A stretch of 64,000 bases of DNA, from assembly GCF_035978755.1 (NCBI RefSeq), contig NZ_CP108414.1:3162001-3226000 (forward strand), written 5' to 3'. A program made the position numbers and the translations under genes. Every line of letters starts with the position of its first letter. Within the stretch, counting starts at the first letter, position 1. The stretch comes from Streptomyces sp. NBC_01298. GTDB taxonomy: Bacteria; Actinomycetota; Actinomycetes; Streptomycetales; Streptomycetaceae. The notes under the pieces are model-generated. The model searched no databases. It was not told the DNA's origin and saw only the letters and a program-made list of their open reading frames with translations. This document shows positions 1 to 64,000 of the stretch, one piece after another.

Positions 1-160
1 GATCTTCGCGTTGTTCAGCTCCTCATGGCCGTCGATGCATCCCTCGTCCGCCGGTGAATGACCTCCGGGGAGTTTCCGGCGCGGCGGGCCACCTCGGCAC
101 CGGCACGCCCGCGTTCAGCCAGTTGGTGATGCAGGTGTGCCGGAGGTCGTACGCGAGCAG
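1..160 (-). pseudogene. Tyrosine recombinase (integrase) C-terminal remnant, frameshifted, runs off the left edge
   Basis: Read leftward from about 151, the minus strand encodes YDLRHTCITNWLNAGV, the box II R-x-x-H signature of phage and ICE tyrosine recombinases. The reading then changes frame: a second frame continues the family sequence as AEVARRAGNSPEVIHRR, and a third gives CIDGHEELNNAKI up to the window edge. At least two small indels are therefore needed to restore the expected integrase C-terminus, so the copy is dead. Sequence upstream of the YDLRH motif is not convincingly integrase-like, so the 5' part is missing or replaced. The gene may continue left of the window. It lies inside the element that ends at the tRNA fragment near 6.85 kb, and may be an older, superseded integrase. 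Confidence 0.7.
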
Positions 161-226
161 ATCGCTCGGCTCCAGGGTGAGGTCACCGAGCTGCGGGAGC
201 GGGTTGTGGAGCTGGAGGGGAAGTAG
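137..226 (+). pseudogene. Possible 3' remnant of a coiled-coil protein gene
   Basis: On the plus strand a frame from GTG at 137 to TAG at 224 encodes a strongly heptad-patterned tail (EVVREQIARLQGEVTELRER, then VVELEGK). Such endings occur in small regulators and relaxase-associated proteins of actinomycete elements. No start or upstream body is visible, because the preceding bases belong to the antisense integrase remnant. This looks like a rearrangement junction near base 155. The function is not identifiable. Confidence 0.3.
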
Positions 227-413
227 CCCCCGGCCCACGCCGTCCCGGCCGTCACCGCCGCGACGCGTGATGAGTGCAAGAGCGCCTGCTGTTGTCACAA
301 TCCTGCCCCCTTCGTTCGGATCGAATGGAGGGCTCCGACCTGCGTCGCTAGGCTGTCGCCCCGCCCTCTGCATCCTTTGTAGACCGGGCAGTTGACTGAC
401 CGACAGATACGCC

Positions 414-439
414 ATGTGGCCGCCAGAGAGCGGCCACAT
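414..439. promoter_or_regulatory. 10-bp perfect inverted repeat upstream of the XRE gene (candidate operator)
   Basis: The 10-base arms ATGTGGCCGC and GCGGCCACAT are separated by six bases and centred about 35 bp before the GTG start at 461. The position fits an autoregulatory operator or a 5' leader hairpin of the regulator that follows. No other palindrome of this quality is seen in the 227-460 gap, which otherwise holds no recognisable gene. Confidence 0.4.
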
Positions 440-460
440 AGGCCGCATGAGGGGGGATGA

Positions 461-1879
461 GTGGGGCAGCGACCGAACGACCTGACACCGCATGCAAGCC
501 CTCAGCACTACCTCGGCGCCGAGATGCGCGCCTGGCGCACACAGCGGGGCTTATCGCTGGGCAAGCTCAGCCGATCGATCCTGTTCAACACCAGCTACAT
601 GGCCCGCGTTGAGCGCGGCGGCCAGGCCGCATCAGCCGATCTGGTCCGCGCATACGACGATGCCCTCGGCGCGAGCGGCTCGCTCGTCCGGCTCCACGCA
701 TCGATCCTCGAAGGGGTCAGCCTTGACGCCCTCCCCCAGGGGGATGTGGCTAATCGAGGGCCCCATGTGGCCAACGACCTTGTGGCCCTGGCTGAGGAAC
801 CAGAGATTCAGGCACCGTCTGAGGAGGGGATGTCCGTCCCCGTACGTTCCGATGACGGAAGGATCATCTTCGTGTCCCTGTCCCGAAGGGCTCTGATCGG
901 TGCACTTGGCGCTGGTGCCGCCATCGCTGCAACCTCCGACCTCTCATCGGCAGCGATTCCTGCCCCACGATCCGATCTCATCGCCTCCGGGGCCGACCCG
1001 ATCGAGCTTCTCCAAGCAACCCGACGCGTGCTGATCGACAACGACAACCTGTTCGGTCCCCATCGGGTGATACCGACGGTCCAGCAGCAGATCGCCGCCA
1101 TCAAGGAACTGCGCGCGGATCGCCGCGGAACCGATCGCCGACAGCTGCTCCAGCTGCAGACCCAGTACTCCGAGCTGTGCGGCTGGCTCTATCAGGACCT
1201 CGGGGACTTCCGTGCCGCCCAACACTGGATGCGTGAGGCTCTGGAGGCCTCCCACATGGCCGGTGACGACGAACTGACCACGTACATCCTGGCGCGGCGC
1301 AGCCAGCTCGCCGGCGACATGAACGACCCGATCGAGGCGGTGGACGTCGCCGAAGCCGCGGAGGACCGAGCCGCGCCGAGGAGTCGCCTGGCCGCAGTGG
1401 CGGCTACGTACGGGGCCCACGGCCACGCGCTGCGGAACGACCAGCTCATGGCCCAGCGGGCGTACGAGCACGCACGGGAACTGCACGCCAGCATGGACCC
1501 GGATCCCAGCTCCCCCTGGGGGGTCTGGCTCGATGGCGCGTACATCGACGTTCAGCGAGCACACAGTCTCGCGGCTCTCGGGGACCACCGCGGAGCGGCT
1601 GCAGGCTTCCGGAATGCCATCAGCAGACTGCCCGCCGGCTACCACCGCGACCGCGGGGTCTACCTGGGGCGGGAGGCTGTTTCCCTGGCGCGCGCGGGCG
1701 AGGCCGAGCAGGCAGCCTCCATCGGACTTCAGGCACTGGCCGTTGCGAAGGACACCGGTTCCGACCGCATCACGCGCGAGCTGGCCCAGCTCGATGGAGA
1801 ACTTGATCAGTGGCGTACGGTCCCTGGCGTGAGCGACTTCAAGGATGCTCTGACCGAGGCAGTACTGCGCCAGGCCTGA
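461..1879 (+). CDS. XRE-family helix-turn-helix regulator with TPR-like C-terminal region
   Basis: The 472-residue product has an N-terminal HTH of the XRE type at about residues 18-75 (LGAEMRAWRTQRGLSLGKLS, then SYMARVERG). A hydrophobic Ala/Gly segment at about 145-165 follows, typical of this Streptomyces regulator group. The rest is an alpha-helical repeat region resembling tetratricopeptides. It probably controls the two genes downstream; the gap to the next start is 44 bp. GTG at 461 follows a purine-rich stretch; an ATG at 457 is out of frame. Codon 31 (551-553) is TTA, so translation should depend on the bldA tRNA and be developmentally timed. The ligand and targets cannot be told from sequence. 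Confidence 0.8.
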   Translation: MGQRPNDLTPHASPQHYLGAEMRAWRTQRGLSLGKLSRSILFNTSYMARVERGGQAASADLVRAYDDALGASGSLVRLHASILEGVSLDALPQGDVANRGPHVANDLVALAEEPEIQAPSEEGMSVPVRSDDGRIIFVSLSRRALIGALGAGAAIAATSDLSSAAIPAPRSDLIASGADPIELLQATRRVLIDNDNLFGPHRVIPTVQQQIAAIKELRADRRGTDRRQLLQLQTQYSELCGWLYQDLGDFRAAQHWMREALEASHMAGDDELTTYILARRSQLAGDMNDPIEAVDVAEAAEDRAAPRSRLAAVAATYGAHGHALRNDQLMAQRAYEHARELHASMDPDPSSPWGVWLDGAYIDVQRAHSLAALGDHRGAAAGFRNAISRLPAGYHRDRGVYLGREAVSLARAGEAEQAASIGLQALAVAKDTGSDRITRELAQLDGELDQWRTVPGVSDFKDALTEAVLRQA

Positions 1880-1923
1880 ACAGGCTCCCTCCACCCGTGA
1901 CCAGCAACAGAAGGAGACCCCTA

Positions 1924-2607
1924 ATGCCCCGCCCCTACGTTCTGCTGAGCGTGGCCACATCCGTGGATGGCTACATCGATGACACCAGCACCTCGCGTCT
2001 TCTGCTGAGCAACAGCGAGGACTTCGACCGGGTAGACCAGGTGCGTGCCGAATCCGACGCCATCCTGATCGGCGCCGGCACGATGCGGTCGGACAACCCC
2101 CGGCTGCTGGTGAACAGCGACGAGCGGCGCGCGGCCCGGGTGGCCGCAGGAAAGCCTGCCTACCCGCTCAAGGTCACCATCTCCGCGAGCGGAGACCTGG
2201 AGGCCGACCTGAAGTTCTGGCACCACGGCGGAGAGAAGCTCGCCTACACCACGGACGCGGGCGAGGAGAAGCTCCGCGAGCGGCTGGCCGGCCTGGCGGA
2301 CGTGGTCTCCACGGGCCCGGCCATCGACTTCGGCGTCCTGCTGGACGACCTCGGAGCCCGCGGCATAGAGCGGCTGATGGTGGAAGGCGGCGGACAGATC
2401 CACACGGCTTTCCTCTCCCAGGGCCTGGCGGACGAGATCCACCTCGCCATCGCCCCTCTGGTCGTCGGCGACCCGGGCGCCCCCCGCTTCCTGAACCCCG
2501 CCAGCTACCCCGGCGGCTCCACTCGCCGCATGCACCTCGCCGAGGCAAGCACCATCGGCGACGTGGTCCTTCTCCGCTACCTGCCCAAGCAGGAGGGTTC
2601 CGCATGA
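1924..2607 (+). CDS. RibD C-terminal/dihydrofolate reductase-like reductase
   Basis: The 227-residue protein has the pyrimidine-reductase half of RibD as a free-standing enzyme. An N-terminal strand and loop reads SVATSVDGYIDD, a nucleotide-binding region reads AILIGAGTMRSDNPRLLV, and the C-terminal half carries the conserved VEGGGQIHTAFL motif. Family members reduce a pteridine- or pyrimidine-type carbonyl or imine with NADPH. ATG at 1924 is preceded by AAGGAG and gives the normal family length; the frame is open further upstream but without a good ribosome site. It overlaps the deaminase gene by four bases (ATGA), so the two are translationally coupled. Together they equal a split RibD. The substrate is unknown and need not be the riboflavin intermediate. 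Confidence 0.85.
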   Translation: MPRPYVLLSVATSVDGYIDDTSTSRLLLSNSEDFDRVDQVRAESDAILIGAGTMRSDNPRLLVNSDERRAARVAAGKPAYPLKVTISASGDLEADLKFWHHGGEKLAYTTDAGEEKLRERLAGLADVVSTGPAIDFGVLLDDLGARGIERLMVEGGGQIHTAFLSQGLADEIHLAIAPLVVGDPGAPRFLNPASYPGGSTRRMHLAEASTIGDVVLLRYLPKQEGSA

Positions 2608-3056
2608 CGCACGCCGACGATGTGACGTGGATGGAGCGGGCCATCGAACTCTCCCGCAAGTGCCCGCCGGCAGACGGGGCCTTCTCCGTCGGCGCCATCA
2701 TCGTGCGCGCCGACGGCGAGGAACTCGCCCACGGCTACTCCCGCGAGACGGACGCCCACGTCCACGCCGAAGAATCCGCCCTGGCCAAGCTCCCAGCGGA
2801 CGACCCCCGCCTGGCTGGCGCCACGCTCTACAGCACGCTGGAACCCTGCTCTGAGCGCAGGTCCCGCCCCCTCACCTGCACCCAGCTCATCCTCCGCTCC
2901 CCCATCCGCCGCGTGGTCATCGCCTGGCGAGAGCCGAGCCTCCTGGTGGCTGACTGCGTGGGAGTGGAGACCCTCCGAGCAGAGGCCACCGAGGTAGTTG
3001 AAGTCACCGAGCTGGCCTATCAGGCACGCGCGGTGAATGCCCACCTGCTGGCATGA
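2604..3056 (+). CDS. RibD N-terminal/CMP-dCMP-type zinc deaminase
   Basis: The 150-residue protein is a cytidine-deaminase-fold enzyme of the RibD/dCMP group. The zinc and catalytic motif reads HVHAEESAL (His-Ala-Glu) near residue 50, and the second zinc motif is [13 protein letters not shown] near residues 85-97. The spacing between the two cysteines is one residue longer than in canonical RibD, as in other stand-alone actinobacterial homologues. It would hydrolytically deaminate an aminopyrimidine or related base, passing product to the reductase encoded by the gene it overlaps. No riboflavin genes (ribA, ribB, ribE, ribH) are nearby, so a role in an accessory metabolite or in nucleotide modification is an inference. 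Confidence 0.85.
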
Positions 3057-3192
3057 CCCGCAACCCGCGGGAATCAGGACACAACATGGCCGATTATCAC
3101 CTCAGGCATCATTCTCATACGTCGTTCCGCATCGACTAATCACCCACCACCCTCGTACGATCATCGCCTTGAAGTGCTGCGACGGGGGGCTG

Positions 3193-6100
3193 ATGGTGGC
3201 GTACGTGAACGACGGTCTACACGGAAAGCCAAAGAAGTCGGTGCCCGACCTTGTCTTAAGGTTCGGGCAAGACATCTCGGCCAAGCTCCAGGGTGCGGGG
3301 GGCAAAGACAGCGGCAGGGAAGACGCACTGACAGCCCCGACCGAGCAACTACTTAGGGGAATGGCCAGCCGCCAGAACGTCGGCCTTATCGCTCACGGTC
3401 AACACAAAATCAAGAAGCTAAACGCCCGTCCCGACTTCGCTATCAGCGTGGGCGGAAAGGTCATCGGGCACGTCGAGCTGAAAGCGCCGGGCAAAGGCGT
3501 CGACCCGACGAAATGGGCGACTAGTAGCCACGACCACGAACAGTGGACCAAGATCAAGGTGTTACCTAACCTTCTCTACACCGATGGCTACGACTGGGCG
3601 CTGTACCGAGGGGGCGTCCAGATCGGCGCCGCAGCTCGACTCGTTGGTGACTTCGATCGCGGCTCAGGCAGTTTCACACCGGCAGACGACCGATTCGAGC
3701 AGCTGATAGCCCTCTTCCTCGGATGGGTTCCGGCCAAGCCGAGCAGTCTCAGCGACTTGGTGAAGCGGGTCGCCGGGTTGTGTGCACTGTTGCGAGATGA
3801 GGTTCGCGAGCGCCTCGCTCGCGAAGCTCGGGGAGAGACGACCCAAGCCTTCACAGTGCTGGCGGAGAACTGGCGAGACTTACTATTCCCTGACGCGACT
3901 CCGGAGTCATTTGCCGACCAGTACGCGCAGACGCTCACCTTCGCCTTACTCCTGGCCAGGATTGAGGGCATTGACCTGGAAGACTTGCCGCTAGCAGAAG
4001 CAGCAAGGAAACTCGGCAAGAGCCATTCACTGATGGGCAAGGCTCTGGCCGTCCTTACGGACGACGCTTTGGACGATCTGCGCGGCGTAGTCGGAATCAT
4101 GGTCCAGGTCATATCCAAGGTCGACTCGGACCTATTCAAGGACGATAGCGGCGACGCATATCTGCATTTCTACGAGGGTTTCCTGAGCGCTTACGACCCA
4201 CAGCTGCGCCAGAAAACCGGCACATACTACACGCCGAATGAAATCGTAAGCTTTATGGTCGATTTCACCGACAAGATATTGCGAGAGCGGCTCGGACAGA
4301 GCAAGGGATTCGGCAGCGAAGATGTAACCGTAGTCGACCCTGCCACTGGAACCGGAACCTTCCTCATCAATGTGATCAACCGCGTTGCCAAGGACATCGA
4401 GCGCGAGTATGACAGCGGACTCAAGCCAGGCCTCCTTCGTAAGCTCGCCGGCCGCCTTATAGGATTTGAGAAGCAAACCGGCCCTTACGCAGTCGCCGAG
4501 CTGCGCCTCAGCCACGCCTTCAAGGCACATCAAACCGAGGTCGCCGATAATGCAATTAGGCTGCACGTAGCGGACACTCTCGACGATCCAGCCGTCGAGC
4601 AGCACCTCGGCTTCATCTATGACGCTATCGCCCAGCACCGAAGGGCAGCCAATAAGATCAAGGCCGAGGAAAAGGTCATGGTTGTGATCGGCAACCCTCC
4701 GTACCTCAAGGGCGCTAAGGCCGCAGGCCAAGGCAAGTGGATATCGGAGGGAGGTGGAAATAATCTCCCACCCATCCTGAACCGCTTTCGCGCACCCGAC
4801 ATCGGTAGAACCGGGTACGCCTTGGACAACCTCTATGTCTACTTCTGGGCCTGGGCCACCTGGAAGGTATTTGATCAGGTGATGGCCACTACGGGCGAGC
4901 CCAATGCCCCCTCGGGCGTCATTGCTTTCATTACGAATGCAGGATTCCTCGACAGCAAGGGCGCTGCGGGGATGCGTCGCTACCTCAGAAAGTCGGCGGA
5001 CGAGGGCTGGATCATCGGTCTAACACCGGAGGGTCCGTATTCGAAGGCCCGGACCCGAGTCTTCCCACTCGTTAAACGAGAGGTGTGCATTGCGATCTTT
5101 GTCCGCCGAGGAGATCCGGACCCCGACACCCCTGCAGTAGTGCGCAGGCTCGATGCCCCTCAAGGTCACCGCGACGAAAAATTCGCTTGGCTCGGCGACC
5201 TCGGACTGGATGGCCACGAGGATGGTTCGCCCTGGCAGACGTGTTCGGATGCCCTTACGGATCCATTCCAGCCTGCAGCCAGCGAGGACTGGTCGAACAT
5301 GCCCTCTCTGGATGAATTGCTTCCGTGGGCATCGTCCGGGAACAAGAACAACCGGAGTTGGCCGGTCTCTCCGAGCGAGGAAATACTGAACAAGCGCTGG
5401 AAGATGCTCATCAAGGCACCCAAGAACCGTAAGGCTGCCTTGATGAAGAGCACCGGGGATCGCCATCCGGACAAGCTAGAGCAGCCCTTGCCGGGAGGTG
5501 AATGGCAGGGAATTCTAGCCGAAGAGAAAAACGAAATCCCGCAGGTGGAACGCTACGGGCGGATGACCTTCGACCGGCAGTACCTAGTCGCCGACCGCCG
5601 GGTTATCGACCGCCCCCGCCCCTCACTCTTCTTCGTCCAGAGCAATCGACAGGTATTCCTTTCCGAGCTCCATACAGAATCGGGGCGCCCTGGGCCGGCG
5701 GTTAGCTTCACGAACCTCATTCCGGACATGCATCATTTCAAGGGCACCGAGGGTGGGCGCGTGATGCCACTGTATCGCGACCCGCTAAGTCAGCAGCCGA
5801 ACGTCACGCCTAGCCTGGTGGCTACGCTCTCCAGCGTTCTGGGGGTTTCGGTCACCCCTGAGGATCTTCTGGCATACATCGCCGGGAGCGCAAGTCACTC
5901 TGGCTACACCGAGCGGTACCAGCAGCAGCTGAGCGCCCGCGGAGTTCATATACCTCTCACCAGAAACCCAGCGCTGTGGCAGGAAGTCGTCGAGATCGGC
6001 AAGAGGGTTATATGGCTGCACACTTATGGTGAGCGATATGTGGACGCTAAAGCAGGGCGACCGCGTGCAGAGCCACGCCTCCCAGAAGGACAAAGGCCTA

Positions 6101-6576
6101 AGAATCCCGAGGCAATTGGTGAGAGCCCTCACGGATTCCCCGAGTCTTTGACCTACGACGCCAATAACCAGGCACTCGTGCTTGGCGGAGGCACAATCAC
6201 GCCCGTCGCACCTGAGGTCTGGGAGTACAGAATTGGGGGCGTCCAAGTCGTTCGAAAATGGTTTGGCTTTCGCAAGCTTAATCCCGATGTCGAGCGCCAG
6301 ACGCCATTGAATGACGTGGTGCCGCAAGAATGGCCTGCAGACTACACGATTGAACTCTTGAACCTTTTGAATGTTCTCGGCCTCCTAGCCGCTTTGGAAC
6401 CTGAGCAAGCGCGCCTGCTAAGGGCCATCGCGGAGGGGCCGTTGATCGGAGTGGATGAGTTGACACAGCGCTCGGTCCTCCCTATTCCTGAATCGGCGAA
6501 GAAGGAGCCAAAGGTGCCGAGAGTGCCGCACCCCAAGCCCGGCGACGGCCACCAGGAAACGATCGACTTCTTGTAA
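3193..6576 (+). CDS. Single-chain type IIG/ISP-like restriction-modification enzyme
   Basis: The 1127-residue protein combines nuclease, methyltransferase and specificity regions. An N-terminal PD-(D/E)xK site is visible as P80-D81 and E95-L96-K97. The adenine-N6 methyltransferase core shows motif I DPATGTG at 382-388 and motif IV NPPY at 501-504. The C-terminal third resembles the type ISP specificity domain ([14 protein letters not shown], then [16 protein letters not shown]). No helicase domain is seen, unlike full-length ISP enzymes. ATG at 3193 follows a G-rich site; the open frame upstream is probably untranslated. GC is visibly lower than in neighbours. TTA codons occur at 3256, 3562, 3880 and 3946, arguing for transfer from a different background and for bldA dependence. 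PglX of BREX is less likely because of the nuclease motif. Confidence 0.85.
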
Positions 6577-6844
6577 CGGCAAGATGTGGCGAACGAAATC
6601 GACTAGGAGCTCATCGCAGTCTGGTGACGGTCAGACCGGGCGGGCTGCGGTAGCGCCCGGCACTCAGTCATCCGTCGAGCTGTCTGCCCCGCACGCACAT
6701 CGCGCATCCCCTCGCTCAGTCAACTAGCCCACAGGATCCTGTGCATGGCGTGTGAAGCCACGACCAACCAGTAACACTCGCCATGTCGGTGCAGGTCAGA
6801 GCAATTTCACGCAACACATGTGTATGCCCTCCGGAGCCGTGTGC
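6577..6844. other. Non-coding element end before the tRNA fragment
   Basis: This stretch separates the restriction-modification gene from the tRNA-like fragment. No frame with coding character, no ribosome-binding site and no strong hairpin was found on either strand. As the terminal arm of an integrated element it could contain integrase arm-binding or excision-factor sites, but none can be identified by eye. Confidence 0.4.
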
Positions 6845-6869
6845 GCAGGTTCGAATCCTGCCGGGGGCA
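6845..6869 (+). other. tRNA 3'-end fragment, probable attachment site (attR) of an integrated element
   Basis: The bases form a complete T-arm (GCAGG, loop TTCGAAT, CCTGC), followed by a 3' acceptor strand CGGGGGC and discriminator A. No CCA is encoded, as is normal in Streptomyces. There is no D-arm or anticodon arm upstream, so it is not a whole tRNA. The acceptor strand would pair with GCCCCCG, which fits tRNA-Arg (CCT-type) genes, a known integration target of actinophages and ICEs. A terminator lies immediately downstream, as expected for the original tRNA gene. The rebuilt full tRNA should lie at the far left end of the element, outside the window. The tRNA identity is inferred from arm sequence only. 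Confidence 0.75.
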
Positions 6870-6890
6870 CTTCGCAGGAAGTGCCACAGA

Positions 6891-6931
6891 GACCCTCCAA
6901 ACAGTGCCAGTACTGTTCGGAGGGTCTTTTT
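6891..6931 (+). terminator. Rho-independent terminator of the interrupted tRNA locus
   Basis: The stem is GACCCTCC paired with GGAGGGTC. An inner stem ACAGT/ACTGT follows after a two-base internal loop, and a run of five T comes directly after. It begins 22 bp past the tRNA fragment. It is a classic L-shaped terminator, unusual in this GC-rich genome apart from stable-RNA genes. Confidence 0.8.
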
Positions 6932-6983
6932 GTGTTACGCACCATGGGTACCCGCAGACCAGCAGCCTTCGGGGGACATATGC

Positions 6984-7090
6984 GTGGACGACAGGCTCCG
7001 TGATTTCGCGAAGGGGTCACCCAACTTCGGTGTCCTCTAGCAGCACCAGCCCCTCCTTTCTCTCTTCATGGCGCCTCGGCCGAGGCCACG
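6984..7090 (+). pseudogene. Broken 5' end of the DUF4145-like gene
   Basis: From GTG at 6984 the frame encodes VDDRLRDFAKGSPNFGVL and then meets TAG at 7038. Reading on in the same frame gives QHQPLLSL. The family-like continuation (HGASAEA, then TVFKNPNLSLVQAGQYGEVL) is in the frame that leads into the next entry. SPNFGxL followed by a helical xAE..F.DPN segment is how DUF4145-type and nuclease-related N-termini usually begin. One nonsense change and one single-base deletion near 7060 therefore separate the natural start from the rest of the gene. Confidence 0.55.
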
Positions 7091-8326
7091 GTGTTCAAGA
7101 ACCCCAACTTGTCCCTGGTTCAGGCCGGCCAGTACGGCGAGGTCCTCGCTGAGGAGCTGATCAGCCGGATCGGCATGCGGATCGAGGGCGACCGACAGGT
7201 CGACCGCCTGACCGCGCTGGTCCGTGCCGGAGTCCTCGTCCCCGAAATCCGTGACGACTTCGACCGCTTGCGGCGCGACCGGAACAAGGCCGCGCACAGC
7301 CACCTGTTCGATACGGCGCGGGCCCTGGCCGCCGTACGTGTCTGCTACGAACCCGGCCTCTGGTTCCACGACGCCATCGAGGGCCGGCGGACAGTCGAGG
7401 AGCGCCTCGAGCAGGCCCGGATCGATCCCGGTGACCTCACTGCCGTGCTGATGATCGGAGGCAGCAGCCAGATCCCCGCCGTGGGCCCCGCGACGCCGTT
7501 TCAGCGCCCTGATCGATCGCAACTCGACGGCGAGGTCGAGGTGTTCGGGGACGGGGCCGTTCCCCCGGAAATCCACAAGGAACTCGACCGCCTGCTCGCT
7601 CTGCGCCCCACGGGCCGAACCGCACCCGAACCGACGCACCCGCAGCAGGCCCCCGTCACGAAGGCACAGCCCGACCGCAATCCCTTCGCCGTGCAGTCAC
7701 CCACTCCCGGGCCCGCGCCAAGGGCCAGGACAGGGCTGGGGGGCGCGCCATCGGCCGCACCCCTGGTCGTGGACGGCTCGAACCTGGCGTGGAACGGACG
7801 CCCTCCGCGTGGAGCGGGAGGAAAGCCGAGCTTCGCCGCGCTGCGGGCGGCCATCAAGTCCCTGAGGTTCAACCACCGCGATCGGGACATGCATGTCGTC
7901 GTCGATGCCACCCTCCGCCACGACGTGTCCGAGGCCGCGCGGCCCCAGGTCGAGGCGGCCATCGCCGCCGGCACCGTCGTCCAGCCCCCGGCCGGGACCG
8001 AGGGCGTAGGCGACGCCCTGGTGATCAGCATCGCCGAGGAGGTGGCCGGTGTGATCGTGTCGAACGACAACTTCGGCCCCTTCCAGAAGGCGAACCCTTG
8101 GCGACGGGCACCCGGCCGCGTGCTGGGCGCCACCCAGTCACAGGGCATCTGGGTCTTCACCTCGCGACGGCCCAACCTCGCGTCCCCCGGCGCGCATCGC
8201 CGGTGGCGTCCAAACCGCGGCCCGCACCCGCCCTGTATCGCACTGGGCGGATCGGGCCGAGTCGCTGTCCGGCGAACCGGAGATCGCTACGGTGGTGACC
8301 GTTCGCATGAGGGAGGGGACCCATGA
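7091..8326 (+). CDS. Mosaic protein: DUF4145-like, Hsp70 fragment, NYN/PIN-type RNase domain (5'-truncated)
   Basis: The 411-residue frame has three unlike parts. Residues 1-100 resemble DUF4145 (QAGQYGEVLAEELI, then RLRRDRNKAAHSHLF). Residues 100-135 contain an Hsp70 signature fragment (DLTAVLMIGGSSQIPAV) without the rest of a chaperone. After a Pro-rich linker, residues 225-360 match a Zc3h12a-like NYN nuclease: VVDGSNLAWNG, the acidic GVGDALVISIA stretch, then VIVSNDNFGPFQ and a terminal GIWVFTSRRP. The last 55 residues are low complexity and may not be native. GTG at 7091 is the first usable in-frame start, but the true start appears to lie upstream behind a stop and a frameshift. It overlaps the next gene by four bases. 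If expressed, RNA cleavage by the NYN domain is the likeliest activity. Confidence 0.6.
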   Translation: MFKNPNLSLVQAGQYGEVLAEELISRIGMRIEGDRQVDRLTALVRAGVLVPEIRDDFDRLRRDRNKAAHSHLFDTARALAAVRVCYEPGLWFHDAIEGRRTVEERLEQARIDPGDLTAVLMIGGSSQIPAVGPATPFQRPDRSQLDGEVEVFGDGAVPPEIHKELDRLLALRPTGRTAPEPTHPQQAPVTKAQPDRNPFAVQSPTPGPAPRARTGLGGAPSAAPLVVDGSNLAWNGRPPRGAGGKPSFAALRAAIKSLRFNHRDRDMHVVVDATLRHDVSEAARPQVEAAIAAGTVVQPPAGTEGVGDALVISIAEEVAGVIVSNDNFGPFQKANPWRRAPGRVLGATQSQGIWVFTSRRPNLASPGAHRRWRPNRGPHPPCIALGGSGRVAVRRTGDRYGGDRSHEGGDP

Positions 8327-10173
8327 AGGCTGACACGGTCGATCTTCGACGGATTTTCGGCAGGGACGTCCGGTATACGGTGCCGCTGTTCCAGCGTCCG
8401 TATGTCTGGGACAGGGACGACAACTGGGCCGCCCTGTGGGAGGACATCCGCCGCACGGTCGAGAGGTCCGAGCAGGCGGCGCAGGCCGGGGAGGCCGTCG
8501 CGCCGCACTTTCTCGGCGCCGTCGTCTTCGACGAGGCACCCCATATGTCATCGGACCTCGAGACCCGGCAGGTCATCGACGGGCAGCAGCGCCTGACGAC
8601 GCTCCAGCTCTTCCTTTTCGCGGCGAGGCTGTCGGCGACTTCCCGGGACCACGAGAAGTCCGTACGGCTGCTCAGCAAGTTCCTGGAGAACGACGAGGAC
8701 CTGTTCGACCGTGCCCGGCATCCCGACCACCTCTACAAGGTCTGGCCCACGAACGCCGACCGCGCGGAGTTCCGTTCCGTCATGCTCGGCAAGGGCGGGA
8801 CCGGCCGGCTGATTTCGGCAGTCGGCTACTTCCAGCAGGAGATCGACAAGTGGCTGGCGGAGGCACCCGAACCGCAGGAGCGGCTCGGGGCGCTGGTCCA
8901 GACGATGCGGGAGCATCTGCGACTGGTCGTCATCGACCTGGAGGAGCACGACGACGCGCAGGTCGTCTTCGAGACCCTCAACAGCCGTGGCACGCCGCTG
9001 GAACACGCGGACCTGGTCAAGAACCTGCTCTTCCGGGACGCCGAACACGCCGGTGCGGACATCGACCGCCTCTACAAGACCTACTGGGCTCCCTTCGACC
9101 AGGCTGAGTGGCGGACCGAGCAGACAACCGGCCGCATCACGCGAAGCCGCCTCGACGTGTTCCTGACCTATTGGCTCACGATGCGCACCCAGCGCGAATT
9201 CACCTCTTCGGCGCTGTTCAAGGAGTTCGAGCGCTGGCTGCGCTCCGCCTCCGTTCCCACCGAGGAGGTATTCGCGGAACTGACGCGGTACGCCGAGATC
9301 TACGAACGCCTCGACCAGTATCCGTCGCACGGCGTCGAGGGCCGGTTCCTGTACCGGATGAAGGTCATGCAGATGTCTACGCCGATGCCGCTGCTGCTCT
9401 TCCTCTACGGCCTGAGCGACGACGTGCTGTCGCCCGAGCGCCGTCGCAACGCCGTCCGCGCCATCGACAGCTATCTGGTGAGACGGGCGATCCTCAACCT
9501 CAGCAACCGCGACTACAACCACGTCTTCCGCGAGCTCGTGGCCGCGGCGGCGCAGGAGCCCGAGCACGCGGACGAAGTCATCGGCAAGACCCTTTCGGCG
9601 ATGCGTGGCCAGCACCGGCACTGGCCGTCCGACGCCGAGTTCCGCACGGCGCTGGAGCAGGACCCCCTGTACGCCCGTCTCTACCGCCATCGCGTCCGCA
9701 TCCTCCTGGAGGCGCTGGAGGACGAGCTGCGTACCGACCACACGGAGCAGCTCACCGCCCCTGTCGGCGATCAGCTCGGTGCGAAGCTGACGATCGAGCA
9801 CGTCATGCCGCAGAGCTGGCGCGAGAATTGGCCTCCGCTTGAGGGTGATCCAAACGAAGGGGCAGACCGTGACGAGCTGGTTCACACCCTCGGCAATCTG
9901 ACCCTGGTCACGGCCCGCCTCAATCCCACCCTCGGCAACATGGCGTGGGACAGCAAGCGCCAGTGGCTCGGTGAGCACAGCCTCCTGCGACTCACCCACG
10001 GCACGCTGCTCAATCCCCCACCCACCTCCGACATCAGCGAATGGGCTTCGTCATGGGACGAGCACCGTATCCGTGACCGGGGTGCCCATCTCGCCTCGCT
10101 TGCCTTGCGCATCTGGCCTTCGGCGGCCGAGCTGTTCGCCGCATCCGTCGCCACGGGAAGCGCCGACCAATGA
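8323..10173 (+). CDS. GmrSD-type (DUF262/DUF1524) modification-dependent restriction enzyme
   Basis: The 616-residue protein has the DUF262 (GmrS-like) N-terminal domain, with PLFQRPYVWD at about 21-30 and the nucleotide-handling IDGQQRLTT at 85-93. A helical middle follows. The C-terminal DUF1524 His-Me nuclease domain shows EHVMPQSW at about 492-499, then HTLGNLTLVT and the N..L..MAWDSKR helix. GmrSD enzymes are type IV restriction systems that cut DNA carrying modified, often glucosylated, cytosines. ATG at 8323 overlaps the stop of the upstream NYN-containing frame, so both would be co-translated. GC and codon use match the host better than the restriction-modification gene to the left. 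It is a credible phage-defence gene placed beside an integration hot spot. Confidence 0.85.
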   Translation: MKADTVDLRRIFGRDVRYTVPLFQRPYVWDRDDNWAALWEDIRRTVERSEQAAQAGEAVAPHFLGAVVFDEAPHMSSDLETRQVIDGQQRLTTLQLFLFAARLSATSRDHEKSVRLLSKFLENDEDLFDRARHPDHLYKVWPTNADRAEFRSVMLGKGGTGRLISAVGYFQQEIDKWLAEAPEPQERLGALVQTMREHLRLVVIDLEEHDDAQVVFETLNSRGTPLEHADLVKNLLFRDAEHAGADIDRLYKTYWAPFDQAEWRTEQTTGRITRSRLDVFLTYWLTMRTQREFTSSALFKEFERWLRSASVPTEEVFAELTRYAEIYERLDQYPSHGVEGRFLYRMKVMQMSTPMPLLLFLYGLSDDVLSPERRRNAVRAIDSYLVRRAILNLSNRDYNHVFRELVAAAAQEPEHADEVIGKTLSAMRGQHRHWPSDAEFRTALEQDPLYARLYRHRVRILLEALEDELRTDHTEQLTAPVGDQLGAKLTIEHVMPQSWRENWPPLEGDPNEGADRDELVHTLGNLTLVTARLNPTLGNMAWDSKRQWLGEHSLLRLTHGTLLNPPPTSDISEWASSWDEHRIRDRGAHLASLALRIWPSAAELFAASVATGSADQ

Positions 10174-10250
10174 CCGACCACCCCACCGGTCGTGTAGGTG
10201 TGGACGATCGCTCCTGAGATGACCGCCTCGCGGTGATCGCGCCGGCTCAG

Positions 10251-10370
10251 CTACTTGGAGCCGTGTTCGTTCGGGTCCTTGCCGAGGGTGCTCTCCACCG
10301 TGTGGCCGAAGGCGCCAACGTTCGGCGTCTTGTTCAGGGATTCGGGCCAAGCGCCCTGCGCCTGGCCGGC
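10251..10370 (-). pseudogene. C-terminal remnant of an unknown small protein gene
   Basis: On the minus strand a frame ending in TAG at 10251 encodes NAGQAQGAWPESLNKTPNVG followed by AFGHTVESTLGKDPNEHGSK. Composition and codon choice look genuinely coding. Upstream the frame stays open but has no ATG, GTG or TTG and becomes arginine-rich noise near 10380. It therefore looks like a tail that has lost its 5' part. The product is not recognised. Confidence 0.35.
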
Positions 10371-10396
10371 GTTCGTCGCGCACGTGCGCCGACCCG

Positions 10397-12611
10397 TCAG
10401 CGGCGCTTGCGCTTCCCTCCGACGCGCTTCGCGGGCTTCTTCGTGCCCCGGGAGCGGGTCGTTGCGCTGGTGTGGAAGGCTCGGCGGGCCTGGTTGGCGG
10501 TGGTGCGGTCAGGGTGGTGTGCGAGCTGCTGCGCCAGGAAGGCGGCCGTGTACGGGTCCGCCCCGATGAGGGCGGTGAGGAGGGCCGGGGGGCCGCCGGG
10601 CCAGGTTGACGCGGCCTTGTCGAAGGCGGCGTGGAGCGCGGCGAACAGTTCGGGCTCCTCCTGATCCGGGTCCGCCGTCAAGCGGTGGTCGAGGGATGCG
10701 CCGCGCCGTACGGATTCGAGCTCGTCGATTAGGTACACCGCGCGGGCCGACAGCGGGACCGTGGAGGTCTCGAGCGCCTGGCCGCGTGCGTGCAGGGTGT
10801 GTTCGGCCCAGCCGCCCAGGACGGGGTCCGCCAGCAGTCCGTACAGGGCATCGTCGGGCACGGCCGTCGCGTCCAGGGCGGCGAGCAGCGCTCGCCGCCT
10901 GGCGGGCTCCTCCTCGGGGCGGTCGGCGGAGAGCGCGTCGAAGAAGGGGGGCCATCCATCGGAGCCCCGCGCGGCCAGCCAGTGGGCGACGGCCTGCCGG
11001 GCGGCCCTCTTCGGCCACCACTGGGCGCCCGCGACGAGCCGTTCCGCATCCCAGGCGAGCACCTGGTCATGAGTGGGGAAGACATCGGCGGCTTCGCCTC
11101 CGATGCCCAGGAGGAGGGCGTCGCGCAGCAAGGAGGTGCCGAGTGGGGTGAGGGTGAGGGCATCGCCGGAGGTGCTGGGTGACACCCAGCACCTCCAGGC
11201 GGTCCATCAGGCGCGCGAGCCGGGCCGCGCCCGGGATCAGGTCCGTGCGGTCGGACTCGGTGAGTGACGGAAGCCCGAGTACGGCGGACAGGGCCTGGGG
11301 GGCGGGCAGTTCGTAGGCTCCGGTGGCCGGGACGGACGGGGCGGGGTCGCTCTCGTGACCCGGCGGGATGAACCACATGTCGTTCAGGGCGGCCAGTCGG
11401 GCCACGGACTGCGCCGCCCCCGCCCGCTCGGACAGGCCGTAGAGGGTCAGCAGGTGCTCGCCGTCGAACTGTTCGGCCGTCTCGTCCTCCTCGGCCAGCT
11501 GCGCCAGCAGGGCGCCGAAGAGGTTCAGGCCAAGTCCGGTCAGCTCGGCGGGACCGCCGTCGCGCCATGCTTCGGCCGATGGTCCCGCGCTCGGGGTGCC
11601 GCCCGGTTCCCGACGCACCAGGAACCCGCTCGCCAGGGCCAGTTCGCGCGTTCGGTCGTCCGCACCCTGCGGGTCGGCGGCGGCTCGCGCCAGGAGCTGG
11701 GGCAGGGGGGCGGCACGCAGCAGCGTGGCCTGCTCCTGGGGGGAGGCCGGCAGTGGGGCCGGGGGCATGGGTGCGAGTTCCTCGCCGTACATCTCCACGT
11801 GCTGGAAGGCCATCGCCTCGACGAGGGCGAGGAGGGCGCGGCCGGGAGCATCGCCGCCCCCCGGCGCCAGGTGCGCGAAGGGGCCGCGCAGCAGGGCGTC
11901 GAGCCCGGCTGCCGTCCAGCGGTCCGCGAGCAGGCCCGCCTGTTCGTCGTACCAGTCCTCCTGCGCGCCGGCTGGGGCCCCGGTGGTCGTCACCGCCTCC
12001 AGTCGGGCGGTGAGCAGCAGACGGGCCTGGTTTGAGCGTTCCGCGCAGAGGGCCTGCGCGTAAGCCGCCGCGGAGAGCGGTTCATTCGCGGACGAGGAGG
12101 CTACGAAGCCCAGCGCGGCGTTCCGCTCGGCGTAGGGGAGCGCGGCGAACGTCTCCAGCCAGTCGCGCACCGCCTGGGGGTCGTTGTCGTCAACTCCCGC
12201 CGCACGCACCAGGTTCCCGTAGAGCCGCGGCCAGGTGAGGCGGTCGGGGCTCGTCATCGCCTGCCCGAAGCCCTCTGCCAGCTCGTGCACCCGGGCCACG
12301 AGCTTCGCGTGCCGCTTGGCATTGAGACGGCCGGCCTCGTGCGTGTGGTCGGCCAGCGAGGCCAGCGCGGTGACGAAGCCCGGCAGCTCCTCCGCGGCGG
12401 CGCTGACGTAGAGCGGGAGCAGTAGATGCAGCAGTTCCTCGGCGAGCTCCTCGGTGGGCTCGGGCAGGCCCGTCCGGCAGCGGGCCCCGCCCAGGACCAG
12501 CAGGCCGAGGACGGCCTCCGCCGCCCGCGCGTCCAGCGGGGCGCCCCGCTCTTCGGCTCGGGCAAGGAAGGAGTCCACGTCGAGGGGAAAGGGCGTGATG
12601 GCGGTGGTCAT
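10397..12611 (-). pseudogene. Conserved hypothetical protein gene interrupted by a frameshift
   Basis: The 5' part starts at ATG 12611 (MTTAITPFPLDVDSFLARAE) and reads a soluble, mostly helical Leu/Ala-rich protein to residue ~480 (RLARLMDRLEVLG). It then turns into arginine- and histidine-rich nonsense, ending at 11067. The natural continuation (SGDALTLTPLGTSLLRDALL and onward) is in the adjacent frame from 11185 to the stop at 10397, with a basic tail (KKPAKRVGGKRKRR). Joined, the product would be about 740 residues. No known domain is recognised. The switch falls inside a perfect palindrome at 11168-11196. A real mutation, an assembly error and programmed shifting are all possible, and the last is least likely because no slippery run is present. 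Confidence 0.7.
11168..11196. repeat. Perfect 29-bp palindrome (14-bp arms, 1-base centre) at the frame switch
   Basis: The arm GGAGGTGCTGGGTG and its exact reverse complement flank a single base. The position coincides with the reading-frame switch in the surrounding gene. Perfect palindromes with almost no loop inside coding sequence are rare. They are typical products of template-switch repair of quasi-palindromes, and are also hard to sequence. Confidence 0.8.
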
Positions 12612-12861
12612 CCCGGCAGCCTAGGGGCGCGGCGCGGCCGCCACTCGTGGTCCGCCTTCTTTTACGTCTACCGGGTAGAGCTGCCGTCCGGGGCCGGGGT
12701 GGGCCCGCGCATTCCGGTGGTCCGTACGAAGGATGTGGGGGTGGGTCTGTGGGTTTTGGGGGGTGGGGGGCGGGGGTGGGCGTGCGTAGGTTGGTGGGGA
12801 GGCCACTTGGGGTTGCTGATCTGGTGCTTTGTGGCGTGCTCTGACTGTGAGGCGGCGCGGA

Positions 12862-13845
12862 ATGCGTGACTTGGTGGAGACGGCGCGGCGGTGGGTGGCC
12901 GAGGGGCGGGTCGGGTTTCTGGCGCGGCCCGTGACCGAGCAGGGCTTCGGGCCCCGGGATCCCGCCGGAGCGGTGCTCGTGGATGTGGGTGGTGAGTGTG
13001 TCGGGGCCCTGTACCGGGGGGTGTTCGATGCCGAGCTCGTGGCGGAGGCCGCCTCCATGGGGGGCGGGGAGACCGCTCGGGTGTGTGAGGTTTCCGTGGG
13101 GGCCGGGGAAGCCGTTGAGGCCAAGCTGACGTGTGGCGGGCAGGCCGAGGTGCTGTTGCAGCCGCTGGCGGCGATTCCCGGTGAGTGGTGGGAGCTGCTC
13201 GGGCAGGGGGTCGGGGTCGCGCTCGTGACCCAGTTGAACGAGCGGGCGGATCAGGCTGTGAGTGGTGTCGTGCGGGGGGCCGATCAGCCTTCCGGTGACG
13301 CCGAGCGGCGGGCCGGGGAGCTGCTGCGGACGCGGCGGCCCGGGCGGGACGCGTTGTACGCGGGCTCCGGGCTGGTGCTCGTGGAGGCGTACCCGTCGGC
13401 TCCGTACGTGGTGATCGGCGGAGGCGGGGAGCTGGCCGAGGTCATCGAGGCCCAGGCCCGGCTGCTCGGGTGGGAGGTCAGTGTCGTCACCGATGTGGGT
13501 GGGGCCGAGAAGCTCCTCGGGGCGCGGCGGGACGCCGCCTGTCTGGCGATGCTGAGCCATGACCCGGAGTTCGACGTGCCGACGCTGCGGACCGCGCTCG
13601 CGCTGGGCGTCCCTTACGTCGGTGCGCTCGGCTCCCGCAAGACCACCGCGCGGCGCCGCGAGGGACTGCTCGCGGCGGGGGTGGGCGAGGACCTGCTGCG
13701 GACGGTGCACGGGCCGATCGGGCTGGATCTGGGCGGACAGACGCCGGCGGAGACGGCGCTGGCCATCTGTGCGGAGATCCTGGCGGTGCTCGGTGGTCGC
13801 GAGGTGCGCGGGGTGCGGGACGCGGACGGCCCCCTCAAGGGGTGA
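12862..13845 (+). CDS. xdhC: XdhC/CoxI-family molybdenum-cofactor maturation protein
   Basis: The 327-residue protein has an N-terminal XdhC_CoxI domain (residues ~1-100, starting MRDLVETARRWVAEG) and a C-terminal Rossmann domain. The latter holds the dinucleotide-type motif VVIGGGGELAEVIEAQA and the conserved LGVPYVGALGSRKT and LDLGGQTPAETALAICAEI motifs. Members bind molybdenum cofactor and support its sulfuration and insertion into xanthine-dehydrogenase-type enzymes. No molybdoenzyme subunits are adjacent, so it serves a target elsewhere. ATG at 12862 gives the usual length; an ATG at 12829 is in frame but extends into non-conserved residues. The 250 bp upstream are G-rich, with no gene seen. 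Confidence 0.85.
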   Translation: MRDLVETARRWVAEGRVGFLARPVTEQGFGPRDPAGAVLVDVGGECVGALYRGVFDAELVAEAASMGGGETARVCEVSVGAGEAVEAKLTCGGQAEVLLQPLAAIPGEWWELLGQGVGVALVTQLNERADQAVSGVVRGADQPSGDAERRAGELLRTRRPGRDALYAGSGLVLVEAYPSAPYVVIGGGGELAEVIEAQARLLGWEVSVVTDVGGAEKLLGARRDAACLAMLSHDPEFDVPTLRTALALGVPYVGALGSRKTTARRREGLLAAGVGEDLLRTVHGPIGLDLGGQTPAETALAICAEILAVLGGREVRGVRDADGPLKG

Positions 13846-13895
13846 GGGCCCGGCTCGCGGGCGTGATCGGGTGAAATGGGCGCTGATGCGGGAAA

Positions 13896-14309
13896 ATGGG
13901 TTGTATGGACACGACTCTGATCTTCCTCGCGGTGGACAGAACACTGACCAACATCGCGTGGTTCCTGGTCGTCGGGCTCATCGTGGTCGGCTTCCTGCTC
14001 GGCGGCTTCTTGCTGGGCAAGCGGGTCCGGGCACAGGAACCCGCACCCCCCTCTCCCGAGAGCCAGCCGCACCTGCCCGAGGGCGGTGCGGTGTACGAGG
14101 TCTCCGAGGAGCGGGAGTACGTGGATTTCCCCGAGAACGGGCTGCGCCCGCACGAGATGCAGGGGTACGGGAACTTCGGCTCCACCACCTCGCTCCATCC
14201 GGAGGAGGTCCGGGCCCGGCGTGAGGCGGAGCACCGGCACGTCGAGGGGCCGGGACCGCACGCCCAGCCCGGTTCCCCGCCGAACTCGGGCCGCGGTGCG
14301 CACGACTGA
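13896..14309 (+). CDS. DUF6479-like small membrane protein
   Basis: The 137-residue protein has one N-terminal transmembrane helix (about residues 18-40, WFLVVGLIVVGFLLGGFLLG). A hydrophilic cytoplasmic tail rich in Pro and Glu follows, with EEVRARREAEH near the end. This layout fits DUF6479, a family abundant in Streptomyces without known function. Two starts are possible, ATG at 13896 and ATG at 13905; the second removes three residues only. It converges on the ligase gene, with a strong hairpin between. Confidence 0.7.
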   Translation: MGCMDTTLIFLAVDRTLTNIAWFLVVGLIVVGFLLGGFLLGKRVRAQEPAPPSPESQPHLPEGGAVYEVSEEREYVDFPENGLRPHEMQGYGNFGSTTSLHPEEVRARREAEHRHVEGPGPHAQPGSPPNSGRGAHD

Positions 14310-14345
14310 ACACGGACGAGGACGGACCACTGAGCCGGCAGTCCG

Positions 14346-14380
14346 ACCTGTGACCCGCGGCCCCGCCGCGGGTCACAGGT
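14346..14380. terminator. Bidirectional hairpin between convergent genes
   Basis: Perfect 15-bp arms (ACCTGTGACCCGCGG and its complement) enclose a five-base loop. There is no T-run, as is usual for Streptomyces terminators. The right arm overlaps the last codons and stop of the ligase gene on the opposite strand. Confidence 0.7.
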
Positions 14381-15284
14381 CTGTGCGCAGGCGCAGGACC
14401 TCCGGTGGCGGGTGCCGGGTCGAGGTGTGGCGGACCTCGGCCGTCAGCGGCGGGTCCAGGGGGTGGAAGGGGACTTCGCCGAGGCCGATCGCCGTGATGG
14501 TGCCGGTGACCGTGCCGGCCCCGGCCGCCCCCAGGGCCCGGGTGGCTACCGCCGCCGCCACCTCGGTGCGGAGCGGCGCCGTCAGGGGGCTCGACACCAG
14601 CGGGGTCTCGTCCCCGACCGGCAGGACCAGGACGAGGGCGAGGGGGCGGCGGGCGGTGCCCGTGTAGCCGACCACCGCCGCGTCCCGGACGTTGGTGTGG
14701 CGGAGCTTGCGCCAGGACCGGCGGCCGGCCGGGTAGGCCTCGTCCATCCGTTTCACGACCAGGCCCTCGATGCCGCTGGCGGGCAGGGTCTCGTACCAGG
14801 TCTCCGCCAGCTCGGGGTCCGTGGTCATGGGGACCGGCTGGAGCGGCGGGCCCAGGGGCAGGAGGAGGTCCACGAGGAGGGCGCGCCGGCGTTCGTACGG
14901 ACGGGCGCGCAGGTCCAGGCCGGCGAGTTCCAGGACGTCGAACGCCGCGTAGGAGGCCGGCAGCGTCCGGGCCAGTACGGCGGCCCGCGCGGCCGAGGCG
15001 ACGGCGGCCCGGCGCTGTACGAGCGCGAAGTCGGTGCGGCCCGCGTGCCAGACGACCACCTCCCCGTCGAGGACGGTTCCGGCGGGCAGCTGGTGGGCGG
15101 CCGCCGCGAGGTCGGGGAAGGCCGCGGTGACGACGCGGCCGGAGCGGGCCTGGAGGACGACCCCGTCAACGGCCCGGTCGGTGCGGACGATGACGAGGCG
15201 GTGGCCGTCGAACTTGGGCTCGTACGCGAGACCGGGCCCGCGCGGCAGGGTCCGTACGGCGGCGGCGAGGGCGACGGTGATCAC
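14373..15284 (-). CDS. ATP-dependent DNA ligase (stand-alone LigC/LigD-ligase type)
   Basis: The 303-residue ligase has the nucleotidyltransferase motif I YEPKFDGHR with catalytic Lys at about residue 24. Downstream are motif III-like TVLDGEVVVW, motif IV EGLVVKR and motif V WRKLRHT, then an OB-fold domain. Length fits actinobacterial LigC or the detached ligase domain of LigD. The GTG start at 15284 overlaps the stop of the upstream polymerase gene (GTGA), so the two form one transcription unit. It would seal breaks after Ku binding and Prim-Pol gap filling in non-homologous end joining. Confidence 0.9.
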   Translation of the reverse strand: MITVALAAAVRTLPRGPGLAYEPKFDGHRLVIVRTDRAVDGVVLQARSGRVVTAAFPDLAAAAHQLPAGTVLDGEVVVWHAGRTDFALVQRRAAVASAARAAVLARTLPASYAAFDVLELAGLDLRARPYERRRALLVDLLLPLGPPLQPVPMTTDPELAETWYETLPASGIEGLVVKRMDEAYPAGRRSWRKLRHTNVRDAAVVGYTGTARRPLALVLVLPVGDETPLVSSPLTAPLRTEVAAAVATRALGAAGAGTVTGTITAIGLGEVPFHPLDPPLTAEVRHTSTRHPPPEVLRLRTDL

Positions 15285-16165
15285 GGGAGCCGTCCGGCCC
15301 GGGAGGCGTCGAGGAGGGGCGCGAAGAGGTCTCCGTCGCGGGCGAGGCGGGGGGCGATGTCGTCGGCCAGGAAGACCAGGTCGGAGGGGGTGCGGCAGGC
15401 CTCGACCTCGGGCCAGGAGAGGGGGGCGGAGACCGTGGGCAGGGTGCGGGCGCGCAGGGTGTACGGGGCGGCCGTGGTCTTGGCGGCGGCGTTCTGGCTG
15501 TGGTCGACGAAGACCTTCCCGGGGCGCAGCGCCTTGGCCATCCGGTGCACGACGAGCTCGGGGAGCTCGCGCTCGGCTTCCTGGGCGAGGGCCTTCGCGT
15601 ACGCCGACACGTGCTCGGAGGGGGTCGGTTCGAGGGGTACCGCCAGATGGAGGCCCTTGGAGCCGGAGGTCTTGGCGTAGGCGTGGAGGCCGTCGGCCGT
15701 GAGGCGGTCCCGGAGCCAGAGGGCGGCGGCGGAGCATTCGACGACGGTGGCGGGGGGACCCGGGTCGAGGTCCAGGATCAGCCGGTCGGCGAGGGCGGGG
15801 GCCCCGGCCGGCCACTGGGGGGTGTGGAACTCGACGACGAGGTTGGCGGCCCACATCAGGGTGGGCAGGTCGGCGACGACCACCTGCTCGGCCCGGAGGT
15901 CCTCCGAGCGGGGCACCGGCGTGGTGTTCACCCAGGCGGGGGTACCGGGCGGCGGGTTCTTGGTGAAGAAGAGCTGTCCGTCCGGGCCGTCGGGATAGCG
16001 CAGGAAGGACACCGGGCGGTCGTGGATGTGGGCGAGCAGGGGGCCCGCGACCGTGGCGTAGTAGTGGAGGACCTCTCCCTTGGTGAAGCCGGTCTCCGGG
16101 TAGAGGACCTTGTCGAGGTTGCTGAGCGAAATGCGACGGCCCTCCACCAGGGTGATCGGCGTCAT
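15281..16165 (-). CDS. LigD-type polymerase domain protein (Prim-Pol, non-homologous end joining)
   Basis: The 294-residue archaeo-eukaryotic primase family enzyme begins MTPITLVEGRRISLSNLDKV. It carries the phosphate-binding TKGEVLHYY segment, the catalytic ILDLDPG acidic motif and SGSKGLHLAVPL. This is the stand-alone equivalent of the polymerase domain of mycobacterial LigD. It adds ribonucleotides and fills gaps at broken ends. ATG at 16165 is 31 bp from the divergent Ku start, so one short intergenic promoter region serves both directions. No phosphoesterase domain is attached. Confidence 0.9.
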   Translation of the reverse strand: MTPITLVEGRRISLSNLDKVLYPETGFTKGEVLHYYATVAGPLLAHIHDRPVSFLRYPDGPDGQLFFTKNPPPGTPAWVNTTPVPRSEDLRAEQVVVADLPTLMWAANLVVEFHTPQWPAGAPALADRLILDLDPGPPATVVECSAAALWLRDRLTADGLHAYAKTSGSKGLHLAVPLEPTPSEHVSAYAKALAQEAERELPELVVHRMAKALRPGKVFVDHSQNAAAKTTAAPYTLRARTLPTVSAPLSWPEVEACRTPSDLVFLADDIAPRLARDGDLFAPLLDASRAGRLP

Positions 16166-16196
16166 ACGATGAGATTGCCACGAAACAGGAGGAACC

Positions 16197-17315
16197 GTGC
16201 GATCCATATGGAACGGGGCGATCTCCTTCGGCTTGGTCAGCATTCCGATCAAGCTCGTGAACGCCACCGAGAGCCACTCGATCTCCTTCCGCCAGATCCA
16301 CATCGGCGATGGCGGGCGCGTCCGCTACCGCAAGGTCTGCGAGCTGGACGGGGAGGAGGTGCCGACCGCCGAGATCGGCAAGGGGTACGAGGAGGCGGAC
16401 GGGTCGATCATTCCGATCACCGATGAGGATCTGGCGCAGTTGCCGATCGCCACCGCGAAGACGATCGAGATCGTTTCCTTTGTGCCGGCTGATCAGATCG
16501 ATCCGTTGCAGATGGACGCGGCCTACTACCTGGCGGCGAGCGGGGCCACGGCGGCCAAGCCGTACACGCTGCTGCGGGAGGCGCTGAAGCGGAGCCGGAA
16601 GGTCGCGATCGCGAAGTACGCGCTGCGGGGGCGGGAGCGGCTGGGCATGCTGCGGGTCGTCGACGACGTGATCGCGATGCACGGGCTGCTGTGGCCGGAC
16701 GAGATCCGGGTACCGGAGGGGGTCGCGCCCGAGGGTGAGGTGTCGGTGCGGGAGGCCGAGCTGGACCTGGCGGACGCGCTGATGGCGACGTTGGGGGAAG
16801 TGGACATGGACTCGCTGCGCGACGACTACCGCGAGGCGGTGGAGGCGATGGTCGCGGCGAAGGCGGACGGCCTCGGCGAGACGGTCGTGGCCCCGGGGCC
16901 GCCCGCGGAGGGTGCGGGTGGGCAGGTCATCGACCTGATGGCGGCGTTGGAGAGCAGTGTGCGGGCGGCCAAGGCTTCGCGGGCGGGGGCGGGGGCGGGG
17001 GCGGCTGCGCCGCCGGAGGCGGAGGGGGAGGGAGCTGGGGCGGAGGTTACGCCGATTCGGCGGAAGAAGGCTGCGGCGGCGGGGGCGGCTGCGCCGAAGG
17101 CTGTGGGTGGGAAGAAGTCGACCGCGTCGGCGGCGGGGGCCGGCGCCGAGGGTGGCCGCGGTGCCGCGAGGAAGTCGACGGCTGCCGCCGCGGCGAAGAA
17201 GAAGGCCGGTGCGGCGGCTGCGAAGAAGACCGCTTCGGCCAAGGCCGCGGAGGTGAAGCCCGCGCGGGCTGCGGCGAAGAAGGCGGTGACGCCGCGCAAG
17301 CGGAGTTCCGCTTGA
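16197..17315 (+). CDS. ku: Ku homodimeric DNA-end-binding protein
   Basis: The 372-residue Ku begins MRSIWNGAISFGLVSIPIKL, the conserved start of bacterial Ku, and continues through the core to about residue 250. The C-terminal 120 residues form a long Ala/Lys-rich tail (repeats like AAKKK and KKTAS) resembling histone H1. Such extended tails in actinobacterial Ku add non-specific DNA binding and affect threading along DNA. GTG at 16197 follows AGGAGG. Transcription is divergent from the polymerase and ligase genes, giving a compact end-joining locus. Confidence 0.95.
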   Translation: MRSIWNGAISFGLVSIPIKLVNATESHSISFRQIHIGDGGRVRYRKVCELDGEEVPTAEIGKGYEEADGSIIPITDEDLAQLPIATAKTIEIVSFVPADQIDPLQMDAAYYLAASGATAAKPYTLLREALKRSRKVAIAKYALRGRERLGMLRVVDDVIAMHGLLWPDEIRVPEGVAPEGEVSVREAELDLADALMATLGEVDMDSLRDDYREAVEAMVAAKADGLGETVVAPGPPAEGAGGQVIDLMAALESSVRAAKASRAGAGAGAAAPPEAEGEGAGAEVTPIRRKKAAAAGAAAPKAVGGKKSTASAAGAGAEGGRGAARKSTAAAAAKKKAGAAAAKKTASAKAAEVKPARAAAKKAVTPRKRSSA

Positions 17316-17344
17316 GGGGAGCGCCGCCGGGTGGTCCGCGTGAG

Positions 17345-17545
17345 GGCCCTGCGGGGCTTTCCCCTACCCGCCCTTCCACCGTTCCCCGGGCTGCGCCCGG
17401 ACCCCTGTCTGGGCGTTCCCCGGGCTCCGCCCGGAACCCCGGCCCTCGAACGCCCGACCGGCTGGGGGAAGGGGGACCGGGCTGCGCCCGGACCCCCTGG
17501 GGCTCCGCCCCAGACCCCGGTCCTCAAACGCCGGACGGCTGGGAT
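17345..17545. repeat. Dispersed GC-rich intergenic repeat, copy A
   Basis: This gap after ku holds nested hairpins built on CCGGGCTCCGCCCGG and GGGGCTCCGCCCC. They are flanked by the phrases CCCCTACCCGCCCTTCCACC and GGTCCTCAAACGCCGGACGG. Closely related text recurs near 50.33-50.47 kb and, inverted, at 56.66-56.73 kb. All copies lie just past the 3' ends of genes, which suits a terminator-type or REP-like role. Confidence 0.7.
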
Positions 17546-17562
17546 GCTCCCGGTGGCCCGGG

Positions 17563-18354
17563 TCAGTGCCAGGTTCGGCGGTCTCTGGCTTTGGTGTGGA
17601 GGGCTTCCGCGTCCGGAGGTTTGAGGGTGGTGGGGGTGCTCGTCAGGAAGGTTGCCGTGGTGGGTGGGGTGAGGATGCGGACGTCTCTGAGGGTGGGGGC
17701 GATCTCCAGGCGGGTCGCGTCCACCACGGCCAGGACCGGGGTCACGGGAGTCGCGAGGGCTCGGGTCGCGTACGCCGCCGCGCGGCGGGCCTCGCGGGGG
17801 TCCGGGGTGGGTTCGGAGCGGCCCACCGTGAGGAGGAGGTCGCCGATCACCGCGCGCTGGCGGCGGCCCTGGACCGTGCGGATGCAGAAGACGCCGGGCG
17901 GGCCGATGAGGAGGTGGTCCGCGATGGTGTGGATCGAGTGCAGGACCTTCCAGTCCTCCGTCTCCGCCAGGGCGTCGAGGACATCGCCCATCCGCTGCCT
18001 CACCGTGAGCTCCTGCCGGAGCCGGTGCCGGGCGCGGGTGCCCGCGGTGCCGTAGGTGAGGGCGCCGAGCAGGGCCTCCCCCGGACGGTTCGGGGCCAGG
18101 TCCTCGTCGGGCGGGAGGGACAGGCGGAGCAGGTCCTCGGCCGTGGGGACGGGTGGCGGGCCGATGGCCACGGTTCCGGTGAGGTAGGGGCGTAACGCCG
18201 TCAGGATCTCCTCCCGGCGCTCGTCCGCCAGCACGCTGATCCGGTTGGCCCGCCGGTCGTACCAGGCCACCGCCCGGCCGTCGGGCAGGTTCACGTACAG
18301 CCGGCCGCGGCCCGGCCGCCCGCTCGGCAGGACCTTCAGTGCCCTCGAAGCCAT
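17563..18354 (-). CDS. NERD (nuclease-related) domain protein
   Basis: The 263-residue protein shows the NERD-type core: EDWKVLHSIHTIADHLLIGP followed by PGVFCIRTVQGRR. The final Lys of the usual endonuclease-like motif is replaced in this copy. An N-terminal segment (VNLPDGRAVAWYDR) and a C-terminal Pro/Thr-rich region flank it. NERD domains resemble restriction-endonuclease folds, but their cellular role is mostly unknown. ATG at 18354 was preferred because the upstream in-frame extension is Pro/Gly-rich noise. Confidence 0.7.
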   Translation of the reverse strand: MASRALKVLPSGRPGRGRLYVNLPDGRAVAWYDRRANRISVLADERREEILTALRPYLTGTVAIGPPPVPTAEDLLRLSLPPDEDLAPNRPGEALLGALTYGTAGTRARHRLRQELTVRQRMGDVLDALAETEDWKVLHSIHTIADHLLIGPPGVFCIRTVQGRRQRAVIGDLLLTVGRSEPTPDPREARRAAAYATRALATPVTPVLAVVDATRLEIAPTLRDVRILTPPTTATFLTSTPTTLKPPDAEALHTKARDRRTWH

Positions 18355-18561
18355 CGCCCTCACCCCCGCCGTCCATGGGAGCAGCCCGGGCGCCCCGCGG
18401 CAATCCCCCGGTGGGGTCCACGTGGCACGCACGGCGTGTAACGACTCCGCCGGGTCGCCGAGGCACGGCTGTTACAGAAGCAACGGGTTACCGCAACGGC
18501 CGGTGCATACGTTGATCCCACCTGGACGGCCCAGGGCCTGACCAGCATCGAAGGACCTCCC

Positions 18562-19179
18562 GTGAACACCATCAGCCGCAGCCGACGCCCGCTCGTACGC
18601 GCCGCCGCCGTGGCCGTGGGTGCCGGCACCCTGCTGGCGTTCCCCGCGGCGGCCGCGTTCGCCGACGGGGTGCCGTCGGCTTCCTCCGCGCAGGGCGTGA
18701 CCGCCCCGCGGACCCTGGTCAAGACCCTGTCCCTGGCCGACGGCGTCTCCACCGCGCACGTGTACCGCGTGGCCAAGGGCGCCTACCAGGCCGACGTCCT
18801 GAACCCCGACGGCTCCACGGCCGCCACCCTGACCAGCCGTGACGGCAGCACCGGCTTCGGCGACGCCGGGGAGATGCACCTCGCGCTGCGGTCCGACGGC
18901 CGGCTCAGTTCCTGGGCCGGGAGTGGCGGGGAGGCCGGGAGCGGGGACGCCATCACCGGCTCCGGGTACAAGACCGCGAGCCGCGACGGGCGGGTCGTCC
19001 CCGCCTCCGCCCCGGGCCCGCGCTCGGGTGCGGGGACCGTCGAGGCGCTGGGTCTGAACACGCTGGCCGACGGCCCGGGTGACGGCATGCTGCTGCTCGC
19101 CGCGGGCGGCGGCATCGCGGCGGTCGGCGCCGCCGGGCTGGGTTTCGCGATGCTGCGCCGCGGGCGTACGGACGCGTAG
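18562..19179 (+). CDS. Secreted or membrane-anchored protein, unknown function
   Basis: The 205-residue product has a Sec-type signal peptide (Arg-rich start, hydrophobic core, cleavage near AAAAFADG). A middle domain of about 100 residues follows (LADGVSTAHVYRVAKGAYQA, then VLNPDGSTAATL). One C-terminal transmembrane helix (MLLLAAGGGIAAVGAAGLGF) ends in a short basic tail, without an LPXTG motif. It is thus a type I membrane protein or sorting-like substrate facing the wall. GTG at 18562 follows AAGGA. The family is not recognised. Confidence 0.7.
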   Translation: MNTISRSRRPLVRAAAVAVGAGTLLAFPAAAAFADGVPSASSAQGVTAPRTLVKTLSLADGVSTAHVYRVAKGAYQADVLNPDGSTAATLTSRDGSTGFGDAGEMHLALRSDGRLSSWAGSGGEAGSGDAITGSGYKTASRDGRVVPASAPGPRSGAGTVEALGLNTLADGPGDGMLLLAAGGGIAAVGAAGLGFAMLRRGRTDA

Positions 19180-19262
19180 GACCCCGTCCCATCGGACCCC
19201 GCCCCATCGGGCGCCGTCCCACCGGACCTCGTCCCATCGGCCCCCGGCCCATCGGACCTGCC
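19180..19262 (+). repeat. Imperfect tandem repeat with CCCATCGGAC core
   Basis: After the stop codon the sequence repeats a unit of about 15-18 bases built on CGTCCCATCGGACC, roughly five times with small changes. It fills most of the 173-bp gap before the lipoprotein gene. No function is evident. Confidence 0.6.
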
Positions 19263-19352
19263 GCGTGCCCCCCGCGCGAGCTCACGGGCAGAAACGATGC
19301 GGCTCTGCCTACTGTGGACGGGCACATGCTCATGGGAGAGGAGGGCGGACGG

Positions 19353-20114
19353 GTGATCGGATCCGTTCCCTCCGGCGGCCCCCGGCGCCGGCGTCTGCGG
19401 GCCGCGCTGCTCGCCGTCCTGCTGCTGCCGCTGGCCGGCGCCTGCGGTGACACCGGCGAGCTGGCCGGTGCCGGGGCGACCCCGACCGCGAGCGGGCCCG
19501 TACATCTGTGGCCGGGGCGCGCGGGGGCCGTCGTACCGCCCGCCGATCCCGGGGGCGCGCCGCCCGAGTACGTCCCCGGGATCGCGCCCGTCCGGGACCA
19601 GAACGTGCACGGGATCGACCCGGCGACCCTGGTGCAAGCCGAGCTGCGGGCCCATCCGAACGTACAGACCGGTCCCGACGGGATGCCGCCCGAGACCATC
19701 GCCGCGATCGAGGCGTGCGGGGCGGACGGGTCCGATCCGAAGAAGTGTCCGGTGCTGACGCCGTACTACCGGGACCTCACCGGCAACGGCAAGGACGAGC
19801 TGATCGTCGGCATCGAGTACCCGGAGCAGCAGATGTCCGTGCGCGTGTACACGGCGGACACCGAGGGCCGGCTCAACCGGATCATGGCGACGACCGACAC
19901 CGTCATCAGCGTCGAGCTCGCCGGGCGGGACGTGATCCTGCGCGTCCCGAGCGGCAACGCCGGCTACGAGGTGAACACCACCTGGTCCTGGGACGAGACG
20001 CAGCGCTCGATGCTGCCGACGTGGGAGCAGATCGTACGGGTGCCCGGCAGCCCCGGGCCGGCCAAGGCCCCGGCGCCGTCCCCGAGCCCCGAGGCGTCGG
20101 GAGCGGCGCGGTGA
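19353..20114 (+). CDS. Lipoprotein paired with a sensor kinase
   Basis: From GTG at 19353 the product is 253 residues. It has an Arg-rich N-terminus, a hydrophobic stretch and lipobox LAGAC. The exported part carries DLTGNGKDELIVGIEY, a Ca-binding FG-GAP-like motif. The C-terminus is Pro/Ser/Ala-rich. The start was chosen for the GGAGAGGAGG site upstream; ATGs at 19326 and 19332 or GTG 19314 would lengthen the cytoplasmic end. It overlaps the kinase gene (GTGA). The arrangement recalls CseA, which tunes the CseC kinase, so modulation of the adjacent kinase is a reasonable inference. Confidence 0.75.
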   Translation: MIGSVPSGGPRRRRLRAALLAVLLLPLAGACGDTGELAGAGATPTASGPVHLWPGRAGAVVPPADPGGAPPEYVPGIAPVRDQNVHGIDPATLVQAELRAHPNVQTGPDGMPPETIAAIEACGADGSDPKKCPVLTPYYRDLTGNGKDELIVGIEYPEQQMSVRVYTADTEGRLNRIMATTDTVISVELAGRDVILRVPSGNAGYEVNTTWSWDETQRSMLPTWEQIVRVPGSPGPAKAPAPSPSPEASGAAR

Positions 20115-21382
20115 GGCTCCGGCTGCCCTCGTGGACGGCGACGCTGACCTGGAAGTCGGCGTGCTTCATCGTGCTGATGTGCTGCTCGCTCGCGGCGGTG
20201 CTGGGCGTGCTCGTGCACGTGGAGGTGACCCGGCAGACCGTCGCGACGGCCCGCGAGAAGGCGCTGGGCAAGCTGACCGACGCCTCGCGCGCCTACGAGG
20301 CCGGCGAGGTGCTGCCGCCGGAGTCCGGACTGGATCCGGCCGGGCTGCCGGACCGGCTGCGCGCGCTGGCCCTGTCCGGGCAGCGCGGGACGCTCGTGGC
20401 GAAGGACCCGAGGGACGGGGACCGGCAGCTGATGTGGGCGGCGGCCCCGGCGGACGGCAAGGCGCTGGCCGTGGCCGTCGACTACGGGCAGAGCGCGCGG
20501 ACGATCACCGGGCTGGACAACGCGATCATCGGCTCGTCGGTGCTGGCCATCGGCGGGACGCTGCTGGTGGGCGCCTTCGCGGTGACGCGGGTGACGCGGC
20601 GGCTGCACCAGACGGCGACGGTGGCCCGCCGGATCACCCAGGGCGACCTGGACGCACGGGTCGGGGATCCGCGGACGAAGGACTCCTCGCGGCACCAGGA
20701 CGAGGTGGCGACGGTGGCGGCGGCCCTGGACACGATGGCGGGCAGCCTGCAGACGAAGCTCCAGCGCGAGCAGCGGTTCACGGCGGACGTGGCGCACGAG
20801 CTGCGCACCCCGCTGACCGGTCTGCAGGCGGCCTCCGAGCTGCTGCCGGAGGGGCGGGCGACGGAGCTGGTGCAGGAGCGGGTGCGCACGATGCGGCAGC
20901 TGACGGAGGACCTGCTGGAGATCTCCCGGCTCGACTCGGGCAGCGAGGTGGTGGAGACGGACCTGCACCAGCTCGGACGCCTCGCGCGGCGGGTGGTGCG
21001 GGCGTCGGGGACCGACACCGAGGTGGTCGTGGTGCGGGACGCGCACGTGGAGACGGACCGGCGGCGCCTGGAGCGGGTGCTGGGGAACCTGGTCGCCAAT
21101 GCCCACAAGCACGGGCGGGCTCCGGTGGTGGTGACGGTGGACGGGCCGGTGGTGACGGTACGGGACCACGGCGACGGCTATCCCGAGTACCTCGTGGCCC
21201 ACGGGCCCCAGCGGTTCCGCACCGGGGGCGGGAGCAAGGGGCACGGGCTGGGGCTGACCATCGCGGTGGGGCAGGCGGAGGTCATCGGGGCCCGGCTGGT
21301 GTTCCGGCAGGCGGCGGACGCGGGAGGCGGGGCGGGCGGGGCGGAGGCCGTACTGACCCTGGTCGAGGCCCGGCTGCCGTGA
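20111..21382 (+). CDS. Sensor histidine kinase without an adjacent response regulator
   Basis: The 423-residue kinase has TM1 at about 14-36, an extracytoplasmic domain of about 95 residues and TM2 at about 137-157. A HAMP segment follows, then the dimerisation and phosphoacceptor box FTADVAHELRTPLTGLQA and a compact ATPase domain with N box NLVANAHKHG, DHGDGYP and GHGLGLTIAV. The catalytic domain is short but its motifs are complete. No response regulator lies on either side, so it acts on a distant partner. Overlap with the lipoprotein gene indicates a coupled sensor pair facing the cell envelope. Confidence 0.85.
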   Translation: MRLRLPSWTATLTWKSACFIVLMCCSLAAVLGVLVHVEVTRQTVATAREKALGKLTDASRAYEAGEVLPPESGLDPAGLPDRLRALALSGQRGTLVAKDPRDGDRQLMWAAAPADGKALAVAVDYGQSARTITGLDNAIIGSSVLAIGGTLLVGAFAVTRVTRRLHQTATVARRITQGDLDARVGDPRTKDSSRHQDEVATVAAALDTMAGSLQTKLQREQRFTADVAHELRTPLTGLQAASELLPEGRATELVQERVRTMRQLTEDLLEISRLDSGSEVVETDLHQLGRLARRVVRASGTDTEVVVVRDAHVETDRRRLERVLGNLVANAHKHGRAPVVVTVDGPVVTVRDHGDGYPEYLVAHGPQRFRTGGGSKGHGLGLTIAVGQAEVIGARLVFRQAADAGGGAGGAEAVLTLVEARLP

Positions 21383-21463
21383 GGTGACGCCCGCCGCCGT
21401 GACGTGACGCCCGCCCTCCGTGAGGTGACGCCCGGCCGCCGTGAGGTGACGCCCGGCCGCCGT
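21379..21463 (+). repeat. 21-bp tandem repeat, four copies
   Basis: The unit GTGAGGTGACGCCCGGCCGCC appears four times with few substitutions. The first copy overlaps the kinase stop codon and the last abuts the stop of the convergent gene. It is a short minisatellite in the convergent gap. Confidence 0.7.
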
Positions 21464-21747
21464 CACTCCCCCGGCGCCGCCGGCGGGGTCGGCTTCGTCC
21501 AGGGCCAGCGGAGCTTCGGCTTCTGGCCGTCCGGGGCGTAGACGTACTTCCAGCCCCGCTGGAGGCCCAGGCGCTTGGAGTAGCCCGCCGGGACCCGCTC
21601 GTAGAGCAGCACCGTGGGGGCGCCGCCGTCCGGGGCCGGGACCGGGATCTCGTACCACTTGGACGGGTGGCCGGTCGGGCCGAGGAGGATCGGCAGGCTC
21701 CGGCCGTCCATCGGACCGCCCTCGAAGGGGGTGGGTTGGCTTCTCAC
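21463..21747 (-). CDS. Small hypothetical protein
   Basis: The 94-residue soluble protein contains GHPSKWYEIPVPAPDGG and a basic aromatic C-terminal half (RLGLQRGWKYVYAPDG, then PKLRWPWTKP). The residue pattern and codon bias look real. ATG at 21711 (MDGRSLPILLG) is an alternative start. No family was recognised. It lies between convergent transcription units, just downstream of the TetR gene on the same strand. Confidence 0.55.
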   Translation of the reverse strand: MRSQPTPFEGGPMDGRSLPILLGPTGHPSKWYEIPVPAPDGGAPTVLLYERVPAGYSKRLGLQRGWKYVYAPDGQKPKLRWPWTKPTPPAAPGE

Positions 21748-21780
21748 CCCTCCAGTCTCACAGCTTCTCGGGCGTCACGG

Positions 21781-22497
21781 TCACAGCAGGTGGGCCGCCT
21801 CGGAGACCACGGGGATCACCCGCCGGGCCAGGACTCCGACCGGACCGTCCGCCGATTCGAGCGCGAGGGCGGCGCGGGCCGCCGCCGCCGTCTCCGGGTC
21901 GGTGGCGGCCGTGGCCGTGAGGAGGGCGATGAACTGGTCCACCAGCCAGTCCCGGAGCGAGTCGGTCCCCGGCTGCTTGCCCTCGTCGATCCAGATCAGC
22001 GAGGCGGCCTCCACCGCCGTGATCCAGGTGCGCACCATCATGCGCAGGCGCGGGCCGGGGGCCGGCACGCCGAGGTGGAAGAGGATCGCCTCGGCGGCGG
22101 CCCGGCGGATGCCGTCGACGGTGGCGGTGGTGCGGGAGGTTTCGACCACGCTGCCGCCCTGGAGGAGGGCGGAGAAGCCGGCGTCGTGTTCGTCGACGAA
22201 GGCGAGGTACCGGTCCAGGGCCCGGGAGAGCCGCTGGGTCAGGGGACCGGCCTGGGGTTCGGCGAAGCAGAGCCGCAGGACGTCGGCGGCCGAGCCGAGG
22301 GCGGCCTCGTAGAGCTGTTGCTTGCCGCCGGGGAAGTAGCGGTAGACCAGGGGGCGCGAGACGCCCGCGGCCTCGGCCACGTCGTCGAGGGAGACCTCCT
22401 CCGGCGCCCGGTGTGCGAACAACGTCAGGGCCGCGTCGAGGAGCTGGGCCCGGCGCTCCTCGACGCTCATCCTGCGGTACGCCCGTACGGCTGTCAT
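21781..22497 (-). CDS. TetR-family regulator
   Basis: The 238-residue protein has an N-terminal TetR DNA-binding domain (AQLLDAALTLFAHRAPEEVS, DVAEAAGVSRPLVYRYFPGG). A ligand-binding helical domain follows, ending with a stretch typical of TetR_C groups. It starts 54 bp after the AurF-like gene on the same strand and is probably co-transcribed with it. Regulation of the AurF gene and perhaps of the divergent diiron gene is inferred from position. Confidence 0.85.
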   Translation of the reverse strand: MTAVRAYRRMSVEERRAQLLDAALTLFAHRAPEEVSLDDVAEAAGVSRPLVYRYFPGGKQQLYEAALGSAADVLRLCFAEPQAGPLTQRLSRALDRYLAFVDEHDAGFSALLQGGSVVETSRTTATVDGIRRAAAEAILFHLGVPAPGPRLRMMVRTWITAVEAASLIWIDEGKQPGTDSLRDWLVDQFIALLTATAATDPETAAAARAALALESADGPVGVLARRVIPVVSEAAHLL

Positions 22498-22551
22498 GTC
22501 CGCAGGGTAGCCCCACCCCGCGGCCCTGGGGTGAGGGGTGCTCAGGCGGGT

Positions 22552-23493
22552 TCAGGCCAGGAGGCCCGAGCTCTTCCAGAGCCTGCGGCCTGCTCCGCGC
22601 ATCACGCCTATGTCGTCCAGGAAGTCGGTGAGCCGCTTGGCTCCGGTCTGCATGACCTCCCGGCGGTGGCCGCTCGCCTTGACCTGGGCGAGCGCCTCGC
22701 GCCGGTCGAGGCCGATGTTGTCGTAGACCTGGGGGTTCACGAAGGCCTGGGAGAAGACCCGGGCGGCCTGGCCGCAGCTGACGCGGGTCAGTTCCTGCTC
22801 CCAGCGCGGGGCGGTGAGCATCTGGCGGCGCAACTCCTCGCGGGCGTAGCGGACGTGGCGCGCCTCCTCGATGACGTGGATGCGGGTGACTCCGCGCACG
22901 AGGGGCTGGACGCGCTCGTCCGGGAAGGTCAGGCGCTGCATCCAGTCGAGGACCTCCTCGCCGAGGAGGGTGCAGGCGAAGGAGCCGGGGGTGGTGGAGA
23001 CGGTCTTCAGGACGCGGGCGAGGTTGTGGTTGGTCCGGGAGACCTGGTACTCGGGGGCGCCGCCCGTCTTGATCATGCGGGCGAACATCATCGAGTGGCG
23101 GCACTCGTCGGCGATCTCGGTGAGCGCGTACCGGACGTGATTGCTGGTCAGGGACTTGTCGTAGATGTGCCGGGTGAGCAGCTGCATCAGGATGATCTCG
23201 AACCAGATGCCGAGCGAGCCGAGGGCGGCCGCTTCGTGGCGGGAGAGTTCGATGCGCTGCTCCTCGCCCATCTTCTTCCAGAGCGGGGTGTCGAAGAGGG
23301 AGAGCAGCTCGGGCGGCCAGTAGTACTTGCCGTCGATGGGCGGGGCGTCCCAGTCGAGTTCCTTGTCGGGGTCGAAGGAGTGCTTCTCCGAGGATTCGAG
23401 CAGCCGCTCGGCGATCTGCTCGCGGTCCTTGAGCAGGCCGAGGGCGTCGCGGAGCTCGGCTCGTTCGGTCACGGTGGTCATGGCTTCGGACAC
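22552..23493 (-). CDS. AurF-family diiron oxygenase
   Basis: The 313-residue protein matches the AurF (p-aminobenzoate N-oxygenase) family. Diiron ligand helices are visible as EIADECRHSMMFARMI and IHVIEEARHVRYAREEL, with a third Glu-bearing helix LGEEVLDWMQRL. Family members oxidise arylamines stepwise to nitro compounds, but many genomic copies have unknown substrates. ATG at 23493 or the ATG twelve bases later could start translation. No biosynthetic cluster surrounds it, so a detoxification or general redox role under the neighbouring TetR is plausible. Confidence 0.8.
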   Translation of the reverse strand: MSEAMTTVTERAELRDALGLLKDREQIAERLLESSEKHSFDPDKELDWDAPPIDGKYYWPPELLSLFDTPLWKKMGEEQRIELSRHEAAALGSLGIWFEIILMQLLTRHIYDKSLTSNHVRYALTEIADECRHSMMFARMIKTGGAPEYQVSRTNHNLARVLKTVSTTPGSFACTLLGEEVLDWMQRLTFPDERVQPLVRGVTRIHVIEEARHVRYAREELRRQMLTAPRWEQELTRVSCGQAARVFSQAFVNPQVYDNIGLDRREALAQVKASGHRREVMQTGAKRLTDFLDDIGVMRGAGRRLWKSSGLLA

Positions 23494-23533
23494 CTCGTCG
23501 TCGAGTTACCGGCGGTCACCTCTTATGAGACTG

Positions 23534-23545
23534 CTTGTCAGCAAG
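23534..23545. promoter_or_regulatory. Short palindrome CTTG-N4-CAAG upstream of the AurF gene
   Basis: The half-sites are exact but short. They lie 41 bp upstream of the AurF start in the divergent gap. A TetR operator here is possible. The evidence is weak, and a longer symmetric extension was not found. Confidence 0.25.
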
Positions 23546-23672
23546 ACCGTCAATCCCCCGCACACGACTTGTTGACCGCGCGTCTACCAACGTGTGACGC
23601 TGCCAACTGTCCGGTCCCGTAAGGAAGTACGCGGCTACGCCATGCGCGGTTACGTGAGACGAGGGGGCGTCA

Positions 23673-24779
23673 GTGTCGACGCACGAGCTCTACACCAACG
23701 ATCCGGGCGAGACCGTCTGGCCGGTCCCCGCATCCGGCAACGCCCGTTTCAGCTGGGAGTACGACGGCGGCCGCGAGCGGCTGCTGGCCCTGTACCAGAA
23801 GGGCAAGGACAAGCAGTGGGACGGCGCCAAGCGCATCGACTGGGACATCGAGGTGGACCCGTACGATCCCCTGGGCACCCCCGACGAGGCGCTTCCGCTG
23901 CACGGCACCCGGCACTGGGCCAAGCTCACCGAGCGGGACCGGGGCGAGCTGCGCCGGCACTACAGCGCATGGAACTTCAGCCAGTTCCTGCACGGCGAGC
24001 AGGGCGCGATGGTGTGCGCGGCGCGCATCGTCGAGTCGGTGCCGGACCTGGACGCGAAGTTCTACTCCGCCACGCAGACCATGGACGAGGCCCGGCACGC
24101 GGAGATCTTCGGGCGCTTCCTGCACGAGAAGATCGGGATGCTCTACCCGATCAACGACAGCCTGCAGGGACTGCTCGGCGACACCCTGCGCGACTCCCGC
24201 TGGGACATGCCGTACCTGGGCATGCAGGTGCTCATCGAGGGGCTGGCGCTGGCCGCCTTCGGGATGATCCGCGACACCACGAACAAGCCGCTTCCCAAGC
24301 AGATCCTGGCCTACGTGATGCAGGACGAGGCACGGCACGTGGCGTTCGGGCGGATGGCCCTGCGCGACTACTACAAGCAGTTGTCGGACGCCGAGCTGCG
24401 CGAGCGCGAGGAGTTCGTGATCGAGGGCTGCTACCTGATGCGGGACCGGCTGCGCGGGGTGGAGGTGCTGGAGAACTTCGGCATCTCGCGCGCGGAGGCG
24501 GAGGAGTTCAGCGAGCGCTCCGAGTTCCTGGAGCTCTTCCGCAAGCTGCTGTTCAGCCGGATCGTGCCGTGCGTGAAGGACATCGGGCTGTGGGGCGAGC
24601 GGCTGCAGAAGGCGTACCTGGACATGGGGGTCTTCGAGATGGGGAACTCCAACCTGGACCTGCTGATGAGCCAGGACGAGGAGATCGCCGAGGCCCTGGA
24701 CCGGGAGCGGTTCGCGGCCGAGGAGGAGCAGCGGGTGGCGGAGGTCGCGGAGACCATCACGGAGGGCGCGGGCGGGTAG
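23673..24779 (+). CDS. Ferritin-like diiron protein
   Basis: The 368-residue helical protein has paired iron-binding helices with MDEARHAEI at 137-145 and QDEARHVAF at 217-225. Upstream Glu residues lie in FLHGEQGAM and in LIEGLALAAFG. This is the ribonucleotide-reductase-like ferritin fold used by oxidases and hydroxylases. It is divergent from the AurF-like gene, so two different diiron enzymes share one 180-bp control region. The start is GTG at 23673. The reaction is unknown; a paired redox pathway is an inference. Confidence 0.7.
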   Translation: MSTHELYTNDPGETVWPVPASGNARFSWEYDGGRERLLALYQKGKDKQWDGAKRIDWDIEVDPYDPLGTPDEALPLHGTRHWAKLTERDRGELRRHYSAWNFSQFLHGEQGAMVCAARIVESVPDLDAKFYSATQTMDEARHAEIFGRFLHEKIGMLYPINDSLQGLLGDTLRDSRWDMPYLGMQVLIEGLALAAFGMIRDTTNKPLPKQILAYVMQDEARHVAFGRMALRDYYKQLSDAELREREEFVIEGCYLMRDRLRGVEVLENFGISRAEAEEFSERSEFLELFRKLLFSRIVPCVKDIGLWGERLQKAYLDMGVFEMGNSNLDLLMSQDEEIAEALDRERFAAEEEQRVAEVAETITEGAGG

Positions 24780-24845
24780 GGCCGGGGGGAAGCCCGGGGG
24801 GGGAGGCCCGGGGGGTAGGCCCGGGGACGGCGAACGCGTACGGGG

Positions 24846-26306
24846 TCACCGGGCGGACAGCGCCGCCTCCATCACCGCCCGGGCGATCGGCGCCGCGGCG
24901 CCGTTGCCGCTGATGTCCCCGCGGACGGCCGACGCGTCCTCGACGACCACCGCGACCGCGACGGCGGGCGGCCGGCCGCCCTCGGGCGCGGCCCAGGAGA
25001 TGAACCAGGCGTACGGGGTCCCCGCGTTGCCGACCCCGTGCTGGGCGGTGCCGGTCTTGCCGCCGACCACGGCTCCGGGGATCGCCGCGTTGCGGCCCGT
25101 GCCGTTCTCCACCACCTTCACCATCAGCTGCTGCATCCGCGTCGCGGTCAGCGGGGTCATGGCCCGGCCGAGACTGTGCTGGTCGGCCCGGCGGACCGGG
25201 TCGCCGTCGTCCTGGGTCGTACGGTCCACCAGGTAGGGGGCCTTGAGCTCCCCGCCGTTGGCGACGGCCGCCGCCACCATCGCCATCTGGAGCGGGGTGG
25301 CCTTGGTGTTGAACTGCCCGATCGAGGACAGGGCCAGCTGGTCGGGGCTCATGTCGGTGTCGAAGTTCGACCGGGACACCCAGGCGGGCACCCGCAGCCC
25401 GGCGTCGTTGAACCCGAACCGCCGGGCCGCCTCGGTCATCCCGCGCAGCCCGACCTGTACGCCGATCTTCGCCATGACCGTGTTGCACGACCACTGGATC
25501 GCGTCCGCCATCGAGGCGTCGGCGCAGCCCGTGCCCGCGTTCGGCAGCAGGGTGCTGGTGCCGGGCAGCGGGTACGGGTCCGGGGTCTCGGTCGGCGCGT
25601 CCACGTCCGTGACCACGCCGGCGTCGAGGGCGGCGGCGGCCGTCACGATCTTGAAGGTGGAGCCGGGCGGGTACGTCTCGCGCAGCGCGCGGTTCAGCAT
25701 CGGTTTGGCGGGGTCCGCGTTGAGCTTCTCCCAGGCCGCCTTGACCCCCGGCCCGGTGCCGGAGAGCACCGCCGGGTCATAGGAGGGGCTGCTGACCAGC
25801 GCGAGGATCCTGCCCGTGGACGGCTCCACGGCGGCGACCGCGCCCCGCTTGCCGGCGAGCCCGGTGTACGCGGCCAGCTGTATCTTCGCCCGGATGGTGG
25901 TGGCGGCGTTGCCGCCGCCGGGGCGGCCGCGCGAGAGCTCGTACCAGAGCGGGAAGGCCGACAGTCCGGGGTCGGTGCCGGAGAGGACGGGGTCCTCGGC
26001 GCGTTCCAGGAAGCTGGTCCCGTAGGTCTGGGAGGCGAAGCCGGTCACGGGTGCGTAGAGCGGGCCGTTCTTGTACGTGCGCTCGTAGCGCAGGGTCTGG
26101 CGGCTGTCCCGGGAGCCGGTGACGGGACGGCCGTCGACGGTGATGTCCCCGCGCGGTTCGGCGTACCGCGCGATGGCGGGGCGCTTGTTAGCCGGGTTGG
26201 CGCCGTAGCCGGCGGCCTCCCAGACCTGCACGCGGCCGACGTTGACCAGCAGGGCGACGAGCAGCAGGGCGCAGAAGTACGCGCACCAGCGGATGTAGCG
26301 GATCAC
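24846..26306 (-). CDS. Class B penicillin-binding protein (D,D-transpeptidase)
   Basis: The 486-residue protein has one N-terminal transmembrane helix (ALLLVALLVNVGRVQV) and a dimerisation domain. The transpeptidase domain carries all three motifs: STFK with nucleophile Ser at about 216, SCN (WSCNTVMAK) and KTGT. It crosslinks peptidoglycan together with the SEDS glycosyltransferase encoded just upstream, which it overlaps by four bases. The organisation equals the PbpA-RodA/FtsW pairs of actinomycetes. In Streptomyces such extra pairs act in sporulation or polar growth. Confidence 0.95.
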   Translation of the reverse strand: MIRYIRWCAYFCALLLVALLVNVGRVQVWEAAGYGANPANKRPAIARYAEPRGDITVDGRPVTGSRDSRQTLRYERTYKNGPLYAPVTGFASQTYGTSFLERAEDPVLSGTDPGLSAFPLWYELSRGRPGGGNAATTIRAKIQLAAYTGLAGKRGAVAAVEPSTGRILALVSSPSYDPAVLSGTGPGVKAAWEKLNADPAKPMLNRALRETYPPGSTFKIVTAAAALDAGVVTDVDAPTETPDPYPLPGTSTLLPNAGTGCADASMADAIQWSCNTVMAKIGVQVGLRGMTEAARRFGFNDAGLRVPAWVSRSNFDTDMSPDQLALSSIGQFNTKATPLQMAMVAAAVANGGELKAPYLVDRTTQDDGDPVRRADQHSLGRAMTPLTATRMQQLMVKVVENGTGRNAAIPGAVVGGKTGTAQHGVGNAGTPYAWFISWAAPEGGRPPAVAVAVVVEDASAVRGDISGNGAAAPIARAVMEAALSAR

Positions 26307-27673
26307 GCGGCGGCCTCCTCGGCCGGTCCGGGCCTGCGGGCGCTGTCGCTGAGCCGGACGAGGAGGGCGACGATGATCCAGTTGGTGACCACGGAGGAGC
26401 CGCCCTGGGCGAGGAAGGGCATCGCCATGCCGGTCAGCGGGATCAGACCGGTGACTCCGCCGGCGATGACGAACACCTGGAGCGCGACGATCGAGGCGAG
26501 TCCGGTGGCGAGGAGTCGCCCGAAGGGGTCGCGCAGCGCCAGCCCGGTCCGGAAACCGCGGGCGACGAGGAGCCCGTAGAGGAGCAGGATCGCGGTGAGG
26601 CCGACGAGGCCGAGCTCCTCCCCGGCGGTGGCGAGGATGAAGTCCGATTTGGCGGCGAATCCGATGAGGAAGGACTGGCCGTGCCCGAGCCCGGCGCCGA
26701 GCAGCCCACCGGCCCCGAAGGCGAAGAGGGACTGGGCGAGCTGGCCGGGGCCGTCGCCGCGCTCGATGGAGGCGAAAGGATTCAGCCAGTCGTCCACGCG
26801 GCTGTGCACGTGCGGCTCGAACGTCCCGACCGCGTACGCGCCCACGGCCGCGAGTAGCAGCCCGATGGCGATCCAGCCGATCCGGCCGGTAGCCGTGAAC
26901 AGCATGATCACGAAGAGGCCGAAGAAGAGCAGCGAGGTCCCGAGGTCGCGCTCCAGGACGAGCACGCCGACCGAGAGCAGCCAGATGGCCAGGATCGGGC
27001 CGAGCACCCGGCCGGGCAGCAGCCTCAGCTTCCAGAAGAGGGTGCGCCCGGTGAGGGCCAGGGCGGTGCGGTTCGCCGCGAGATAGGAGGCGAAGAAGAC
27101 GGCGAGCAGGATCTTGGCGAACTCCCCCGGCTGGAAGGAGAGCCCGGCGAACCGGATCCAGATGTGCGCGCCGTTCACGGCCGGGAAGAAGACGGGCACC
27201 AGCATCAGCACCAGCGCGAGGGCGACGGACAGGTACGCGTACTTCTGCAGCACCCGGTGATCGCGCAGCAGCGCGACGGCGACCACGAAGAGCACCACCC
27301 CGAGGGCGGACCAGCGCAGTTGCTCACCGGCGGTGGCGTTGCCGGGTGTGGTGACGTCGAGGCGCTGGATGAGGACGAGCCCGAGGCCGTTGAGCAGGAC
27401 GGCGATCGGCAGCAGCAGCGGATCGGCGTACGGGGCGTACAGCCGGACGGCGAGGTGGGCGACGAGCGCGGCCACGGCGAGGCCGGCGGCGTAGTGGGCG
27501 GCGGGCGCGGGGATCCGGCCGGTGGTGGCGAGCCCCACGTAGAGGTGGCCGAGGACGGCGATCAGGACGGCGCCGAAGAGCAGCGACAGCTCGACTCCAC
27601 GACGCTTGGGTGCGCGGGCATCGGGTGGCGGTGGCGGGGCGGGTTCCGCCACCTTCGCCGTCAGAGCGGTCAT
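26303..27673 (-). CDS. SEDS peptidoglycan glycosyltransferase (FtsW/RodA/SpoVE family)
   Basis: The 456-residue integral membrane protein has about ten to twelve helices. Conserved SEDS stretches include LQPGEFAKI-like SFQPGEFAKILLAVFFASYL, LERDLGTSLLFFGLF, and the C-terminal TGLIPLTGMAMPFLAQGGSS. The essential Asp of the family lies in the LERDLG motif. It polymerises lipid II with its cognate class B PBP. The start is ATG at 27673; the first 25 residues are Pro/Ala-rich and cytoplasmic. Confidence 0.95.
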   Translation of the reverse strand: MTALTAKVAEPAPPPPPDARAPKRRGVELSLLFGAVLIAVLGHLYVGLATTGRIPAPAAHYAAGLAVAALVAHLAVRLYAPYADPLLLPIAVLLNGLGLVLIQRLDVTTPGNATAGEQLRWSALGVVLFVVAVALLRDHRVLQKYAYLSVALALVLMLVPVFFPAVNGAHIWIRFAGLSFQPGEFAKILLAVFFASYLAANRTALALTGRTLFWKLRLLPGRVLGPILAIWLLSVGVLVLERDLGTSLLFFGLFVIMLFTATGRIGWIAIGLLLAAVGAYAVGTFEPHVHSRVDDWLNPFASIERGDGPGQLAQSLFAFGAGGLLGAGLGHGQSFLIGFAAKSDFILATAGEELGLVGLTAILLLYGLLVARGFRTGLALRDPFGRLLATGLASIVALQVFVIAGGVTGLIPLTGMAMPFLAQGGSSVVTNWIIVALLVRLSDSARRPGPAEEAAA

Positions 27674-27782
27674 ACGGGGAAACGTAGCAAGGAGGCGGGC
27701 CGTATGTCCGCTTATGTCATAGTGTGCCGAAGAGTCGTCAGAACCGGTCGGAAATGAAGTAGCGGATCAGGAGTCTCCCCAC

Positions 27783-28172
27783 ATGGGACCTGCGGAGTTC
27801 ATCGTCCTGGCCTTTCCGGAAGAACAGCTGCGGGTCGCGGGGGTCGAGGCGGTGATGGGACTGCGCAAGGCCGGGGTCGTGCGGCTGATCGACGGACTGG
27901 TGGCCACCAAGACCGCGGGCGGCGAGGTGCTGTCGGCGGAGTTCGACGAGTTCGTCGAACTCCGGGGCCTGCTCGCCCACCGGGAGGCGGCCCCGCTGAT
28001 CGGCCCCGAGGACGTCAGGGAATCGGCCGAACTGATGGACCGCGGCAGCTGCGCCCTCCTCCTGGTCGTCGAGCACGTCTGGGCCGAGGACGCCGCCATC
28101 GCCGTCCGCGCGGCGGGCGGCCGGATCGCCGGAGCGGTCCGCCTCCCGGCCGACCGGCTGGGGGTGGCCTGA
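27783..28172 (+). CDS. DUF6325 family protein
   Basis: The 129-residue protein starts MGPAEFIVLAFPEEQL and contains a characteristic VVRLIDGLVATKTAGGEV strand-helix unit plus the acidic LSAEFDEFVEL. It resembles actinobacterial DUF6325 proteins, which lack an assigned function. The start overlaps no other gene, but its stop shares one base with the start of the SHOCT gene, so the two are coupled. It is divergent from the SEDS gene. Confidence 0.75.
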   Translation: MGPAEFIVLAFPEEQLRVAGVEAVMGLRKAGVVRLIDGLVATKTAGGEVLSAEFDEFVELRGLLAHREAAPLIGPEDVRESAELMDRGSCALLLVVEHVWAEDAAIAVRAAGGRIAGAVRLPADRLGVA

Positions 28173-28588
28173 TGTTCATCCGCCCCATCGGTTCCGTGGT
28201 GAACCCCTCCCGGCGCCCCACGGGCCACCCCCTGCTGCGCGGAATCCTGGCGCGCGGAGCCTACGTGTGGGACGCGGCCCAGCACCCGGCGGCGTCGGCC
28301 CCGCAGCCCGGGGACGGCAGGGCCCCGGGCACGGCTCCGGCTCCGGCTCCGGGCGCAGGCACGGGCGCGCATCCCGGTCCGGCTCCCTCGCCCCCGACGG
28401 CCCCCTCCGACCGCCGGGAGCCCGCTGCCGCCAGCCCGGCTCCCCACACCGGCCAGGGGGTTCCCGTACCGGCCCCTCCCGGGGCCGATCTGACGGACCG
28501 CCTGACCCAGCTGGCCGCGCTGGCCCGCGAAGGCCTGCTCACCCCGCAGGAGTTCTCGGCGGCCAAGGCCCGCCTCCTGGCCGGCTGA
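28172..28588 (+). CDS. SHOCT-domain protein
   Basis: The 138-residue protein has a short N-terminal part (MFIRPIGSVVNPSRRPTGHP) and a long Ala/Pro/Gly linker. A C-terminal SHOCT domain (DRLTQLAALAREGLLTPQEF, then SAAKARLLAG) ends it. SHOCT segments usually mediate oligomerisation or target small proteins to partners. It is co-transcribed with the DUF6325 gene, and the pair recurs in actinomycetes. Confidence 0.75.
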   Translation: MFIRPIGSVVNPSRRPTGHPLLRGILARGAYVWDAAQHPAASAPQPGDGRAPGTAPAPAPGAGTGAHPGPAPSPPTAPSDRREPAAASPAPHTGQGVPVPAPPGADLTDRLTQLAALAREGLLTPQEFSAAKARLLAG

Positions 28589-28615
28589 CCTGGCCGGCTG
28601 ACCTGGCCCGGTCGC

Positions 28616-28888
28616 CTACTCCTGGGGAAGGCCCTTCAGACCTTCCGGTTTCCGCAGCGCGATCAGACCCCCGGCCGCCCTCACCGCCTTCAGCATCCCC
28701 GCCGCGCCGGCCGCCCCCGCCACACCCATCACCCGCGCCGCCGTCCCGACGGCCATCGGTATTCGCGGTCGCCGGGCGGGCCGGCCGGCGACGAGCTCCA
28801 GCCCGCCCCCGGACGCCGCCCGGTCGGCGGCTATCGCCACGAGCTCCGTCTTCAGACGCGCCTCGAACGCGGTGGGCCTGCTGCTCAT
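28616..28888 (-). CDS. Small protein encoded with the ECF sigma factor
   Basis: The 90-residue basic protein begins MSSRPTAFEARLKTELVAIA. Its middle Ala/Gly-rich stretch is too short for a clear membrane helix. Its start overlaps the sigma-factor stop by four bases. Related proteins in this position are usually longer and membrane-anchored, so this may be a shortened anti-sigma-like partner. That role is inferred only from coupling. Confidence 0.5.
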   Translation of the reverse strand: MSSRPTAFEARLKTELVAIAADRAASGGGLELVAGRPARRPRIPMAVGTAARVMGVAGAAGAAGMLKAVRAAGGLIALRKPEGLKGLPQE

Positions 28889-29619
28889 CGTGCTACCTCC
28901 AAGTGCTGCGCCGCGGCGGAGGCGGCGGGATCGGCCGGAGTCCGCAGCGCGCGCCGGGCGCGGTGCAGGCGGACCCTGATGGTGGCCTGGGTGACACCGA
29001 GGGCCTGGGCGGCCTCGGCCGGGGTGAGGCCGTCGATCACGACCAGGTCGAGCGCGGCCCGCAGTGGCTCCGACAGGGCGGCATGCCGCTCGGCCAGGTC
29101 ACGGAAGGCCCGCTGTGCGTCTATCCGTTCCTCCAGGGCCGCCACGTCCTGGTCGTCGAGCAGCCTCCGGCCGCTGAGCCGTTGCATCGCACCGCGCTCG
29201 CGGGCACCCTCACGGGCGTGGTTCGCCAGGACGTTGCGCGCGATGCCGTAGAGCCACGCGATCGGCACTCCCCTGTCGGGCCGGTAGCCCGCCACGTCCT
29301 TCAAGGCGGCGAGGAAGATGTCGGCCGTGAGGTCCGCCGCCAGGTGCGGGTCGGCGACCCGCCGGGTGACGAACCCGAGCACGGCGTCGATGTGTTCCTC
29401 GTAGAACGCGCCGAACCCCTCCGGCGTGCGGAGATCCGGCGGCCCGGGATCCGGTGGCCTGCGATCCGGTGGCCTGCGATCCGGTGGCCCGGCCCCCGCC
29501 CACCCGGCGCCCTTCCCCCCGCTCGCCGCCCGCGCGCCGCCCGCCCGCGCGGCGCCCGCCTTCGGTCCGCCCGCCTGCGTGCCGCCCGCCCCCGCGCCGT
29601 TCTCGTGTGCGCTGTTCAC
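28885..29619 (-). CDS. ECF-type RNA polymerase sigma factor
   Basis: The 244-residue protein has region 2 (FGAFYEEHIDAVLGFVTRRV, then PIAWLYGIARNVLANHAREG) and region 4 (LSEPLRAALDLVVIDGLTPA, then LGVTQATIRVRLHRARRAL). The first 65 residues are low-complexity Gly/Ala/Pro with a PPDRR repeat encoded by a short DNA tandem repeat near 29447-29490. This is unusual for a sigma factor and may be partly untranslated if a later start is used. It overlaps the small downstream gene. The target promoters are unknown. Confidence 0.85.
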   Translation of the reverse strand: MNSAHENGAGAGGTQAGGPKAGAARAGGARAASGGKGAGWAGAGPPDRRPPDRRPPDPGPPDLRTPEGFGAFYEEHIDAVLGFVTRRVADPHLAADLTADIFLAALKDVAGYRPDRGVPIAWLYGIARNVLANHAREGARERGAMQRLSGRRLLDDQDVAALEERIDAQRAFRDLAERHAALSEPLRAALDLVVIDGLTPAEAAQALGVTQATIRVRLHRARRALRTPADPAASAAAQHLEVAR

Positions 29620-29807
29620 CCGGTCCTCCCCTGGTTCGCGAGGCCCCGTCGGCCCCTCACCCCGTACTTGGCGAAAGCCGCGTCAAGCGTTTCATCGGGT
29701 GCGGCCGGCGGACGTACGCCGACCGGGTGAGCGGCGCGGCACGGCCGCCCCGGGTGGGCGATTTGTCATACCGCGCATGGCAGCATCGGCCGCCAGGAGG
29801 TGACCCC

Positions 29808-31106
29808 ATGTCACGACGACGCAGACGTCGGCTGCTTCGCGCCGCGTGCCTCGCCGCAGCCCTCGTCACGGCCGGCCCGCTCCCCGTCACCCACGCCGAG
29901 CCCACCGCCCCCGTGGCACCGGAAACGCCCTCGGCGCCGGAGACCCCCGCGGCACCGGACACCCCGGACACCCCCACCACTCCGGGCGCCCCCGACCAAC
30001 CCGCGGAGCCCGTCGGGGTCCTCCTCACCCGCCTCCAAGGCCTCTACCAGAGCGCCGAGCAGGCCACCGAGGCCTACAACGCCGCCGAGACCGCCCTCAC
30101 CTCCCGGCAGCGCGAGGAGAGCCGGCTCAGCACCGAGCTCGGCAAGGCCCGTACCGCCGTCACCGAGGCCCACGCCATCACGGGCCGGCTGGCGCGCGAG
30201 CAGTACAAGGGGGCCCGCGGGTTCTCCCCGTACGCCCGGATGCTGTTCGCCGGGACCCCCCAAGGGGCCCTGGAACAGCGCCGGGTCGCGGAGCGCGAGG
30301 GGGCCCGGCGGGCCGCCGCGCTGGAGCGGCTCACCCGGGGCGAGAAGAAGGCCGACCTCCTCGCCACCGCGGCCCGCAAGGCCCTGGACTCCGAGCAGAA
30401 GCTGGCCGCGGAGACCAAGAAGCGCAAGGAGGAGGCCGCCGCGCAGCTCAAGGAGGTCGAGCGGATGCTGGCCTCGCTCAGCCCCGCCCAGCTCACCGAG
30501 CTGGGCACCCGCGAAGCCGAGGAGACCGCCACCGCCCAGCGGGAGCTGATCGGTTCGGGGAAGCTGGGCAGTGCAGGCCCGCAGCTCCGCACCCCCACCG
30601 CGGCCGGCGGCACGGCCCTCACCTACGCGGCCGCCCAGATCGGGAAGCCGTACGTCTGGGGCGCCGAGGGTCCGGCCTCCTTCGACTGTTCGGGGCTGAC
30701 CTCACAGGCCTGGGCGCACGCGGGCCGCGAGATCCCCCGGACCAGTCAGGAGCAGTGGGCCCGGCTGCCCAGGGTGCCGCTCGACGAACTGCGCCCCGGC
30801 GACCTGGTGGTGTACTTCCCGACCGCGACCCACGTGGCCCTGTACGTCGGCGACGGCAAGGTCATCCAGGCACCCCGGCCGGGCGCGAAGGTGAAGGTCT
30901 CGCCGATCGCGGCGAACCCGCTGCTCGGCGCGGTACGGCCGGACCCCGACGGGGCGCCGCTGCGCGCCTTCACCCCGCCGCCGCTGCCCGAGGGCGCGAC
31001 GGCGGGCGACGACACGGGTTACTCGGAGGCCGGGGCGCCGCAGACGTCCAAGGAATCCGAGGTATCCGAGGAATCCGAGCGATCCGAGGAATCCGGGAAG
31101 TCCTAA
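29808..31106 (+). CDS. Secreted NlpC/P60 peptidoglycan endopeptidase with coiled coil
   Basis: The 432-residue exported protein starts MSRRRRRRLLRAACLAAALV with signal cleavage near THAEP. A Pro/Thr-rich linker and a long coiled coil (about residues 65-240) come next. The C40 domain has catalytic Cys in FDCSGLTSQAWAHAG and His in TATHVALYVGDG. It resembles RipA-like hydrolases that cut stem peptides. The tail is a Ser/Glu repeat (SEESERSEESGKS). ATG at 29808 follows AGGAGG. Its stop overlaps the stop of the convergent monooxygenase gene by four bases, so no room is left for a separate terminator. Confidence 0.9.
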   Translation: MSRRRRRRLLRAACLAAALVTAGPLPVTHAEPTAPVAPETPSAPETPAAPDTPDTPTTPGAPDQPAEPVGVLLTRLQGLYQSAEQATEAYNAAETALTSRQREESRLSTELGKARTAVTEAHAITGRLAREQYKGARGFSPYARMLFAGTPQGALEQRRVAEREGARRAAALERLTRGEKKADLLATAARKALDSEQKLAAETKKRKEEAAAQLKEVERMLASLSPAQLTELGTREAEETATAQRELIGSGKLGSAGPQLRTPTAAGGTALTYAAAQIGKPYVWGAEGPASFDCSGLTSQAWAHAGREIPRTSQEQWARLPRVPLDELRPGDLVVYFPTATHVALYVGDGKVIQAPRPGAKVKVSPIAANPLLGAVRPDPDGAPLRAFTPPPLPEGATAGDDTGYSEAGAPQTSKESEVSEESERSEESGKS

Positions 31107-32359
31107 GCGCCCGAGGCGCCCGAGGCTCCCGAGACCTCCGCGAGGTAGTCCGCCGCGTCCTCGGGGTCGTAGAAGTACGCGTCGAAGTCGGCCGGGTTGT
31201 CGAAGCCGTTGGCGAATCGGTCCGCCACCGGCTGGAGCTGCCCGGCCGCGCCGATCAGGTTCAGCACGTGCTCCGGCGGGACGCCGAGCATGGCGTTCGT
31301 CCACTGGGTGGCGGGCTTGCCGCTGGTGAACCAGTACTTGTCGAAGGTCGCCTTCATCCACGCCTCGTCGAACGGGTTGTCCCCGTGCATGAGGATCGAC
31401 GAGAGGTACGAGGCCGCGCACTTGGCGGCGGAGTTCGAACCCTGCCCGGTGATCGGGTCGTTGGCGACGACCACGTCCGCGACGCCCAGGACCAGCCCGC
31501 CGCCCGGCAGCCGGCCGATGGGGTTGCGGACGACGGGGGCGTAGCGCCCGGCGAGGGTGGCGCCCGCGTCCGTCAGCTCCACCTTCGTCGCCCTCGCGTA
31601 CTCCCAGGGCGTGAACTTCTCCATCAGTTCCAGCGTCAGCGCGAGGTGGTCCGCCGGGTCCTTCACTCCGCCGAAGACGTCCAGCGGCCCGCCCGGGATC
31701 CCTTCCCAGAACAGGATGTCGGCCCGCCCGGAGGTGGTCAGCGTCGGCATCACGAACAGCTCGCCGGCGCCCGGGACCAGGTTGCAGCGCACGGCCTCCG
31801 TCTCCGGGTGCTCGGGGCGCGGCGCCAGCCCGTGCACGTACGACACGGCGAGCGCGCGCTGCGGGGCGTCGTACGGGGAGCGGGCCGCGTCGCGGGCGAA
31901 CAGCGAGACCAGCTCGCCCTTGCCGGCCGCGACGAGCACCAGGTCGTACGTGCGGGAGAAGAAGTCCAGGTCGGAGACGGACGCGCCGTGGATGACGAGC
32001 TGGCCGCCCCGCTGCGCGAAGGTGTCGAGCCAGCCGGCCATCTTCACGCGCTGGTCCACGGACTGGGCGAAGCCCTTCAGCTTGCCGAGCCAGTCGATGG
32101 GGCGGCCGGCGTCGGGGGCGGAGACCGAGACGCCCAGGCCCTCGATCTTCGGCGCCTGCTGCTCCCAGAAGTTCAGCTGGAGGTCCCGCTCGTGCTGGAG
32201 CGCCGTGTCGAACATGCACTGGGTGGACATGACCCGCCCGGTGCGGATCTCGTCCGCCGTCCGGTTGGACATGAGGGTGACCTCGTACCCCTTCGCCTGG
32301 AGTCCGAGGGCGAGCTGGAGACCGGACTGGCCGGCTCCGACGACGAGTATCTTGCGCAT
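31103..32359 (-). CDS. StyA-like FAD-dependent monooxygenase of the conservon
   Basis: The 418-residue flavoprotein starts MRKILVVGAGQSGLQLALGL, a GxGxxG FAD-binding fold. It shows the styrene/indole monooxygenase features TPWEYARATKVEL, VLGVADVVVANDPITGQGSN and a substrate-binding middle domain. Such oxygenases need a separate flavin reductase, which is not encoded nearby. It begins 11 bp after the conservon GTPase, so it is the fifth gene of that operon. Some conservons carry a P450 at this place; a StyA-type enzyme is a different choice. The substrate is unknown. Confidence 0.85.
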   Translation of the reverse strand: MRKILVVGAGQSGLQLALGLQAKGYEVTLMSNRTADEIRTGRVMSTQCMFDTALQHERDLQLNFWEQQAPKIEGLGVSVSAPDAGRPIDWLGKLKGFAQSVDQRVKMAGWLDTFAQRGGQLVIHGASVSDLDFFSRTYDLVLVAAGKGELVSLFARDAARSPYDAPQRALAVSYVHGLAPRPEHPETEAVRCNLVPGAGELFVMPTLTTSGRADILFWEGIPGGPLDVFGGVKDPADHLALTLELMEKFTPWEYARATKVELTDAGATLAGRYAPVVRNPIGRLPGGGLVLGVADVVVANDPITGQGSNSAAKCAASYLSSILMHGDNPFDEAWMKATFDKYWFTSGKPATQWTNAMLGVPPEHVLNLIGAAGQLQPVADRFANGFDNPADFDAYFYDPEDAADYLAEVSGASGASGA

Positions 32360-32370
32360 GTGCACGTTCT

Positions 32371-33024
32371 CTATTCGGGGGTCGAGTCGAGGGCGTGGCC
32401 CACGAGCGTCATCAGGGATTCCAGGACCGTCACCCGGCGCCGCGCGTCCATGATCACGACGGGTACGTGCGCCGGTATGGTCAGCGCCTCCCGCACGTCC
32501 TCCGGTTCGTACGAACGCGTGCCCTCGAAGTGGTTGACCGCCACGGCGTACGGCAGCCCGCAGCTCTCGAAGTAGTCGAGCGCCGGGAAGCAGTCGCGCA
32601 GCCGCCGCGTGTCGGCGAGGACGATCCCGCCGACGGCGCCGCGCACCAGGTCGTCCCACATGAACCAGAAGCGTTCCTGGCCGGGGGTCCCGTACACGTA
32701 CAGGACGAGGTCGTCGTCGAGCGTGACGCGCCCGAAGTCCATGGCGACGGTGGTGGTGTGCTTGTCCGGAGTGGCGGACAGGTCGTCGGTCGGTGCGGCG
32801 GCCTCGGTCATCACCGCTTCGGTGCGCAGCGGCCGGATCTCGGAGACGGAACCGACGAACGTGGTCTTGCCCACCCCGAAACCACCCGCCACCAGCACCT
32901 TCACGGCGACGGGCGCGCGCGAGCGGTCGTACTGCCAGGGCTGTGCGGGCTCGTCCGGATCGGTGTCCCGATCCGCGGCCGGGTGGGTGGAGAAGAGACC
33001 GGTTTCAGAGACGGCGGAGCCCAC
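32371..33024 (-). CDS. cvnD: Conservon GTPase CvnD (MglA/Ras-like)
   Basis: The small GTPase has P-loop GGFGVGKTTFVGSVSE, switch II YGTPGQERFWFMWDDL and the specificity motif as VNHFEGT. The usual N-K-x-D is degenerate here, as in the CvnD family. GTG at 33024 gives 217 residues and a 20-bp overlap with cvnC. An ATG at 33087 would add unrelated residues. It works with the CvnB/CvnC proteins as a membrane-associated G-protein-like relay. Confidence 0.9.
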   Translation of the reverse strand: MGSAVSETGLFSTHPAADRDTDPDEPAQPWQYDRSRAPVAVKVLVAGGFGVGKTTFVGSVSEIRPLRTEAVMTEAAAPTDDLSATPDKHTTTVAMDFGRVTLDDDLVLYVYGTPGQERFWFMWDDLVRGAVGGIVLADTRRLRDCFPALDYFESCGLPYAVAVNHFEGTRSYEPEDVREALTIPAHVPVVIMDARRRVTVLESLMTLVGHALDSTPE

Positions 33025-33394
33025 TGAGCACCCTTTCGAGCAGAGCGCGGTCGGGACGGCCATTGCCGTGCCCGGTCCCGTAGACACGGATCCTGCCCTG
33101 GTCGGCGAGGTCGCTGACCAGGACGCGGACCACGCCGAGCGGCAGCTTCAGCAGGGCGGCGATCTCGGCGATCGTCCGCATGCGGCGGCAGACCTCGACG
33201 ATCGCCGGCATCTCCGGCATCCGGTCGGGCTTGCGCGGCTCGGACACCTTGGTGTCCAGGGCCGCGACGAAGGTCTCGACGTGCAGGACCTGCGTGAAGC
33301 GGGTGCGGCCGCCCGTCAGGGAGTAGGGGCGTACACGGGCGGGGCGGCGGTCGGCGCCGCGTATCGGCAGCCGGTCGGAGGCCGGACTCCTCAC
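33005..33394 (-). CDS. cvnC: Conservon DUF742 protein CvnC
   Basis: The 129-residue DUF742 protein has the winged-helix-like region IVEVCRRMRTIAEIAALLKL and VVRVLVSDLADQGRIRVYG. It normally links CvnA and CvnB to the GTPase. The start overlaps the cvnB stop by four bases. Confidence 0.9.
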   Translation of the reverse strand: MRSPASDRLPIRGADRRPARVRPYSLTGGRTRFTQVLHVETFVAALDTKVSEPRKPDRMPEMPAIVEVCRRMRTIAEIAALLKLPLGVVRVLVSDLADQGRIRVYGTGHGNGRPDRALLERVLSGLRRL

Positions 33395-33885
33395 GGGGTG
33401 TTCTCCATCGACTGGCGCAGCTCACTGCGGACTTCGGGGGTCAGGACGTGGCCGGCGCGGCCCACGAACAAGGCCATGTGGTACGCGACGACGCTCATGT
33501 CGCAGTCCGGCGTGGCGTGCACGCCGAGGAGCGAGCCGTCGCTGATGGCCATGACGAACACGGAACCGTGCTCCATGGCCACCATCGTCTGCTTGACCGA
33601 GCCGCCGTCCATCAGGGCGGCGGCGCCCGTGGTGAGCGAGCCGAGGCCGGAGACGATGGTCGCGAGATCGGCGGACGCGCCGCGGGGGCCCGCTGGGCGG
33701 GCGGGTGCGGCGGGGGACGGATTCGGCGTGTCGGGCGCCACCGGATCGGAGGACAGCAGGAGGAGCCCGTCCGAGGACACGACGGCCACCGAGTTGACCC
33801 CGGGCACCTCCTCGACGAGGTCGGTCAGCAGCCACTGAAGGTTGCGGGCCTGGGAGCTCAGTCCGTACGTACTGGACGCGTTCAT
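33391..33885 (-). CDS. cvnB: Conservon roadblock/LC7 protein CvnB
   Basis: The 164-residue roadblock-fold protein starts after a short lead with NLQWLLTDLVEEVPGVNSVA and VVSSDGLLLLSSD. An inserted Pro/Ala-rich loop of about 25 residues follows, longer than in most CvnB proteins. It then continues with LATIVSGLGSLTTGAAALMDGG. Roadblock proteins act as GTPase-activating or scaffolding partners of MglA/CvnD GTPases. The start overlaps cvnA by four bases. Confidence 0.9.
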   Translation of the reverse strand: MNASSTYGLSSQARNLQWLLTDLVEEVPGVNSVAVVSSDGLLLLSSDPVAPDTPNPSPAAPARPAGPRGASADLATIVSGLGSLTTGAAALMDGGSVKQTMVAMEHGSVFVMAISDGSLLGVHATPDCDMSVVAYHMALFVGRAGHVLTPEVRSELRQSMENTP

Positions 33886-36800
33886 GTGCGTGCCTCCTGT
33901 GCGGTGTCCCCCCGGTCGGTCTGCCCCTGGTCGTGCGGCGGGTCCTGTGGCGGGTCCTGGCGGGAGTCCTGCGCGAGCTCGGCCTCCACGACGCGGCGCC
34001 CGTCCTGGGCTCCCCGGTAGAACCCGCCGAGACGGCGGCGCAGCTCGTCGGCGTCCACCCGGCCCGGCGCCGGACGCACCTCGTCCCCGCGCCCGGTGGC
34101 CACCGTGCGGGGGCTCCGCTTGGGCAGCCCCTTGTCGGTGAGGACCTCCGGCGGCTCGGTCCCCTGCGGGGCGGCCGTCCCGGCGGCGGCCTGGTCCCGG
34201 AGCGGTTGCCCGGTGGGCGCCTCGGCCTGCGGCGGTACGCGGAACACCTGCTCGGCGGGTACGTCCCCGGGCGCCTCGGCACCAGCCTGGGCCTGCGGCC
34301 GTACGCGGAACACCTGCTCGTCCGGCACCTCGACCGGCGCCGGAACCCGGAACACCCGCTCCGTGGGCGGCAACTGCCCGGCCGGGGGCGCGAACGCCGC
34401 CGGAGCGGGCTCCGGCGCCACCCGGGCGGGCGGCTCCGCGAGGGTGTCGTCCGCGTCCGCGGTGTCGTTCGCGGCGCCGTGCGCGGGCTCCGGCTCGGGG
34501 AAGGCGGCGGGGGCCGGGGCCTCCGGCTCCGCATCGAACTCCGGCTCCGCCTGGAACTCAGGCTCCGCATCGAACTCAGGCTCCGCGAACGCTCCCGCTT
34601 CCGGGGCCGCTTCCGCCTCAGCCTCGGGGGCCGCTTCCTCGAACGCCTCCTGGGCCGGCTCCGCCTCGAAGACGGGCTCCGGCCGGGCCGGGGCCTCCGG
34701 CTCCGCCGGGCTTTCGGGGGCGGGCGCGGCAGGGCCCCGTAGGCGTGAGGGGAGGGTGTTCTCGTTGGCCTCCGCGATCACCCCGGGCAGCCGCAGCGCG
34801 GGTGCGCCCGGTGCGCCCATGGCGTGGACCGGGGACGCCGGCGGGGTGGCGGGCAGCAGCGCCGCCGGTACGACGACCAGGGCCTCCGTGCCGCCGTGCC
34901 GCTGGACGCGCAGCTCCGCGCTCACCCCGTGCCGGGCCGCGAGCCGGCCCGCCACGTAGAGGCCGAGGCCCAGGCCGTGTTCGGACTCGGGCTCCTCGTC
35001 GTACGCCTCGGGCGTGGCCAGCCGCTCGTTCAGGGTGGCCAGCCGGTCACCGGTGATCCCGATGCCCTCGTCGACGACGGAGAGCACCACGTCACCGGAG
35101 TCCAGCAGCCAGCCGGACACCTTCACCTTGGCGTCCGGCGGCGAGAAGGTCGTCGCGTTCTCCAGCAGCTCCGCCAGTACGTGCGAGATGTCGTCGGCGG
35201 CGTGCCCGGCGACCTGCGTGTACGAGGGCAGCGCGCCGAGGTCGACGCGCTCGTAGCGCTCGATCTCGCTGACCGCCGCCCGCATGACGTCGACCAGCGG
35301 CACCGCCGCACCCTGGCCGTGGCCGTGCTCCTGGCCGGCGAGGACGAGCAGGTTCTCGTTGTGGCGGCGCATCACGGTCGCCAGGTGGTCGAGCTTGAAG
35401 AGGGTGGAGAGGCGGTCCGGATCCGGCTCCTCGGACTCCAGCTCCTCGATGACGGCGAGTTGGCGCTCGACGAGCCCCAGGGTCCGCAGGGAGAGCGACA
35501 CGGACGTCGTCGACATGATGCGGCGGTGCTCTTCCAGCCCCGCCCGCAGCTGCGCGAGCTCTCCCTCCAGTGCTTCCCGGCCGGTCGAGAGCGCCTCGTT
35601 GCGGCCGATGAGGCGGCGACGGTCGGCGTCGAGGCCGGCGATCCGGGTGTGCAGGGAGACCGTCTGGTCGCGCACCCCGTTGAGGTGGCGCACCACTTCG
35701 GCGAACTCGTCGTTGCGGCCCGTGAACCGGACCGGTTCCACCGAGCCCTCCGGGGTGGCCAGCCGGGCCGCGCCGCGCCGCAGGACCGACAGCGGGCGGG
35801 TGAGGGAGCGCGCGATCGCGGTGGAGATGCCGAGGGTGACGAGGAACAGCACGCCGAGGAAGGCGACCATGACCTCCAGCGCGGTCACGTCGTCGTCGCG
35901 CAGCGCGGCGAGCGCGGTGGCGCGCTGGCCGGCGAGGGTGGCCTCGACCGAGCGCATCCGGTCGACGCGGGCGGTGAGGGCCGATCCGACGGCGCCGGGG
36001 TCGAGCTTGCGGTCGGCGGGGGAAAGGGTCGGCCGGTCGGTGAGCCGCTTGAGGTAGTCGTCGGCCGTCTTGACCTCGGGTCCGGTGACGGTGGCGGTGA
36101 GGCTCTGGCGCACGTCGGGACGCGCGGCCCGCGCGAAGTCGTCGAGCGCGCCCTGCTCCCGTACCCGCGCCCGCTGGGCGGCGGCGGCGAGTTCGTCCAC
36201 GAAGGCGGCGCCCGGCTGCCGGTCGCCACCGGGCACGGACAGTGCGGCCAGCAGCAGTCCGCGGGTGGCGGAGGCCTGCTCCGCGGCCAGGCCGAGGGCG
36301 GCCAGCGGGCGGGTGGTGACGAGGGCGTCGGTGGCGCGCGGCGGGGTCAGCTCGGTGAGCCGCTCGCCCGGAGCGAGGAGCTCGGCGATGACCCCGGAGT
36401 AGGCCTGGTGGGCGGTGAGGGCGCTGTCCCTGCCCTCGATGGCCTCGGTGCGGACGGCCGCGATCCGGCCGAGGGCCTCGGCGAGTTCCTCGTCGGCGTC
36501 GGCCTGTACCTCGGCGAGCTGGCGGTCGGTGCCCGAGGCGCGGTCCTGGACCGCGGCGGCCTGCTTGCCCCGGGGGCCGCCGGGGCGGCCCTTGGCCACG
36601 TACGCGGTGACGGCGTCGCGCTCGTCCCCGAGCAGGTGGGCGAGGGTGAGGGTCTGCCGGCTCCGGTCGGCGAGGGTGACCAGCTGCTGGGAGTCCTTCA
36701 GGTCCGCGGAGGCGGACAGGACGGCGGGCGCTCCCGCCACGAGCACGGCGAGCCCGGCCACGGCGACCCCGATGACCAGCCTGCTGCGCACGCGGACGCG

Positions 36801-36920
36801 GCGCCCGGTGGGAGCGGCCGCGGCGACCGGGCCGCCGGGGGCTCGTCGGTCGGGTGCGGTGCCGTCGGGTGCGGTGCCGTTCGCGACGGTGCCGTTCTTC
36901 CGAGGCCGCTTCTTCTGCAC
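33882..36920 (-). CDS. cvnA: Conservon sensor histidine kinase-like protein CvnA
   Basis: The protein has about 1012 residues from GTG 36920. TM1 is near residues 45-65 (LVIGVAVAGLAVLVAGAPAV), followed by a nitrate/nitrite-sensing-like extracytoplasmic helical domain. TM2 is near 340-365 and a HAMP domain follows. The ATPase domain has LLENATTFSPP, VVDEGIGITGD and HGLGLGLYVAGRLA. No canonical phosphoacceptor H-E-x-x-T/N is obvious, as in other CvnA. The last 300 residues are disordered Pro/Glu/Ala with repeats of FDAEPEF. A TTG at 36932 is also in frame, but its AGGA would touch the codon. It heads the five-gene operon. Confidence 0.9.
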   Translation of the reverse strand: MQKKRPRKNGTVANGTAPDGTAPDRRAPGGPVAAAAPTGRRVRVRSRLVIGVAVAGLAVLVAGAPAVLSASADLKDSQQLVTLADRSRQTLTLAHLLGDERDAVTAYVAKGRPGGPRGKQAAAVQDRASGTDRQLAEVQADADEELAEALGRIAAVRTEAIEGRDSALTAHQAYSGVIAELLAPGERLTELTPPRATDALVTTRPLAALGLAAEQASATRGLLLAALSVPGGDRQPGAAFVDELAAAAQRARVREQGALDDFARAARPDVRQSLTATVTGPEVKTADDYLKRLTDRPTLSPADRKLDPGAVGSALTARVDRMRSVEATLAGQRATALAALRDDDVTALEVMVAFLGVLFLVTLGISTAIARSLTRPLSVLRRGAARLATPEGSVEPVRFTGRNDEFAEVVRHLNGVRDQTVSLHTRIAGLDADRRRLIGRNEALSTGREALEGELAQLRAGLEEHRRIMSTTSVSLSLRTLGLVERQLAVIEELESEEPDPDRLSTLFKLDHLATVMRRHNENLLVLAGQEHGHGQGAAVPLVDVMRAAVSEIERYERVDLGALPSYTQVAGHAADDISHVLAELLENATTFSPPDAKVKVSGWLLDSGDVVLSVVDEGIGITGDRLATLNERLATPEAYDEEPESEHGLGLGLYVAGRLAARHGVSAELRVQRHGGTEALVVVPAALLPATPPASPVHAMGAPGAPALRLPGVIAEANENTLPSRLRGPAAPAPESPAEPEAPARPEPVFEAEPAQEAFEEAAPEAEAEAAPEAGAFAEPEFDAEPEFQAEPEFDAEPEAPAPAAFPEPEPAHGAANDTADADDTLAEPPARVAPEPAPAAFAPPAGQLPPTERVFRVPAPVEVPDEQVFRVRPQAQAGAEAPGDVPAEQVFRVPPQAEAPTGQPLRDQAAAGTAAPQGTEPPEVLTDKGLPKRSPRTVATGRGDEVRPAPGRVDADELRRRLGGFYRGAQDGRRVVEAELAQDSRQDPPQDPPHDQGQTDRGDTAQEART

Positions 36921-37315
36921 CGGTGCTCGCAATCCTGTTTACGTGTGCTGCTCGTGCTCGTTGTCTGATGCCCGTACGTGTCACGCGGTACGCGCTGCTT
37001 GCGCGCGTCCACCGCCGTACCGCCTCAGACCCTCGCAGTGAGTTGGGAAGGGGGCCGCACATCGCCCGCCCGGCCACACGAAGGAGTGAACAGCACGGAG
37101 GAGTTGGCGACCAACTCGGCGATCGGCTGTCAGGGCCCGGCCGTGGACGGGTGGTTGAAAGATCGATGCGGCTTTTGGCAGGATGCCCGCCCACATCACC
37201 GAGGGGCGCCCCGCGGAACCCGGAAGTCCGCTCTCCCTCCACTCCCGCCGCTTTGGTCCGTACCTTCCCCGGCCCTTCCCGCCCCCACGGAGCTCCGCCC
37301 GGGCAGAATGTCCGC
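36921..37315. other. Divergent control region between cvnA and the PP2C-like gene
   Basis: The stretch has no convincing gene. Short frames on the plus strand (for example from GTG near 37087) lack family resemblance and codon bias. It must hold the conservon promoter on the minus strand and the promoter of the phosphatase-like gene on the plus strand. No clear operator palindrome was found. Confidence 0.4.
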
Positions 37316-38089
37316 ATGCGCATCGATCTCTCCTCCGCCCCCGGCAATCCGGAACGCCCCAACGAGGACTGGCTGTCGGCCGCGATCCCCGCCTCGGGCG
37401 GCGGAGTCCTGGTCGCCCTCGACGGGGTCACCCCGCCGCCGGGGGAGGTCGGATGCACGCACGGAGTGCCGTGGTTCGCGGCCCGGCTGGGCGGCCGATT
37501 GACCGAACTGTCCGGATCGCGCCGGGACATGCCCCTCGACCGCGTCCTGGCGGAGGCCATCCGCGTCACCGCGGACGCCCATCGCGACACCTGTGACCTT
37601 TCTCACGTCCGGACCCCGCAGGCCACGGTGGTCGTGGTCCGCTGGGACGCCTCCCGCGTCGAACACCTGGTGCTCTCGGACTCCGTGCTCCTCCTCGAGG
37701 CGCCCGGCGGCGAGGTGCGCGCGGTCCTCGACGACCGGCTGGACCGGATCCCGCGCGAGCTGCTGCGTACGGAGGCCTCCGCCGACACGCTGCGCAACGC
37801 GGAGGGCGGCTTCTTCACCGCCGCCGCGGACCCGGAGGTGGCCGCCCGGGCGGTGACCGGGCGGACGCCGCGCGCCCAGGTCCGGGCGGTGGCGGCGCTC
37901 ACCGACGGCGCCAGCCGGTGGACGGACACCTTCGGGGAGGGCGACTGGGCCGCATGCCTGGCGGTGCTGCGCAAGGAAGGCGCGCAGTCCCTGATCGACC
38001 GGGTCCGCACGCTGGAATCGGACCCGGGCCGGGCGCACCGCCGCGAAAAGCGCCACGACGACGCGTCGGCGGCTTACGCGGAGCTGTAG
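37316..38089 (+). CDS. PP2C-like (SpoIIE/PPM fold) protein
   Basis: The 257-residue protein starts MRIDLSSAPGNPERPNEDWL, the Asp-bearing strand of PPM phosphatases. It contains GVLVALDGVTPP and a late AVAALTDGASRWTDTFGEGD, equal to the metal-binding DG and D motifs. Several metal ligands are not obvious, so activity may be reduced. ATG at 37316 is preferred. It could dephosphorylate Ser/Thr-phosphoproteins in the vicinity of the conservon, but no direct link is shown. Confidence 0.7.
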   Translation: MRIDLSSAPGNPERPNEDWLSAAIPASGGGVLVALDGVTPPPGEVGCTHGVPWFAARLGGRLTELSGSRRDMPLDRVLAEAIRVTADAHRDTCDLSHVRTPQATVVVVRWDASRVEHLVLSDSVLLLEAPGGEVRAVLDDRLDRIPRELLRTEASADTLRNAEGGFFTAAADPEVAARAVTGRTPRAQVRAVAALTDGASRWTDTFGEGDWAACLAVLRKEGAQSLIDRVRTLESDPGRAHRREKRHDDASAAYAEL

Positions 38090-38104
38090 GGGGTGTCCGG
38101 GCCG

Positions 38105-38254
38105 CTGGGGGGCTCGGGTGTCCCGGCCGCTGGGGGGCTCGGGTGTCCTGAGCGCTGGGGGGCTCGGGTGTCCTGAGCGCTGGGGGGCTCGGGTGTCCTG
38201 AGCGCTGGGGGGCTCGGGTGTCCTGAGCGCTGGGGGGCTCGGTTGTCCCGCCCC
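38105..38254. repeat. 25-bp tandem repeat, six copies
   Basis: The unit begins CTGGGGGGCTCGGGTGTC and recurs with exact 25-bp spacing at 38105, 38130, 38155, 38180, 38205 and 38230. The middle copies are identical. It lies in the convergent gap between the phosphatase-like and MarR genes. Copy number is probably variable between strains. Confidence 0.9.
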
Positions 38255-38262
38255 CCCGGGGG

Positions 38263-38703
38263 CTACTCCGCGCCCGCGTTCAACTGGTTCAGCAGCCGCG
38301 CCAGTTCCGCCACTTCGCCGCGGTCCCAGTCCGCGAGCTTGCGCATGTACTGCTCGCGCCGGGCACCCCGGACGCGCAGGAAGCGCTCCCGGCCCTCCTC
38401 CGTGAGCCCGACCAGGAAGGCCCGCCCGTCCGCCGGGTCCGGTTCGCGGGCCAGCAGGCCCAGCACCTCCAGGGCCCGCAGCTGCCGGCTCATCGTGGCC
38501 TTGCCGACCCCGAAGTACGCGGCGAGCTCGGTCGCCCGCTGCCGTCCGGCGGCTTCCAGCCGCACGAGGAGCCCGTAGGCGGCCGGTTCCAGCTCCGGGT
38601 GCAGCTCGCGCGCCATCTCTCCGGAGGAGGCGCGGGCCCGTCGGAGGAAGACGGACAGCTCCCGCTCCAGGGCAAGGAACTCCTGGTCTTCGGTCCCGTG
38701 CAC
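38263..38703 (-). CDS. MarR-family regulator
   Basis: The 146-residue winged-helix protein has RATELAAYFGVGKATMSRQL, then EVLGLLAREPDPADGRAFLV, the recognition helix and wing of MarR proteins. The N-terminal and C-terminal helices form the dimer interface. No divergent target gene is adjacent; the nearest upstream gene on the same strand is lon, 167 bp away. The start is ATG at 38703. The ligand is unknown. Confidence 0.9.
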   Translation of the reverse strand: MHGTEDQEFLALERELSVFLRRARASSGEMARELHPELEPAAYGLLVRLEAAGRQRATELAAYFGVGKATMSRQLRALEVLGLLAREPDPADGRAFLVGLTEEGRERFLRVRGARREQYMRKLADWDRGEVAELARLLNQLNAGAE

Positions 38704-38870
38704 GGACGGCTCCTTCGCTGGTGGGGTGGGCCACCAGTATTTCGCAGCGGGTACGCCGGGGGCCCGGGGCCCCGCCGGAGCGGGAAACCCCGGGCCACCG
38801 GCCCGCCCGGATGCCCGGTGGGGCGCGGCCGGGCCGGCGGCGACCGGCGGCCGGACGCCCCGTGCCCGGA

Positions 38871-41267
38871 TCAGGCCGCCGCGACCACCGGGACCCCGTC
38901 CGCGGCCAGGGCCAGCTCCAGGACCTGCCGTACGTCCGTCACCGGGTGGACCGACAGCCCCGCCAGCACCTCCGCGGGAACGTCGTCCAGGTCGGCCTCG
39001 TTCCGCTTCGGGATGATGACGGTGGTCAGCCCGGCCCGGTGCGCGGCCAGCAGCTTCTGCTTGACCCCGCCGATCGGCAGGACCCGCCCGGTCAGCGAGA
39101 CCTCCCCGGTCATGGCCACGTCCGTGCGGACCTGCCGGCCCGACAGCAGCGAGGCCAGCGCCGTCGTCATCGTGATGCCCGCGCTCGGGCCGTCCTTGGG
39201 CACCGCGCCCGCCGGGAAGTGGATGTGCACGCCCCGGTCCTTCAGGTCGGCGACCGGGAGTTCCAGCTCGGCGCCGTGGGAGCGCAGGAAGCTGAGCGCG
39301 ATCTGCGCCGACTCCTTCATCACGTCTCCGAGCTGGCCCGTCAGCGTGAGCCCGGCCGCGCCCGTCTCGGGATCGGCCAGCGAGGCCTCGACGAACAGGA
39401 CGTCACCGCCCGCCCCGGTCACGGCGAGGCCGGTGGCCACGCCCGGTACCGCGGTGCGCCGCTCGGCCGGATCCTGCGCGGACTCCGGCACGTGGTGCGG
39501 CCGCCCGATGAGGGCCCGCAGGTCGTCGGCGCCGATCCGCAGGGGCAGCTCCCGCTCCCCCAGCTCGTGCTGGGAGGCCACCTTGCGCAGCAGCCGGGCG
39601 AGGGAACGCTCCAGGGTGCGCACGCCCGCCTCACGGGTGTACTCGCCCGCCAGCTTGCGCAGCGCGTCCTCCTCCAGGACCACTTCCTCCGCGGCCAGGC
39701 CGGCGCGCTCCAGCTGGCGGGGCAGCAGGTGGTCGCGGGCGATGACGACTTTCTCGTCCTCGGTGTAGCCGTCGAGGCGGACCAGTTCCATGCGGTCGGC
39801 GAGGGCTTCGGGGATGGACTCCAGCACGTTCGCCGTGGCGAGGAACACCACGTCGCTCAGGTCCAGCTCCACCTCCAGGTAGTGGTCCCGGAAGGTGTGG
39901 TTCTGGGCCGGGTCGAGGACTTCGAGCAGCGCCGCGGCCGGGTCGCCCCGGAAGTCGGAGCCGACCTTGTCGATCTCGTCGAGCAGGACGACCGGGTTCA
40001 TGGACCCGGCTTCCTTGATCGCCCGTACGATCCGGCCGGGCAGCGCGCCCACGTACGTACGCCGGTGCCCGCGGATCTCGGCCTCGTCGCGGACTCCGCC
40101 GAGGGCCACGCGGACGAACTTGCGCCCCATGGCGTGGGCCACCGACTCCCCGAGGGAGGTCTTTCCGACGCCGGGAGGGCCTACGAGCGCCAGCACGGCC
40201 CCGCCCCTGCGCCCGCCGACGACGCCCATCCCGCGCTCGGAGCGGCGCTTGCGCACCGCCAGGTACTCGGTGATCCGGTCCTTCACGTCGCTCAGCCCGG
40301 CGTGCTCCGCGTCCAGGACGGCGCGGGCTCCCCGGATGTCGTACTCGTCCTCGGTCCGCTCGTTCCAGGGCAGTTCGAGCACGGTGTCCAGCCAGGTGCG
40401 GATCCAGGACCCCTCCGGGGACTGGTCGCTGGAGCGCTCCAGCTTGTCGACCTCCTTGAGGGCGGCTTCCCGCACCTTCTCGGGCAGGTCGGCGGCCTCG
40501 ACGCGGGCCCGGTAGTCGTCGGACTCCTCGCCCTCCTGCTCCCCGCTGAGCTCGCGCAGTTCCTTGCGCACGGCGTCGAGCTGCCGCTTGAGCAGGAACT
40601 CGCGCTGGACCTTGTCGACGCCGTCCTGGACGTCCTTGGCGATGGACTCGGCGACGTCCTGCTCGGCGAGGTGGTCGCTGAGGGCCTTGACCGCGAGCTT
40701 CAGCCGCGCGATCGGGTCGGCCGTCTCCAGCAGCTCCACCTTCTGCTCGACGGTCAGGAACGGGGAGTACCCGGAGTTGTCCGCGAGGGCCCCGACCCCC
40801 TCGATCTGCTGCACCCGGTCCACGACCTGCCAGGCCCCGCGCTTCTTGAGCCAGGTCGTGGCGAGCGCCTTGTACTCCTTGACCAGCTCGGCCACGGCCC
40901 CGGGCAGCGGATCGGGGACGACCTCGTCCACCGTCTCGCCCTCGACCCAGAGCGCGGCCCCGGGGCCGGTCGTCCCGGCCCCGATGCGGATCCGGCCGCG
41001 GCCCCGGATCAGCGCCCCGGGATCCCCGTCGGACAGCCGCCCCACCTGCTCCACGGTCCCGAGCACCCCGGTGCCGGCGTACTTCCCGTCGACCCGGGGC
41101 ACGAGCAGCACCTTCGGCTTGCCGTCCCCGGCGGCGGCCTGGGCCGCCTCGACGGCGCCCCGCACCTCGGCGTCGGACAGGTCCAGCGGGACGACCATCC
41201 CGGGCAGCACGACCTCGTCGTCGAGCGGCAGCACGGGCAGGGTGAGCGTTACGGACGTCGAAGCCAT
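38871..41267 (-). CDS. lon: ATP-dependent Lon protease
   Basis: The 798-residue protease has an N-terminal substrate domain (LTLPVLPLDDEVVLPGMVVP) and an AAA+ domain with Walker A GPPGVGKTSLGESVA and Walker B VVLLDEIDKVGSD. The proteolytic domain carries catalytic Ser at about 695 in KDGPSAGIT and Lys at about 738 in GGVKQKLLAAHR. It degrades damaged and regulatory proteins in the cytoplasm. A HAIR-like inverted repeat sits 22 bp upstream of the start, consistent with HspR-dependent heat-shock control reported for Streptomyces lon. Confidence 0.98.
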   Translation of the reverse strand: MASTSVTLTLPVLPLDDEVVLPGMVVPLDLSDAEVRGAVEAAQAAAGDGKPKVLLVPRVDGKYAGTGVLGTVEQVGRLSDGDPGALIRGRGRIRIGAGTTGPGAALWVEGETVDEVVPDPLPGAVAELVKEYKALATTWLKKRGAWQVVDRVQQIEGVGALADNSGYSPFLTVEQKVELLETADPIARLKLAVKALSDHLAEQDVAESIAKDVQDGVDKVQREFLLKRQLDAVRKELRELSGEQEGEESDDYRARVEAADLPEKVREAALKEVDKLERSSDQSPEGSWIRTWLDTVLELPWNERTEDEYDIRGARAVLDAEHAGLSDVKDRITEYLAVRKRRSERGMGVVGGRRGGAVLALVGPPGVGKTSLGESVAHAMGRKFVRVALGGVRDEAEIRGHRRTYVGALPGRIVRAIKEAGSMNPVVLLDEIDKVGSDFRGDPAAALLEVLDPAQNHTFRDHYLEVELDLSDVVFLATANVLESIPEALADRMELVRLDGYTEDEKVVIARDHLLPRQLERAGLAAEEVVLEEDALRKLAGEYTREAGVRTLERSLARLLRKVASQHELGERELPLRIGADDLRALIGRPHHVPESAQDPAERRTAVPGVATGLAVTGAGGDVLFVEASLADPETGAAGLTLTGQLGDVMKESAQIALSFLRSHGAELELPVADLKDRGVHIHFPAGAVPKDGPSAGITMTTALASLLSGRQVRTDVAMTGEVSLTGRVLPIGGVKQKLLAAHRAGLTTVIIPKRNEADLDDVPAEVLAGLSVHPVTDVRQVLELALAADGVPVVAAA

Positions 41268-41288
41268 GATGTTCCCTCCGGCAGTGAA

Positions 41289-41309
41289 GTTGAGCTATGC
41301 CGACTCAAT
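41289..41309. promoter_or_regulatory. HAIR-like HspR operator of lon
   Basis: The half-sites GTTGAGC and ACTCAAT are separated by exactly seven bases. This matches the HspR consensus CTTGAGT-N7-ACTCAAG at 11 of 14 positions. The site ends 22 bp from the lon start, where repressor binding would block transcription. Confidence 0.7.
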
Positions 41310-41432
41310 GCACGGGCGCCTCCCGATGTTCCCCAAGTGCCGTTCGCCGGGGGCGAACACTCGTCGCCCGCCGGATGTCCGCATGGCGATCGCGCCGGGC
41401 GCCGGACCCGGATGCCTCGTCATGATGGGCGC

Positions 41433-41999
41433 ATGACGCCCAGCGACGACAAGCACGCACCCACCGATTCACCGGCGATCGCCCTGCTCAAGGAGGTGGG
41501 GGCGGAGACCACCAAGCACTCGGGCGGGACGCTCCTGACCCACCTGCTGCGCGTCGAGGCACTGGTCGCCGCCTGGGGCGGTCGGCCGGCGCTCCGCACC
41601 GCGGCACTGTGCCACGCCTTCTACGGCACCGACGGACTGCCCCTGATACTCCTGGACCTCTCCGAACGGGCCCGCCTCACCGAGGCGATCGGCACGGAGG
41701 CCGAGGAGCTCGTCTACTTCTACGCGAGCTGCGACCGCGAGGCCTCCTACCCCGGCCTCTCCGCACCGGACGAAGCGTCGGCGGTCTTCCGGGACCGGTT
41801 CACGGGCGAGGAGTTCGTTCCGTCCCCTCGGCAGCGCCGCGACTTCGCCGAACTCACGGCGGCCAACGAGCTGGACCTGGCCAAGGTGAACGCGTCCTTC
41901 CGCGAACGCAACGGCGCCGGTCTGCTCGAACTGTTCACCCGGTGGTCCCCCCTGCTGTCGGAGCCGGCCCGCCGCGATGTGACCGCCGTGCTCGGCTGA
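41433..41999 (+). CDS. DUF6817 domain protein (HD-like fold)
   Basis: The 188-residue protein contains ETTKHSGGTLLTHLLRVEAL, LRTAALCHAFYGTDGLPL and EAEELVYFYASCDREA. The conserved His residues in H..GGTLLTHL and LCHAFYGTDG suggest a metal-binding HD-superfamily hydrolase, but no substrate is known. ATG at 41433 was chosen; it is divergent from lon. The C-terminal half (DLAKVNASFRERNGAGLLEL) is helical. Confidence 0.75.
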   Translation: MTPSDDKHAPTDSPAIALLKEVGAETTKHSGGTLLTHLLRVEALVAAWGGRPALRTAALCHAFYGTDGLPLILLDLSERARLTEAIGTEAEELVYFYASCDREASYPGLSAPDEASAVFRDRFTGEEFVPSPRQRRDFAELTAANELDLAKVNASFRERNGAGLLELFTRWSPLLSEPARRDVTAVLG

Positions 42000-42028
42000 C
42001 CCGCTCGGGCACCGGGGCGGGGCGCGGC

Positions 42029-42814
42029 TCAGGCCGCCGAGATGACGATGTCGCCCGACGAGGTCCGTACGGCCAGCCTGGCGGTCGCGGACGGGTCCCC
42101 CGGGACGGTGATCTCGCGGTCGCCGGAGCTGGTGGAGACGTCGAGGGCGTACGGAGCCGAGGGGACCTTCACCTTGGCGTCGCCCGAGCCGGTCTTCACG
42201 GCGACCGAGGCCGGCGCCTTCGCGAAGGCCAGGCGGACGTCTCCGGACTCGGAACGGGCGTCCGCGCCCGGCCCGGCGAGCCCCTCGGCGGCGATCGAGC
42301 CCGAGGAGGTACGGACCTTCAGCGGGCCGGCGATCCGGTCGGCCCGGACCGAGCCGGAGGAGGTCGTGACGTCGGCGGCGGCCACGCCCGCCACGGTGAC
42401 GCTGCCACTGGAGCTCCCGGCGCGGACGGTCGCGGAGGCCGGCACCTCCAGCCGGTAGTCGACGGAGCAGCGGCCGGAGCAGTTGCCGTTCGTGAGGGTC
42501 AGGACGCCGCCGGAGATCCGCTGGGCGGGCTCGGGCACGGTGTCGCCGCGGTAGTGGACGGTGCGGCGGACGGTGACGCCCGGGCCGGTTCCGGCGACCA
42601 CCTCGATGGATCCGCTGCCGGCGTCCGAGACGTCGACCGTCGTGACGGCCTCCGCGACCGTGGCATCGGCGCTCGCCGTCTTCTCGTCGCCCCCGCGCGA
42701 AACGAGGGAGAAGGAGCAGCCCGTGAGCAGCAGCCCGGCGGCGAGGGCCGCGGCGGTGTAGGTGGCGGTGGCCTTGGCCTTGTCGGTGCCGCGCGGGCGC
42801 GTCTTCGTGGTCAT
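42029..42814 (-). CDS. DUF4097 beta-strand-repeat lipoprotein
   Basis: The 261-residue product has a signal peptide with lipobox LLTGC at about residues 27-31. Repeating short beta units follow, with the signature T-S-S-G-[SD] (VRTSSGSIAAEG, VKTGSGDAKV, VRTSSGDIVIS), the DUF4097 right-handed beta pattern. It is probably anchored to the outer membrane face and may bind polymers or ions. ATG at 42814 was chosen because the upstream in-frame extension is Arg/Pro-rich and lacks a ribosome site. Confidence 0.85.
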   Translation of the reverse strand: MTTKTRPRGTDKAKATATYTAAALAAGLLLTGCSFSLVSRGGDEKTASADATVAEAVTTVDVSDAGSGSIEVVAGTGPGVTVRRTVHYRGDTVPEPAQRISGGVLTLTNGNCSGRCSVDYRLEVPASATVRAGSSSGSVTVAGVAAADVTTSSGSVRADRIAGPLKVRTSSGSIAAEGLAGPGADARSESGDVRLAFAKAPASVAVKTGSGDAKVKVPSAPYALDVSTSSGDREITVPGDPSATARLAVRTSSGDIVISAA

Positions 42815-42900
42815 GGTGTCGATCGTGCCCGCGCGGCCGCCGCGGGGGCATGGTGCACGTCCCCGGATCCGGGGTGGGGTTACCCCCCGCCTCAACTCCC

Positions 42901-42939
42901 CGCCTCACCTACCCGCCTCACCTACCCGCCTCACCTACC
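42901..42939. repeat. 13-bp tandem repeat, three copies
   Basis: CGCCTCACCTACC is repeated three times exactly and partly before that. It overlaps the last codons of the sulfurtransferase gene on the opposite strand, so the last copy encodes its Val-Ala-Gly-Arg end. Confidence 0.8.
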
Positions 42940-43818
42940 CGCCACGACGGGCCTGTCCGGGGACGGCACGCCCCATTCGCTCCAGGAGCCGTCGTACACG
43001 GCGAGGTCCTGGTACCCGGCGAGTTCCGCGCCGAGGGCGAGCACGCAGGCGGTGACGCCCGATCCGCAGCTGAAGTACAGCCGTTCCCGCTCGCCCACCG
43101 CCGCCGCGAAGGCCGTACGGAGTTCCGCGGCGGGGCGCATCAGGCCGTCGGGGCGCTGGAGTTCGCCGAAGGGGAGGCTGACCGCGCCCGGCATGTGGCC
43201 GCCGCGCAGGCCCGGGCGGGGTTCGGGGGCGGCGCCGGCGAAGCGCTCGCGGGTCCGGGCGTCGAGCACCGCGGCGGCCGGGTCGGCCAGGGCCGCCGAG
43301 ACGGTGGCGGCGTCCACCAGCAGCCCGGCGCGGGGCCGGGCCGTGAAGGAGCCGCGCGGGCCCTCGTAACCCGGTCGGCGCCGCTCCACCGGCCGCCCGG
43401 CGGCGAGCCACGCGGGCAGCCCGCCGTCGAGGACGGCCACCCGGTCGAAGCCCGTGGCGCGCAGCATCCACCAGGCGCGGGCGCTGGAGTAGATCCCGGC
43501 GCCGTCGTACGCGACGACCGTGCTGGTGTCGTCGACGCCGAGGGCACGCATCGCCTCGGCGAAGGCGGCGGGGCCGGGCATGGTGTGCGGGGCGGCGGCG
43601 GTGTGGTCGGACAGCGCGCCGTCGAGGTCGAAGGGGCGGGCTCCCGGAATCCGCCGGTCCGTGTCGCGGTGCGCCCCGACGGAGGCGTCGAAGACGACGA
43701 GTCCGGGCGTCCCGAGCCGCTCCGCGAGCCAGCTCCCGCCGACGAGCGGGCCGGGCGGCACGAGGCCGTGGGCGTGGGCGTGGGAGTGGGCGTGGGCGTG
43801 GGTGTGGGCTGCTTCCAT
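42931..43818 (-). CDS. Tandem rhodanese-domain sulfurtransferase (mercaptopyruvate type)
   Basis: The 295-residue protein has two rhodanese domains. The second holds the active loop SCGSGVTA with catalytic Cys at about 251. CGSGVTA is the loop of 3-mercaptopyruvate sulfurtransferases such as SseA; thiosulfate enzymes have CRKGVTA. The first domain is inactive, as usual. From ATG 43818 the N-terminus reads HTHAHAHSHAHAHG, an alternating His tract that could bind Zn, Ni or Cu. Such a tract is atypical in this family. Confidence 0.85.
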   Translation of the reverse strand: MEAAHTHAHAHSHAHAHGLVPPGPLVGGSWLAERLGTPGLVVFDASVGAHRDTDRRIPGARPFDLDGALSDHTAAAPHTMPGPAAFAEAMRALGVDDTSTVVAYDGAGIYSSARAWWMLRATGFDRVAVLDGGLPAWLAAGRPVERRRPGYEGPRGSFTARPRAGLLVDAATVSAALADPAAAVLDARTRERFAGAAPEPRPGLRGGHMPGAVSLPFGELQRPDGLMRPAAELRTAFAAAVGERERLYFSCGSGVTACVLALGAELAGYQDLAVYDGSWSEWGVPSPDRPVVAGR

Positions 43819-43962
43819 GAGGCACCTCCGGCAGGATCCGACGGGCCCCGGCACGACCGGCGCCCCGCCTCCCATCCTCTCCCCCGCGCCCTCGCGCCCC
43901 GCGAACGCCCCTGCTCCGGGAGCGGCTTGCCCTGGGCGGGCCGCCCCGCGACCCGCCGGGAG

Positions 43963-45411
43963 CTACGGGCAGTCGCCCGGTCTGGCGAAGAGGGCCACGC
44001 GGGCGCCGCGCACGTCCGTCACGGAGCACAGGTCGAAGTGGGAGACCAGCGTCTGGCGTTTCACCGCCTCCGCCGGGTAGCCGTCCAGCGGCTGCCCCGC
44101 CGGGTCCAGCAGGGCGACCACCCGGTCGACGGCCGGGTCCAGCAGGGCCGCCCGGATCTCTTCCGGGGTCCGCTCCACGCCCTGGAGGCTCCGCGAAGCC
44201 GCCGGCGTGCGGGACAGGGCGAGGTCGCGCAGGGATCCGTAGACCTCCGGCGAGGACAGCAGCCATTCGCGCCGCCGCGAGGGGAGGAACAGCACCTCGT
44301 CGCCCGGGCGGGCGAGTCCGGCGACGGCCGCCGCCACGGCCCGCGCGTCGTCCTTGCGGCTCTCGGGGGTACGCAGCCACGCGGACCAGAACCCCACGGG
44401 GACGAGCAGGACCCCGACCAGCGGCCACACCCACCACCCCCGCGCCGTGGCGAGCCGCGCCCCCACGAGGAGGGCGAGGCCGGCGAGGGCGTAGAGGACG
44501 TACCGGTCCACGTACCAGGGGTGCGCCAGCGAGACCGCGAGCAGCAGCCCGGGCGGCAGCAGCGCCAGCGGCAGGGCGACCCGTACGAGGTCCCGCGAGG
44601 CCCCCCGGGCCAGGAGCAGCGAGGTGGCCGCGAGGACCCCGTACGCCGCCCAGTCCTGCCAGCTCGGCCGCCCGAGCCAGCCCAGCTGCGTCTGCGCCTG
44701 CCGCGCGCTGACCAGCGCGAGCGGCAGCAGCGCGGCCACCACCGCCCCGGCGGCGAGCCGCCAGCCGCGCGAGCGCCGGGCGGCGAAGGCGTGCGCGGGC
44801 AGCGCCAGTACGGCGAACTCGTGCAGCCAGCAACCCAGCACCAGCACCACCGCGTAGGCGATCCAGCGCTCGCGCAGCATCAGGTACGTGGCCCAGACGA
44901 CGGCCGCGGCGACGAACGCGTACGAGCGCCCCTCCTGGGCGTACATCTGCACGGGCGGCAGCAGGGCGTACGCGACTCCGGCCGACACCGCGACCCGGTC
45001 GGCGAGACCGGCGCGCCGACCCGGTCGGGCCGGGCCGCCGGACCGGTCGGGTGCGCCCGGGCCGGAGGCCCCCCCGCCGGGCGGCGGATCCGTCAGGCGG
45101 TGGGCCACCGCGGCCACACCGGACGCCGCGAGGGCCGTGGCGGCCACCGAGGGGAGGCGCAGGGCCCAGAGCCCGGGGTCGGAGGCGGCGGTGCCCGTCG
45201 CCGCGAACACCGCGTGCATCAGGAGGTAATACACGCCGTGGACGGCGTCCACCTGGCCCAGCAGTTCCCAGAGTTCCCCGAGCGGGCGGTGCGCGACCTG
45301 CCACGTGACGGACTCGTCGCGCCACAGGGAGCCGCCCCGCGCGAGGCCCCAGAGGCCGAGGGCGAAGGCGGTGAGGGGCGGCAGCCAGCGCCAAGGGGCG
45401 AAGCGGCGGAT
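43963..45411 (-). CDS. GT-C-type membrane glycosyltransferase (apparent ATC start)
   Basis: The integral membrane protein has about eight to ten helices and the first-loop acidic motif SLWRDESVTWQVAHRP, typical of PMT/ArnT-like GT-C enzymes that use polyprenyl-phosphate sugars. The first GTG in frame (45252) would remove this catalytic motif and the first helix. Upstream the frame is open only to TAG at 45427-45429. In that window there is no ATG, GTG or TTG, but GGAGG at 45417-45421 lies five bases before ATC at 45411, giving IRRFAPWRWLPPLTAFALGL. This is where an ATG would be expected, so either ATC is used, the start was mutated, or the base is a sequence error. Confidence 0.75.
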   Translation of the reverse strand: MRRFAPWRWLPPLTAFALGLWGLARGGSLWRDESVTWQVAHRPLGELWELLGQVDAVHGVYYLLMHAVFAATGTAASDPGLWALRLPSVAATALAASGVAAVAHRLTDPPPGGGASGPGAPDRSGGPARPGRRAGLADRVAVSAGVAYALLPPVQMYAQEGRSYAFVAAAVVWATYLMLRERWIAYAVVLVLGCWLHEFAVLALPAHAFAARRSRGWRLAAGAVVAALLPLALVSARQAQTQLGWLGRPSWQDWAAYGVLAATSLLLARGASRDLVRVALPLALLPPGLLLAVSLAHPWYVDRYVLYALAGLALLVGARLATARGWWVWPLVGVLLVPVGFWSAWLRTPESRKDDARAVAAAVAGLARPGDEVLFLPSRRREWLLSSPEVYGSLRDLALSRTPAASRSLQGVERTPEEIRAALLDPAVDRVVALLDPAGQPLDGYPAEAVKRQTLVSHFDLCSVTDVRGARVALFARPGDCP

Positions 45412-45416
45412 GTCGG

Positions 45417-45421
45417 CCTCC
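45417..45421 (-). promoter_or_regulatory. Ribosome-binding site that fixes the ATC start
   Basis: The minus-strand GGAGG lies five bases before the ATC codon at 45411. It is the only good site between the upstream in-frame stop and the conserved WRDE motif, so it decides the start. Confidence 0.6.
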
Positions 45422-45491
45422 GGGTGCTATCCGTGCGGGTGGTGCTGACTCCATACTCGGGGTTCGAGCCGGATACCTGCGGGGGTGGGGC

Positions 45492-46154
45492 GTGCGAGCA
45501 CGTGGTGGACGAGTGGGCTTGGCGACGGCGACGGCGGCCGCGGCGCTGGCCGTGCTGGCGGCCTTGAGCGGCTGTTCCTCAGACGGGTCGCAGGACGGGT
45601 CCTCACGGAAGCCGGGCACGGGCACGGGCACAGGCGCGAGCAGCGGCCCCGCGACCAGCGCCCCCTCCGGGACGGCGACGGACGGCCCGGGGACCGCGTC
45701 CCCCGGTCAGAGCGCCGGCCAGAGCCAGGGCACCGGTAGCACCGGCCCGGCCCCGCAGCCCGCGCCCAGCACCTCCGCGCCGGCCCCCGCACCCAGCGCC
45801 TCGCCGCCCGGCGCCGACGAGACCCTGCTCGCGGTCACCCGCAGCGGGGGCCTCGGCGGAAAGGCCAGCACCTTGATCATCAAGGGTGACGGATCGTTCC
45901 AGCGGCTGAACTCCAAGGCCGAGACGGTCGACCGCGACAAGCTCTCCGCGGCCGCCCTCGCGAAACTGCGCACCGCGCTCCGGCAGGCGGACTTCCCCCG
46001 GCTGCCACGGATCTCGATGCCCTCCCAGCCGGTCGCCGACGCGTTCACGTACGCCTTCCGGCACGGCGGTTACGAGGTCGCCGCCGCCCAGACCACGCTG
46101 CCACGACCCCTGGAGGGGGTCCTGAGCTCCCTGCCGCCCTTCGAGCCGCGCTGA
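45492..46154 (+). CDS. Lipoprotein of unknown function
   Basis: The 220-residue product starts at GTG 45492 with an Ala-rich hydrophobic signal and lipobox LSGC at about residues 25-28. About 80 residues of Ser/Gly/Thr/Pro linker follow. A compact C-terminal domain (LLAVTRSGGLGGKASTLIIK, then ALAKLRTALRQADFPRLPRI) resembles small exported domains of actinobacteria that lack a named function. It is divergent from the glycosyltransferase gene, with an 80-bp gap. Confidence 0.75.
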   Translation: MRARGGRVGLATATAAAALAVLAALSGCSSDGSQDGSSRKPGTGTGTGASSGPATSAPSGTATDGPGTASPGQSAGQSQGTGSTGPAPQPAPSTSAPAPAPSASPPGADETLLAVTRSGGLGGKASTLIIKGDGSFQRLNSKAETVDRDKLSAAALAKLRTALRQADFPRLPRISMPSQPVADAFTYAFRHGGYEVAAAQTTLPRPLEGVLSSLPPFEPR

Positions 46155-46233
46155 CCGGGCACGACGAGCCCGATCGGCCCGACGCGCCCGATCGGCCCGA
46201 CGAGCCGAGCCGCACCGTTGCGGCACCGCCCCG

Positions 46234-46893
46234 TCACAGTCCCGCTCCCGCCACCGTGATCTCCCGCAGTCGCCGGTCCAGGTAGCCGCGGAGCAGGACC
46301 GCCATGTCCACGCCCTCCGGGTCCAGCACCCACTGGATCTGGAACCCGTCCATCACCGCGATCGTCTCGCGGCCGACAGCCTCGCAGTCCGTGTCCGGCC
46401 GTACCTCCCCGCGCGCGACGCCCGCCCGGAGCAGGTCCACGCTGTAGCCGAGCACCCGGTCGTAGCGCTGGCGGAAATAGGCGTGCGCGGGGTGCCCCGG
46501 GTTCCCGGACTCGCCGACCAGCGTGTTGTACATCCGTACGAGCCCGGGCCGGCGGGCGTTCTCCTCGGCGAGGGCGACCACCGCGGCGAAGTGCGCGGAG
46601 ACCGCGGGCAGCTCCTCCGCGGGCCCGCTGAAGAGCCGCTCGACGTCGTGCTGCTCGCTCTGCGCGAGGACCGACAGCAGCAGGTCCTCCTTGCCGCGGA
46701 AGTGGTGGAGCAGGCCGCCCTGGGTGATCCCGCAGTCGTTGGCGATCCGGGCGAGCGAGGAGGCGTGGAAGCCCCACTGCGCGAAGTGCTCGACGGCGGT
46801 GTCGAGGATCCTCTGCCGACGAGCGTCGCCCACCGCGTAGCCGCCCCGGGCGGTCGCCGCCTTGGGGGCCGTTCGGCCCTTGTCCTGTGCCAT
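46234..46893 (-). CDS. TetR-family repressor of the MFS/glycosidase operon
   Basis: The 219-residue protein has a TetR HTH (RQRILDTAVEHFAQWGFHAS, then ANDCGITQGGLLHHFRGKED) and a ligand-binding domain resembling BetI/TetR_C_6 types (GFQIQWVLDPEGVDMAVLLR). ATG at 46893 gives the normal length; the long upstream open frame is antisense to the transporter gene. Divergent orientation and two interleaved palindromes in the shared gap indicate that it controls the transporter and glycosidase. Confidence 0.9.
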   Translation of the reverse strand: MAQDKGRTAPKAATARGGYAVGDARRQRILDTAVEHFAQWGFHASSLARIANDCGITQGGLLHHFRGKEDLLLSVLAQSEQHDVERLFSGPAEELPAVSAHFAAVVALAEENARRPGLVRMYNTLVGESGNPGHPAHAYFRQRYDRVLGYSVDLLRAGVARGEVRPDTDCEAVGRETIAVMDGFQIQWVLDPEGVDMAVLLRGYLDRRLREITVAGAGL

Positions 46894-46945
46894 GCGGACC
46901 ACCCTAAACCCGACTGTTTCCGGCCATCCCGATGGAGTGATCCAG

Positions 46946-46985
46946 CTCACTGCGCGAAAACCTAGTGAGTGCATGGTTTTCGCGC
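46946..46985. promoter_or_regulatory. Two interleaved inverted repeats: TetR operator
   Basis: The perfect 11-bp arms GCGCGAAAACC and GGTTTTCGCGC at 46952-46962 and 46975-46985 are spaced by 12. A second repeat, CTCACT and AGTGAG at 46946-46951 and 46964-46969, is also spaced by 12 and interlocks with it. They lie 53-96 bp from the two divergent starts. Confidence 0.7.
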
Positions 46986-47041
46986 CTACGGTGAAACCGC
47001 CCGGTCGGCGACGAGGCCGACGCGGAGACGTTGGAGCCCCC

Positions 47042-48391
47042 ATGCCGCTCACGCAGGACCCCGGAACCGCACGCGACGCGACCACCGACCGAACCAATCC
47101 GGCCACCCCGGCCGCCGCCCCGGCCCACGCCCCGGTCGGCACCCCGGCCGGCACCCCAGCCGGCACCCCCGCCGACGCCCCCGCCAAGCTGATCTTCGGC
47201 CTGGTCGCCGCCCAGCTCGGCGTCTGCATCGCCGTCTTCACCCCGATCGTCGTGACCCTGGCCCTGCGCGTGGCCCAGATCGTCCCGGAAGCCGAGCGCG
47301 GCGCCGCCCTCGGCAAGGTGCTCTCCGTCGGAGCGCTGCTCGCCCTCGTCGGCAACCCGCTCTTCGGCGCCCTCTCCGACCGCACGACCAGCCGGTTCGG
47401 CCGCCGCCGCCCCTGGCTCGTGGGCGGCATGACGGTGGCCGCCGTCGGTCTGACCGTCGTCGGCCTCGGCTCCAGCGTCACCACGCTGCTCATCGGCTGG
47501 GCCATCGCGCAGCTCGGCTGCAACGCCGCCCTGTGCATGGTCACCGCCTGCATCCCGGACCTGATCCCGGACCACCAGCGCGGCCGCGTCTCCGGCATGG
47601 TCGGCATGATGCTGTCCGTCTCGATGGTCGCGGGCAGCTTCCTCGCGCAGCTCTTCACGGACAACATGGCCCTGGCCTTCATCGTCCCGGCCGTCGTCGG
47701 CGTCCTCGGGGTGTGCGTGCTGGCCGCGGTGATGCCCGACCGGCCGGCCCGCGCCGAGTCCGTGGCCCCGTACGGCTGGCGGGAGTTCCTGCACAGCTTC
47801 TGGGTGAACCCGCGCAAGAACCCCGACTACTCGTGGAACTTCGCGAGCCGCTTCCTGGTCTTCATCGGCATCGCCTGCGTCACCAGCTACCAGGTGTACT
47901 TCCTGATGGACCGCCTCGGGGTCGCCGAGGGCGACGTCGCCTCGAAGATGTTCACCACCACCCTCGTCACCGTCGGCGGTGTCGTGGTCGGCTCCCTCGC
48001 CGGCGGCTGGCTGTCCGACGCCACCGGCCGGCGCAAGCCCTTCGTGCTCGCCTCCGCCTTCGTCATCGGCGTCGGGCTGCTGCTGATCGCCACGGCGGGC
48101 ACCTTCGGGATGTTCCTCTTCGCCGTGGCCGTCTTCGGCTTCGGCGAGGGCCTCTACCTCGCGGTCGACGTGGCGCTCGCGGCCGCCGTCCTGCCCGACC
48201 CGGAGACCGCCGCCAAGGACATGGGCGTGCTCAACATCGCCAACGCCCTTCCGCAGTCCCTCGTCCCGATGCTCGCGCCGTTCGTCCTCGCCATCGGCGG
48301 AGGCGGCAACTACGGCGCCCTCTTCCTCGTCGGCGGCATCGCGGCGGCCGTCGGCGCCGCCCTCGTACAGCTGATCCGCTCGGTGAAGTGA
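47042..48391 (+). CDS. MFS transporter, sugar (GPH-like) type
   Basis: The 449-residue protein has about twelve transmembrane helices. After an Ala/Pro/Thr-rich cytoplasmic N-terminus it shows the loop 2-3 motif GALSDRTTSRFGRRRPWLVG, common to sugar:cation symporter-like MFS proteins. The central loop carries REFLHSFWVNPRKNPDYSWN, as in the SLC45/GPH group. It is followed at 129 bp by a GH3 glycosidase gene, so it most likely imports a glycoside that is cleaved inside the cell. Confidence 0.85.
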   Translation: MPLTQDPGTARDATTDRTNPATPAAAPAHAPVGTPAGTPAGTPADAPAKLIFGLVAAQLGVCIAVFTPIVVTLALRVAQIVPEAERGAALGKVLSVGALLALVGNPLFGALSDRTTSRFGRRRPWLVGGMTVAAVGLTVVGLGSSVTTLLIGWAIAQLGCNAALCMVTACIPDLIPDHQRGRVSGMVGMMLSVSMVAGSFLAQLFTDNMALAFIVPAVVGVLGVCVLAAVMPDRPARAESVAPYGWREFLHSFWVNPRKNPDYSWNFASRFLVFIGIACVTSYQVYFLMDRLGVAEGDVASKMFTTTLVTVGGVVVGSLAGGWLSDATGRRKPFVLASAFVIGVGLLLIATAGTFGMFLFAVAVFGFGEGLYLAVDVALAAAVLPDPETAAKDMGVLNIANALPQSLVPMLAPFVLAIGGGGNYGALFLVGGIAAAVGAALVQLIRSVK

Positions 48392-48433
48392 CGGCCCGCC
48401 ACCCGACGGGGCCCGGCGCCGCCCCCGCCCAGG

Positions 48434-48463
48434 CACCCGCACCCGCACCCGCACCCGCACCCG
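48434..48463 (+). repeat. CACCCG hexamer, five copies
   Basis: The hexamer CACCCG repeats five times in the gap between the MFS and GH3 genes. It is a simple-sequence tract that may vary in length. Confidence 0.8.
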
Positions 48464-48519
48464 ATCAGTCGTCCACCCCCGCGACCTCCCGCGCGACCGA
48501 CCCCCTCAGGAGCCCCGCC

Positions 48520-50307
48520 ATGAACGCCACACCGGCCACCCCTGCCACCCCCGCCGGCCCCCTCCCCTACCGGGACGCCTCCCTCCCCGTCGACGACCGC
48601 GTCGAGGACCTGCTCTCCCGCATGACCCTGGAGGAGAAGGCCGGCCAGCTCTTCCACTCGATGCTGATGATGAACCCGGACGGCACCCCGGTCACCGAGA
48701 CCGACGGCTCGATCCTCCCGTTCACCACCCCCGAGCTGATCGAGGACCGCCACCTCACCCACTTCAACCTCCTCGGCAGCTACGGCGCCCGCGAGATGGC
48801 GATATGGCAGAACGCCGTGCAGGAGATGGCCGCCGCCACCCGCCTCGGCATCCCGGTGACCCTGTCGACCGACCCCCGCCACTCCTTCACCGACAACGTC
48901 GGCGCCTCCTTCAACGCCGGCGCCTTCTCCGCCTGGCCCGAGGCGATCGGCCTGGCCGCGATCGGCGACCCGGAGCTGGTCTTCGAGTTCGCCGACATCA
49001 TGCGGCGCGAGTACCTCTCCGTCGGCTTCCGCGTCGCCCTGCACCCGCAGATCGACCTGGCCACGGAGCCCCGCTGGGCCCGCCAGTCGGGCACCTTCGG
49101 CTCGGACGCGAAGCTGACGGGCGAGCTCGTCCAGGCGTACGTACGGGGCTTGCAGGGCGAGACGCTCGGCGCGGCCTCGGTCTCCGCGATGGTCAAGCAC
49201 TTCCCCGGCGGCGGCCCGCAGAAGGACGGCGAGGACCCGCACTTCGCGCACGGCAAGGAGCAGGTCTACCCGGGCGGGATGCGCGAGCACCACCTGGAGC
49301 CGTTCAAGGCGGCCATCGCGGCCGGCTGCTCGCAGATGATGCCGTACTACGGCCAGCCCATCGGCACCGACTGGGAAGAGGTCGGCTTCGGCTTCAACAA
49401 GGGCGTCGTCACCGGCCTGCTCCGCGAGGAGCTCGGCTTCCAGGGCATCGTGTGCACCGACTGGGGCCTGCTCACCGAGTCGACGATCTTCGGCGAGCCG
49501 CACCCGGCCCGTGCCTGGGGCCTGGAGCACCTGAGCGTGTCCGAGCGGGCGGCCCGCGCGCTGGACGCGGGCTCGGACCAGTTCGGCGGCGAGCAGTGCC
49601 CCGCGGTCATCGTCGAGATGGTCCGCTCGGGCCGGGTCACCGAGGCCCGGATCGACGCGTCCGTCCGCCGGCTGCTGCGCGAGAAGTTCGCCCTCGGCCT
49701 GTTCGAGAACCCGTACGTGGACCCGGACGCGGCGGCCGAGACGGTCGGCCGCGCCGACTTCACGGCGGCCGGCGCGGCGGCCCAGCGGCGCTCCCTGACG
49801 GTGCTCACCAACACCGGGGAGACCCTGCCGGTGTCCGGCCGGCCGAAGCTGTACGTCAAGGACGTGGACGCGGACGTCGCGGCGGCGTACGGGGACGTCG
49901 TGTCCGACCCGGCCGAGGCGGACCTGGCGGTGCTGCGGCTGCGCACGCCGCACGAGCCCCGCACGAACATCTTCGAGTCCTTCTTCCACTCGGGTTCGCT
50001 GGCTTTCCCCGAGCCGGAACTCGCCGAGATCCTGTCCCTCCTGGACGCCGTCCCGACCCTGGTCTGCATCAACCTGGAGCGGGCCGCGGTGATCCCCGAG
50101 ATCGCGGAGCGGGCGGCCGCGCTGATCGCGGACTACGGCGCCTCCGACGCGGCCCTCCTGGACGTGGCCTTCGGCCGGGCCGTGGCCGCGGGGCGCCTGC
50201 CCTTCGAGCTCCCGCGCTCGATGGCGGCCGTCGCGGCCTCCCGCCCGGACGTCCCCAACGACACCGCGAACCCGGTCTTCCCGCACGGCCACGGCCTGAC
50301 CCTGTAG
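48520..50307 (+). CDS. GH3-family beta-glycosidase (cytoplasmic)
   Basis: The 595-residue enzyme has the GH3 barrel with VEDLLSRMTLEEKAGQLFHS, KHFPGGGPQKDGEDPHFAHG and nucleophile Asp in GIVCTDWGLLTEST. A second alpha/beta domain (SLTVLTNTGETLPVSG, then LRTPHEP) follows. No fibronectin-III domain and no signal peptide are present, so it acts inside the cell on imported oligosaccharide, in line with the transporter upstream. Specificity (beta-glucoside, xyloside or GlcNAc) cannot be told. Confidence 0.9.
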   Translation: MNATPATPATPAGPLPYRDASLPVDDRVEDLLSRMTLEEKAGQLFHSMLMMNPDGTPVTETDGSILPFTTPELIEDRHLTHFNLLGSYGAREMAIWQNAVQEMAAATRLGIPVTLSTDPRHSFTDNVGASFNAGAFSAWPEAIGLAAIGDPELVFEFADIMRREYLSVGFRVALHPQIDLATEPRWARQSGTFGSDAKLTGELVQAYVRGLQGETLGAASVSAMVKHFPGGGPQKDGEDPHFAHGKEQVYPGGMREHHLEPFKAAIAAGCSQMMPYYGQPIGTDWEEVGFGFNKGVVTGLLREELGFQGIVCTDWGLLTESTIFGEPHPARAWGLEHLSVSERAARALDAGSDQFGGEQCPAVIVEMVRSGRVTEARIDASVRRLLREKFALGLFENPYVDPDAAAETVGRADFTAAGAAAQRRSLTVLTNTGETLPVSGRPKLYVKDVDADVAAAYGDVVSDPAEADLAVLRLRTPHEPRTNIFESFFHSGSLAFPEPELAEILSLLDAVPTLVCINLERAAVIPEIAERAAALIADYGASDAALLDVAFGRAVAAGRLPFELPRSMAAVAASRPDVPNDTANPVFPHGHGLTL

Positions 50308-50314
50308 CGATGTA

Positions 50315-50490
50315 GCCCTGCGGGGCAGAGTCCCCTACCCGCCCTTCCCCGTTCCCCGGGCTCTGCCCGGACCCGTAGAACCCCCGGGGCTCCGCCCCGG
50401 ACCTGCGGTTCAAACGCCGGCGAGGCTGGATTTTCCAGCCTCGCCGGCGTTTGAACCGCAGGTCCGGGGGCAGAGGCCCCCGCGACGAAC
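50315..50490. repeat. Dispersed GC-rich intergenic repeat, copy B
   Basis: The sequence after the GH3 stop contains CCCCTACCCGCCCTTCCCCG, CCGGGCTCTGCCCGG and GGGGCTCCGCCCCGGACC, as in the copies near 17.4 and 56.7 kb. It includes the long hairpin annotated separately. Confidence 0.7.
50395..50469. terminator. Perfect 36-bp inverted repeat (strong terminator hairpin)
   Basis: The arms 50395-50430 and 50434-50469 are exact complements around a TTT loop; the left arm ends in GGCGAGGCTGGA. It is the longest perfect stem in the window. It separates the glycosidase from the two-component operon, and complementarity continues imperfectly outward for about ten more bases. Confidence 0.85.
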
Positions 50491-50573
50491 CCGCGCAGCG
50501 AACCCGTCATAGCCGGAGCCCGAGCGCTCCTCTACGCTGCACCCCTACCACGCGGGATCTTCAGGGGCGGGAC

Positions 50574-51317
50574 ATGGAACAGACGCACACCACCACCCAC
50601 AACGGCGCCGCGGCCACCCCGGGCGCGCAACGCCGGGTACTCGTCGTCGAGGACGACCACACCATCGCGGAGGCGATCGCGGCCCGGCTGCGCGCCGAGG
50701 GCTTCCAGGTGCAGACGGCCGCGGACGGGCCGGCGGCCGTCGCCGCGGCCGAGGGCTGGCTGCCGGAGCTGCTGGTCCTGGACGTCATGCTGCCGGGCTT
50801 CGACGGCCTGGAGGTCTGCCGCCGGGTCCAGGCGCAGCGGCCCGTTCCGGTGCTGATGCTCACGGCCCGGGACGACGAGACCGACATGCTCGTGGGCCTC
50901 GGGGTCGGCGCCGACGACTACATGACGAAGCCCTTCTCCATGCGCGAGCTGGCCGCGCGGGTCCACGTACTGCTGCGGCGAGTGGAGCGGGCCACGCTGG
51001 CCGCGCACGCCCCGCGCGGGGCCACGCTGCGCCTGGGCGATCTGGAGATCGACCACGCGCAGCGCCGGGTCCGGGTGCACACCGAGGACGTGCACCTGAC
51101 GCCGACGGAGTTCGACCTGCTGGTGTGCCTGGCCGGGACCCCGCGGGCGGTGCTCTCGCGGGAGCAGCTGCTCGCGGAGGTGTGGGACTGGGCCGACGCG
51201 TCCGGGACCCGTACGGTCGACAGCCACATCAAGGCGCTGCGCCGGAAGATCGGCGCCGAGCGGATCCGTACGGTCCACGGCGTCGGGTACGCCCTGGAGA
51301 CCCCGGCGCAGCCGTGA
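50574..51317 (+). CDS. OmpR-family response regulator
   Basis: The 247-residue protein has a receiver domain with acidic pocket VVEDDH, phosphoacceptor Asp in LLVLDVMLPGFDG, Thr in MLTARD and Lys in DYMTKPFS. The winged-helix effector domain reads LTPTEFDLLVCLAGTPRAVL, then DSHIKALRRKIG. ATG at 50574 lies after GGGGCGGGAC. It overlaps the kinase gene (GTGA). Control of the downstream kgd gene is possible, but it is not indicated by a visible site. Confidence 0.95.
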   Translation: MEQTHTTTHNGAAATPGAQRRVLVVEDDHTIAEAIAARLRAEGFQVQTAADGPAAVAAAEGWLPELLVLDVMLPGFDGLEVCRRVQAQRPVPVLMLTARDDETDMLVGLGVGADDYMTKPFSMRELAARVHVLLRRVERATLAAHAPRGATLRLGDLEIDHAQRRVRVHTEDVHLTPTEFDLLVCLAGTPRAVLSREQLLAEVWDWADASGTRTVDSHIKALRRKIGAERIRTVHGVGYALETPAQP

Positions 51318-52408
51318 GCGGCTACCGGTCGCCGGGGCAGCGGCCGCCCGGGGTGCTGCGGCCCTTCTCCCCGTTCTCGATCAAGACCAAGCTGGGCACG
51401 CTCGTGGTGGTGTCGGTCTTCATCACCACGGGTCTGCTGATGGTGGCGCTGCGCACGGCCACCGAGGTGCGCTTCATCACGGTGTTCTCGGTGATCGCCT
51501 CGATGCTGATCACCCAGTTCGTGGCGCACAGTCTGACGGCGCCGCTGGACGACATGACCACCGTGGCCCGCGCGATATCCCACGGGGACTACACGCGCCG
51601 GGTGCGCGGGGCGGGCCGCCGCGACGAGCTGGGCGACCTGGCCTCCACCATCAATCTGATGGCGGACGACCTGGAGGCGGTGGACCGGCACCGCAAGGAG
51701 CTCGTGGCGAACGTCTCGCACGAGCTGCGCACCCCGATCGCGGCCCTGCGGGCGGTGCTGGAGAACGTGGTGGACGGGGTCTCCGCGGCCGATCCGGAGA
51801 CGATGCGCACGGCCCTGAAGCAGACCGAGCGGCTCGGCCGGCTGGTGGAGACCCTGCTGGACCTCTCCCGCGTGGACAACGGGGTGGTGCCGCTGCGGGC
51901 CCGCCGCTTCGAGGTGTGGCCCTACCTGTCGGGAGTGCTGAAGGAGTCGGGCCTGGCGGCCGCCGGCCGGCCGGGGCTGTCCTCCGGCTCGGGCGGGCAC
52001 ACCCGCAACGACGTCCACCTGCACCTGGACGTGTCCCCGCCGGACCTGACGGCGTACGCGGACGCCGAGCGGCTGCACCAGGTCGTGGCGAACCTGATCG
52101 ACAACGCGGTCAAGCACAGCCCCCCGCACGGCCGGGTCACGGTCCATGCCCGGGCGGGCGACGCGCCCGGAAGCCTCGAGCTGGAGGTGCGGGACGAAGG
52201 TCCCGGAATTCCGGAGTCGGAGCGCCACCGGGTCTTCGAGCGGTTCAACCGGGGCAGCGCGCGGGGCGGCGACGGCGGTACGGGGCTGGGCCTGGCCATC
52301 GCCCGCTGGGCGGTCGGCCTGCACGGGGGCCACATCGGAGTGGCCGAATCATCGCGGGGATGCCGGATCCTTGTCACACTTCCGGGCAGCTCGCAGGCAT
52401 CGAGTTGA
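51314..52408 (+). CDS. Sensor histidine kinase, short-loop (intramembrane) type
   Basis: The 364-residue kinase has two transmembrane helices close together (TLVVVSVFITTGLLMVAL and FITVFSVIASMLITQFVAHS) with only about ten residues between. The input probably comes through the membrane. HAMP, HisKA box ELVANVSHELRTPIAALRAV, N box NLIDNAVKHS, DEGPGIPESE and TGLGLAIARW follow. It pairs with the response regulator it overlaps. Confidence 0.95.
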   Translation: MSGYRSPGQRPPGVLRPFSPFSIKTKLGTLVVVSVFITTGLLMVALRTATEVRFITVFSVIASMLITQFVAHSLTAPLDDMTTVARAISHGDYTRRVRGAGRRDELGDLASTINLMADDLEAVDRHRKELVANVSHELRTPIAALRAVLENVVDGVSAADPETMRTALKQTERLGRLVETLLDLSRVDNGVVPLRARRFEVWPYLSGVLKESGLAAAGRPGLSSGSGGHTRNDVHLHLDVSPPDLTAYADAERLHQVVANLIDNAVKHSPPHGRVTVHARAGDAPGSLELEVRDEGPGIPESERHRVFERFNRGSARGGDGGTGLGLAIARWAVGLHGGHIGVAESSRGCRILVTLPGSSQASS

Positions 52409-52665
52409 CGTAGGGTTCGAGTGGGAAGGACATGATCTCGGCCACACGCGCCGGGGTCCGTCAGGGGTGCGAAGCCAGGGGGCCGCAACCGCGGTGTCTC
52501 CTGCCCGAACCACGCTTGTTTCCCGCCATTCCTGGTGGTGAAACCCGCCGTTCGATGTGACCTACGCGACGTAAGTCCCGCCCGGTCTGCATCACACGGC
52601 CCGGGAGGCGTAGCCTTTATTCCCGCTGTCCATACCTTGTGAAGCGGAAGAGGGCGGTTGCCGCC

Positions 52666-55600
52666 GTGTCGCCACAGTCCCCCAGTAACCCGAGCACCAC
52701 GACCGAAGCAGGATCAGGCGGGAAGAACCCCGCCCCGGGCTTCGGCGCGAACGAGTGGCTCGTCGACGAGATCTATCAGCAGTACCTCCAGGATCCGAAC
52801 TCGGTCGACCGGGCCTGGTGGGACTTCTTCGCCGACTACAAGCCGGGTGGCGCTGTCGCTCCGGTGAAGGCGGATAAGCCCACGGACCGGCCCGCTCCCC
52901 CTGCCTCGACGACGACGGACGGCGCCTCCGCACAGGCCGCCGCCCCCGTCACCGCCGTGGCTCCGCAGGCTTCCGACGCCGCCCCAGGGACTGCGAGCCC
53001 CGCGCCCGCCACCCCCGTCGCAGCGCCCACGACGCCCGTGTCAGCACCTGCCCCTGTACCTGCCACCCCCTCTGGTGCCCCTGCTGTGACTGTCACCTCC
53101 CAGGCCCCGGCCGCCGCCGCACCGGCAGCCCCCGCCTCCCCGGCTCCGGCCGCCACCCCCTCCGTAGCCCCCCAGAAGGCCGCGCCCGCCACCGAGGCCC
53201 CCGCAGGCCCCGAACTGGTGACGCTCCGCGGCCCGGCGGCGGCCGTGGTCAAGAACATGAACGCCTCGCTGGAAGTGCCGACGGCCACGTCCGTCCGCGC
53301 CGTCCCGGTGAAGCTGCTGTTCGACAACCGCATCGTCATCAACAACCACCTGAAGCGCGCCCGGGGCGGGAAGATCTCCTTCACCCACCTCATCGGCTAC
53401 GCGATGGTGCAGGCCATCAAGGCCATGCCGTCGATGAACTACTCCTTCGCGGAGAAGGACGGCAAGCCGACCCTGGTCAAGCCGGAGCACATCAACTTCG
53501 GCCTCGCGATCGACCTGGTGAAGCCCAACGGCGACCGCCAGCTCGTCGTCGCCGGCATCAAGAAGGCCGAGACCCTCAACTTCTTCGAGTTCTGGCAGGC
53601 CTACGAGGACATTGTCCGCCGGGCCCGCATCGGCAAGCTCACGATGGACGACTTCACCGGGGTGACGGTCTCCCTCACCAACCCCGGCGGCCTGGGCACC
53701 GTCCACTCCGTGCCCCGCCTGATGCCCGGACAGTCGGTCATCATGGGCGTCGGCTCCATGGACTACCCCGCCGAGTTCCAGGGCACCTCGCAGGACACCC
53801 TGAACAAGCTGGGCATCTCCAAGGTCATGACCCTGACCTCGACCTACGACCACCGGGTCATCCAGGGTGCGGCCTCCGGCGAGTTCCTGCGCGTCGTCGC
53901 GAACATGCTGCTCGGCGAGAGCGGCTTCTACGACGACGTCTTCGAGGCGCTGCGCATCCCGTACGAGCCGGTCCGCTGGCTCCGGGACATCGACGCCTCG
54001 CACGACGACGACGTCACGAAGGCCGCCCGCGTCTTCGAGCTGATCCACTCCTACCGGGTCCGCGGCCACGTCATGGCCGACACCGACCCGCTGGAGTACA
54101 AGCAGCGCAAGCACCCCGACCTCGACATCACCGAGCACGGCCTCACCCTGTGGGACCTGGAGCGCGAGTTCGCGGTCGGCGGCTTCTCCGGCAAGTCGAT
54201 GATGAAGCTCCGCGACATCCTCGGCGTGCTGCGCGACTCGTACTGCCGCACCACCGGCGTCGAGTTCATGCACATCCAGGACCCGAAGCAGCGCCGCTGG
54301 ATCCAGGACCGCATCGAGCGTCCGCACTCCAAGCCGGAGCGCGAGGAGCAGCTGCGGATCCTGCGCCGGCTGAACGCGGCGGAGGCCTTCGAGACCTTCC
54401 TGCAGACGAAGTACGTCGGCCAGAAGCGCTTCTCCCTGGAGGGCGGCGAGTCCGTCATCCCGCTGCTCGACGCCGTCATCGACTCGGCCGCCGAGGCCCG
54501 CCTCGAAGAGGTCGCGATCGGCATGGCCCACCGCGGCCGCCTGAACGTGCTGGCCAACATCGTCGGCAAGTCGTACGCGCAGATCTTCCGCGAGTTCGAG
54601 GGCAACCTCGACCCGAAGTCCATGCACGGCTCCGGCGACGTCAAGTACCACCTGGGCGCCAACGGCACCTTCACGGGCCTGGACGGGGAGCAGATCAAGG
54701 TCTCGCTCGTCGCGAACCCCTCGCACCTGGAGGCGGTGGACCCGGTCCTGGAGGGCGTGGTCCGCGCCAAGCAGGACATCATCAACAAGGGCGGCACGGA
54801 CTTCACGGTCCTGCCCGTCGCCCTGCACGGCGACGCGGCCTTCGCGGGCCAGGGCGTCGTCGCCGAGACGCTGAACATGTCGCAGCTGCGCGGCTACCGC
54901 ACCGGCGGCACCGTGCACGTGGTCATCAACAACCAGGTCGGCTTCACCGCCGCCCCGGAGTCCTCGCGTTCCTCGATGTACGCGACCGACGTGGCCCGCA
55001 TGATCGAGGCGCCGATCTTCCACGTGAACGGCGACGACCCGGAGGCCGTGGTCCGCATCGCGCGGCTCGCCTTCGAGTTCCGTCAGGCGTTCAACAAGGA
55101 CGTGGTCATCGACCTCATCTGCTACCGCCGCCGCGGTCACAACGAGTCGGACAACCCGGCGTTCACGCAGCCGCTGATGTACGACCTGATCGACAAGAAG
55201 CGCTCGGTGCGCAAGCTGTACACCGAGTCCCTCATCGGTCGCGGCGACATCACCCTGGAAGAGGCGGAGCAGGCGCTCCAGGACTTCCAGGGCCAGCTGG
55301 AGAAGGTCTTCGCGGAGGTCCGCGAGGCCGCCACGCAGCCCGCGGTCGCCCCGGTGGCGCCCGCGCAGGTCGCGCAGGAGTTCCCGGTCTTCGTGAACAC
55401 CGCGATCTCCCAGGAGGTCGTCAAGCGGATCGCCGAGGCCCAGGTCAACATCCCGGACACGGTCACCGTCCACCCGCGTCTGCTGCCGCAGCTGCAGCGC
55501 CGCGCGGCGATGATCGACGACGGCACCATCGACTGGGGCATGGGCGAGACCCTGGCCTTCGGCTCGCTGCTGATGGAGGGCACCCCGGTCCGGCTGTCCG

Positions 55601-56592
55601 GCCAGGACTCCCGCCGCGGCACCTTCGGCCAGCGCCACGCGGTCCTGATCGACCGGGAGACCGGCGAGGACTACACCCCGCTGCTCTACCTGTCGGACGA
55701 GCAGGCCCGCTACAACGTCTACGACTCGCTGCTCTCCGAGTACGCGGCCATGGGCTTCGAGTACGGCTACTCGCTGGCCCGCCCGGACGCGCTGGTCCTC
55801 TGGGAGGCCCAGTTCGGCGACTTCGTCAACGGCGCGCAGACCGTCGTCGACGAGTTCATCTCCTCGGCCGAGCAGAAGTGGGGCCAGACGTCCGGCGTCA
55901 CGCTCCTCCTGCCGCACGGCTACGAGGGCCAGGGCCCGGACCACTCCTCGGCCCGCCCGGAGCGCTTCCTGCAGATGTGCGCGCAGGACAACATGACGGT
56001 CGCGATGCCGACGCTCCCGTCGAACTACTTCCACCTGCTGCGCTGGCAGGTCCACAACCCGCACCACAAGCCGCTCATCGTCTTCACCCCGAAGTCGATG
56101 CTGCGTCTGAAGGCGGCGGCGTCGAAGGCGGAGGAGTTCACGACCGGTTCGTTCCGTCCGGTCATCGGCGACACGCGCGTCTCCTCCGGAGCGGGTGACC
56201 CGAACGACATCCGCAAGGTCGTCTTCTGCGCGGGCAAGGTCTACTACGACCTCGAGGCGGAGCGCGAGAAGCGGGGCATCACCGACACGGCGATCATCCG
56301 CATCGAGCGCCTGTACCCGCTCCCGGGCGCGGAACTCCAGGCGGAGATCGCCAAGTTCCCGAACGCGGCGAAGTACATCTGGGCCCAGGAGGAGCCGGCG
56401 AACCAGGGCGCGTGGCCCTTCATCGCCCTCAACCTGATCGACCACCTCGACCTGGCGGTCGGCGCGGACATCCCGGCCGGCGAGCGCCTGCGGCGCATCT
56501 CCCGCCCGCACGGCTCGTCCCCGGCGGTCGGCTCGGCCAAGCGCCACCAGGCGGAGCAGCAGCTCCTCCTGAACGAGGTCTTCGAGGCCTAA
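52666..56592 (+). CDS. kgd: Multifunctional 2-oxoglutarate dehydrogenase E1/E2 component (Kgd/SucA)
   Basis: The protein has 1308 residues from GTG 52666. Its order is an N-terminal E1 leader ([20 protein letters not shown]), an Ala/Pro linker of about 110 residues, an E2-type acyltransferase domain with catalytic His in [10 protein letters not shown] (about residue 396), then the thiamine-diphosphate E1 domain ([28 protein letters not shown]) and the C-terminal domain. It oxidatively decarboxylates 2-oxoglutarate in the TCA cycle, as in mycobacterial Kgd, without its own lipoyl domain. An in-frame GTG at 52639 adds nine residues; the second start matches typical family N-termini (MSPQSPS). 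The 257 bp upstream hold no other gene. Confidence 0.97.
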
Positions 56593-56614
56593 GCACCGCG
56601 CTTGCTCGAACAGT

Positions 56615-56650
56615 GGAAGGCCCGGCCCCCCTCGGGGAGCCGGGCCTTCC
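56615..56650 (+). terminator. Terminator hairpin after kgd
   Basis: The 12-bp arms GGAAGGCCCGGC and GCCGGGCCTTCC, with additional C/G pairing inside, lie 22 bp past the kgd stop. There is no T-run, as is usual in this genus. Confidence 0.8.
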
Positions 56651-56657
56651 GGGCTTT

Positions 56658-56730
56658 CAGCCGTCCGGCGTTTGAGGACCGGGGTCCGGGGCGGAGCCCC
56701 GGGGAACGGTGGAAGGGCGGGTAGGGGACC
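56658..56730. repeat. Dispersed GC-rich intergenic repeat, copy C (inverted)
   Basis: The sequence reads CAGCCGTCCGGCGTTTGAGG, then GGGGCGGAGCCCC, then GGTGGAAGGGCGGGTAGGGG. That is the reverse complement of the elements of copy A after ku. It lies between convergent genes. Confidence 0.75.
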
Positions 56731-56758
56731 TTCCCCGCGCAGCGGCGGCCCCGAGCCG

Positions 56759-57985
56759 TCAGCCGACCCCGTACGCGGCCAGGTTGGGGTGCGCCGCGCA
56801 CCATGCGGCCCGGTCCCGCTCCACCACCCCGCGGGCCACCGCGTACCGCGTCCCCGGCGAGGACACGCCGTCCATGGCCTGCTCCGCGGCAGCCATCGCC
56901 TCGACGAACACCCGGCCCCCCGGGGTGAGTTCCGGCGAGGACACCAGGACGGGCAGCACCGCCGCCACCTGCGCCCGCACCCGCGCGTGCTGCGCCCAGG
57001 CCCCCCTGGCCCCGTAGAGCGCCGCGCGCTGCCAGTAGCCCGCCAGCCCGAGATGCGCGTACGCGCCCCTCAGGAGCCCCTCCAGCGGCCGTGGATCGTC
57101 CCTCCAGGGGGCCCAGTAGCGTGCCGTGCGGTCGGCGGTGTGCAGCGGCAGCGCCTCCGCGAGGGCCGCGAGCTTCCCGTGCTGGACCTCGAACACGAGG
57201 GTCGCGGCCAGCGCGGGCGGCGGCTGCGCCCGCGCCAGGACGGAGCCCGCCGCCGCGGGCAGGGTTCCGCCGTAGGACCGGGAGATGCCGGACAGCGGGA
57301 CCAGGCAGCGCAGCAGCCTGCCGGTCTCCTCCGCGCGGGCGGTGTCGTAGCGCCGCAGCAGGGTCAGGGCCCCGGACCACTGGGTGTCCCAGCGCTTGTG
57401 CCCCTTGGGGGTGAGCCGGCGGGCGGCGGGCACGGCACCCGGGGCGCGGTACGGGTCCAGGTCGTCCAGGGCGGTACGGCCGTCGGGCAGCGCGTGCAGG
57501 GCCAGCGCCTCCGGGTTGCCGGGGTCCCAGGAGCCCTCGGTCAGGGCGATCGGGCCCGGCCGGTCCGGGCGCAGCAGTCCGAGGGTGGGCAGGACCAGGC
57601 GTCCGTGCGCGGGCCTCAGCGTGATCTTGAAGCCGATCCCGGCGCGCAGCGCGGCGGCGGCGGCCAGTGCCCCGAGGTGTCCGAGGTCGGCGTGCGGTCC
57701 GTGCCGCGTGCGCAGCCGGCCCAGCGTCTCCTCGGCCCACAGCCCGGTGGCCGGATAGTGCACCACGTCGCCCACCGCGCGGGGGTCGCGCCGTCCGGCC
57801 TCCTCGAGCAGGGCCCAGTGCTCGCCCGCCTCCCCGGCGCGGGCGCCGGGCAGCTGCGCGAGCTCCCGCAGCAGCCGCAGCCGCCGGGCCCGCCGTACGC
57901 CGCACACCAGCGCGGTGCCCTCGGCGGACGGCTCGGTGGAACCGAGGGCCCTCAGCACGCCGTCGCTCGGCTCGGGGTGTTCCAT
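56759..57985 (-). CDS. HExxH-family protein with an altered metal motif (FEVQH)
   Basis: The 408-residue protein follows the layout of the HEXXH-motif peptide-modification family (now linked to 2-oxoglutarate-dependent beta-hydroxylation of peptides). Family landmarks are VVHYPATGLWAEETL, LGALAAAAALRAGIGFKITL and ISRSYGGTL. The motif position reads TLVFEVQHGKLAALAE, so the first His of H-E-x-x-H is Phe at residue 265 while Glu266 and His269 remain. That should weaken or abolish metal binding. No FxSxx-type precursor peptide or radical SAM gene is nearby. It starts at ATG 57985. A degenerate or repurposed enzyme is likely. Confidence 0.65.
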   Translation of the reverse strand: MEHPEPSDGVLRALGSTEPSAEGTALVCGVRRARRLRLLRELAQLPGARAGEAGEHWALLEEAGRRDPRAVGDVVHYPATGLWAEETLGRLRTRHGPHADLGHLGALAAAAALRAGIGFKITLRPAHGRLVLPTLGLLRPDRPGPIALTEGSWDPGNPEALALHALPDGRTALDDLDPYRAPGAVPAARRLTPKGHKRWDTQWSGALTLLRRYDTARAEETGRLLRCLVPLSGISRSYGGTLPAAAGSVLARAQPPPALAATLVFEVQHGKLAALAEALPLHTADRTARYWAPWRDDPRPLEGLLRGAYAHLGLAGYWQRAALYGARGAWAQHARVRAQVAAVLPVLVSSPELTPGGRVFVEAMAAAEQAMDGVSSPGTRYAVARGVVERDRAAWCAAHPNLAAYGVG

Positions 57986-58135
57986 GCATGCCTCCCGCCG
58001 CGGACCCTCCATCCCTGCCCTGGCGAGGGGCTCCGCGAACGGCGGAAAGCGGTCAGGTCGGGTCCGGCCCCCCGCGGGCGGCGGATTATCCTGACGGGAC
58101 ACACCCGAACACCCGACCACCGCACGGAGCCCGAC

Positions 58136-58321
58136 TTGTACTTCACCGATCGCGGCATCGAGGAGCTGGAGAAGCGGCGCGGCGAGGAGGAGGTCACCTT
58201 CGAGTGGCTCGCCGAGCAGCTGCGCACCTTCGTCGATCTGAACCCGGACTTCGAGGTCCCGGTGGAACGCCTCGCCACGTGGCTGGCCCGCCTGGACGAC
58301 GAGGACGACGAAGACGAGTAG
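58136..58321 (+). CDS. DUF6104 small acidic protein
   Basis: The 61-residue protein reads MYFTDRGIEELEKRRGEEEV, then TFEWLAEQLRTFVDLNPDFE, and ends in a run of Asp/Glu. It matches the highly conserved Streptomyces DUF6104 family of this exact length. The start is TTG at 58136 with ACGGAG upstream; no ATG or GTG is available. The function is unknown, though strict conservation suggests a basic role. Confidence 0.85.
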   Translation: MYFTDRGIEELEKRRGEEEVTFEWLAEQLRTFVDLNPDFEVPVERLATWLARLDDEDDEDE

Positions 58322-58342
58322 GCCGAGTAGGCCCCCGCGCAC

Positions 58343-58383
58343 GACGAAGGGGCCCGACCGCGATGCGGTCGGGCCCCTTCGTC
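58343..58383. terminator. Perfect 19-bp bidirectional hairpin
   Basis: The arms GACGAAGGGGCCCGACCGC and its complement flank a GAT loop between the convergent DUF6104 and sodN genes. It can serve both. Confidence 0.85.
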
Positions 58384-58429
58384 ATCGTCCCGCGGGACAA
58401 GGCGGATCCGATCGGACGGGAAAGTCCGA

Positions 58430-58825
58430 TCAGGCGGCCTTGGTCTCCCAGAAGATGCGGTCGATCTCGGCGATGAGCTCCAGCGCCTTGGCGCCGGTCG
58501 CCGGGTCGTTCGACGCCTTGGCGGCCGACAGGGCCTTCAGGGTGTCGTTGACCAGGGTGTGCAGCTGCGGGTACTTCTCAAAGTGCGGCGGCTTGAAGTA
58601 GTCGCTCCACAGCACGGAAACGTGGTGCTTCGCGAGCTCGGCGCGCTGCTCCTTGATGGTGATGGCGCGCGCGCGGAAGTCGGCGTCGTCGTTGGCCTGG
58701 TACTTCTCCTGCACGGCCTTGACGGACTCGGCCTCGATGCGGGCCTGGGCAGGGTCGTACACGCCGCACGGAAGATCGCAGTGGGCGGAGACCTTCGCCT
58801 TGGGGGCGAAGAGGCGGGAAAGCAT
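58430..58825 (-). CDS. sodN: Nickel superoxide dismutase precursor
   Basis: The 131-residue protein has the Ni-hook HCDLPCGVYDPAQARIEAES. The mature N-terminal His and the two Cys ligands follow a 14-residue leader (MLSRLFAPKAKVSA) that must be cut before Ni binding. The rest is the four-helix bundle of hexameric NiSOD. The leader is removed by SodX, encoded divergently 193 bp away. In Streptomyces sodN is induced by nickel; no Nur box could be recognised by eye here. Confidence 0.98.
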   Translation of the reverse strand: MLSRLFAPKAKVSAHCDLPCGVYDPAQARIEAESVKAVQEKYQANDDADFRARAITIKEQRAELAKHHVSVLWSDYFKPPHFEKYPQLHTLVNDTLKALSAAKASNDPATGAKALELIAEIDRIFWETKAA

Positions 58826-59018
58826 GGAGTTTGTCCTCCTCGTGATCGTCTTCTCAAGGGGGAGATTACTCCGTGAGAAAGACGATTTCGCGGGCGCCCC
58901 CGTGCGGTTGGGACAAAAGTCCAGGGGTGCGCCCGGGCCGGTGACCGAATGTACGGAAGAGTGCGGCAGCATGCGGGATGGCACGGAGAGTGCACGGGCA
59001 CGGGTGAGGAGGCCACGG

Positions 59019-59486
59019 ATGGCGGGGAGCACGCGCTCGCGCGGCCGGGCGCGGGAGTGGGAATCGCCGTTGAAGAGCATCGGCACGGTGGAGGTGAGGG
59101 GCCCCTCGATGGCGCCGACCCTGGAGAACGGGGACCAGGTGCTGGTCCGCTACGGGGCCCCCGTGCGGCCGGGCCACGTGGTGGTGCTGCGCCATCCGTT
59201 CCAGCAGGACCTGCTGGTCGTCAAGCGGGCGGCGGAGCGGCGGCCGGGCGGCTGGTGGGTGCTGGGCGACAACCCGTACAACGCGACGGGCGACAGCAAT
59301 GACTACGGTGCGGTCCCCGACGAGCTCGTGCTGGCGACCGCCCTGGTCCGCTTCCGGCCGCGCCCCCGGCCGGAGCACGCGGCGGGGGATCAGCGCTCGC
59401 TGAGGGCGTGGCTCTCCTGGGCTTCCACGGCGCTGCGCCCGCTGCGGGCGGACTCCTCGGCCTCCACCCGCTTGCGCGCGCGGTAG
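59019..59486 (+). CDS. sodX: SodX nickel-SOD maturation protease (S26 signal-peptidase fold)
   Basis: The 155-residue protease has catalytic Ser in RGPSMAPTLENGDQVLVRYG, Lys in LLVVKRAAERRPGG and the GDNPYNATGDSNDYGAV box. It removes the NiSOD leader in the cytoplasm; no membrane helix is present. ATG at 59019 follows GAGGAGG; an upstream ATG at 58971 has no good site. The family normally ends near RFRPRP. Here the frame runs about 35 residues further, into the 3' end of the convergent regulator gene, so the extension is unlikely to matter for catalysis. Confidence 0.93.
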   Translation: MAGSTRSRGRAREWESPLKSIGTVEVRGPSMAPTLENGDQVLVRYGAPVRPGHVVVLRHPFQQDLLVVKRAAERRPGGWWVLGDNPYNATGDSNDYGAVPDELVLATALVRFRPRPRPEHAAGDQRSLRAWLSWASTALRPLRADSSASTRLRAR

Positions 59487-60019
59487 GCGGCGACGTTGGC
59501 GCGCGTGGCGCACCGGTCGGAGCAGTAGCGCCGGGAGCGGTTGGTGGAGGTGTCGAGGTAGGCGTTGCGGCAGGGCGGGGCCTGGCACAGGCCGAGCCGG
59601 TCGGGGCCGTGCTCGGTGAGGTGGAAGGCCAGCCCGAAGCACGCGATCGCGGCGTAGCCGGCGGAGGCGTTGGAGGGGTGGTCGGCCAGGTGGATGTGCC
59701 AGTTCGGGCCGCCGTGCTCACCGAGCGTCTCGTGCCCCGAGACCTGCGGGCTCACCGGGAACTCCATGAGCAGGGAGTTGAGCAGGTCGACGGCGAGGAC
59801 GTGGTCGCCGCCGTCGGCGGCCTCGAAGACGGTGCGCAGCCGGCCGCGGACGTTGCGGAAGCGGGTGACGTCGCCGTCCGTGACCCGGCGGGCCATTTGC
59901 ACGCTGGCGCCGAAGAGGGCGCGGACGGCGTCCACGGAGGTGAGCGAGTCCTTGTTGCGGGCCGGCTCCTCGGTGTTGACCAGGCGCACGGCGTAGTCCG
60001 AGTAATGGGCCAGTTCCAC
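59390..60019 (-). CDS. CGNR zinc-finger (ABATE domain) regulator
   Basis: The 209-residue protein has an N-terminal stress-responsive ABATE-type domain. The CGNR-like zinc finger shows LCQAPPCRNAYLDTSTNRSR followed by RYCSDRCATRANVAAYRAR. The four cysteines are all present, with the C-G-N-R core as C-R-N-A. It likely binds DNA. It overlaps the end of sodX by 97 bp in convergent orientation and is divergent from the methyltransferase gene, with a 67-bp gap that may hold its operator. Confidence 0.85.
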   Translation of the reverse strand: MELAHYSDYAVRLVNTEEPARNKDSLTSVDAVRALFGASVQMARRVTDGDVTRFRNVRGRLRTVFEAADGGDHVLAVDLLNSLLMEFPVSPQVSGHETLGEHGGPNWHIHLADHPSNASAGYAAIACFGLAFHLTEHGPDRLGLCQAPPCRNAYLDTSTNRSRRYCSDRCATRANVAAYRARKRVEAEESARSGRSAVEAQESHALSER

Positions 60020-60086
60020 TTGTAGTCCTTACGGCTGCGGATTAGTGTCTCCGGTAACGGCTGAGACATGTTCGAGGGTATTACGC

Positions 60087-60899
60087 ATGGAGGCATTCGT
60101 GGCGGAAACAGCCCACTCCGGTACCGCGGCACACTCCGATACGGCTCCACCCGGCCGACAGGCCTGGCAGGCCTGGCAGGACAGCTGGGACCGGCAGCAG
60201 GAGTGGTACATGCCGGACCGCGAGGAGCGGTTCCGGGTGATGCTGGACATGGTGGAGGCGCTGGTCGGCACCGCCCCCCGGGTCCTCGATCTCGCGTGCG
60301 GTACGGGAAGTATCACGGACCGCGTGCTCAAGCGGTTCCCGGAATCCACCAGTACGGGCGTGGACCTCGACCCCGCGCTGTTGACGATCGCCCGCGGCCA
60401 CTTCGCCGGCGACCCCCGCGTCACCTTCGTGACGGCCGACCTCAAGGACCCCGACTGGCGCGCGGCCCTCCCCCAGGGCTCCTTCGACGCCGTCCTGACG
60501 GCCACCGCCCTGCACTGGCTGCCCAGCGAGGACCTCGCAGTCCTCTACGGGCAGCTCGCGCCCCTGCTGCGCCCCGGCGGGGTGTTCATGAACGCCGACC
60601 ACATGCCCGACCCCGCCACCCCCCGGATCAACGCCGCCGAGCGCGCCCACCGGCACGCCGGCATGGACCGGGCGAAGGCGGGCGGGGCCCTGGACTGGCG
60701 CGAGTGGTGGGAGCTCGCGGCCGCCGACCCGGCGCTCGCCGAGCCCACCAGGGCCCGCTTCGAGATCTACGGGGAGCACGCCGACGGCGACACCCCGCCG
60801 GATTCCTGGCACACGGCCACGCTGCGCGGCGCCGGCTTCGCGGAGGCCCGTACGGTCTGGCGCTCGCCCTCCGACGCACTGGTGCTGGCCCTGAAGTAG
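60087..60899 (+). CDS. Class I SAM-dependent methyltransferase
   Basis: The 270-residue protein has motif I RVLDLACGTGSITDRVL, the acidic motif II STGVDLDPALL and the post-motif LTATALHWLP. This places it in the Methyltransf_11/25-type fold resembling trans-aconitate or ubiquinone-type enzymes. The substrate is unknown. ATG at 60087 is used; it is divergent from the CGNR regulator, which may control it. A strong terminator follows. Confidence 0.9.
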   Translation: MEAFVAETAHSGTAAHSDTAPPGRQAWQAWQDSWDRQQEWYMPDREERFRVMLDMVEALVGTAPRVLDLACGTGSITDRVLKRFPESTSTGVDLDPALLTIARGHFAGDPRVTFVTADLKDPDWRAALPQGSFDAVLTATALHWLPSEDLAVLYGQLAPLLRPGGVFMNADHMPDPATPRINAAERAHRHAGMDRAKAGGALDWREWWELAAADPALAEPTRARFEIYGEHADGDTPPDSWHTATLRGAGFAEARTVWRSPSDALVLALK

Positions 60900-60926
60900 G
60901 CCCCGGCCCGTGCGGCCCGGGCACGC

Positions 60927-60962
60927 GTGAGGGGCGGTACGGATCTCCGTACCGCCCCTCAC
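60927..60962. terminator. Perfect 17-bp hairpin between convergent genes
   Basis: The arm GTGAGGGGCGGTACGGA and its complement flank a two-base loop. It lies between the convergent methyltransferase and ABC-transporter operons. Confidence 0.85.
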
Positions 60963-60981
60963 ACGTGGAGCGCCGCCGCCC

Positions 60982-61745
<764 letters not shown>

Positions 61746-61749
<4 letters not shown>

Positions 61750-62696
61750 TTCGCCACCTCCGTACGGCGGAACATGTTCAGGTTGGCCTTGAGCCGCTGG
61801 AACGGCGTGGGCGGCAGGGAGCGCAGCGAACCGCGGGCGTAGCGGCGCTCCAGGTAGTACTGGCCGACGCTGAACACGCTGGTCAGGGCCAGGTACCAGA
61901 TGGAGGCGACGAACAGCATCTCCATGATGGCGCCGGCCGTGGAGCCGATGTTCGACGAGGCCCGCAGGAGTTCGGTGTACTGCACGGCGGAGACCAGGGA
62001 CGAGGTCTTCAGCATGTTGATGAACTCGTTGCCCGACGGCGGGATGATCACGCGCATCGCCTGCGGGAGCACCACGCGGCGCATGGTCTGCGTCTGGGTC
62101 ATGCCCAGTGCGTGCGAGGCCTCGCTCTGGCCCTCGTCGACGGACTGGATGCCCGCACGGACGATCTCCGCCATGTACGCGCCCTCGTTCAGGCCGAGGC
62201 CCAGGAGCGCGACCATGAACGGGGTCATCAGTTCGACGGTCTCTTGCTTGTAGATCGGGCCGAGGTTCACGTACTGGAAGATCAGCGACAGGTTGAACCA
62301 CACCAGCAGCTGTACGTAGACCGGGGTGCCGCGGAAGAACCAGATGTAGAGCCACGCGACGGTGTTCGTCACCGGGTTCTTCGAGAGCCGCATGACCGCG
62401 AAGAGGATGCCGAGCGCCAGGCCCAGCGCCATCGCGGACACGCTGATGATCACGGTGTTGCCGAGGCCCGCGATGATCGAGGGGTCGAAGAGCTTGTCCC
62501 CGACCGTCCCCCAGATCACGTTGCCCTGGGAGAAGGCGTAGACGAGCCAGCCCAGCAGGACGACGACGACCGCGCCGCTGATCCAGCGGCCGTAGTGCCG
62601 CACGGGGATTGCCTTGATGGCCTCGTACGGGGTACCCGAGGCGCCGGGCCCGGCGGGCGGGGTCGCGGCCGGATCCTTGTCGATCTTGTCAGTCAC
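61746..62696 (-). CDS. Polar amino-acid ABC transporter permease
   Basis: The 316-residue permease has about five to six helices and the His/Glu/Gln/Arg family loop [29 protein letters not shown] [14 protein letters not shown] is also present. Only one permease is encoded, so it presumably acts as a homodimer. A hydrophilic N-terminal tail precedes the first helix. It lies 68 bp after the binding-protein gene. Confidence 0.95.
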
Positions 62697-62764
62697 AATG
62701 ACTGCCCTTCAGTGGAGCTCAGGAACAAGGGACCGGGGGCGTCGGCGCCCCCGGTCCGCACGGG

Positions 62765-63712
62765 TCACTTGCCTGCGTTGACCGTCGCCGACTGCACGGC
62801 GCTGTCCTTGACGTTCCACTTCTCCAGGACCTTGGCGTAGGAGCCGTCCTTGATGATCGCGTCGAGGGCCTGCTTGAGGGCGTCGCGCAGCTGGGTGTTC
62901 TCCTTGCTGACGCCGATGCCGAAGAGGCCGACGTCGGACTGCTGGCCCGCGACCTCGAAGTCCTTGCCGCCGCCGGAGGTCTTCGCGGCGTACGCGGCGA
63001 TGGGGAAGTCGTTCAGGTCGGCCACGGCGCCGCCGGCCTTGACGCGGGTCTGGGCCTCGGCGTCGGTGTCGAAGGCCTCGATGGTGAGCTTCTTGTCACC
63101 GCACTTCGTGGCCTGGGCCTTGAAGGTGTCCTCGTACGTCGTGCCGCGCTGGACGGCGACCGTCTTGCCGCAGAGGTCGTCCAGGGACTTGACGCCCTGC
63201 GGGTTGCCCTTCTTGACGAGGAGCGAGACGCCGGAGGAGAAGTAGTCGACGAAGTCGATCCCCTTGCCGATCTGCTTGCCGGCGTCGTCGAGGCCCTTCT
63301 GACGCTTCTCGTTGTCCGTGATGGAGGACATGATCGCGTCCTGGCGGCCGGTGTAGATCGAGGTGATCAGACCGTCGAAGCTGCCCGAGGCGAACTCGAA
63401 CTTCACACCGAGCTGCTTGCCCAGGGCCTCGGCGATGTCGGGGTCGACACCGACGATCTTGCCGCCCTCGGTGAACTCCATCGGCGCGTACGCCGCGTCC
63501 GTGCCGACCTTGATGACGCCCGCGTCCTGGATCTTCTTCGGCAGGGCGGAGAAGAGGGGGGCGGCGTTGGACTTGGTGGCGTCCCCGGACCCCTTCTTCT
63601 CGGTCTGGTCTCCACAGCCGGTGAGGATCAGGGCGCCGGCGACCGCGATCGCGCCGACCGCGGCGATCCGGGACCGTGCGGCGGTCGTACGGCGGGTGGT
63701 GCTTGCGGTCAT
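62765..63712 (-). CDS. Amino-acid ABC transporter substrate-binding lipoprotein
   Basis: The 315-residue lipoprotein has lipobox ILTGC and a type II periplasmic-binding fold of SBP family 3: VIKVGTDAAYAPMEFTEGGK, VGVDPDIAEALGKQLGV, then TGRQDAIMSSITDNEKRQKG. It likely binds glutamate, glutamine or a related amino acid. ATG at 63712 was chosen; an upstream in-frame ATG lacks a signal-peptide-like start. It heads the transporter operon. Confidence 0.95.
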   Translation of the reverse strand: MTASTTRRTTAARSRIAAVGAIAVAGALILTGCGDQTEKKGSGDATKSNAAPLFSALPKKIQDAGVIKVGTDAAYAPMEFTEGGKIVGVDPDIAEALGKQLGVKFEFASGSFDGLITSIYTGRQDAIMSSITDNEKRQKGLDDAGKQIGKGIDFVDYFSSGVSLLVKKGNPQGVKSLDDLCGKTVAVQRGTTYEDTFKAQATKCGDKKLTIEAFDTDAEAQTRVKAGGAVADLNDFPIAAYAAKTSGGGKDFEVAGQQSDVGLFGIGVSKENTQLRDALKQALDAIIKDGSYAKVLEKWNVKDSAVQSATVNAGK

Positions 63713-64000
63713 GAGCTGGTTCCTCCGGCAGGTGGAAAGCGTCGAAATGCGGTCGGGCACGCCCCATCGAGTGTCGCGACCTTGTGTGATTAGGGGCATC
63801 TTGCCATTCGGACTGAGTCATTCAGGCAGCCCGTCAGGTCAAAATCGGATAACGGCAGCCGCTTCGTACCCAACAGGACTGCGGACAAGGCCCCTCAGAG
63901 CCGCACGAACGGCCGTGACCTGGGCCTTTTGCCGCACGATTTACGGCGCGTCTCGCCCATCGGACAGAGAGGTTTGGACTTTTCGCCAAAACCGGGACAA
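63713..64000. other. Upstream region of the ABC-transporter operon
   Basis: No gene is seen on either strand up to the window edge. The segment is less GC-rich than its surroundings and should contain the operon promoter. No conserved operator could be assigned. Confidence 0.5.

Follow-up and report, generated by a model that had tools for sequence, protein, structure and literature searches.

A truncated tRNA-Arg(CCG) 3' end in Streptomyces sp. NBC_01298 read as the right attachment end of stacked, decayed elements

Why the 3' part of a tRNA should stand apart from any tRNA gene is the question raised by the DNA considered here, a window of 64,000 nucleotides from Streptomyces sp. NBC_01298 corresponding to C1:3162001-3226000 of its genome. 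An earlier note, made from the letters alone, had recognized a complete T-arm and acceptor strand with a following terminator at window positions 6845-6931 and had interpreted them as the right boundary of an element integrated into a tRNA-Arg-like gene. The analysis described below indicates that tRNA-Arg(CCG) has very probably received a stack of AICE-derived elements, now decayed, and that this scar is their right attachment end, as suggested by its truncation point, the tandem order of three tRNA copies, an integrase relic, intact relatives at the same tRNA, and the flank junction observed in two other genomes (G269 and G362).

The scar and its counterparts in the genome

The scar and the structures directly behind it are the following.

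Window 6828-6871, plus strand: truncated 3' part of tRNA-Arg(CCG), an attR-type scar with 44/44 identity to the complete tRNA
Window 6866-6885, plus strand: hairpin of the last bases of the scar and the N-type flank, fold -14.9 kcal/mol, 0/200 shuffles as good
Window 6884-6934, plus strand: intrinsic terminator with a U-run behind the scar, fold -29.1 kcal/mol, z = -7.1

A tRNA 3' end lacking the remainder of the tRNA was indeed present: ARAGORN called no tRNA over the window, and window 6828-6871 matched C1:3127845-3127888, within a complete tRNA-Arg(CCG), without mismatch. The identity starts at nucleotide 31 of the tRNA, where the 5' strand of the anticodon stem ends, and takes in the anticodon loop, T-arm, and acceptor strand up to the 3' end and the bases that follow. 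Because it begins 17 nt to the left of 6845, the anticodon loop belongs to the scar together with the T-arm and acceptor strand recognized earlier. A search of the genome with this stretch returned two other places, C1:3127845 and C1:3159702, each with 98% identity over 47 nt (E = 4.6e-16), far beyond chance. The sole complete tRNA among the three copies, according to ARAGORN, is a tRNA-Arg with anticodon CCG at C1:3127815-3127887; the leftward search proposed in the earlier note thus succeeded, and the assignment of the scar to a tRNA-Arg was upheld by a complete gene with the same bases in the same genome. All three copies (complete, truncated at C1:3159702, and truncated at window 6828) lie on one strand with identical cores, the complete tRNA being 41 kb to the left of the third; within the window the core occurred once when both strands were searched with up to 10 mismatches allowed. 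The arrangement is that of integration into a tRNA, with the complete gene at one end and a truncated 3' copy in the same orientation at the other, and it is also that of accretion, with two att-bounded segments sharing one common core in three copies. The proposed right boundary is accordingly an attR end, but one that closes two stacked segments rather than a single element.

The first 30-40 bases to the right of the scar constitute what is here called the N-type flank, and a hairpin of the same type as that at 6866-6885 was found behind the tRNA in relatives. It precedes the strong terminator at 6884-6934 (0/200 shuffles equal in fold energy), in agreement with the terminator described earlier. 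Terminator-like hairpins follow each of the three tRNA copies, with fold energies of -28.4, -29.1, and -29.1 kcal/mol and 0/200 shuffles as stable in each case. These features are consistent with a mechanism in which the attP site of an element would carry the 3' part of the tRNA from the anticodon arm onwards, and a tyrosine integrase would cross over in or near the anticodon loop. The tRNA would regain a 3' end and terminator from the incoming element, and its old 3' end would be pushed to the far side; with each element presumably bringing its own terminator along with the replacement 3' end, the tRNA would stay functional. A later element entering the same tRNA would repeat the process and so generate a chain of truncated 3' ends.

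The two segments and their relation to known elements

Segment 1 is a 31.8-kb, att-bounded stretch between the complete tRNA and the middle truncated copy, outside of the window. Its cargo, labelled by profile match, consists mostly of candidate phage-defence genes and includes the following called ORFs.

Segment 1: CBS-domain protein, profile match
Segment 1: UvrD helicase, profile match
Segment 1: 2273-aa helicase, best PADLOC model DruE, 302 bits
Segment 1: NsnA/NsnB pair, 413 and 375 bits
Segment 1: HTH/DUF5753 regulator, profile match
Segment 1: very large methylase, REase_MTase_IIG, 886 bits
Segment 1, C1:3149789-3152793 (L200:5789-8793): SNF2-type helicase, DrmD model, 152 bits
Segment 1: Ser/Thr kinase, profile match
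Segment 1, right end, C1:3155443-3159689: Helicase_C_3 protein and AAA ATPase pair, profile match

The N-terminal part of the SNF2-type helicase lies in another frame and, being split between two overlapping frames, the gene is probably a pseudogene or the product of a sequencing error. No integrase was found in segment 1. Its B-type left flank recurs behind cores in G097, G007, G350, G090, G182, and L151 (BLAST), and the flanks of G022 and G141 resemble the B type by eye. The right arm scored 47, 39, and 39 against the scar arms of G007, G182, and G141, respectively, the best of 200 shuffles being 35; hence, in G007 and G182, which combine the B-type left flank with the right-arm match, both ends of segment 1 occur on one segment. 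The possibility that the helicase of segment 1 is a core gene was rejected, as only 14/150 genomes, that of NBC_01298 included, matched it at E <= 1e-50; four of the 13 others showed at least 74% identity. The Helicase_C_3 and ATPase pair was recovered at 90-94% in G173, G227, and G269, where its position relative to cores and to an XdhC-type gene (see below) varies, and in G362, G038, and G083 the Helicase_C_3 helicase stands right behind the tRNA flank.

Segment 2 (9.1 kb, C1:3159749-3168827) begins before the window and ends at the scar.

Window 1-6827: right three quarters of segment 2, the segment as a whole lying between the truncated tRNA at C1:3159702 and that at window 6828
Segment 2: 230-aa protein without assigned family
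Segment 2: Hypoth_Ymh protein
Window 1-151, minus strand: what is left of the C-terminal end of a decayed AICE-type tyrosine integrase, split over three frames, starting 18 bases left of the window
Window 461-1879, plus strand: HTH regulator of the NsdA family with a single in-frame TTA at 551, NF053720 188 bits, PF13560
Window 1924-2607, plus strand: RibD C-terminal/dihydrofolate-reductase-like protein, PF01872 138 bits
Window 2604-3056, plus strand: cytidine/deoxycytidylate deaminase-like protein, PF00383 71 bits
Window 3190-6576, plus strand: single-chain restriction-modification enzyme, type ISP, PF18135 262 bits, PF02384, PADLOC REase_MTase_IIG 976 bits

The integrase remnant, the TTA-containing regulator, and the AT-richer restriction-modification gene that the earlier note had placed to the left of the scar were all recovered, the last with a GC content of 0.59 vs 0.73 for window 12701-64000. 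The pieces of the remnant are 59-100% identical to residues 433-489 of an intact 490-aa integrase that stands behind an A-type core in G237, and its DNA is 91% identical to that of G046 over 180 bp. The A-type left flank of segment 2 recurs behind the tRNA in G046, G039, and G042; in G046, the same integrase tail directly follows the tRNA and A-type flank. The A-family integrase gene beside the tRNA of G046 (L112:444-2200) is interrupted by a DDE transposase gene. Next to the attachment sites, the decayed tail of segment 2 was the only trace seen of a possible cognate integrase; intact related integrases accompany this tRNA elsewhere. A search of the whole genome with the G068 integrase returned nothing at E <= 1e-5, a search that also missed the known remnant and had no positive control; elsewhere in the genome, seven phage-integrase profile matches exceeded the cut-off. 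Counterparts of the left end of segment 2 (86%) and of its deaminase gene (85%) lie between two cores in G199. The right arm of segment 2 scored at best 27 against other scars, within the range of shuffles (95% of which reach up to 27), and the two ends of this segment are therefore not independently tied to one insertion.

If the newest element adjoins the tRNA, segment 2 would be the earlier arrival and segment 1 the later one; segment 2 would have decayed and lost its integrase except for the tail, and modules would have been reshuffled by recombination. With modules shuffled between relatives, homologous recombination between scars is possible; it may have shaped the island, and a simple order of events may be wrong.

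Cis-mobilisable elements (CIMEs) are att-bounded elements without recombination or conjugation genes, and the best-known examples are from other bacteria. A Pfam scan of the ORFs called in segments 1 and 2, a set without small ORFs, turned up neither RepSA nor FtsK nor an intact integrase; the same scan recognized them in the element of G212. On the ORFs scanned, neither segment combines int, rep, and tra within one att-bounded element, and neither was therefore classed as an AICE. Within the called ORFs, each has two compatible att sites and no integrase or transfer genes of its own. At the level of sequence alone, they resemble CIMEs in being att-bounded without an integrase and stacked beside others, and they would fit defective, CIME-like att-bounded elements.

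Stacking of AICEs at a Streptomyces tRNA-Arg is already published. One report describes a rhizosphere population in which one to three AICEs or defective AICEs are stacked in one tRNA-Arg with identical direct repeats, together with an old remnant without traB and with different integrase families at one site (PMC9513070). The accretion seen there is like that described here at the level of tRNA-Arg; in contrast, functional elements remain in that population according to this account, whereas the present segments yielded neither rep nor tra nor an intact int, and their cargo consists mostly of candidate defence genes. Likewise, Sav3708 and Sav3728 are described in a second report as AICEs in tandem in a tRNA-Arg of S. 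avermitilis with integrases of different sub-families (PMC3218068); the likeness again holds at the tRNA-Arg level, but, as portrayed there, these elements possess int, tra, and rep, unlike the present segments. The present locus was not found in a literature search of open-licence PMC papers; to a known kind of arrangement, the analysis adds this one island with its layering and the mosaic on its right.

Stacks at the same tRNA across the genus

The 33-mer core was present in 330/392 genomes of the genus, 130 of which had at least two cores anywhere (by hand count, 104 with two, 22 with three, three with four, and one with five); a reversed-pattern control yielded 0 in every genome. Multiple cores do not always denote a stack: in G326, a distance of 5 Mb separates the two, and they are on different strands. 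In the first 150 genomes examined, a 66-nt pattern covering all but the first 6 nt of the tRNA occurred once each in 115. Since it was found exactly once per genome holding it, the extra cores are truncated; 49 of these 150 genomes had at least two cores, 48 with exactly one 66-nt pattern and one (G021) with none. From relatives, 46 truncated copies with the same core and 44 distinct arms were collected.

Among 80 named loci of related integrases, 74 have a tRNA core downstream and six do not. Twenty genomes chosen for having at least two cores near each other, that of NBC_01298 included, provided 26 att-bounded segments. An integrase frame of at least 300 aa was recognized in 15 of them (13 by motif, and segment 1 of G237 and segment 2 of G125 by tblastn) and in none of the other 11, G110, G243, G016, and G182 having been examined by one motif and one integrase query only. 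Four of the 11 keep remnants (G134, G124, G188, and segment 2 here). The stack of G212 comprises four copies and three integrase frames, and at its tRNA site a Pfam scan recognized a full AICE with RepSA, an FtsK-like transfer protein, an HTH protein, and an integrase.

These surveys bear on two other explanations. Pieces derived from tRNAs occur in genomes, and the scar might in principle resemble a tRNA by chance, or be a tRNA pseudogene of the usual sort that has nothing to do with integration. The probability of this is negligible: it has to contend with the 44/44 identity, the 46 truncated copies (with the break at the anticodon arm in those displayed), the 130/392 genomes with at least two cores set against 0 for the reversed control, and the empty-site relatives G269 and G362, and it is already refuted by the three-copy structure together with the recurrent truncation point. 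That a single 41-kb element was inserted once, the middle tRNA copy arising by later internal rearrangement, would also account for three copies in one orientation with identical cores. However, the left-flank families of the two segments differ (B and A) and each occurs separately behind the core in other genomes, and stacks with several integrases exist elsewhere, as in G212, which together make a single insertion very unlikely.

Returning to the preferred reading of successive insertions, it is conceivable, though rather improbable, that in Streptomyces defence cassettes lacking an integrase, such as segments 1 and 2, dock at tRNA-Arg(CCG) as if on a rail; their att ends would still work and allow any AICE coming into this tRNA to move or reshuffle them in trans, and the island would be built up without recombinases encoded by the cassettes. 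If integrase-less segments were indeed mobile in trans, the locus would offer a tractable actinobacterial model for spread without recombinases of their own. Its conserved core, and a full tRNA that was single-copy wherever counted, make the site convenient for surveys across the genus, and the different order of the same modules among relatives could reveal how such islands come to be assembled and shuffled. From a single scar, the history of a defence island becomes readable with respect to its layers, the integrase family of one layer, and the point where the conserved chromosome resumes.

The right side of the scar

The DNA to the right of the scar includes the features below.

Window 6872-7402: flank to the right of the scar, immediately adjoining the complete tRNA in G269 (in G362 as far as 6946)
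Window 6872-12704: variable mosaic stretch, parts of it in G269, G362, G039, G257, G309, and G227
Window 7091-8326, plus strand: NYN/Zc3h12a-like RNase-domain protein with HsdR-like N-terminus, PF11977 30 bits; PRK11448 48 bits, below cut-off
Window 8323-10173, plus strand: GmrSD-type (type IV) restriction enzyme, PF03235 120 bits, PF07510 81 bits
Window 10396-12642, minus strand: module of 262-aa and 514-aa proteins, DNA matches in relatives
Window 12862-13845, plus strand: XdhC-type gene, first gene of the order common to relatives, PF13478, colinear DNA

Relatives without the left-hand block were found, as the earlier note had suggested seeking. In G269, the complete tRNA runs straight into the counterpart of window 6872-7402 (577 nt with the core, 88.6% identity), and in G362 into that of window 6872-6946 (120 nt, 87.5%), both being other species with other cargo further right rather than isogenic strains lacking the element. 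Given that they carry its right flank directly behind a complete tRNA, the scar is, as far as sequence can tell, the attR of an inserted block, in keeping with the configuration first proposed.

The claim of a host-like right side held for base composition (GC 0.70) but not for gene order, which is not conserved until about 12700. The common order begins at 12697-12723 in 18 genomes, with G257 and G309 as exceptions; in G209 and G167, which are outside of the 18, a contig ends where it begins. The XdhC-type gene occurs in 33/392 genomes at E <= 1e-90, including that of NBC_01298. No further att copy was found in window 6872-12704, and none of six close relatives spanning the place (G083, G074, G054, G038, G078, and G042) had a counterpart of this stretch at E <= 1e-5. 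A comparison of window 6871-10400 with the tRNA flanks of the first 29 relatives gave one 34-nt match only. Absence of the entire stretch from relatives, true for the six close ones, was rejected as a general reading: 10396-12642 is held by G309, G257, G227, and G269, and other parts by G269, G362, and G039, the last with a 74-nt piece of the GmrSD gene close to XdhC. The protein of 7091-8326 unites a piece resembling type I restriction HsdR with an NYN RNase domain, and its gene adjoins that for GmrSD; no Pfam or NCBIfam match was obtained for the 514-aa protein of the 10396-12642 module.

That module adjoins XdhC in G257, where a single 3.5-kb match (91%) runs from 10353 to 13841, and in G309, approximately 330 bp behind a truncated core. 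In G227 and G269 it is separated from XdhC, lying beyond the helicase and ATPase of segment 1, which in G269 themselves adjoin XdhC; in G227, as in NBC_01298, segment 1 ends at the middle scar and the A flank follows without a break (92% over 1.9 kb). As these positions differ among relatives, the Helicase_C_3/ATPase module is taken to move between layers, and window 6872 to about 12705, where the gene order of relatives differs, is a mosaic of variable island cargo.

The odds are even that the N-type flank belongs to the original chromosome or that it is an arm left by an older element now in decay, in which case the scar would join two elements and not mark the edge of the foreign DNA. An older arm would be in keeping with the variable cargo to the right of the scar and with the N flanks that separate core from integrase within seven att-bounded segments (G009, G101, segments 1 and 2 of G212, G125, G350, and G197). 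Among loci L120-L199, a non-N flank accompanied 40/40 integrases with at least 60% identity to the query, and an N flank adjoined the remaining, less similar group at 34/34 loci with a downstream core, in what is one similarity-biased sample with groups and flank pattern set after inspection. Furthermore, an integrase of this kind or a remnant lies beside the N flank in nine of 13 N-flank genomes tested (integrases in G026 and G107; G038, G083, G134, G188, and G124; and, right of the distal scar, G042 and G074). On the other hand, the remaining four (G078, G054, G071, and G013) showed no integrase remnant there, nor did 118 kb of the NBC_01298 genome apart from that of segment 2. The complete tRNA is followed by an N-type flank in 20/29 relatives inspected, and, as would an original flank, the N flank reaches the XdhC side within 1.1 kb of the complete tRNA in G078 and within about 0.6 kb of the distal scar in G278. 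A general tie between flank type and integrase clade was considered and discarded, being broken by integrases that share one motif yet stand behind N flanks (G350 and G197) and a B-like flank (segment 2 of G007).

In one further genome, G012:C1, the tRNA is found at 2.12 Mb, the upstream flank of the tRNA at 2.49 Mb, and the helicase and XdhC at 5.14-5.16 Mb; with pieces that are neighbours elsewhere standing so far apart, this chromosome appears to have been rearranged at the site.
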